Positions 1 through 24,498 of a DNA stretch of 24,498 nt are shown here, one piece after another. Positions within the stretch are counted from its first letter, which is position 1. Every line of letters begins with the position of its first letter. The stretch spans positions 1 through 24,498 of IMG/VR virus record IMGVR_UViG_3300049893_001328. One strand, written 5' to 3'. Source of the DNA: a virus. The notes below the pieces were generated by a model. That model was not told the DNA's origin, searched no databases, and worked only from the letters and a program-made list of their open reading frames with translations. The translations under genes were made by a program, and so were the position numbers.

Positions 1-1053
1 ATAATCAGCAATTCTTTTATATTTTTCATCACTATATGAATACAACTCTGGAGTTAATGTTAATAAACCATTTTCACTTTTTAAAAAGTTTTTGCATGGA
101 AAAGTATCGGTTTTATATTCTCTGGTTATTCTTACAAATTGTACCCATGATCTATTGTCGCCAGTAATTGATAATTCATCAAAAAATACATAATTTATAA
201 CGAATTGAATACCATTCCCAATACCAGATTCCGGAACAAAAGATACAACTTGTCTAAATTGTTTTTTGCCATCACCACTTACAACTACGACATAACAATC
301 ATCAGGATTTGTTGCACTGAATGTTACATCGGAAGGAGCTTGAGCATAGTATGTTACCTTGTCAACGCTTATTGATGTAACCGGGAATATTTTTATGTCA
401 CTTTGAACGCCTGTGAAAAAAAACTCTTTGTATGTTTCCTCATCATAGGTATCATCAGTACGCACAAACTTTGCAATATTATTTATCTCGGCTGTAGTTG
501 TCTCTACCCCATCGACAATCTTGCTCAATACCGGAGTATGCTTCCCAAACGTCACCGGAATAGTCACGCCTTCGCTTGTCACGGTTCCGATATTAGTTTC
601 ACGCTTATAAAGAGAGTTTTTCAAATTAATCGTGAATGTCGTATCACCCCATTTAATATCCTCTACCACTCCGGTGAATCGCGTAGTACGTGCAACCGAA
701 TCGCTGTCCGCTGCTGTACCTTCAAACTCCGTGATCGTTGCCGGAAGCCCTATCAAGTTCACGCCTAAATCGTCAAGGTACGTTTTAAGGCTTTCCGCGT
801 TTGTTGCGCGTACCGTTGCGCCTGAGTATTGCACTATGTTTCCACCGCGTGAAAGGTCGCTGCTTTCGGTGATCTCGCTTATGCCATTTTTAAGCAGTAT
901 GTCACTCGCCCATGTTTCGGCAACTCCGACAAGTGCGGCTTCGCTCCATCGCAAGTATGACGTGCCAGATACGGTGTATAGTCCGAGTGTAGCGTCTTCG
1001 TTGAACTCTTGACCGAGAGATATTTGTACCGCTTGTATTATTAAGTTTGCCAT
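1..1053 (-). CDS. putative tail tip/baseplate structural protein (3' end outside window)
   Basis: Partial gene: the ATG is at 1053 and the frame stays open to the window edge, leaving 351 codons without a stop. An AAAGGG ribosome-binding site lies 5-6 bases before the ATG. The protein shows alternating beta-strand-like segments (FTGVVEDIKWGDTTF at about residues 126-140) followed by IPVTFGKHTPV (about 165-175). That pattern resembles tail structural proteins of long-tailed phages, where a short beta element precedes a conserved P-x-x-(Y/F)-G turn. It has no signal peptide or membrane segment. It is the last visible gene of the minus-strand tail module, downstream of the fibre gene, so a role at the tail tip or in receptor attachment is inferred from position. 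I do not recognise a named family with certainty. Confidence 0.75.
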   Translation of the reverse strand, partial: MANLIIQAVQISLGQEFNEDATLGLYTVSGTSYLRWSEAALVGVAETWASDILLKNGISEITESSDLSRGGNIVQYSGATVRATNAESLKTYLDDLGVNLIGLPATITEFEGTAADSDSVARTTRFTGVVEDIKWGDTTFTINLKNSLYKRETNIGTVTSEGVTIPVTFGKHTPVLSKIVDGVETTTAEINNIAKFVRTDDTYDEETYKEFFFTGVQSDIKIFPVTSISVDKVTYYAQAPSDVTFSATNPDDCYVVVVSGDGKKQFRQVVSFVPESGIGNGIQFVINYVFFDELSITGDNRSWVQFVRITREYKTDTFPCKNFLKSENGLLTLTPELYSYSDEKYKRIADY

Positions 1054-1062
1054 CTTATCCCT

Positions 1063-1143
1063 TTACGGTGTCGCAACAAATTTCTTCGTCACTCCGCCAA
1101 CGGTTATTTTTAGCGAATCATTTGACAGAGTGATATTTGTTAT
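1063..1143 (-). CDS. possible 26-residue micro-ORF without an ATG start
   Basis: The gap between the fibre gene and the next tail gene holds an open frame reading ITNITLSNDSLKITVGGVTK and then six more residues to a TAA at 1063. It looks protein-like (two amphipathic strands), but there is no ATG, GTG or TTG in frame; an upstream TAG closes the frame about eight codons earlier. The first plausible codon is an ATA at 1143, preceded by AGAGGTGG, which overlaps the fibre stop codon. Alternatives are an alternative C-terminus of the fibre reached by frameshifting, a decayed gene, or chance. Confidence 0.25.
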   Translation of the reverse strand: MTNITLSNDSLKITVGGVTKKFVATP

Positions 1144-3449
1144 TCTGCCACCTCTACAAGTTGTATTCTACCAACCCATCGGATAGAATCCGATACCGCA
1201 GCAGAAGTTGACTGAGTAATAAGTAAATACCCTAATGTGCTCGCGGTAACGTTGCAATCCCATCCAGTAGGAGCGTTAATAGTTGTTTTATTTACGGAGC
1301 CAACAAGAGCAGTTGTTGTTGAATCAGCATTTCTTTTTATTGCTCCTTGAAAATTCCACGATCCATTTTCGTCTGCCGTTTGAATATTTCGCGCAATAAC
1401 TTGTATATTAAAATTCCATGTAGTGTTGTTTGGCAACCTAATAGGATTTGACGTTCCACCGTTTAAATCTAGGTTATTAGTTTGTTGCCCCACAGATAGT
1501 TTACGAGCTACTAAATCCGATATTTGAGCGTCACCTTTAGCGGTAAAATAGCTTGACGCATGAGACTTTTGACCCCATAAATAGGCATTCGATTCCGACC
1601 CAGAAGCAAATGAAAATCTACCGGAAGCGTCTAAATTCTCACCCATTGCAAAACTATAAAGACCTGAAGCTGTTGCAGACTCGCCGGTTGCCAAAGAAGT
1701 AGAACCACTCGCTGTATTACTCGATCCTCCAATAACTATGGAATTTGCTCCACTTGACACATTAGATGATCCGCCGCATATTATTGATCGCAATCCAGTT
1801 GCGGTATTATTATTTCCTCCACCGACAAAAGAATTTCGAGAACTATCCATATATTTTGTAGAATCTCCAGAAACATTGTACTGCCCACCTGAAACAACGG
1901 ATGCTGTTCCAAACGCACAGTTGCTCCTACCACCAATAATAGACGAATAATTACTTGCTGCGTTATTTGTTGACCCACCACCGATATGAGTATAAATACC
2001 TGTTGCGGTATTTGTTTCACCACCGCAAATTGATGCACTGTTGGCAGATGCAGTATTGCTATTACCACCTGAAATTACAGCAAATTTACTTATGGCTTTA
2101 TTAGCAGAACCGCCACCAATGAACGGGGACTTAGAGCTATCTTGATGTATGGTAGAATCCCCAGCTAAATTGCTTTGCCCACCGGATATTGTTGCATATA
2201 TCCCATAATTCTTATTGAGCCTACCCCCAGAAATTGAGTTATAATCATCATTATTTACATTCTGTAACCCGCCACCTATATGAGAGTTTGCGCCGTATAT
2301 AATATTTGTTGTCCCTCCACACATAGAGCTATAACGACCGTCAATTAAGTTATCGTATCCCCCTGAAATTGTTGAAAATAATTTATAAGCCTTATTTGAA
2401 CCACCGCCACCGATAAATGCCGAACGGCCACTATCTGGATTCGTTTCGGTCGAGTCCCCAACAGTATTATTTTGTCCGCCTGATATCGTGCCATAGTTGC
2501 AAAAAGTTTGATTTAATCTGCCTCCAGAAATTGAATTATAGTTGCTATTGGTTTTGTTGTACGATCCACCACCTATAAAGCTATGCGTAGCACCAGTATC
2601 AATAATATGGTGTGATCCACCGGCTATAGTCGACGATATCGAATTGTACCGTATCTGGTTATCGTAAGCCCCTCCGATAATTGATAGTTCTGATAGACTA
2701 TCTATACGATTTACAAAACCAATTGTTCCACCGTGGACAACGCTTGACCGAGCTTTTATTATATTGCCAGGATATCCAATGTTTGCAGAAGGTTCGCCTC
2801 CCCTTATTTCAGTTGTCAATCTGTTTTCAAAGGTGCTTTTCCCGTAATTAAAAATTCCACCGTTACTTATATCATCCCAATCCCCGCATGAATATATTAT
2901 TGCATTTGTATCGAGCGAGATTGTATCTCCATTATCAGGTATTAGCTTTGCGCCATTTTCAAAATAGCAAACTCCATAGATGGTAAGATTAGACGCTACA
3001 CGATATTTTTTAGTAAATACTTTTTTAATAGTTATTGCTGACATTTTTTTAAGGTGCCGATAATCATCTGTTACACTATCACCATTCGCCCCCCACCACT
3101 CCGGCCTCACCTCACCTTTAAGCCCTATCACCGTGAGAGAATCCCCAAAGCACCCATCCGAAAACTTCCATCCGCTGCCAAGAAATTCGAGCGTGTCGGT
3201 GCTTGAATTATTGTAGCTGGTAAACTTGGAACTTCCGAGCATTGACGCTTTGAAAGTTGCCGGTATTTGAAGCTTTCCGCTAACAGGTAGAATACTGTTT
3301 ATATAATGTGTTTCAAAGTTCGATGCCCCAACCTGGGCAACACGCTGATTGAAAGTTGTAAATGATGTTGTCGGAGTGCTGACACCCTGCTTCACATCAA
3401 CTGCAAAACCAATTGTAAACAAAGATAAAACTAATAATAGCTTTTTCAT
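1140..3449 (-). CDS. tail fibre/adhesin: signal peptide, pectate-lyase-like segment, YadA-like repeats
   Basis: 769 residues. Residues 1-16 (MKKLLLVLSLFTIGFA) look like a Sec signal peptide with a G-F-A cleavage site. At about 113-130, VRPEWWGANGDSVTDD is the motif typical of pectate-lyase-superfamily tailspikes. From about 255 to 640 the protein is a long series of roughly 14-residue units of the type GG-x-N-x-A-x-G-x-x-S-x-I-x-GG, like the left-handed beta-roll of YadA heads. The last 120 residues form a non-repetitive domain that probably caps the trimer or binds the receptor. The ATG overlaps the stop of the upstream gene (ATGA). As the largest protein of the tail-tip cluster it is most likely a host-recognition fibre. 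The signal peptide is odd for a virion protein. No enzymatic residues can be assigned. Confidence 0.8.
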   Translation of the reverse strand: MKKLLLVLSLFTIGFAVDVKQGVSTPTTSFTTFNQRVAQVGASNFETHYINSILPVSGKLQIPATFKASMLGSSKFTSYNNSSTDTLEFLGSGWKFSDGCFGDSLTVIGLKGEVRPEWWGANGDSVTDDYRHLKKMSAITIKKVFTKKYRVASNLTIYGVCYFENGAKLIPDNGDTISLDTNAIIYSCGDWDDISNGGIFNYGKSTFENRLTTEIRGGEPSANIGYPGNIIKARSSVVHGGTIGFVNRIDSLSELSIIGGAYDNQIRYNSISSTIAGGSHHIIDTGATHSFIGGGSYNKTNSNYNSISGGRLNQTFCNYGTISGGQNNTVGDSTETNPDSGRSAFIGGGGSNKAYKLFSTISGGYDNLIDGRYSSMCGGTTNIIYGANSHIGGGLQNVNNDDYNSISGGRLNKNYGIYATISGGQSNLAGDSTIHQDSSKSPFIGGGSANKAISKFAVISGGNSNTASANSASICGGETNTATGIYTHIGGGSTNNAASNYSSIIGGRSNCAFGTASVVSGGQYNVSGDSTKYMDSSRNSFVGGGNNNTATGLRSIICGGSSNVSSGANSIVIGGSSNTASGSTSLATGESATASGLYSFAMGENLDASGRFSFASGSESNAYLWGQKSHASSYFTAKGDAQISDLVARKLSVGQQTNNLDLNGGTSNPIRLPNNTTWNFNIQVIARNIQTADENGSWNFQGAIKRNADSTTTALVGSVNKTTINAPTGWDCNVTASTLGYLLITQSTSAAVSDSIRWVGRIQLVEVAE
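1614..2480 (-). repeat. three higher-order repeats of about 98-99 codons in the fibre gene
   Basis: Three long units start at 2480, 2183 and 1889. Each begins with GGQ-x-N, then has GDST followed by a short insert containing DS, then F-(I/V)-GGG, and is filled out by about seven 14-residue coils. A partial fourth unit precedes them near residue 280. The units match at protein level but are diverged in DNA, so they are old duplications. Boundaries are approximate, especially for the last unit. Confidence 0.7.
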
Positions 3450-4375
3450 GATAGCACAAATTCCCCTTCTGGATAATAAGCCTCTCCGTCTTCGAAATAT
3501 ATTTCTTTATTGCTGTAAACAACCGCAGGAATATACGATTTTTTCCACAGTTTTATACTCGTTTTGAACAGATTAAAATTGTCGTGCGTTATAATTATTT
3601 CATTACTCAAAAGTTTGCAAGTATACTCTCCACCTTCTCCCCCATTAAGCCCTACGGAATCGCATCCTATGCCGAATAGCCAAGTATTGCGCGGTGCGTT
3701 TATTACTATGTCTCCGTTGCGTATTGTTTGCAGGTAGGTGATTAGTGCAGCTGCGTTACCTGGTCGCATTTCAAGCGCAAGATTAGTCTCAATCACATCG
3801 CACGAAGTCCCGATGTCCACCGATGAAACCACGCCCCCGCGTGATACCTCGCGGATGATCGAGAAATCATTGGTAACATCGGGAAAAGATTGAACCGGTC
3901 GAAGTGTCGTGACCGTGCCTATTTGCAATGACCCTTCATTTTCGGCAGCAACCGGAGTATATGCCGGTGCTGTCACAAGCATGAGTGATATTTTGTTGCT
4001 ATGCTGAAGGTACGGATTTAATTGCGATTGTCCTGGCTTATAGTTCACCACTGAGCAAACGAAGTCCCCAGAATCGCCTTTATCTGGAAGAAACGGGAAG
4101 AAGCCGCTATCAAGCCCCAGCGACATAGTGATATTATTACCGCGCCCCTTTGTAACATCGTTCAAAAACGCATACAATGCGCTCTGTTGATAGTCAGGTA
4201 GCAACCATGTATCTATATCGCACTGCCTCGAATCGTAGATTGTGCCATCGTCCCTGATCTTATACGCGCCATTTACGCGCGAATAATGCAGCCCCATGCG
4301 CAATGTACTCGTATACATAAAGTACGGCTGCTTAATCGTAACGCTGCTTGATCCTTGGCTTAACGTAATGCTCAT
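3446..4375 (-). CDS. putative distal tail/tail tip protein
   Basis: 309 residues, between tape measure and fibre, where long-tailed phages encode the distal tail protein or tail hub. The start ATG at 4375 overlaps the tape-measure stop (ATGA), and its own stop overlaps the fibre start, so translation is probably coupled. The sequence is beta-rich without signal peptide or coiled coil. Visible features are a Tyr/Phe-rich N-terminus (IKQPYFMYTSTLRMGLHYSR at about 14-33), several Gly/Asp turns, and a C-terminus with YFEDGEAYYPEG. I recognise no catalytic motif. Assignment rests on gene order and a length typical of distal tail proteins (about 250-320 residues). Confidence 0.65.
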   Translation of the reverse strand: MSITLSQGSSSVTIKQPYFMYTSTLRMGLHYSRVNGAYKIRDDGTIYDSRQCDIDTWLLPDYQQSALYAFLNDVTKGRGNNITMSLGLDSGFFPFLPDKGDSGDFVCSVVNYKPGQSQLNPYLQHSNKISLMLVTAPAYTPVAAENEGSLQIGTVTTLRPVQSFPDVTNDFSIIREVSRGGVVSSVDIGTSCDVIETNLALEMRPGNAAALITYLQTIRNGDIVINAPRNTWLFGIGCDSVGLNGGEGGEYTCKLLSNEIIITHDNFNLFKTSIKLWKKSYIPAVVYSNKEIYFEDGEAYYPEGEFVLS

Positions 4376-6021
4376 ATCTGCCTTGCCAATCGGTTCTGGA
4401 TATCACGCACTAGTTGATCACCTTGACCGCTTCTAAGCTGTGCCCTAAGTGTTTCTGTGATGTTTCCTGAGCTGTCCATGATAGTCACGTTCATCGAGGC
4501 GTTTGTGGTCATGTTGCGCGTTTGAGTGTTATTGTATACCGATGCCCCGCGCGGGAGGTTGACGTATTCTGGGCCATTCTCACCGACAAGCGACATACCA
4601 CCGCCTTGGTATGCTGTTCCGGTAGCGAATTTAGCGTTGCTAATTGCTACCTGTTGAGCGATACCCATTGCAGCGGCGAAACCTACAGCAACCGGATTAG
4701 GTAGAGCCTTGGTAATTGCAACGGCTGTATTGATAAACGCCTCGACACGCGCGATATTCTTTTTCTCTTGTGCGCTTCGCTTGTTTGCTCCGGCAATGGC
4801 AGAGAATAGTTGGCCAGCTCCTGAAATACCGTTAACAATCTGAACACGTCTATTTTCTTCCGCTATTTTTGCCTTTTCTTTTTCGTCTTTAACCCATTTT
4901 TTAAAACTCTCTTCAGCTCTTGCATCTAATTCATCTTGCATAACCGTATTTATATAAACGATATTTTCTGCTTTTTTTCTTTCAAGCTCAATCTTTGCAT
5001 CAATCTCTTTATTGTGTATATCCATTTCTGGCGATTCGCCTTTAACCGTACCGCCAACCATCCAAGAGGGGGAAGCAGCAAGAGCTTCAGCTTCTTTTTT
5101 TGCCTTTTCGCTATTTTCTTTATTTATCTTTTGCCGTTCTCGTTCATTGGATAGCCTTTCTGCTTCTTTCCTTGTAATTTCTGTTTGTGTTTCAAGTTCT
5201 TTTTTCTTTACTTCTGCGGCCTTATTTGCCTCTAAAATATTAGTCCCGGCAAGCGACCGCCCTAAATCATACCAAGCCTTAAACCAAGCTTTAGGAGCTT
5301 CAGAAACTACTTTACCAACTTTTTCACCGATATTTTTCATTGCTACTTCATATTGATCGAAAGAATCTTTTGCCGCAGCTACGGCAGTAGCTTGGTTCAA
5401 AAATTTTGCATTCAATCCAAGTATTACACTATCAATTCTTTCAACGCTTCCTTTTGCACCGTCAACTGATATTTTAAACCGTCCAAGTTCTTCACTATCA
5501 TCGGATATTCCTCTGGCAACCATATTGGCCGCGCTTGCCATATCCATACCTGTAGCCGCTGCAAGGTCAAGCACTGCCGGAACAAGCCTTTTAATCTGTT
5601 CCTCGTTTTTCACATAGTTTGCAAGTTTTATTTGTACCGCTGTTATTTCTTCATTATCTACTATTAATTTTCTACCTAAAGCATCGGCCTGTTCATTTAA
5701 AGCCTGAGAAGTATATCCAAGTGCTGTCCTTAATTGCATTTGCATTTGAACAGATTCTTTGTATTCAAGTCTTGCGCTTTTTAAAAAACCTGTTACTTTG
5801 GTTACAACCTCAAAACCAGCATAAGCCAATACAGCGCCTTTAATCGCATTGACAAACGATCCCTTAATCTCATTCCCCAAACTCGCAAATGCGCCCTTGC
5901 TCTCGGCCAACTTCTTGTTAGCCGCACCGAAATTAGTTTCCATGTTCGAGCGTATCGCTTTGATCTCACTTGACATCTCGTCTATGAGCGATAACTTTAC
6001 AACTACTTCTTCATCAGCCAT
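4372..6021 (-). CDS. tail tape measure protein
   Basis: 549 residues. The N-terminal half has the helix-rich TMP core, with a hydrophobic stretch (FVNAIKGAVLAYAGFEVV near residue 60) and the conserved-looking ALGYTSQALNEQADALG and AAATGMDMASAANMVARGIS segments. About 260-400 is charged coiled coil. The C-terminus (465-549) has FATGTAYQGGGMSLVGENGP and LPRGASVYNN, the usual C-terminal signature of tape measure proteins. It directly follows the frameshifted chaperone, the standard order. At about 1.5 angstrom per residue, a general rule for these proteins, it predicts a tail near 80 nm. The start at 6021 is preceded by AGGTAGATT. Function: sets tail length and is later ejected to help DNA entry. 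Confidence 0.92.
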   Translation of the reverse strand: MADEEVVVKLSLIDEMSSEIKAIRSNMETNFGAANKKLAESKGAFASLGNEIKGSFVNAIKGAVLAYAGFEVVTKVTGFLKSARLEYKESVQMQMQLRTALGYTSQALNEQADALGRKLIVDNEEITAVQIKLANYVKNEEQIKRLVPAVLDLAAATGMDMASAANMVARGISDDSEELGRFKISVDGAKGSVERIDSVILGLNAKFLNQATAVAAAKDSFDQYEVAMKNIGEKVGKVVSEAPKAWFKAWYDLGRSLAGTNILEANKAAEVKKKELETQTEITRKEAERLSNERERQKINKENSEKAKKEAEALAASPSWMVGGTVKGESPEMDIHNKEIDAKIELERKKAENIVYINTVMQDELDARAEESFKKWVKDEKEKAKIAEENRRVQIVNGISGAGQLFSAIAGANKRSAQEKKNIARVEAFINTAVAITKALPNPVAVGFAAAMGIAQQVAISNAKFATGTAYQGGGMSLVGENGPEYVNLPRGASVYNNTQTRNMTTNASMNVTIMDSSGNITETLRAQLRSGQGDQLVRDIQNRLARQI

Positions 6022-6028
6022 AATCTAC

Positions 6029-6466
6029 CTATTTTCCTAAATTATTCGCATTGTCAATTTCTATCTGTTCGCGCTTATTGCACATAAACCCACAAATAGA
6101 AAAAGCCTCCAGTAGTCCCGAAGGCTGAAAATATCTTCCTTTATTATCTGGATACATCATGCTGTTTGTCGCTTTCCAATGCCAGAAGTAAGGAAGCACT
6201 CTATTAATATTTTGATCGCTACAGAAATTAACAGGGCACCAATCTATATGGAAAAAACCCCAGCTTATCATTTTCCTGCTTCGCTTTGCCGCTGGTGCCC
6301 TGCAAATTTCACACCCATCCAATCCGCCACAGGTACAATCTATCTGAATCTTTTGCTTTGTCTTACGTTTACATCCCCTAATCTTCTTTTGTTGATCGTT
6401 GCAATTAGCGCAATTATAAATCAGTGAGAACGGTTTATATTGTATCAAGATTGCAACAATTAACTT
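6029..6466 (-). CDS. tail assembly chaperone, -1 frameshift extension (gpGT-like), Cys-rich
   Basis: This frame has no ATG or good ribosome-binding site; its only local initiation-like codon is a TTG at 6448. It is reached from the upstream chaperone by a -1 shift on a run of nine A (6473-6465), giving a fusion of about 234 residues (89 plus 145). This is the standard lambda G/GT arrangement upstream of the tape measure. Unusually the extension has 11 cysteines, including YNCANCNDQ, IDCTCGGLDGCEIC and SICGFMCNK, suggesting zinc-binding knuckles. The C-terminal part (YFQPSGLLEAFSICGF) looks globular. In known systems the T domain recruits tail tube subunits to the chaperone-coated tape measure. 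The frameshift is inferred from sequence; a separate Cys-rich gene with a TTG start is the alternative. Confidence 0.75.
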   Translation of the reverse strand, partial: KLIVAILIQYKPFSLIYNCANCNDQQKKIRGCKRKTKQKIQIDCTCGGLDGCEICRAPAAKRSRKMISWGFFHIDWCPVNFCSDQNINRVLPYFWHWKATNSMMYPDNKGRYFQPSGLLEAFSICGFMCNKREQIEIDNANNLGK

Positions 6467-6732
6467 TTTTTTTCCTCTGCTGTAAGTCTGTTCGCTTGAT
6501 TCCAGAACTTGATTATTTCGGCCTGCTCATCGCTATTGTAATCGGCTTTCGGAGAGATAAGAATTTTCTCTATGAAAGCATCAATCACTTTGAGCCTGTC
6601 CTTGTAATCAAGCTTTTCATCATAAATGTCGAACATCTCTTTTTCGAGTGATCCGGTTTTCGGCTTAAACTTCCAGACCACTCCGTCAACGTCTTTATGC
6701 TCTACTGATTCTTTCGATGATACGGGTATCAT
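6460..6732 (-). CDS. tail assembly chaperone (gpG-like)
   Basis: 90 residues, between tail tube and tape measure. The protein is small, acidic and helical, with an N-terminal beta segment (VDGVVWKFKPKTGSLEKEM at about 15-33) and helical repeats DRLKVIDAFIEKIL and DEQAEIIKFWNQANRL. That architecture suits G-type chaperones that coat the tape measure during tail assembly. An AAGGTG ribosome-binding site lies 8 bases before the ATG at 6732. The gene ends in the slippery A tract that feeds the downstream frame. Sequence similarity in this family is weak, so the call rests mostly on position plus the frameshift signal. Confidence 0.8.
   Translation of the reverse strand: MIPVSSKESVEHKDVDGVVWKFKPKTGSLEKEMFDIYDEKLDYKDRLKVIDAFIEKILISPKADYNSDEQAEIIKFWNQANRLTAEEKKS
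6465..6473 (-). promoter_or_regulatory. slippery A9 tract for -1 ribosomal frameshift
   Basis: On the minus strand the chaperone ends GAG GAA AAA AAA AGT TAA. The heptamer A-AAA-AAA lets both tRNAs slip back one base and read AAA AAG TTA ATT into the downstream frame, which stays open to 6029. I see only a weak possible downstream stem (ATTGT with ACAAT, 6460-6441). Confidence 0.75.
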
Positions 6733-6762
6733 GCGTATTCACCTTTCTTTTTAGGTTATTGT

Positions 6763-7728
6763 TTAGGTCGCGTCATTTATTGCGATTGTGAAATCGTTAT
6801 CAACAAACGTCCCGGTAATTTCATAGGTCTGCAATCCGTTGTCTTTGCCTACCTTTATATCACGAATCTCGCTCTTGTTTGATCCGCTAGTAATGCTGAC
6901 AAGGTAATTGGTCGCATTGCCGAACTTGATCGTTGTAGTGGCAAGCGTTCCGGCAGCCATTCCGGTAAACGGATTCTTCGCGCTTGAATCTTCGATGTAA
7001 ACTGTTGCGCTCCACTCTGCTTTTTTATTTGTAATCATTGATTGCAAATATCCGCTGTCATCGCTCATGTTCTTGATAAGCTGAACATCGTTTCCACCCT
7101 TAATGCTGAATTTCAGGATTGTCATTGCAGTACCGTTAATGGTCTGCGTGGCATTCTTCAGCATTGCAGGAGGAGCGCCAGCTATTGCGGCTATTGAATC
7201 TGTTAAATACGTGCCAGCCGCTGGCACTCCGTCAGGTACTCCCTTGCCAGTGAATGTACATACGACTGGCTTTCCAACCTCACCAGCAATCTCATAGTCG
7301 AACATTACGCTATGCGCCTTGGTGATAATAGCATCGCCAGCCGTCTTGTCTCCAGAGTATCCCCAGAGCGTCATATCAAGCCAGTTGGCAGGGATAACGC
7401 TTGTCGGTGTCCATGAATGCTTGCTTGTGGCAAGTGCATAGACCATACCGCAACAATTGAGAAACTTGCCAACATTGGGCACGGTTGCGCTTCCTGTTGG
7501 AATGATCGGCAACGATACCTTGCACTCAACAGAGCTTGACCCTGCAACGCCCTGTGGATTACCGAATATGCCTTGAGCAAGAGCCTGATCGGCAAACTCT
7601 TTTTTGTACTCAAGCGAAAAAGTATCGTCAACGGTAATGAAATCCGCTGCCGCAGGTGTTGCTTTCGTGCCTAATGCGCTTTGCACTTTGGCGGTAAGCA
7701 GTTTTAACTTTTCAAACGATGAAACCAT
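6763..7728 (-). CDS. short tail tube protein from internal start (321 residues)
   Basis: In-frame ATG at 7728, with GGAGG ending 5 bases upstream, placed exactly between the beta-helix domain and the tube domain. The predicted 321-residue product is the complete tube domain and has a normal family length. I infer it is the major tube subunit, with the 639-residue form as a minority decorated subunit. SPP1 offers a precedent for two tube versions (gp17.1 and gp17.1*), though it uses a C-terminal frameshift. Not proven; the GGAGG could be chance within the coding sequence. Confidence 0.6.
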   Translation of the reverse strand: MVSSFEKLKLLTAKVQSALGTKATPAAADFITVDDTFSLEYKKEFADQALAQGIFGNPQGVAGSSSVECKVSLPIIPTGSATVPNVGKFLNCCGMVYALATSKHSWTPTSVIPANWLDMTLWGYSGDKTAGDAIITKAHSVMFDYEIAGEVGKPVVCTFTGKGVPDGVPAAGTYLTDSIAAIAGAPPAMLKNATQTINGTAMTILKFSIKGGNDVQLIKNMSDDSGYLQSMITNKKAEWSATVYIEDSSAKNPFTGMAAGTLATTTIKFGNATNYLVSITSGSNKSEIRDIKVGKDNGLQTYEITGTFVDNDFTIAINDAT

Positions 7729-8682
7729 AGGAGCCTCCGCTTCATATACGCCGATTGACACTCGGCCTTGATAGGGTCTATTCTTTCCTGTTATATCGGT
7801 AGTATTCCACGATGAAATACTTTTAGTACCTGCATTGAATAAATCTGAATTCTTATCTATGTAAAGGAAATCATCATCGGTGCTTGTAACACTTGTAAAA
7901 TCTGCGGTTGTTATTCCGGTTATATTGTCGGTAAGTATTGCACCGCTTGACGCTATAGAATTATCAGAATCGGCACAATTTGTTATTACATTTTCAGCAC
8001 CGCCAGCGTCAAAGTCGCTTGCTACGCTACTAATTGACACAACATTTTTTAATGTAACATTTTTTGTGGCTGTAGTTGTCGGCAAGTCAACACCTTTTCC
8101 GCAACTATAAATAGAGCAGTTTTCTATTAAATGCTCTGTTCCTGTTGTATTTGCGTCTGATATTACAGCATTTATTCCAGTTGTAAAATTTGTGATTCTA
8201 CAATTTAAAACACGCTCGATATTTTCCCATCGATGTAGCTTTATAGCAGATATTGCCGGGGTAGTATTTCCACAACCAATTATAGTCAGATTTTTTAATT
8301 CTAAAAACCCGCCTTCTGTAGAAAAGTATGGAGCTAAAAGCAAAAACCCTGCTGACATACCAGTACCTGAGCTTGTTACATTTATTTTTAGTCCATCGAC
8401 ATATATTTTATCGTCTGTTGTGGTAGGATTTTTTAATAGAAATTGATAAGGTAAACTTGTTGATATTGTATAATTTCTTGTTGTATCGACAAACGTTATC
8501 GAATGTCCATTAACATGAACCTGAGGAACTCCGCTACCGTAATTTATACCTGTATTTTCAGTAAATGCACTAATTATTGTAAATGTATAGTCATCAGTTA
8601 ATGCACCAAGCGAAACAAGCCAATTCCATACAAGGCCAATGTCTGCATAGTCTCCACCTGTTCCTATAGTCTTATTAATCAT
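6763..8682 (-). CDS. tail tube protein with N-terminal parallel beta-helix domain (fusion)
   Basis: 639 residues with two clearly different parts. Residues 1 to about 315 start TIGTGGDYADIGLVWNWL and continue with repeating beta-helix-type strands (LKNLTIIGCGN, LIENCSIYSCG, VTLKNVVSIS), ending in NRPYQGRVSIGVYE, the typical end of right-handed beta-helix domains. Residues 319-639 (MVSSFEKLKLLTAKVQSALG onward) look like a tail tube protein of long-tailed phages, containing EYKKEFADQALAQGIFGN and a C-terminal beta-sandwich pattern. Tube proteins are usually 150-350 residues, so the N-terminal addition is unusual. The site before the full-length ATG is weak (GTGAGATTGTAA), whereas residue Met319 has a strong one, so long and short forms are probably both made. 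The gene sits between tail terminator and chaperone, as expected for a tube gene. Confidence 0.82.
   Translation of the reverse strand: MINKTIGTGGDYADIGLVWNWLVSLGALTDDYTFTIISAFTENTGINYGSGVPQVHVNGHSITFVDTTRNYTISTSLPYQFLLKNPTTTDDKIYVDGLKINVTSSGTGMSAGFLLLAPYFSTEGGFLELKNLTIIGCGNTTPAISAIKLHRWENIERVLNCRITNFTTGINAVISDANTTGTEHLIENCSIYSCGKGVDLPTTTATKNVTLKNVVSISSVASDFDAGGAENVITNCADSDNSIASSGAILTDNITGITTADFTSVTSTDDDFLYIDKNSDLFNAGTKSISSWNTTDITGKNRPYQGRVSIGVYEAEAPMVSSFEKLKLLTAKVQSALGTKATPAAADFITVDDTFSLEYKKEFADQALAQGIFGNPQGVAGSSSVECKVSLPIIPTGSATVPNVGKFLNCCGMVYALATSKHSWTPTSVIPANWLDMTLWGYSGDKTAGDAIITKAHSVMFDYEIAGEVGKPVVCTFTGKGVPDGVPAAGTYLTDSIAAIAGAPPAMLKNATQTINGTAMTILKFSIKGGNDVQLIKNMSDDSGYLQSMITNKKAEWSATVYIEDSSAKNPFTGMAAGTLATTTIKFGNATNYLVSITSGSNKSEIRDIKVGKDNGLQTYEITGTFVDNDFTIAINDAT
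7726..7738 (-). promoter_or_regulatory. internal ribosome-binding site inside the tail tube gene
   Basis: Minus strand GCGGAGGCTCCTATG: a five-base SD (GGAGG, 7738-7734), a five-base spacer and an ATG (7728-7726) in the frame of the gene. It is stronger than the site before the full-length start at 8682 and falls on the domain boundary. Confidence 0.6.
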
Positions 8683-8690
8683 TTACAATC

Positions 8691-9155
8691 TCACGTATTA
8701 TGAAAGTAGCAATTCCATACAGTTTCTAATTTAGTCGGGAAAAACGTATCATTCCGCTGAGTATTTATCTTCTCCGCTGAAACGAACGACAAAAAAGCTT
8801 CTTTTGACAATGGGAAATATCCGGTAATTGAATTAGTGCCGAATAGTTTCATAAGATCACTAAGGCAATTATCAAGCGCTGCATCGGCTGTAAACTCTGG
8901 TTTTACGCTTGCCGATGGTGTAATTTTTTGATCTATTGTAATAGTAATTTCAGCATTGCACATTCCATACAAGCCCTCTATACCGTCAGCCTTTGAGAAC
9001 TTGCGGTATCTTACAATTGCAGAAGGCCAGCTTGTTTGCAAAGCCTTATCCGGCTCATTCAATTGTGACCAGTTGTAATTATAGCCGCCAGCAGTGGTCA
9101 TGCCATCAATAAGAGTGGCGATCTCACCTGTGATTGTAGTTATTCGTGCAGCCAT
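8691..9155 (-). CDS. putative tail terminator/tail completion protein
   Basis: 154 residues, immediately upstream of the tail tube gene (8 bases between its TGA and the next ATG). The N-terminus is helical (ITTITGEIATLIDGM); a central part contains WPSAIVRYRKFSKADGIEGLYG and MCNAEITITIDQKI, followed by DAALDNCLSDLMKLFG, and the C-terminus is a strand (KLETVWNCYFHN). This mixed alpha-beta layout and the size match tail terminators (lambda gpU-like), which stop tube growth and join the tail to the head. No specific motif proves it; position and size are the main evidence. Confidence 0.65.
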   Translation of the reverse strand: MAARITTITGEIATLIDGMTTAGGYNYNWSQLNEPDKALQTSWPSAIVRYRKFSKADGIEGLYGMCNAEITITIDQKITPSASVKPEFTADAALDNCLSDLMKLFGTNSITGYFPLSKEAFLSFVSAEKINTQRNDTFFPTKLETVWNCYFHNT

Positions 9156-9159
9156 TGCA

Positions 9160-9558
9160 TCATATCCAAATCTGACCGCCGCCTATACGGTCGGAAGGTT
9201 CAAGGTCTGCCGATTCGTAGTAAAACATATTCTTTGTCAAATTTGGGCGAAGGAAATTGCACTTCTGAAGGTAGTAATCAAGTTTTACCTTGTAAACTTC
9301 CTGTTCTGGAATGTCGATAGTGTTCTCACCAAAGCAATCTTGACATACTAAATAGCAGTAATACGCAATAGCGTATTCTTTGATCTTATAATGGATAGGA
9401 GTATTAATATCGGTTGAAAGCAACCCGCGCTCTTGTGCGATAGATTCAATTTCAGCGTCGGTATTCGCAAGCCAAGTGGCAAGCCTGCCATCATTGCCGC
9501 TTATGAAGTTACGCACAAGGCTATCTGTTACATCTGTTGCCGGTACTATGTATGACAT
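9160..9558 (-). CDS. putative head-tail connector/adaptor protein
   Basis: 132 residues, in the connector region between coat and tail genes. It is mostly alpha-helical (DVTDSLVRNFISGNDGRL, DAEIESIAQERGL, YKIKEYAIAYYCYLVCQDCF) with a C-terminal aromatic and glycine-rich tail ending GGGQIWI. Helical proteins of this size with an unstructured C-terminal arm are typical of gp6/gp15-like head-tail adaptors. Its ATG overlaps the stop of the HK97 gp10-like gene (TAATG at 9560-9556). Assignment is by position and secondary-structure impression. Confidence 0.6.
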   Translation of the reverse strand: MSYIVPATDVTDSLVRNFISGNDGRLATWLANTDAEIESIAQERGLLSTDINTPIHYKIKEYAIAYYCYLVCQDCFGENTIDIPEQEVYKVKLDYYLQKCNFLRPNLTKNMFYYESADLEPSDRIGGGQIWI

Positions 9559-10118
9559 TATAACCCCACCGCGTCAAAGATTCGTTTTGCTGCTCCGCGC
9601 ACACGCGCAAGGAAGTATGGCTTTTGTCGGTCAAAGGCTTGAAATAAAAATGGATCGGGCTTTGTGCCTGGATGATTGACATAACCTTTACCTACGATAT
9701 TCGCACCGGCATTCTTTAGGTCTCGCCAAACTTCTCTTAAATACCCGCCTTCACCGTATGCCTGTTTAGGAACAAACCACTTTTGACCACCTTTTACAAA
9801 GAATAAAGCCGCTTTGTTTTTAGGTCTAATAACGTGCGGTTTTGTTCCGTCATGCACGTACTTTCCGTATGGTGCAACACTCTCCTCAAGCCAAACTTTG
9901 CCACTTAAACCGCTTTGCTCTACATCTTGCTGTACTGATCTAACCAATTGTCCTGTGTGTCCAGGTGCTTGACTAAACCTATGATGCAACCGCGCATCAA
10001 TCTGTATCGCTCTAAGGCTTTTGTTCAATTCCGTCCGCAATTCTTTAGCTGCAACAATCGGGATTTTCTCAAAAGCCTTAGACAGCTTTTTATAGTCGAT
10101 CTCTGCGGTGAATTGCAT
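9558..10118 (-). CDS. HK97 gp10-like head-tail/tail component protein
   Basis: 186 residues. An N-terminal helix (LSKAFEKIPIVAAKELRTEL) is followed by the family pattern VAPYGKYVHDGTKPHVIRPK (about 80-99) and later NHPGTKPDPFLFQAFDRQ, both characteristic of the HK97 gp10-like family, which acts at the head-tail interface or in tail completion. The insert AYGEGGYLREVWRDLKNAGA is longer than in minimal members. Its start overlaps the TAA of the micro-ORF at 10118 (TAATG), and its stop overlaps the next gene the same way. Confidence 0.8.
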   Translation of the reverse strand: MQFTAEIDYKKLSKAFEKIPIVAAKELRTELNKSLRAIQIDARLHHRFSQAPGHTGQLVRSVQQDVEQSGLSGKVWLEESVAPYGKYVHDGTKPHVIRPKNKAALFFVKGGQKWFVPKQAYGEGGYLREVWRDLKNAGANIVGKGYVNHPGTKPDPFLFQAFDRQKPYFLARVRGAAKRIFDAVGL

Positions 10119-10195
10119 TACTTGGCCTTTACGTTAAACGTAATGACATACGGAGACGACACCGAAGCCGTCCCCGTATAGTTCACCGTCCACAC
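10118..10195 (-). CDS. 25-residue micro-ORF between coat and gp10-like genes
   Basis: A GTG at 10195, two bases after the coat protein stop, opens a 26-codon frame reading VWTVNYTGTASVSSPYVITF plus five residues. It ends in a TAA that overlaps the next ATG (TAATG), the coupling arrangement used by neighbouring genes. It exactly fills the gap between the two genes. The sequence alternates like a beta hairpin and has no membrane segment. It could be a small virion peptide, a translational coupling ORF, or the remnant of a larger Ig-like or decoration protein. GTG is the only plausible start; no independent ribosome-binding site is visible beyond the end of the coat gene. Confidence 0.45.
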   Translation of the reverse strand: MWTVNYTGTASVSSPYVITFNVKAK

Positions 10196-10196
10196 A

Positions 10197-11360
10197 TTAA
10201 CCAAGGATTGTGATGATTGCATATTGTTTCTGAGCGACAAAACCGTAAGCCTGAGCATATTCGTACTTGCTCATACCCTTACCACGGATCTCGATCAGCG
10301 TACCAGGATGACCGTACTGGTCGATCATTGGAGCAGTTCCGACAACTTGACCACCGACATTGCAAGCAACAGGGCGAATGATAGAAGCAATTGCACTGCG
10401 GCTGAAAGCAAAAGAAGGTGTATAGGCTGACCCAATGGTGATCTCGTCATTATCAACGTGAGCAACCAAAAGGCCAGAATCGTTAATTACGATTGATCCG
10501 CTTGTAGAAGTCGAACCAGTACCGACAACGTACTTATTCGTGTCGGCAGTTCCAGTTCCGCCACCGCTTCCAATGGTGATAACGTCGCCGGCAACGCAAC
10601 CAGTAGAATTAACCGTGCCGCCGTCAAAAGTAAGCGTCTTCAAACCGATTGCGGAAGTAGCGTCAAGCTGGAAGCCAGTCATTGCACCGGCAGTGGTTGC
10701 ACTGATTCCGAAATCCTCAAAAAGCTCAAAGCCTGCTTCCATTCCGAGCATTCCAGTTTTCCGAGCATCGCCACCATTGAGTGATGCCTGTTGAACTATA
10801 CCAAGGTTGCGGAAAGCAAGCCAAGCAGCCGAAGAAAGCACGCACACGAGATCGTTCTGCGGTGCGCCATTGCGCTTGAGTTCGTACTTTGCATTCTCAA
10901 GAGCGGTAATGTCGCTTGCAAAAGGAGTCGTTCCAGCCGTACCTGTTGCACGTGAAGCACCAGTTTTCAGAGCGGTAATGAGAGCCGCGCCAACAGTCGA
11001 GGAAACTGCACGCTGAGCCTGTTGAATGTTCTGCTGCATATAGTTCTCAAAGGCAACGTCACCTGTATTGAGCAGTGCGTTTTTCTCTTCGTCAGTGATG
11101 TTGAAATACGAAGATGCACCGGCAGGTGTGAGAGTTACCGAAGTCGGAGTCTGGTCGCCGTTCGCGTTCTCATACATCGAAGGAGTCCATGCACCGGCAG
11201 TCTGCGCGCCAATCTGCGTTATTTTTAACGGTTGACCGATTGCAACCGGGACATTGGAAACGTCAGGGCGAATCGCATCAAGTGCGCCACGTACTTCTTT
11301 GGGAGCCGAAGAGAGAGGCCCCCATACTGCATTAATCAGAGCTGTCAAAGTATTAGCCAT
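10197..11360 (-). CDS. major capsid (coat) protein, P22 gp5-like
   Basis: 387 residues. The N-terminus (MANTLTALINAVWGPLSSAP) has the pattern of the P22 coat family, as do AWTPSMYENANGDQ and the C-terminus IEIRGKGMSKYEYAQAYGFV (about 356-375). Residues about 240-310 (LTFDGG, GCVAGDVITIGSGGG, NDSGLLVAHVDNDEITIG) form a Gly/Thr-rich insertion matching the place and character of the P22 I-domain, which stabilises the HK97-fold subunit. No prohead protease is visible and there is no long N-terminal delta domain; the separate scaffold gene upstream fits assembly on an independent scaffold. It starts 11 bases after the scaffold gene. Confidence 0.9.
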   Translation of the reverse strand: MANTLTALINAVWGPLSSAPKEVRGALDAIRPDVSNVPVAIGQPLKITQIGAQTAGAWTPSMYENANGDQTPTSVTLTPAGASSYFNITDEEKNALLNTGDVAFENYMQQNIQQAQRAVSSTVGAALITALKTGASRATGTAGTTPFASDITALENAKYELKRNGAPQNDLVCVLSSAAWLAFRNLGIVQQASLNGGDARKTGMLGMEAGFELFEDFGISATTAGAMTGFQLDATSAIGLKTLTFDGGTVNSTGCVAGDVITIGSGGGTGTADTNKYVVGTGSTSTSGSIVINDSGLLVAHVDNDEITIGSAYTPSFAFSRSAIASIIRPVACNVGGQVVGTAPMIDQYGHPGTLIEIRGKGMSKYEYAQAYGFVAQKQYAIITILG

Positions 11361-11371
11361 ACATTACCCCT

Positions 11372-12121
11372 TTACTGTTGATCCAACACCTTACCGCCTG
11401 CCTGCATAAACGCTTGCTGCGTAGGTATCGGAAGTTTTTGAAATTGATCGACTGAAATTTGTTTTACCTTATTTACATCAACCCTGTTTCCGGCACTTCC
11501 ACCGCCCGGAATTTGCTGCGAAATCACCAAGTCAGACCGCTCTTTTGTGAACTGATCTAAGTATTTTTTACCGTCAATCAAGTCGGTTTCATCTTGCCCG
11601 ACAAAAACGATCTGGTCGTTATCATCAAGCTTGACTTTACCTTCTCGTATCCAGTCTTTTATCACATAATCATGTCCACGTATTTTGCCATTCATTTGCT
11701 CAGACAATTGAGAAGTAATTTTTGCATTTCGGAATTTAGTCTGCGCCATTTCCGCCGCTTTTTCCTTCTCTGCCAATTGCGCCCTAAGAGCTTCGGTTTC
11801 TTTTTTTGCACTTGCTCGAACCTCTGCCATAATTGACGCTTTCAAAGATTCAATATCCTTCACACCTTCAGGCTGTTTCACGGTCTTGAGTTCAGAAACT
11901 TTTGCCTTTATTGTCTCTACAGGATCTTCACCGAAATCTTCAATACCTGCTGCTTCCCTCAAAGCATCTTTAAGACGCGCAAGCTCTTGAATCAACTTGG
12001 TATTTTCAGCTCCCTTTTTCTTGGAAGTATCAATACCTTTTTTCTGTTCAGCTTGAATAGCAGCGTTAATGATTGCCGCTTTCTCTTCTCCAACTTCGGA
12101 CAAAATTTCCTGTAAATCCAT
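11372..12121 (-). CDS. capsid scaffolding protein
   Basis: 249 residues, directly upstream of the coat gene, the classic place for scaffold. It is highly charged and helical: coiled-coil segments LIQELARLKDALREAAG (about 43-59) and ASAKKETEALRAQLAEKEKA (about 107-126). The C-terminal region (ISVDQFQKLPIPTQQAF) resembles the conserved end of phage scaffold/DUF4355-type proteins. Strong AAGGAG site 8 bases before the ATG. Its leader carries three hairpin repeats and lies downstream of a terminator, so scaffold and coat may be expressed or regulated separately from the upstream head genes. Confidence 0.85.
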   Translation of the reverse strand: MDLQEILSEVGEEKAAIINAAIQAEQKKGIDTSKKKGAENTKLIQELARLKDALREAAGIEDFGEDPVETIKAKVSELKTVKQPEGVKDIESLKASIMAEVRASAKKETEALRAQLAEKEKAAEMAQTKFRNAKITSQLSEQMNGKIRGHDYVIKDWIREGKVKLDDNDQIVFVGQDETDLIDGKKYLDQFTKERSDLVISQQIPGGGSAGNRVDVNKVKQISVDQFQKLPIPTQQAFMQAGGKVLDQQ

Positions 12122-12134
12122 AATCTGAACTCCT

Positions 12135-12198
12135 TGCCTCTACGGGCGGTTTTTGCACCTCTACGGGTACGGTTTACTATTTGTCACCTCTACGGGTG
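12135..12198 (-). repeat. three hairpin repeats with loop CGTAGA in scaffold leader
   Basis: CCCGTAGAGG occurs three times on the minus strand (12196-12187, 12167-12158, 12146-12137), at 29- and 21-base spacing. Each can form a short stem around loop CGTAGA: CACC with GGTG in the first, ACC with GGT in the second, and GCC with GGC in the third. The third therefore shows a compensatory A-T to G-C change. They sit between the terminator and the scaffold ribosome-binding site. Confidence 0.7.
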
Positions 12199-12215
12199 TT
12201 TATAACAAAAGGGCA

Positions 12216-12265
12216 ATAAAAAAGGCAGCACAATAAGATGAGTAAGCATCTTACTATGCTGCCTT
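12216..12265 (-). terminator. strong intrinsic terminator (minus strand) upstream of scaffold
   Basis: Outer stem AAGGCAGCA/TGCTGCCTT (9 bp), a three-by-three internal loop, inner stem TAAGATG/CATCTTA (7 bp), loop of six bases, then TTTTTT on the minus strand (12223-12218). There is no T run on the plus side, so it acts on leftward transcription. It would separate the terminase-to-12341 segment from scaffold and coat, unless it is leaky or antiterminated. An RNA processing hairpin is the alternative. Confidence 0.8.
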
Positions 12266-12340
12266 AGAACTTCTTACAGCTCCACCGAGTGCCCCCGGCT
12301 TTACTGCCCGATTATCTCAAAGAGCAATCAAATTACTTTT

Positions 12341-12526
12341 TTACTGGCTTTTTTCTTCCTTTACCTGTTCCACAAGGCATTTTTCATTCTCCAGTTTTTC
12401 AGATTCTTTTATGCTATTGACTAACCAATTTTTTATCTGCATTACTTCGCGGATTGATCCTTCTATACGTTTTGACTCTTCGTACAATTCATCAATACGC
12501 TTATCAAGCAATTCAACTGTTATCAT
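12341..12526 (-). CDS. small coiled-coil protein, unknown function
   Basis: 61 residues, nearly all predicted helix with heptad-like spacing (LLDKRIDELYEESKRIEGSI, then IKNWLVNSIKESEKLENEK). Very acidic C-terminus. Its ATG overlaps the stop of the upstream Gly/Ala-rich gene (ATGA at 12526-12523), so it is probably translationally coupled to it. It is the last gene before the terminator at 12265. A role as chaperone or oligomerisation partner of the upstream virion protein is possible but unproven. I do not recognise the family. Confidence 0.65.
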   Translation of the reverse strand: MITVELLDKRIDELYEESKRIEGSIREVMQIKNWLVNSIKESEKLENEKCLVEQVKEEKSQ

Positions 12527-13173
12527 GCCGGGACATCCGCAAAAACAGGAATGTATCCGGCGGTATTTCCAACACGCACCTTGATAATAAAATTAAGTGC
12601 ATGACTGTCAATTGAATGCGTGTTTGCAGCAGTTGCCCCGGTAGTATCGCCCCATACAAATGCGAAATCCCAAGTACCAGCTACAGGATTAGGCATGTGA
12701 ACACAAGCCGCTTTCCCGGTATGAGTCCCGCCAAGGTCATTAGAACTTACCTGCAACCCGCCGATAGTCCCGCCGATTGTCGCGCCACTTGGCACGTCAA
12801 TCATAGCATAAACACCGGCACTATTAGCAGCAACCGTCGCACCGCTCACGCTTTCATAATATCCCCATACGCCAGCTTTATTTCCTGTTGACGTATCGGC
12901 AGCGGTATTTTTCAAATGCCCCTGAATGCCATACATCGAACAATCACCACTCTGAGCGTAATTGATCAAAAGACGTGATTGTGCGGCTCGATATGCAGTT
13001 GCTGACAATGCAGCCCCTCCGCAATCGGCATATATTCCGACGCTTTTTGTTTTTGCGCTGTTGAGTTTATTTTCAGAAACAGAAGCAGTCGAAGAGAATG
13101 TTCCAACAGACATATTATACCCTACTGCGTTATCAGTAGGATGAATATTATTTTGATTTACCTTTAAAGCCAT
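12523..13173 (-). CDS. probable virion protein (head decoration or fibre), Gly/Ala/Thr-rich
   Basis: 216 residues, rich in Gly, Ala, Ser and Thr, with beta-strand character throughout (VGIYADCGGAALSATAY, AGVWGYYESVSGATV, GATIGGTIGGLQVSSNDLGG). It ends in NFIIKVRVGNTAGYIPVF, a pattern I associate with small phage structural proteins of similar ending. A very strong AGGAGG site precedes the ATG and a candidate promoter lies further upstream, suggesting high expression. Placed between the minor head gene cluster and scaffold, it is likely a capsid decoration or head-fibre protein. No enzymatic motif. Family not recognised with certainty. Confidence 0.6.
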   Translation of the reverse strand: MALKVNQNNIHPTDNAVGYNMSVGTFSSTASVSENKLNSAKTKSVGIYADCGGAALSATAYRAAQSRLLINYAQSGDCSMYGIQGHLKNTAADTSTGNKAGVWGYYESVSGATVAANSAGVYAMIDVPSGATIGGTIGGLQVSSNDLGGTHTGKAACVHMPNPVAGTWDFAFVWGDTTGATAANTHSIDSHALNFIIKVRVGNTAGYIPVFADVPA

Positions 13174-13226
13174 AAAACGCCTCCTGTAAATTGTTTAATA
13201 GGTAGCCGTTTGCATTACCTGACTAT

Positions 13227-13255
13227 ATAATAAACAATATAAATACATAAAACAA
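13227..13255 (-). promoter_or_regulatory. candidate promoter for the Gly/Ala-rich virion gene
   Basis: Minus strand TTGTTT (13255-13250), 17 bases, TATTAT (13232-13227), in the 95-base gap before the gene starting at 13173. The match is fair (four of six, five of six), but the stretch is very AT-rich, so chance matches are likely. Confidence 0.35.
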
Positions 13256-13268
13256 GAAATTATTATTT

Positions 13269-13475
13269 TCATGATTTCACGTTATGCAATTTGGCGCAAT
13301 GATTTACACACCATTGAATGAAGGTTGAATTGTTCACACCGTAGCCGCGATCTTCTCTTTCGATTTGCTCCCGTATAACAGGTACTGCCATAAGCCGCCT
13401 CATGTTTTCCAAAAATTCAGGATGCCGAACAGACAGGGAAATAGTCAAGCTGTCTTTTTTAGTCTTCGCTCTCAT
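13269..13475 (-). CDS. small protein, possibly ribbon-helix-helix-like
   Basis: 68 residues. A basic N-terminus (MRAKTKKDS) leads into a strand (LTISLSV), then a helix (PEFLENMRRLMAVPVIREQI) and a second helix (STFIQWCVNHCAKLHN). This strand-helix-helix order is reminiscent of ribbon-helix-helix proteins but has a longer linker, so DNA binding is only a suggestion. The start overlaps the upstream 49-residue ORF by 17 bases. It is the last gene before a 95-base gap with a candidate promoter. Family not recognised. Confidence 0.6.
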   Translation of the reverse strand: MRAKTKKDSLTISLSVRHPEFLENMRRLMAVPVIREQIEREDRGYGVNNSTFIQWCVNHCAKLHNVKS

Positions 13476-13608
13476 TGCTCTCCTCGGTTATGCTATGACC
13501 TATCTGATAATAAAAATCATCGTCAATTTCTGGCTCATGTTTTGGCCTGTGAATAGCTTTGAACTTTGGCAATTCAATTTTCTGCTTATGCTTGTATGTG
13601 TTCGACAT
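13459..13608 (-). CDS. small hypothetical protein (49 residues)
   Basis: ATG at 13608, TAA at 13459. The N-terminal half is basic (MSNTYKHKQKIELPKFKAIH), the C-terminal half acidic (EPEIDDDFYYQIG ... EESNESED). It overlaps the upstream gene by 23 bases and the downstream gene by 17, the tight packing seen across this operon. No recognisable domain. It is short, so its reality rests on how well it fills the gap between its neighbours. Confidence 0.5.
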   Translation of the reverse strand: MSNTYKHKQKIELPKFKAIHRPKHEPEIDDDFYYQIGHSITEESNESED

Positions 13609-13795
13609 TTGCATCAAATCTTTTTTTGTATGCTATTATTTTTTCAAGGTCTTCAATTGTAAAATCACCATCTAAAACAATAAATCTATCATCAAATTCA
13701 AAATCAACATAAGGTGAACCCATTAGATTTCCAATGCACGAAAGTGATTCTAATAGCTTGCAATGATTGTTAAACTCTTCTTCATTTCCATTCAT
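13586..13795 (-). CDS. small acidic hypothetical protein (69 residues)
   Basis: Acidic protein with a central DFEFDDRFIVLDGDFTIEDL segment that looks like two strands followed by a helix (EDLEKIIAYKKRF). The ATG overlaps the stop of the Cys-rich gene upstream (ATGA at 13795-13792). No known family recognised. The position among small genes between minor head protein and virion protein gives no specific role. Confidence 0.6.
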   Translation of the reverse strand: MNGNEEEFNNHCKLLESLSCIGNLMGSPYVDFEFDDRFIVLDGDFTIEDLEKIIAYKKRFDANVEHIQA

Positions 13796-13950
13796 ACAAT
13801 ACTTTCTTTGGTATAGTTGGCTTTTTTATTTATCCATTCTTTTGTATAATTTTTCCAACGCGATAAAATTATTTCAAGACATTTAGTATTCTTACAGTAT
13901 GTATCTTTTTTTTCACAGTTATTACAATCGGCATTGTCATTTACCGCCAT
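13792..13950 (-). CDS. tiny Cys-rich protein (52 residues), probable zinc knuckle
   Basis: ATG at 13950, TGA at 13792-13794. Four cysteines sit in DCNNCEKKDTYCKNTKC (residues 8-24), spaced C-x2-C-x6-C-x4-C, consistent with one small zinc site. The remainder is a basic amphipathic helix (LEIILSRWKNYTKEWINKK). The start lies 14 bases inside the end of the minor head gene, and its stop overlaps the next ATG. Function unknown; nucleic-acid or protein binding is possible. Confidence 0.6.
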   Translation of the reverse strand: MAVNDNADCNNCEKKDTYCKNTKCLEIILSRWKNYTKEWINKKANYTKESIV

Positions 13951-15118
13951 ATAAAATCTCCTTTGATATTATTGCTTCTTTTTTTTCTTTAATTTTTAAC
14001 CCATGTCTTTTAATAGTATCTTCCCAAGAGTTCTTATTTTCTTCAAACTCTCTCGCACCTTTTACACCAAGAATCTGTTTCCTTTTGCTCTCTGGCAATT
14101 TCTCAAGAAACTTTTTGCCACCATTTGGATCATAGTCCTTTGCGGTTGCTTGCTTTGCTTCATCGTCAAATACCTTTACAAGTGAGCAAAGACAATTGAC
14201 GTGCACGGGGAAGCTCGGGGCTAAGTTTTTAGGGTAAACACCTGCTCCCATTCCATATAAATCAGCACCTGCAATGGCATCGCATTCATCCGGCTCTGGA
14301 TGGCCGCTACTTAGCATGAACTTTACGCCTACTACATCATTGTTGTATATCGCATCGCTGAAAGCTGCATCACCATACGCCCTACCCATTTCAGTACGCG
14401 CTATTCGTTCTGCGTTATATCGCTCTTTGAAGTAACTTGTATACTTAATTGCTCTTTCAACCTGTGCCGCGCTTGATTTATTGGTAAGGTCTAAAATATC
14501 TTGATACGCTCTCCTCAACTTGCTTGTGTCCTGCCGAGTGAGAGTATTAATTCTCTTTTGCACCTTCGCAACTTCGCTCTTGAATTTGATATATCCTTCT
14601 GAATCGTCTGATAGAGCGTGTAACGTTCTGGCCTTGTCAATAATTTTCTGTATGTCTTTGGCAACATCGGCTTTCTGTATCCCTTTGTCGTGGAGAAATT
14701 GCGCTGCCTGCTGCATTGATTGCCCGGCTTTAATGCTTGCGCGTATATCGCTTTTGATCTCTGCAAGGCGGTTAAGATTGTTGACGCGCTCGCTCCATTT
14801 TTCTTTGTCAGTAGCTCCCCATGGTTTATATGCATATTCTGTATACCACGCCTTAAAGCTGTTTACCTTTGCCTTGCCTCTGATTGCAACGCCTGCTCCG
14901 ATTGAAACAGCGTCAATTGTGCCAGTCATTAAATAAAACTTTAGTTCATCTGCGTATTTAGTACCACCATAAACTCCATCGACAATTTTACCTACATTTT
15001 TAATGTCAGTTTTAATACCAAGCACATTTACCAAAATATCAGATTTCACACCTGCAAGCTCACGATGGTTTTTAACGAATGCTAAAACTTTTTTTTGCAA
15101 CTCATTTAATTTAGCCAT
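13937..15118 (-). CDS. Mu F-like minor head protein
   Basis: 393 residues. The C-terminal half has the Phage_Mu_F pattern: ARTEMGRAYGDAAFSDA (about 240-256), KFMLSSGHPEPDECDAIAG (about 266-284) and FPVHVNCLCSL (303-313), the H-x-N-C-x-C end motif. The N-terminal 200 residues are largely helical. In SPP1 and Mu these proteins enter the prohead with the portal and help DNA packaging or ejection. Only about 80 residues follow the MuF motif, so this is not one of the MuF-toxin fusions. It starts 8 bases inside the 49-residue gene at 15111, whose N-terminus resembles its own (MALNELQKK versus MAKLNELQKK). Confidence 0.88.
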   Translation of the reverse strand: MAKLNELQKKVLAFVKNHRELAGVKSDILVNVLGIKTDIKNVGKIVDGVYGGTKYADELKFYLMTGTIDAVSIGAGVAIRGKAKVNSFKAWYTEYAYKPWGATDKEKWSERVNNLNRLAEIKSDIRASIKAGQSMQQAAQFLHDKGIQKADVAKDIQKIIDKARTLHALSDDSEGYIKFKSEVAKVQKRINTLTRQDTSKLRRAYQDILDLTNKSSAAQVERAIKYTSYFKERYNAERIARTEMGRAYGDAAFSDAIYNNDVVGVKFMLSSGHPEPDECDAIAGADLYGMGAGVYPKNLAPSFPVHVNCLCSLVKVFDDEAKQATAKDYDPNGGKKFLEKLPESKRKQILGVKGAREFEENKNSWEDTIKRHGLKIKEKKEAIISKEILYGGK

Positions 15119-15260
15119 TTTTTTTAGGCTCTTTCAATTTTAAAGCATCACGATGAAATACTATTGTATTTTTATACGTGTATCTTTGTTTTTTAAAAAA
15201 CCTATATCGAAAATAATAATAAAAATCAATTAACTTCTTTTGGAGTTCATTGAGCGCCAT
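15111..15260 (-). CDS. small basic protein with MuF-like N-terminus (49 residues)
   Basis: ATG at 15260 directly after the TAA of the upstream gene; TAA at 15111, overlapping the minor head start by 8 bases. It begins MALNELQKKLIDF, close to MAKLNELQKKVLAF of the next gene, though the DNA is diverged at synonymous sites. The rest is strongly basic and aromatic (YYYFRYRFFKKQRYTYKN). It may be an old partial duplication of the minor head gene 5' end fused to another sequence, or a separate peptide sharing a packaging or docking signal. Function unknown. Confidence 0.6.
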   Translation of the reverse strand: MALNELQKKLIDFYYYFRYRFFKKQRYTYKNTIVFHRDALKLKEPKKNG

Positions 15261-15446
15261 TTATTCGTTTTTCTCCGGATCACCATAAATATCTTCGTCT
15301 TCTTCTTTTTGAATTTGCCACATATCCATTTTTGCTACCTCTAAAACACCAATTGCTTCTCCAAATGTCAAGCCTAATTCAGAGTATTTACTAATTACGT
15401 CAGTTATGTCATCGTGGAAGCCTTGTATCAATGGTTTTGCGCTCAT
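15261..15446 (-). CDS. small acidic protein (61 residues), unknown
   Basis: Helical protein (ITDVISKYSELGLTFGEAIG, then VLEVAKMDMWQIQKEEDED) with an acidic C-terminal tail. Its ATG overlaps the stop of the AT-hook-like gene upstream (15446-15443). The LTFGEAIGVLEVAKMDMW segment looks like a compact helical hairpin as in many tiny proteins encoded near phage portals. No named family is certain. Confidence 0.65.
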   Translation of the reverse strand: MSAKPLIQGFHDDITDVISKYSELGLTFGEAIGVLEVAKMDMWQIQKEEDEDIYGDPEKNE

Positions 15447-15763
15447 ATCTTTGACGGCCTCCCCCTTCCTCTTTTTGGCACTTCCTTTTCCTTCTGTACC
15501 ATCATATACTCCAACGCCTGCACTCCATTAGCCCGTTTATCTTCTGGCTTCACGATGAACCTATTCCACTTATTCCGAACGAATGGAAATCTTCCGCACG
15601 TTTCAACGGTAATCAAAGCATGATCACCGTCTGATATAACGTCAATCACCCGCGACTTGAAACCTACCCATCGGCCTGTCATTTCCTTTTTTGCTGTTTC
15701 AAGGTCTTTCGCAAGGATCTCGAACGTTTCGATCTTGCCATTCCATACAAGTTTATCAACCAT
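15443..15763 (-). CDS. small protein with AT-hook-like C-terminus
   Basis: 106 residues. The N-terminal 75 residues are beta-rich (KLVWNGKIETFEILAKDL, RVIDVISDGDHALITVETCG). The C-terminus PKRGRGRPSKI contains RGRP in a basic setting, the core of an AT-hook that binds the minor groove of AT-rich DNA. It is coupled to neighbours by TAATG upstream and ATGA downstream. A 50-base internal piece (15594-15643) has a diverged copy at 18105-18154. Function unknown; a DNA-contacting role near packaging is conceivable. Confidence 0.7.
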   Translation of the reverse strand: MVDKLVWNGKIETFEILAKDLETAKKEMTGRWVGFKSRVIDVISDGDHALITVETCGRFPFVRNKWNRFIVKPEDKRANGVQALEYMMVQKEKEVPKRGRGRPSKI

Positions 15764-16059
15764 TATTTTTTATCCTTCTTTTTGATAAATGTTTTATATG
15801 GTTGTGTTTCTAATTGAAGTTCAAGGAAATCAAGTAACTTTTTAAAGTTATCTCTTAAAATTTCTAACGATCCAAATTCTCTGCGTACTTGGTTGAGCTT
15901 TTGATCATTATCAAATAAAATCCCAATTCTTTTTTCAACATCAGGAACAACACCATATAAACAATGAACGATGTCGTTAAATTGATGATGAAGACCTAAA
16001 TAGTTTTCCTCTAAAATCTCAATACGCTTTTTCAATGATGGCCGATTGAATCCTAACAT
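15763..16059 (-). CDS. small coiled-coil protein (98 residues), unknown
   Basis: Mostly helical: LKKRIEILEENYLGLHHQFN (about 9-28), VEKRIGILFDNDQKLNQVRR and ILRDNFKKLLDFLELQLE, ending in a basic KKKDKK tail. The ATG overlaps the portal stop (TAATG at 16061-16057). Such a helical protein immediately after the portal might assist portal or scaffold assembly, but nothing in the sequence shows that. Confidence 0.65.
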   Translation of the reverse strand: MLGFNRPSLKKRIEILEENYLGLHHQFNDIVHCLYGVVPDVEKRIGILFDNDQKLNQVRREFGSLEILRDNFKKLLDFLELQLETQPYKTFIKKKDKK

Positions 16060-17591
16060 TATTTTGCCCCCTCCCTTTCTTTATCTTCTGGCTCTTCGCC
16101 TTCTTCCTCGTTCATTTCTTCTTTCATCATTGCCCCAATTGCATCTTTCTGCAACAGATCGGCTTCGATCTTGGCAATGATCTCTTCTACCTTGTCAGGA
16201 TCATTCTTCCACATCACACGCGCAAGCTCTTTCATTGCCTCGATGAAAAGCGGAGTGCCCGGCAGCTTGTCGGCGATGTTAAGCATATCAGCCATGCGGA
16301 TCGTTTCGGTATTAGGCTCAAAGTTCGTCGGGTAATTTGCGACATAGCCGAATGACGTATTGAGGTATTTTTCCACAAGCGCAATGATTTTATATTCGAG
16401 TTCTTGCGCCGCTGTTGCGGTATCTTTGAGTACAACCGCTTTCGTCTCGAAGTCCCACTGCTTTGCAAGCCCGCTCTGGCTCTCTTTTAGTCCGGTTATA
16501 CCGTTTTGCTGCGCCTCGTTGCGTATCTCTTCCTTAAGCCGTTCACAATTGCCTATTACTGTTTTAAGACCTTCCTGCGGAGGCGCAGCATATCCAGGTG
16601 GAAACTTGGCATCGGGACCGCAGTCGATAAAATTCGTCGCTCCAGCCTGCAAACCATTCTTGCCCCAATTGCTCACATAAAGCAGGCTAAAAGTCTGGTA
16701 TAGCTCACCCATGACAACCTGTGATTCCTTTTGAAATAACGAAAAGCACAAGTAAGCAAGGTTGTAAAATTCAGGATTCGGAAGCGTTCTTAAATTGCTT
16801 GAACGTGCAAAATTTAGCACTGGAATAACCGGCAGCACTCCGAGTCCATGAGTACCCTCCCCACTAATCACCTCGACATTATCAACGCCTTTAACCGGAT
16901 TGTCGATGTAATATTCTTTCCAGTTCTGCGCGTCAAAATATCGGTAATAGTGTCTTGATTTACCTTTGTCGATCTCTTCTACACGGTCGCAAAAGGTTAT
17001 TGACGTTAAGCCACCTTGTCTATTGCAATCCCATTCGTGTACTTCTTGCGGTGTCTTCTCGTACACGTAAGGGAAAGTACGAGTCGCAATATTGACACTC
17101 TCATCATCGCTTATCATATCAGATGGAAAATTCTCTACCACCACAAAAGTAATGGAGTTCAAGCGTGCGGTGGTGATAGAGTTTTTCACGAATGTCGAAA
17201 GGGCGGTTCCTGCATTGTCACAATTAGCAATAAACTGCTCACATCGTACATCGCCATTGTGAGTACGCTCAACCTTGCTATTGAATACCGGATTGATCAT
17301 AGCGTCAATAATGGGTTTGAAAATGTTCACATAGTATGACATCTTGCGCCGTCTCTCATAGAACGCTTCACGGATTGACGGTATAAGGTATGAGCAATCG
17401 CGATACCCATGCGAACCATTATACGTATGATCCATGAAATCATAAACGCTCAATTGATGCACATCACGATAGGCTCCAGTGCTTTCAACCTGCCACTGAT
17501 TAGGGATAGACTGACCCTCGCCTGTTGGCATTAGTTTATTGCCGTCTATGTTCGCATTTATTGCCGGTGATTCTATTGGATTTATTGACAT
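16059..17591 (-). CDS. portal protein
   Basis: 510 residues, the normal size for siphovirus portals, located between terminase and the MuF-like minor head gene. Visible features are an N-terminal HQLSVYDFMDHTYNGSHGYR segment, YYVNIFKPIIDAMINPVF (about 86-103), a long central mixed region, and GLKESQSGLAKQWDFETKAV (about 369-388) in the crown/stem region. The acidic C-terminal tail is EEEGEEPEDKEREGAK. It looks closest to DUF4055-type portals. The dodecameric portal is the DNA channel and docks the large terminase. An AAGGA site precedes the ATG at 17591. The first 16 codons are duplicated upstream at 18199-18152. Confidence 0.82.
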   Translation of the reverse strand: MSINPIESPAINANIDGNKLMPTGEGQSIPNQWQVESTGAYRDVHQLSVYDFMDHTYNGSHGYRDCSYLIPSIREAFYERRRKMSYYVNIFKPIIDAMINPVFNSKVERTHNGDVRCEQFIANCDNAGTALSTFVKNSITTARLNSITFVVVENFPSDMISDDESVNIATRTFPYVYEKTPQEVHEWDCNRQGGLTSITFCDRVEEIDKGKSRHYYRYFDAQNWKEYYIDNPVKGVDNVEVISGEGTHGLGVLPVIPVLNFARSSNLRTLPNPEFYNLAYLCFSLFQKESQVVMGELYQTFSLLYVSNWGKNGLQAGATNFIDCGPDAKFPPGYAAPPQEGLKTVIGNCERLKEEIRNEAQQNGITGLKESQSGLAKQWDFETKAVVLKDTATAAQELEYKIIALVEKYLNTSFGYVANYPTNFEPNTETIRMADMLNIADKLPGTPLFIEAMKELARVMWKNDPDKVEEIIAKIEADLLQKDAIGAMMKEEMNEEEGEEPEDKEREGAK

Positions 17592-17643
17592 AAATTATCC
17601 TTTCGATAATGAATTTACTTTGTCGATTAGCTCGTTGATTTTT
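17543..17643. repeat. 101-base direct repeat, copy 1 (portal 5' end plus upstream gene 3' end)
   Basis: Identical by eye to 18151-18251 (offset 608). On the minus strand it covers the shared C-terminal codons of the upstream coiled-coil gene (KINELIDKVNSLSKG), the short gap, and the first 16 portal codons. Perfect identity contrasts with the diverged flanking copies, pointing to recent duplication or gene conversion. Confidence 0.9.
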
Positions 17644-18005
17644 TCTGCCATTAACAAATTGTGCCACGCAGGACGAATTGTTTCTAATTTATCAAGTTTT
17701 TCTATTGGCTTTTCTTCGTATTTTTTCTTGCACAAAAACTTTGATTGCCAATATTCAACTTCTTTTTTAAACTGCTCAATAGTAGATTCTTTTTGCTTTA
17801 GCTTTTCATTCAACTCTTTTATTGTTTCGTTGTTTTTGCAAGGATAAAAACCACCGTTATTTTCAAAATGCTTCGGTGTGATTTCAACTTTATGACCAGG
17901 CATAAGATTTGTCCGTTCATAAATTTCTATCGTAACAGTATCTTTTACAAGGCCAAAACCATATCCAGGATATTCAGATTTAATATTAGTTACGTGTCCG
18001 AACAT
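17595..18005 (-). CDS. coiled-coil protein, paralogue B of a duplicated pair
   Basis: 136 residues: an N-terminal beta-like part (MFGHVTNIKSEYPGYGFGL ... DTVTIEIYER), a long charged coiled coil (ETIKELNEKLKQKESTIEQF ... EYWQSKF), then AEKINELIDKVNSLSKG. The last 15 residues are identical to the gene at 18203-18565, and both share a (M)-x-x-G...TVxTIEI start and a PIEK element, so they are paralogues. The start context (GGAGAAGTGAGAA before the ATG) is also duplicated. It ends 3 bases before the portal ATG. Function unknown. Confidence 0.7.
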   Translation of the reverse strand: MFGHVTNIKSEYPGYGFGLVKDTVTIEIYERTNLMPGHKVEITPKHFENNGGFYPCKNNETIKELNEKLKQKESTIEQFKKEVEYWQSKFLCKKKYEEKPIEKLDKLETIRPAWHNLLMAEKINELIDKVNSLSKG

Positions 18006-18008
18006 TTC

Positions 18009-18107
18009 TCACTTCTCCCATTCTGGTTTATCTTCGTTTTTGCACATATTACCCAAAATATATTCTTTCTCGGTGTCATTGATAAATGATTTTAAATGCC
18101 CGAACCG
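18009..18107 (-). pseudogene. 5'-truncated copy of the gene at 18568-18819
   Basis: 99 bases match 18568-18666 with three differences, all synonymous. It encodes the last 32 residues (RFGHLKSFINDTEKEYILGN ... EDKPEWEK) but lacks the original N-terminus. The copy still supplies the ribosome-binding site for the gene starting at 18005, so it may be kept for translation. Its only possible start is a GTG at the junction. Confidence 0.75.
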
Positions 18108-18199
18108 CACGTTTCAACGGTAATCAACGCTCTGTCACCGTCTGAAATAACGTCTATGTTCGCATTTATTGCCGGTGATTCTATTGGATTTATTGACAT
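18092..18199 (-). CDS. chimeric 35-codon ORF: portal N-terminus joined to AT-hook gene fragment
   Basis: The ORF starts at the duplicated portal ATG, with the same AAGGA site, and reads MSINPIESPAINANID, then in frame VISDGDRALITVETCG, which matches VISDGDHALITVETCG inside the gene at 15443-15763. It ends GSGI and TAA within the next fragment. It is most likely a recombination scar, but with an intact ribosome-binding site it may be translated. No function claimed. Confidence 0.5.
   Translation of the reverse strand: MSINPIESPAINANIDVISDGDRALITVETCGSGI
18105..18154. repeat. 50-base diverged copy of an internal piece of the AT-hook-like gene
   Basis: Matches 15594-15643: the first 23 bases are identical, then seven mostly different, then 19 of 20 identical. 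In the coding frame the changes are GAT to GAC, CAT to AGA, GCT to GCG and ATA to ATT: three synonymous codons and one His-to-Arg. This is a coding-like divergence pattern. Confidence 0.75.
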
Positions 18200-18251
18200 A
18201 AATTATCCTTTCGATAATGAATTTACTTTGTCGATTAGCTCGTTGATTTTT
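18151..18251. repeat. 101-base direct repeat, copy 2
   Basis: Second copy of 17543-17643. On the minus strand it holds the last codons of the gene at 18203-18565 and a truncated portal start (18199-18152), then joins a fragment similar to the AT-hook gene. Confidence 0.9.
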
Positions 18252-18565
18252 GAAGCTACAGTTTGAATTGATTGATCGTTACTTATCCAACAGATTTTTT
18301 CTATTGGCGTTTCTTGCTCTTGTTTTATAGAGTTTTTTAAGCACTCACAAAAACCTTTATCAAGTCTTTCGTTATATTTTTTATTAGTTTCTCTAATAAC
18401 TCTTGCTTCATTCTCTTCCTTTTCACGTTCTATTGATTCAGTAACAATTTTTACTCTTTCAAAAATTGATATGTCGTGTCCAATTCCAGGTATTTCAATG
18501 GTTAAAACAGTTTTTGGAATAACGCCATTTTCACGAACCACTTTAAAAATATTTCCAACTAACAT
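18203..18565 (-). CDS. coiled-coil protein, paralogue A of a duplicated pair
   Basis: 120 residues from the ATG at 18565. An upstream in-frame ATG at 18580 exists, but the 18565 start has GGAGAAG at proper spacing and matches the start context of paralogue B. N-terminal beta-like part (MLVGNIFKVVRENGVIPKTV ... LTIEIPG), a charged coiled coil (ESIEREKEENEARVIRETNK), then ASKINELIDKVNSLSKG. The stop is followed by the truncated portal start. Conserved ends with a divergent middle suggest the terminal segments carry the shared function, perhaps oligomerisation. Family not recognised. Confidence 0.7.
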   Translation of the reverse strand: MLVGNIFKVVRENGVIPKTVLTIEIPGIGHDISIFERVKIVTESIEREKEENEARVIRETNKKYNERLDKGFCECLKNSIKQEQETPIEKICWISNDQSIQTVASKINELIDKVNSLSKG

Positions 18566-18567
18566 TT

Positions 18568-18819
18568 TCACTTCTCCCATTCTGGTTTATCTTCATTTTT
18601 GCACATATTACCCAAAATATATTCTTTTTCAGTGTCATTGATAAATGATTTTAAATGCCCGAACCGAGCAAACCAATTGCCAGTTCCGTATTGACAATGA
18701 ACTGTGTTGTTTGCATCACTCTCACGTGTGCAAAAAATATGCACGGTGTCGAAATGCTCGCGTAATTGTGAGGCGTGTTGCTTTATACGGTTAAAGTCGA
18801 TGTCACGGTCGCTGATCAT
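18568..18819 (-). CDS. conserved-looking small phage protein (83 residues)
   Basis: The sequence reads DIDFNRIKQHASQLREHFDT, then VHIFCTRES, then GTGNWFARFGHLKSFI. It looks like a compact alpha-beta domain: helix, strand with FDTVHIF, turn, then a GNWFARFG element. I recall similar small hypothetical proteins in phages but cannot name a family or function. An AGGA site lies about 9 bases before the ATG. Its 3' end has a diverged copy at 18009-18107. Confidence 0.7.
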   Translation of the reverse strand: MISDRDIDFNRIKQHASQLREHFDTVHIFCTRESDANNTVHCQYGTGNWFARFGHLKSFINDTEKEYILGNMCKNEDKPEWEK

Positions 18820-18824
18820 CGTTT

Positions 18825-18974
18825 TTATTCCTGATTTATTTTAGGAATATCAATATCGTTTAATGGACAATTTTCGCCAGGAGCATAGAAATATCCGCCT
18901 GCGTCTATAAAATCGCACCTATCACAATCAGGGCAATCGCTACATTTATCTATTATGCGAATAAATAATTTCAT
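18825..18974 (-). CDS. tiny Cys-rich protein (49 residues)
   Basis: ATG at 18974, TAA at 18825. The core CSDCPDCDRCDF (residues 11-22) gives C-x2-C-x2-C-x2-C, with a fifth Cys in GENCPLNDI, suggesting a zinc or other metal site. AAGGA lies 8 bases before the ATG, and the start overlaps the stop of the interrupted gene upstream (ATGA). Function unknown. Confidence 0.65.
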   Translation of the reverse strand: MKLFIRIIDKCSDCPDCDRCDFIDAGGYFYAPGENCPLNDIDIPKINQE

Positions 18975-19165
18975 TCAAAGAATCCTTTTTCATGCGGTTC
19001 GTCTTGCATTTCAAACTCTTCAACCAAAATAACTGTATTCATATCAATGCAAGATATGGTGTCTTGAATATCCTGCGCCATACTTTCGGCTTTTGACTTG
19101 TCAAAGAAAGCAGCAAGATTTCTTGTAATGCTTGGAGAGTCTTAAACGACAACATAAATATTCAT
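18971..19165 (-). pseudogene. small gene with in-frame TAA at codon 8
   Basis: The frame starts at an ATG overlapping the large terminase stop (ATGA), reads MNIYVVV, meets TAA (19144-19142), and continues in the same frame for 56 protein-like residues (DSPSITRNLAAFFDKSKAES ... DTISCIDMNTVILVEEFEMQ). It ends in a TGA that overlaps the next ATG. Both coupling overlaps are intact, so the stop looks like a recent point change (CAA or GAA to TAA), a sequencing error, or a recoded codon. An internal ATG (MAQDIQDTIS) with a weak site could give a truncated product of about 36 residues. Confidence 0.7.
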
Positions 19166-20631
19166 ATCGCCAAGCTCATTCCGGTTGTTTGTGATTGTGA
19201 ATACAACTTCATTAACGCATGGACAAGCACATCGACAATATCATCATTCACACCGTTAGGGAATACCGATAACTCCATCAATGCCGATTCCTTCCAGGTG
19301 CTATTTTCTGGCAAGTAAACATGGCCGCTCTCAATGATATGCGATACCGAATAAGCCCTTGACTCTTTGCTCTCATGCGGTGTAATTGGTATCATTCCAA
19401 CAATCTCTTTTTTAAGCGTATCAATTACCGCCTGCCCGTTTGCCTTGTCTTCAATATACTTTTCTTGCACATAAGGATATCGCTTTAAAAAGTTTTTCAA
19501 TTGTAAAATAGTTTCTGGGAAATCCCATTTACCGCGTATCATGTCAACAAAGTAGGTATCTGTTCCGCTCTTTGCAAAGATACCAGCTACCACATAATCA
19601 CTCGTTGATACTCCTTTAAACGTGCAATCCATGACCAGTACCAAGCGGTCAACGCGCTGCGGTAATCGTTGCCAGTACCTCCACCATGTACGCTTGAAAA
19701 GACCACCTTCGGCCGGGGCTGGGCGCTGCTGATCCATTGAAGCATGAACGCGCTCTGATTTTTGCTTTGACGAAAGGATTTTCTCTTTTGAGTGCTTGGA
19801 TTCCCAAAGAGCATCGCCTATTTTTCTATCGTCTTGATATTTTATTATTGATTCTTTAGGATATATTTTATCATACGCTCCGTCTTCTTCTCTAAGAGCC
19901 GGGAAAATTAATACCCTCCATTTTTCAGGCTCTAAAGACAAAAGCCTACCTGCCAAATCGTCTTGATGCCAGCGAGTGCAGGTGTAAACTATCCAGCTAT
20001 TATTATGCAATCGCTTATCCAATACAGAGCAATACCAATTCCAAAGGTTATCTCTATATGTTGGCGATTGTGCTTCTTTGTCATCCTTTATAGGATCATC
20101 AATTACAGCTCCATCGACAGGATCACCAGACAAAGCCCCACCTATACCTACACTTTTTAATCTTCCATTATAACCAACAATATCAAACTGTTCTGTAGTC
20201 CTTGTCCAAACTCCATCTTTTGTACTTTGATATTTGCCTGCGAGCGTAGTTTCTGGGAAAAGTTTGCGGTATCTATCATCTTCAATAATGTTTTGAATCT
20301 CGCGGTTGTATTGTTCTGCTTTTGTAGCGTTATAACAAGCAAGAGCAATTTTTAAATTTTTATTTACCCCAAAAGCAAAAGAAATAGCCCGTCTTGTTGT
20401 AAGTTCGGTTTTACCATGTTGCGCAGGTGCAAATATCATCAATCTTTTATTTAGACCGTAAATTACTTTTTCAACTTCAAAGGCTATTATTTTGTGGAAC
20501 CACTGAGGATCATACTGGTGATTTGTAAATTCACAAAAATCTATTAAATGATTTTTTGCAAGATAAACGGATAACTCAGATTCGTATGATGACAAGTTTT
20601 TAATGTCATCAAGAATCAAACTATTGTTCAT
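19162..20631 (-). CDS. terL: terminase large subunit
   Basis: 489 residues with the two-domain packaging motor layout. ATPase: Walker A-like APAQHGKT (68-75), Walker B-like DGAVIDDPIKDD (about 173-184), and TCTRWHQDDLAGRLL (217-231) as coupling region. RNase H-type nuclease: Asp335 in VLVMDCTFKG, Glu394 in YIEDKANGQ, and an Asp-rich VNDDIVDVLVHAL (461-473). The linker QQRPAPAEGGLFKRTWWRYW is typical of terminases that cut concatemeric DNA and pump it through the portal. It overlaps the small subunit by 11 bases. All expected catalytic residues seem present. Confidence 0.95.
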   Translation of the reverse strand: MNNSLILDDIKNLSSYESELSVYLAKNHLIDFCEFTNHQYDPQWFHKIIAFEVEKVIYGLNKRLMIFAPAQHGKTELTTRRAISFAFGVNKNLKIALACYNATKAEQYNREIQNIIEDDRYRKLFPETTLAGKYQSTKDGVWTRTTEQFDIVGYNGRLKSVGIGGALSGDPVDGAVIDDPIKDDKEAQSPTYRDNLWNWYCSVLDKRLHNNSWIVYTCTRWHQDDLAGRLLSLEPEKWRVLIFPALREEDGAYDKIYPKESIIKYQDDRKIGDALWESKHSKEKILSSKQKSERVHASMDQQRPAPAEGGLFKRTWWRYWQRLPQRVDRLVLVMDCTFKGVSTSDYVVAGIFAKSGTDTYFVDMIRGKWDFPETILQLKNFLKRYPYVQEKYIEDKANGQAVIDTLKKEIVGMIPITPHESKESRAYSVSHIIESGHVYLPENSTWKESALMELSVFPNGVNDDIVDVLVHALMKLYSQSQTTGMSLAI

Positions 20632-21094
20632 TTTGAACGGTGGCCTTTTTTAATGTATCTCTTATTAGCCTTAATTGTTCAACTGGTATAGAATTAAAAT
20701 TATATATTTTGTTATCAATATCTTTGTTGTTAGTTGTTACGTCTACCTTGTCTTTCCATGCGCGCCTATTTTTTAACCATATAAAAGCTGCTGCCGTATC
20801 TGGTGGATAGTGCTTTATAACTTGGTGCCTTTGAACCTCTGAGCCTAATCCATTACCAAGAGCCACTACTTTTAATTCTTCTTCTTCGCAGTCTGCTATG
20901 ATTTTACCTTTTTTAATGGACTCCGAAAATTCTGGCTCTTTAATTTTCCAGAGGTTTATAGTTGATTCTGCGACATTAAAAAAATCAGCTAATTCTTCGT
21001 CTGTTGCACCAAGTTTGCACAGCTTTATGACTTGCTCATTATATTCTGGCAGGTATTTTGTGGGTCTTCCAACTGCGGTATTTTTTTTATTCAT
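20621..21094 (-). CDS. terS: terminase small subunit
   Basis: 157 residues. An N-terminal helix-turn-helix (GATDEELADFFNVAESTINL, about 29-48) preceded by the GRPTKYLPEY start common in small terminases is followed by a helical oligomerisation region. VIKHYPPDTAAAFIWLKNRR (92-111) with RAWKDKVD is a strong signature of this family. The C-terminus (IPVEQLRLIRDTLKKA) probably contacts the large subunit. It recognises the packaging site and regulates the motor. The weak GGA site before the ATG suggests moderate translation. First gene of the late operon. Confidence 0.9.
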   Translation of the reverse strand: MNKKNTAVGRPTKYLPEYNEQVIKLCKLGATDEELADFFNVAESTINLWKIKEPEFSESIKKGKIIADCEEEELKVVALGNGLGSEVQRHQVIKHYPPDTAAAFIWLKNRRAWKDKVDVTTNNKDIDNKIYNFNSIPVEQLRLIRDTLKKATVQNEQ

Positions 21095-21125
21095 TATTCC
21101 AACTTGAAAATAATATTTATATCAT

Positions 21126-21154
21126 AATATAATGATTGTTGCCGCTTGGCGCAA
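21126..21154 (-). promoter_or_regulatory. candidate late-operon promoter before terS
   Basis: Minus strand TTGCGC (21154-21149), 17 bases, TATATT (21131-21126), about 32 bases before the terS start. The -10 is good, the -35 is poor. If real it may need an activator. Confidence 0.4.
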
Positions 21155-21392
21155 GATAAAAATGCAATATCCCCCTTTCCCCCATTGCGGCTATTACCAA
21201 GGGAAGGGGAGTTATTTACGGATTTTTCGCCGAGCTGTGATCTTATCGATTGCTCTACGGCGTGCTTAGCACCGATGATCTGCCGCGTCGAGTTTTGCGC
21301 CTGTTATTCAGCGCACCACGGGAGGGCTTTCGTCCAGCCCATCAGATCAAACCCCGATAGTAATATATAGGCAAACATTTTGAAAGTCAAAT
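21155..21392. other. GC-richer noncoding block with several inverted repeats
   Basis: No convincing gene: the longest frame starts at a TTG and has low-complexity, non-protein-like content. Visible structures are a CCCCTTTCCC/GGGAAGGGG pair (about 21170-21206), a perfect 11-base palindrome GTGCTTAGCAC (21262-21272), a TGCGC/GCGCA stem and GGGCT/AGCCC (around 21325-21342). The octamer CCGTAGAG also occurs on the minus strand at 21260-21253, the same core as the scaffold-leader hairpins. It probably acts as a leader RNA or operator region. Confidence 0.45.
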
Positions 21393-21424
21393 AAAAAAAA
21401 GCCCGGACATTCGCCACGGGCTTT
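21393..21424 (-). terminator. intrinsic terminator upstream of the late operon (minus strand)
   Basis: Minus strand stem AAAGCCCG/CGGGCTTT (8 bp perfect, 11-base loop) followed directly by TTTTT, ATTTG. It acts on leftward transcription, i.e. in the direction of terS, and lies between a TTGACA-containing promoter candidate and the operon. That arrangement resembles a lambda late leader with an antiterminated terminator. Confidence 0.8.
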
Positions 21425-21471
21425 CCGCACCCCGGTATAATTGCCGCGAGTGCATCGCGTACGCTGGATAA

Positions 21472-21498
21472 AATGTATTTTTACGCTCAATTTGTCAA
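21472..21498 (-). promoter_or_regulatory. candidate leftward promoter with consensus TTGACA
   Basis: TTGACA on the minus strand (21498-21493), with TACATT 15 bases on (21477-21472) or TTTTAT 19 bases on. The -35 is perfect, but the -10 and spacing are poor. A transcript from here would reach the terminator at 21424-21393 within about 75 bases. Confidence 0.4.
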
Positions 21499-21588
21499 CA
21501 CATTCCCAATTTTAATTTACATCAGGAAATAAATCTTCATTATATAAATCAACGACTTATGTATAAAAATGGAGTGAATGAAATTATT

Positions 21589-21625
21589 TTGTAGTTTTTT
21601 GTTGTTTTTTGTTGTATATTATTAT
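21589..21625 (+). promoter_or_regulatory. candidate promoter region of the rightward block
   Basis: Two tandem copies of TTTTTTGTTG (21595-21614) lead directly into TATATTATTAT (21615-21625), about 55 bases before the first plus-strand gene. TATATT is a good -10; the -35 is unclear (TTGTAG at 21589 is 20 bases away). The 10-base period of T tracts suggests curved DNA or an UP-like element. Confidence 0.45.
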
Positions 21626-21678
21626 GGTAGGCAGTAGATGAGATCAAAAATCAAAACAATCAAACAGAGGAGTAAAAA

Positions 21679-21894
21679 ATGGAAAAATCAAAAAAAATAG
21701 CAGCTGCGGTTCAAATAATTCAGGCCATGTCCGAAACTATTCGCCAGTTAAAAAGAGTCCAAAGCGGATATTTGTATGCTCAGGTTATGCAGTATCTTAC
21801 GATAGAAAAATACAACGAAATTATCGGTATTTTAAAATCCGCAAATTTGATTGCAGAAAAAAACCATGAGCTAATTTGGATAGGAGCGAAATAA
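21679..21894 (+). CDS. small winged-helix-like protein, first gene of the rightward block
   Basis: 71 residues with a strong GAGGAG site before the ATG. After a basic helix (KKIAAAVQIIQAMSETIRQL) comes SGYLYAQVMQYLTIEKYNEI (about 29-48) and IIGILKSANLIAEKNHELIW. The order helix, helix, helix, then a short hairpin ending in HELIWIG fits a small winged helix-turn-helix. Similar short proteins occur in early regions of phages. It may be a regulator of the divergent promoters beside it, which is an inference from position. Its stop overlaps the next ATG by one base. Confidence 0.65.
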   Translation: MEKSKKIAAAVQIIQAMSETIRQLKRVQSGYLYAQVMQYLTIEKYNEIIGILKSANLIAEKNHELIWIGAK

Positions 21895-22232
21895 TGTCAA
21901 AACTACGCACCGGGCATACGCTCAAGCGCCTGCCCGTCATCGACACCATTCCAGACCTCGTCGTCGGCGTCCGCTTGCCGAAGATCACGGTATCTACCAT
22001 CGACATCCACGCCAGAGCGTCAGGCCGGACCAGAGTAGGGTGGATACGCCATGTCATCGACAACGCGCTCATGGTGCAGGATGAGCGCATCACCTGGACG
22101 ATAGGGCGCAAGGATGGTCTATGGTGCATATCAGATGGCAACGGAAATTTTATCTATCCCAAAACCAACTCTATCGATGCAGCATGGGAACTGCGGGACG
22201 AAATGAACGCCAAAACTGGAGGTGTAAAATGA
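21894..22232 (+). CDS. hypothetical protein (112 residues), GC-rich gene
   Basis: The start is the ATG at 21894, with GGAG 8 bases upstream; a TTG further upstream is less likely. The protein has a basic N-terminus (MSKLRTGHTLKRLPVIDTIP), a beta-rich middle (DLVVGVRLPKITVSTIDIHA), then ERITWTIGRKDGLWCISDGN and a C-terminal helix (SIDAAWELRDEMNAKTG). The first two thirds are noticeably richer in G and C than flanking genes, suggesting a separate origin. It shares ATGA with the next gene. Function unknown. Confidence 0.65.
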   Translation: MSKLRTGHTLKRLPVIDTIPDLVVGVRLPKITVSTIDIHARASGRTRVGWIRHVIDNALMVQDERITWTIGRKDGLWCISDGNGNFIYPKTNSIDAAWELRDEMNAKTGGVK

Positions 22233-22444
22233 GTACTCGACCTTCCGATTTTATCCCGGCGCTCATATCAATCGCTCGTTTTTTGCATGGTGACATATGC
22301 CCTTGCTATGATCCAGAGACAAAGCAACCAAAGCCATGGGAAGACTGTATCACGATTTTTAACGGTAAAATACAGCTCTGGTTTAACTCGTGCAAAACCA
22401 AATCAACGCACATCGTAACAATCACAGATCAAAGGGTGGCATGA
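22229..22444 (+). CDS. hypothetical protein (71 residues)
   Basis: The start ATG at 22229 overlaps the upstream stop and has GGAGG 6 bases before it. Features: SDFIPALISIARFLHGDICP, CPCYDPETKQPKPWEDC, and a C-terminal strand pair (IQLWFNSCKTKSTHIVTITD). Four cysteines might bind metal or form a small core, but spacing is irregular. No family recognised. Confidence 0.6.
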   Translation: MSTRPSDFIPALISIARFLHGDICPCYDPETKQPKPWEDCITIFNGKIQLWFNSCKTKSTHIVTITDQRVA

Positions 22445-22445
22445 T

Positions 22446-22628
22446 ATGGCAAAAATAAAAATTTACAAATGGTACTGTAATTCTTGCCCAGAAAGCGAAC
22501 CGTGTATTTCTTTTGGAGTTTCTAAGCCTTTTATGTGTCCATATGGAACAGACGAAAGCATAAATTGGAAAATTGCAAAAGAACCAAAAAAAATGGAAAT
22601 AAAATGCACTACGCAATCACACATTTAG
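22446..22628 (+). CDS. small Cys-containing protein, possible zinc ribbon (60 residues)
   Basis: Basic N-terminal strand (MAKIKIYKWY), then CNSCPESEPCISFGVSKPFM with a fourth Cys (CPYG) about 12 residues after the third. The C-x2-C ... C pattern with aromatic neighbours suggests a zinc ribbon. It starts one base after the upstream stop and overlaps the next gene by 25 bases. Function unknown. Confidence 0.55.
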   Translation: MAKIKIYKWYCNSCPESEPCISFGVSKPFMCPYGTDESINWKIAKEPKKMEIKCTTQSHI

Positions 22629-22768
22629 ACAATCGAATCATAGCACAAGGCGAAACCTTTAAAGAATGCCGTGATAATGCCGATAAAACCGGACTCTGGG
22701 GCAAGGCACCAGGTACAGCAGCACCGTATTTTTACACCACTAAAGAGGATTCGGGAAAAGAAGAATGA
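22604..22768 (+). CDS. hypothetical protein (54 residues)
   Basis: Reads MHYAITHLDNRIIAQGETFK, then ECRDNADKTGLWGKAPGTAA and PYFYTTKED. A short strand-helix-strand layout (RIIAQGETFKECRDNADKTG) resembles small HicB-like or stress-type folds, but it is too short to assign. The GGAA before the ATG is weak; overlap with both neighbours argues for coupling. Confidence 0.5.
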   Translation: MHYAITHLDNRIIAQGETFKECRDNADKTGLWGKAPGTAAPYFYTTKEDSGKEE

Positions 22769-22920
22769 ATGAAATTAAATTTTTTTTGTGTATGATAATT
22801 TTTGCTATTGTTACAAACAGAGAAAATTTGAACGCTTACGATATGGTTTTTGCTTGTTCTTTTGGTGTGCTTGGCTTTGTAAATTTAATTTTAGCTTTTT
22901 TTGAAAGGGAAGATAAATGA
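22765..22920 (+). CDS. small two-helix membrane protein (51 residues)
   Basis: ATG at 22765 overlaps the previous stop, and its TGA (22918-22920) overlaps the next ATG at 22917. Two hydrophobic segments, FFLCMIIFAIV (6-16) and MVFACSFGVLGFVNLILAFF (27-46), flank a short polar loop (TNRENLNAYD), and the tail is charged (EREDK). This could be an inner-membrane effector such as a superinfection or holin-like protein. There is no lysis gene beside it, so I leave function open. Confidence 0.65.
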   Translation: MNEIKFFLCMIIFAIVTNRENLNAYDMVFACSFGVLGFVNLILAFFEREDK

Positions 22921-23114
22921 CCACAACTGAAACCGAACGCCGCAACCGGCAAGTCGCTGTATGGCGAGCACTCGAAATACAACGCGACAGGGAGCGCCGT
23001 AAATCGAACATACGCGCCGATAGGCTCTGGACTATGCGAAAACACCTATCCGGCCTTAAACAGCCTAAAAACGAGCGAATAATCATAAACCGAGGGGTTG
23101 ACTGCTATGCGTGA
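22917..23114 (+). CDS. small very basic protein (65 residues)
   Basis: Arg-rich helix throughout (TETERRNRQVAVWRALEIQR, DRERRKSNIRADRLWTMRKH), then a short C-terminal strand (ERIIINRGVDCYA). The charge suggests nucleic-acid binding. The ATG overlaps the membrane-protein stop; its end overlaps the next start by 8 bases. No family recognised. Confidence 0.55.
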   Translation: MTTTETERRNRQVAVWRALEIQRDRERRKSNIRADRLWTMRKHLSGLKQPKNERIIINRGVDCYA

Positions 23115-23274
23115 AATTGACCGTTTAAAAATTGCAATTTTGGAGGAGGCTGATTTTATTGAACGATGCAATTATCGTAGCTCAGAAAATATTACGTTGC
23201 GCGGAATCGTTGAGCGTCTACGTTTGATTGTATCGCATTATGGCGAAAACACTCGGGAGGAACTCGATGCTTGA
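23107..23274 (+). CDS. hypothetical helical protein (55 residues)
   Basis: ATG at 23107, TGA at 23272. Helical: MREIDRLKIAILEEADFIER, then ENITLRGIVERLRLIVSHYG. Overlaps both neighbours (8 bases each). No recognised domain. Coding is supported by packing and protein-like composition. Confidence 0.55.
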   Translation: MREIDRLKIAILEEADFIERCNYRSSENITLRGIVERLRLIVSHYGENTREELDA

Positions 23275-23476
23275 TCGCAGAAAAATGGTTTCAAACTGGA
23301 TGATCTGCGATGACCGCGCATGGCTCGATGCTCAAAAGGAGCGCATGGAAAAAGCTGATCCGTCTCGCCCGTGCGAAATCCTTGAGTCACGCGGTAAAAT
23401 TGCACTGTTTTTTACCAATGGATACTACCGCAAAGCAAAAAAAGGCGGTATCAATAAATGGGTGGTGACGGCATGA
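23267..23476 (+). CDS. hypothetical protein (69 residues)
   Basis: The start at 23267 is chosen because GGAGG lies 6 bases upstream; an upstream TTG would overlap the previous gene too far. Sequence: MLDRRKMVSNWMICDDRAWL, DAQKERMEKADPSRPCEILE, SRGKIALFFTNGYYRKAKKG. It looks like a helix pair followed by a basic beta hairpin. Function unknown. Its stop overlaps the next ATG (ATGA at 23473). Confidence 0.6.
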   Translation: MLDRRKMVSNWMICDDRAWLDAQKERMEKADPSRPCEILESRGKIALFFTNGYYRKAKKGGINKWVVTA

Positions 23477-23658
23477 ACACCGAAAAACCAAAAAAGCAGA
23501 ACAAGGTCATGGTCAATTTTACGCTTGATAATATGGCCTATGTTTACCTAAAACGCATAAAACAGCGCGAGTGCATAAGTATATCAGCATACGTAAATCG
23601 GCTCATTTTAATGGACGCGATTGATAAAAACCGACCGTTTGATAAAAAAATAGTTTGA
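23473..23658 (+). CDS. ribbon-helix-helix-type small regulator
   Basis: 61 residues from the ATG at 23473, overlapping the previous stop. After a basic tail (KPKKQNK) comes a strand VMVNFTL, a first helix DNMAYVYLKRIKQRECI and a second helix SISAYVNRLILMDAID, the standard Arc/CopG order in which paired strands enter the DNA major groove. Size and layout fit well. Its end overlaps the -35 box of the promoter at 23655-23682, so it may regulate that promoter, which is an inference. Confidence 0.65.
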   Translation: MNTEKPKKQNKVMVNFTLDNMAYVYLKRIKQRECISISAYVNRLILMDAIDKNRPFDKKIV

Positions 23659-23682
23659 CTTTTCGGCGGCAATGTGTATATT
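23655..23682 (+). promoter_or_regulatory. sigma70-like promoter for the replication gene
   Basis: TTGACT (23655-23660), 16-base spacer, TATATT (23677-23682), each five of six to consensus. Expected transcription start near 23689-23690. The TATATTATTA at the -10 is shared with the region before 21679. Confidence 0.7.
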
Positions 23683-23689
23683 ATTAACC

Positions 23690-23802
23690 ATGACGAGATT
23701 CCATTTGTTTTTTATTAACTAACGCCTGCGCGGAATTAACCGCTCTTACCCGATGCATTTCCTCGTCAGAGTGCATCGGGACAGGTTTATATATCAAGGT
23801 TA
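23690..23802 (+). promoter_or_regulatory. structured 5' leader of the replication gene
   Basis: A perfect 9-bp stem CCCGATGCA/TGCATCGGG (23749-23757 with 23772-23780) encloses a 14-base loop containing CTCGTCA (23762-23768), the reverse complement of TGACGAG at 23691-23697, right at the expected 5' end. A smaller stem GCGG/CCGC lies at 23730-23743. There is no T tract after the main stem, so it is not a terminator. It also contains a 10-codon ORF beginning at 23690. Confidence 0.6.
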
Positions 23803-23808
23803 ATGCCT

Positions 23809-24486
23809 ATGCCAGACTATTTTTCTCACGATTACAACGCCAGGAATGATCCAAAACTAATACGCCTTCAAATTAAAATGGGTATGGAAGGAATAGGTAT
23901 TTTTTGGTGTTTAATTGAATTAATGTATGAACAAGAAGGTTATTTATTACTATCCCAATACGAATGTTATGCGTTCGCAATACGAACGAATTACGATAAA
24001 ATAAAAAGCGTAATTGAAGATTTCGATCTGTTTGAAAATGACTCTGTAAATTTTTGGAATGAGTCTGTTTTAAGAAGATTAAAAATGCGTAACGAAAAAT
24101 CAGAAAATGCCCGCAAGTCTGTAAATAAAAGATGGTTATACGAACGTAATACGACCGTATCCAATGTGGTATACGATGGTAATACTATAAAGGAAAGTAA
24201 AGAAATAAAAGAAAAGAAAGTAAATAAAGAGTTCTCACCGCCTCCGCTTATTGAAATTGAGTCTTACTTCTTTGAAAAAGGATATACTAAAGATCATGCT
24301 AAAAGATTTTTTGATTATTATTCAACAGCAAATTGGCATGACGGGCGCGGAGCAAAACTAAAAAACTGGAAACAAAAGGCAATTGCTGTATGGTTTAAAG
24401 ATGAAGGTAAAATCGGAATGATCCAAGGTAAAAAAGAAGAATCATCACAAGAAGCTCTCGACCGCATTTATGGGAAAAGAAAATGA
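23809..24486 (+). CDS. replication-type protein with DUF4373 (Lin1244/Lin1753-like) N-terminal domain
   Basis: 225 residues from the ATG at 23809; a first ATG at 23803 lies only 3 bases after AAGG, so the second (9 bases) is preferred. The N-terminus MPDYFSHDYNARNDPKLIRL followed by MGMEGIGIFWCLIELMYEQE (about 28-47) is the DUF4373/Lin1244-like winged-helix signature. After a linker (NARKSVNKRW ... NTTVSNVVYDGN) a C-terminal helical part (PPPLIEIESYFFEKGYTKDH, FFDYYSTANWHDGRGAKLKN) resembles the DnaD-like end of phage replication proteins. Likely role: origin binding or helicase-loader recruitment. The last bases overlap the next start. Confidence 0.8.
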   Translation: MPDYFSHDYNARNDPKLIRLQIKMGMEGIGIFWCLIELMYEQEGYLLLSQYECYAFAIRTNYDKIKSVIEDFDLFENDSVNFWNESVLRRLKMRNEKSENARKSVNKRWLYERNTTVSNVVYDGNTIKESKEIKEKKVNKEFSPPPLIEIESYFFEKGYTKDHAKRFFDYYSTANWHDGRGAKLKNWKQKAIAVWFKDEGKIGMIQGKKEESSQEALDRIYGKRK

Positions 24487-24498
24487 ATGAATTAATAA
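24483..24498 (+). CDS. start of a next gene (truncated by window)
   Basis: An ATG at 24483 overlaps the TGA of the replication gene (ATGA) and reads MNELI before the window ends. A helicase loader or helicase often follows such genes, but five codons cannot show it. Confidence 0.4.

Follow-up and report, generated by a model that had tools for sequence, protein, structure and literature searches.

A tail tube gene fused at its 5' end and carrying a candidate internal start at the fusion seam

Analysis of the window, a 24,498-nucleotide stretch of viral DNA, revealed on its minus strand a single open frame (8682-6763; 1920 nt, 639 aa, ATG to TAA) in which a beta-helix-like N-terminal domain is fused to a complete tail tube protein (TTP), with a Shine-Dalgarno (SD) sequence and an in-frame start codon located exactly at the seam. 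Relatives encode the tube protein in plain form, or fused at the same Met to a LamG domain. It is fairly likely that this nested-start gene, derived by in-frame insertion of a surface domain, yields mostly plain TTP together with a minority of subunits bearing an N-terminal adhesin. The balance also tips slightly toward a wider proposal, in which phages of this lineage would display exchangeable, fast-changing adhesins on the N-terminus of some tube subunits, with the ratio of the two starts setting the fraction and the ancestral ribosome site surviving the domain swaps.

The fused frame and its two starts

Features given here by window coordinates lie on the minus strand unless noted otherwise. 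Residues 1-318 (7729-8682) comprise the N-terminal domain, and residues 319-639 (6763-7728) make up the 321-aa TTP, which would also be the product of internal initiation (~34 kDa); no stop codon separates the two halves of the 639-codon frame. Within the coding sequence, the SD element GGAGG (7738-7734) is followed by a 5-nt spacer (7733-7729) and then by the ATG of Met319 (7728-7726), which is invariant in the relatives and is immediately preceded in the protein by a short linker, YEAEAP. The frame, its coordinates and the GGAGG-5-ATG at the junction are exactly as described in the original prediction. A recoded stop at the seam was ruled out, there being no stop codon at that position and the frame being simply open. 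The full-length start codon (8680-8682) has a weak SD and lies 8 nt past the stop of the upstream gene.

SD strength was evaluated as the duplex energy with the 16S tail, with the 93 in-frame internal ATGs of the window's minus-strand genes as the compared set. The ATG at 7728 gave -9.5 kcal/mol, the strongest of the 93, and the major capsid gene start gave -8.0 kcal/mol; the full-length start at 8682 gave -4.0 kcal/mol, against a median of -5.1 over 25 gene starts. By duplex energy, the internal site is on a par with good gene start sites elsewhere in this genome. A cruder score, of total energy, likewise rated the internal start far better than the full-length start (1.9 and 13.8, respectively), and placed the internal ATG fourth among the 93, with three other internal ATGs and 4 of 24 gene starts scoring better. 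The predicted contrast between a weak full-length start and a strong internal site was borne out by both scores. The 1920-nt frame contains no GGAGG other than the one at the seam. When synonymous codons of the beta-helix part were permuted, 3% of shuffles produced a GGAGG correctly spaced from the ATG, and the site alone is thus only moderately improbable, suggestive but not decisive. The apparent homology of the site in relatives, described below, is a stronger argument than the site itself.

Identity of the tube half

The TTP part of the window shares 63% identity with the plain TTP (327 aa) of a relative (L002) and 80% with the TTP part of a sister phage (L005). Profile matches to the tube family PF18906 (Phage_tube_2) are weak: the window's TTP part gave none up to E=10, and the L002 and L005 proteins gave E=0.00072 and E=0.0014, each under the gathering score. 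The TTP of Agrobacterium phage JP1 matches this family at E=9.3e-17. A protein search with the L002 TTP led to the annotated JP1 tail tube protein (4e-5), and a profile of the family aligned to it from residues 9-312 against 9-303 of 316 (95.6%), almost end to end. A profile search of the PDB returned chance matches only, and among cultured phages and GTDB genomes no relatives were found beyond this weak JP1 link.

Gene order fits a tail tube. The window contains a siphophage tail module in the order terminase, portal, head morphogenesis, capsid, neck, terminator, fused TTP, G/GT-like chaperones and tape measure. Directly upstream of the fusion, in the tail-terminator position, is a 154-aa tail gene (8691-9155), whose orthologue directly precedes the plain TTP in L002 and the LamG-TTP in the sister phage. 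Downstream are a 90-aa tail assembly chaperone in the lambda G position (6460-6732), which ends in a conserved A9G run, its lambda GT-like continuation in the -1 frame (6029-6448), and then the tape measure gene (4372-6021). The JP1 TTP gene is also upstream of a tape measure gene. Together, the JP1 alignment from residue 9 to residue 9 and the order of the tail module indicate that a complete tube protein naturally begins at residue 319.

The N-terminal half

For residues 1-318 the assignment is less direct. The NCBIfam profile choice_anch_Q (NF041518) matched residues 277-315 at E=0.0055 (16.9 bits, cut-off 25), and the domain terminates in a choice-of-anchor-Q type motif (...GRVSIGVYE) four residues short of the seam. 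A beta-helix is plausible for this domain. No Pfam profile matched the N-terminal half, the confidence of AlphaFold modelling was very low (pLDDT 35), and neither tblastn against phages and plasmids nor viral_contigs yielded a relative of the domain. Of the two halves originally proposed, the tube-like C-terminus is supported by its homologues, and the N-terminal beta-helix stays plausible with thin sequence support. The N-terminal domain has 36% GC (GC3 23%) and the TTP part 47% (GC3 48%), a gap that would be expected of an acquired module. A beta-helix in this position would probably serve as a glycan-binding or glycan-degrading adhesin.

Plain and LamG-fused relatives

Relatives were drawn from IMG/VR and consist of L002, with the plain TTP, and six contigs of one sister phage (L005-L010). 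In L002, AGGAGG and an ATG occur at the homologous Met, and the TTP gene is flanked by orthologues of the genes flanking the fusion in the window. The sister phage encodes a 522-aa LamG-TTP, open in all six contigs, whose in-frame junction coincides with the Met at the seam of the window. Its LamG domain was identified by PF13385 (Laminin_G_3; E=1.1e-16, 61.8 bits, gathering score 27.6), and has no detectable similarity to the N-terminal domain of the window. The outer start in L005 is an ATG at 6395, 11 nt past the upstream stop; the frame as listed opens at an upstream TTG and is 527 aa long, and the ATG is the likelier start. One further candidate, L012, picked up by a DNA pattern, was an unrelated chance match. 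The presence of a different domain at the identical seam in the sister phage indicates that the fusion is more than an isolated accident. The two fused genes may have arisen by separate fusions, or a single ancestral fusion may have had its domain swapped later. The N-terminal domain appears to be a swappable module, beta-helix-like in the window, LamG in the sister phage, and absent from L002.

The 11 nt preceding the Met are CGGAGGCTCCT in the window, AGGATGGTCCT in L005 and AGGAGGGTTAT in L002, with an SD-like block in the same register. In the fused lineages this 11-nt block encodes different residues, and in L002 it encodes none. The likeness of these 11 nt across three lineages, and the unchanged position of the SD, suggest that the unfused gene kept its ribosome site when domains were added. 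In the LamG lineage, duplex energies were -7.0 kcal/mol for the inner and -2.7 for the outer start; as in the window, the inner start scores as the stronger of the two. The inner SD of this lineage reads AGGA, a weak site, and permuting synonymous codons there produces SD-like four-mers in 41% of cases; shared ancestry alone could account for the Met retained at the seam. The original prediction counted a lack of conservation of the internal site in homologues among the results that would speak against it, and conservation was found: the Met is invariant and an SD-like block is present in all three lineages, with that of the LamG lineage weaker and statistically unremarkable by itself. The window has a strong SD and start nested in frame that are kept in relatives, the SD being weak in the LamG lineage.

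Allele exchange in the LamG domain

The six sister contigs are otherwise near-identical, with their variation in the LamG part occurring as clustered allele exchange. Of the 606 nt of the LamG part (L005, 6395-7000), 40 are variable, compared with 4 of 963 nt in the TTP part, and the 1.4 kb upstream has 12. Between diverged LamG alleles, pairwise synonymous change is ~0.05-0.12 per site and the nonsynonymous/synonymous ratio ~0.2-0.6. These alleles look imported and diverged, yet apparently constrained, and exchanged much faster than their surroundings. Such continued constraint suggests that the outer LamG part is probably translated and functional, and the domain appears to change like a surface-recognition part. 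On the pattern of variable sites and the LamG copy number, a diversity-generating retroelement was rejected as the source of the variation, as there are many synonymous third-position changes in mosaic blocks and only one LamG copy was detected per record; allele import fits better.

Proposed origin and expression of two tube forms

It is proposed that a surface-binding domain was inserted in frame at the 5' end of the TTP gene, upstream of that gene's own ribosome-binding site, which would have been retained as coding sequence inside the fusion. Initiation at 8682, weak and possibly aided by coupling to the upstream gene, whose stop is 8 nt away, would give the 639-aa beta-helix-tube fusion, and strong initiation at 7728 the plain 321-aa tube protein. 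If both starts are used in a ratio that makes the long form the minority, and both products enter the tube, mixed hexamer rings would display a minority of N-terminal beta-helix domains on the tail. In solved tubes, ring-ring contacts involve the TTP N-terminus (PMC8718954), an arrangement that would make a bulky N-terminal fusion awkward and also fits a minority form. The original interpretation along these lines is supported in part, through the conserved internal site, the naturally plain TTP of L002 and the second domain at the same seam; that both starts are used, with the long form the minority and its beta-helix on the tail surface, stands as a prediction.

Production of the full-length protein only, with the N-terminal domain on every subunit and the internal ATG a relic of the unfused ancestor, is regarded as unlikely. 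Such a reading would accommodate the long frames intact in two lineages, the outer starts close behind the upstream stops in both, and the precedent of C-terminal Ig domains, which normally decorate all subunits (PMC8718954). However, a weak outer start sits poorly with a protein as abundant in virions as TTP, the inner site equals that of the capsid gene in strength, GGAGG is retained at the seam, and the N-terminus of solved TTPs is engaged in the ring contacts noted above.

The occurrence of an unrelated domain at the same seam in six sister contigs, all open and apparently constrained, weighs against a reading considered quite improbable, namely that only plain TTP is made and the beta-helix is a former separate upstream gene whose stop was lost recently, or in assembly, leaving a fusion product of no use. 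Two accidental in-frame stop losses at one seam are unlikely, even though the window domain terminates like free-standing beta-helix proteins (with the choice_anch_Q motif), GC shifts sharply at the seam, and the window is one metagenome contig. Cleavage at the seam as the virion assembles, which would turn the full-length protein into plain TTP and a beta-helix either released or still attached, could make use of the short linker at the domain boundary (YEAEAP before the Met), but is highly improbable, there being no obvious protease site common to the seams of the window (YEAEAP) and the LamG lineage (NNQDGP), and the start codon and SD at the seam accounting for a short form without a protease.

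Comparison with known tail tubes

The proposed two-form expression from a nested start has its closest parallel in Bacillus phage SPP1, in which gp17.1 and gp17.1* occur at 3:1 and the latter carries an FN3 domain added at the C-terminus by a +1 frameshift (PMC8718954, PMC6316719). In both cases one TTP gene would specify plain and extended subunits (predicted, for the window), with part of the tube displaying an extra domain. In lactococcal 936 phages, C-terminal, frameshift-made TpeX extensions of the MTP bind host cells (PMC6669499). As proposed here from sequence, the window would resemble 936 MTP-TpeX in having a domain of carbohydrate-binding type on a fraction of subunits, with modules differing between phages (PMC6669499); the 936 domain set is, however, a different one. 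Unlike the C-terminal frameshift extensions of SPP1 and the 936 phages, that of the window is N-terminal and in the same frame, and start-codon choice would be the switch. In lambda gpV and T5 pb6, a C-terminal Ig domain is present on every subunit. The JP1 TTP (PF18906), a 316-aa protein with which the 321-aa part of the window aligns nearly end to end, is without an N-terminal domain, as is the TTP of L002, in contrast to the window. Laminin_G_3, or concanavalin A-like, domains (PF13385) are present at this seam in the sister phage, with the beta-helix-like domain in their place in the window. The literature searched, in which subscription papers are thinly covered, yielded no example of an internal start in a tail tube gene.

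Known decorated tubes thus have C-terminal extensions, either on all subunits or on a fraction of them via frameshift. If the proposal is true, a swappable N-terminal module under a nested start would represent a second, independent solution for decorating tubes; it would also mean that the tube N-terminus tolerates large domains, and would offer a simple natural route to low-copy display of a chosen domain on a phage tail. The LamG allele exchange suggests that selection in host contact acts on the tube surface itself, and not just on the tail tip.

Mosaicism and other genes of the window

The region at 6460-10118 is mosaic. Its neck genes are nearest to L002 (68-70% identity), and its tube and chaperone genes are nearest to one of the sister contigs (L006; 80-82%), which places a recombination boundary close to where the fused gene begins. 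L002 and L006 share the A9G slippery run of the window's G/GT-like chaperone pair, which implies a -1 frameshift. Elsewhere in the tail region, a 769-aa protein (1140-3449) has a weak beta-roll match (ice-binding-like, PF21300) at residues 538-613. At the contig end, on the plus strand (23803-24486), a 227-aa gene product has a Lin1244/Lin1753-like N-terminal domain (PF14297).
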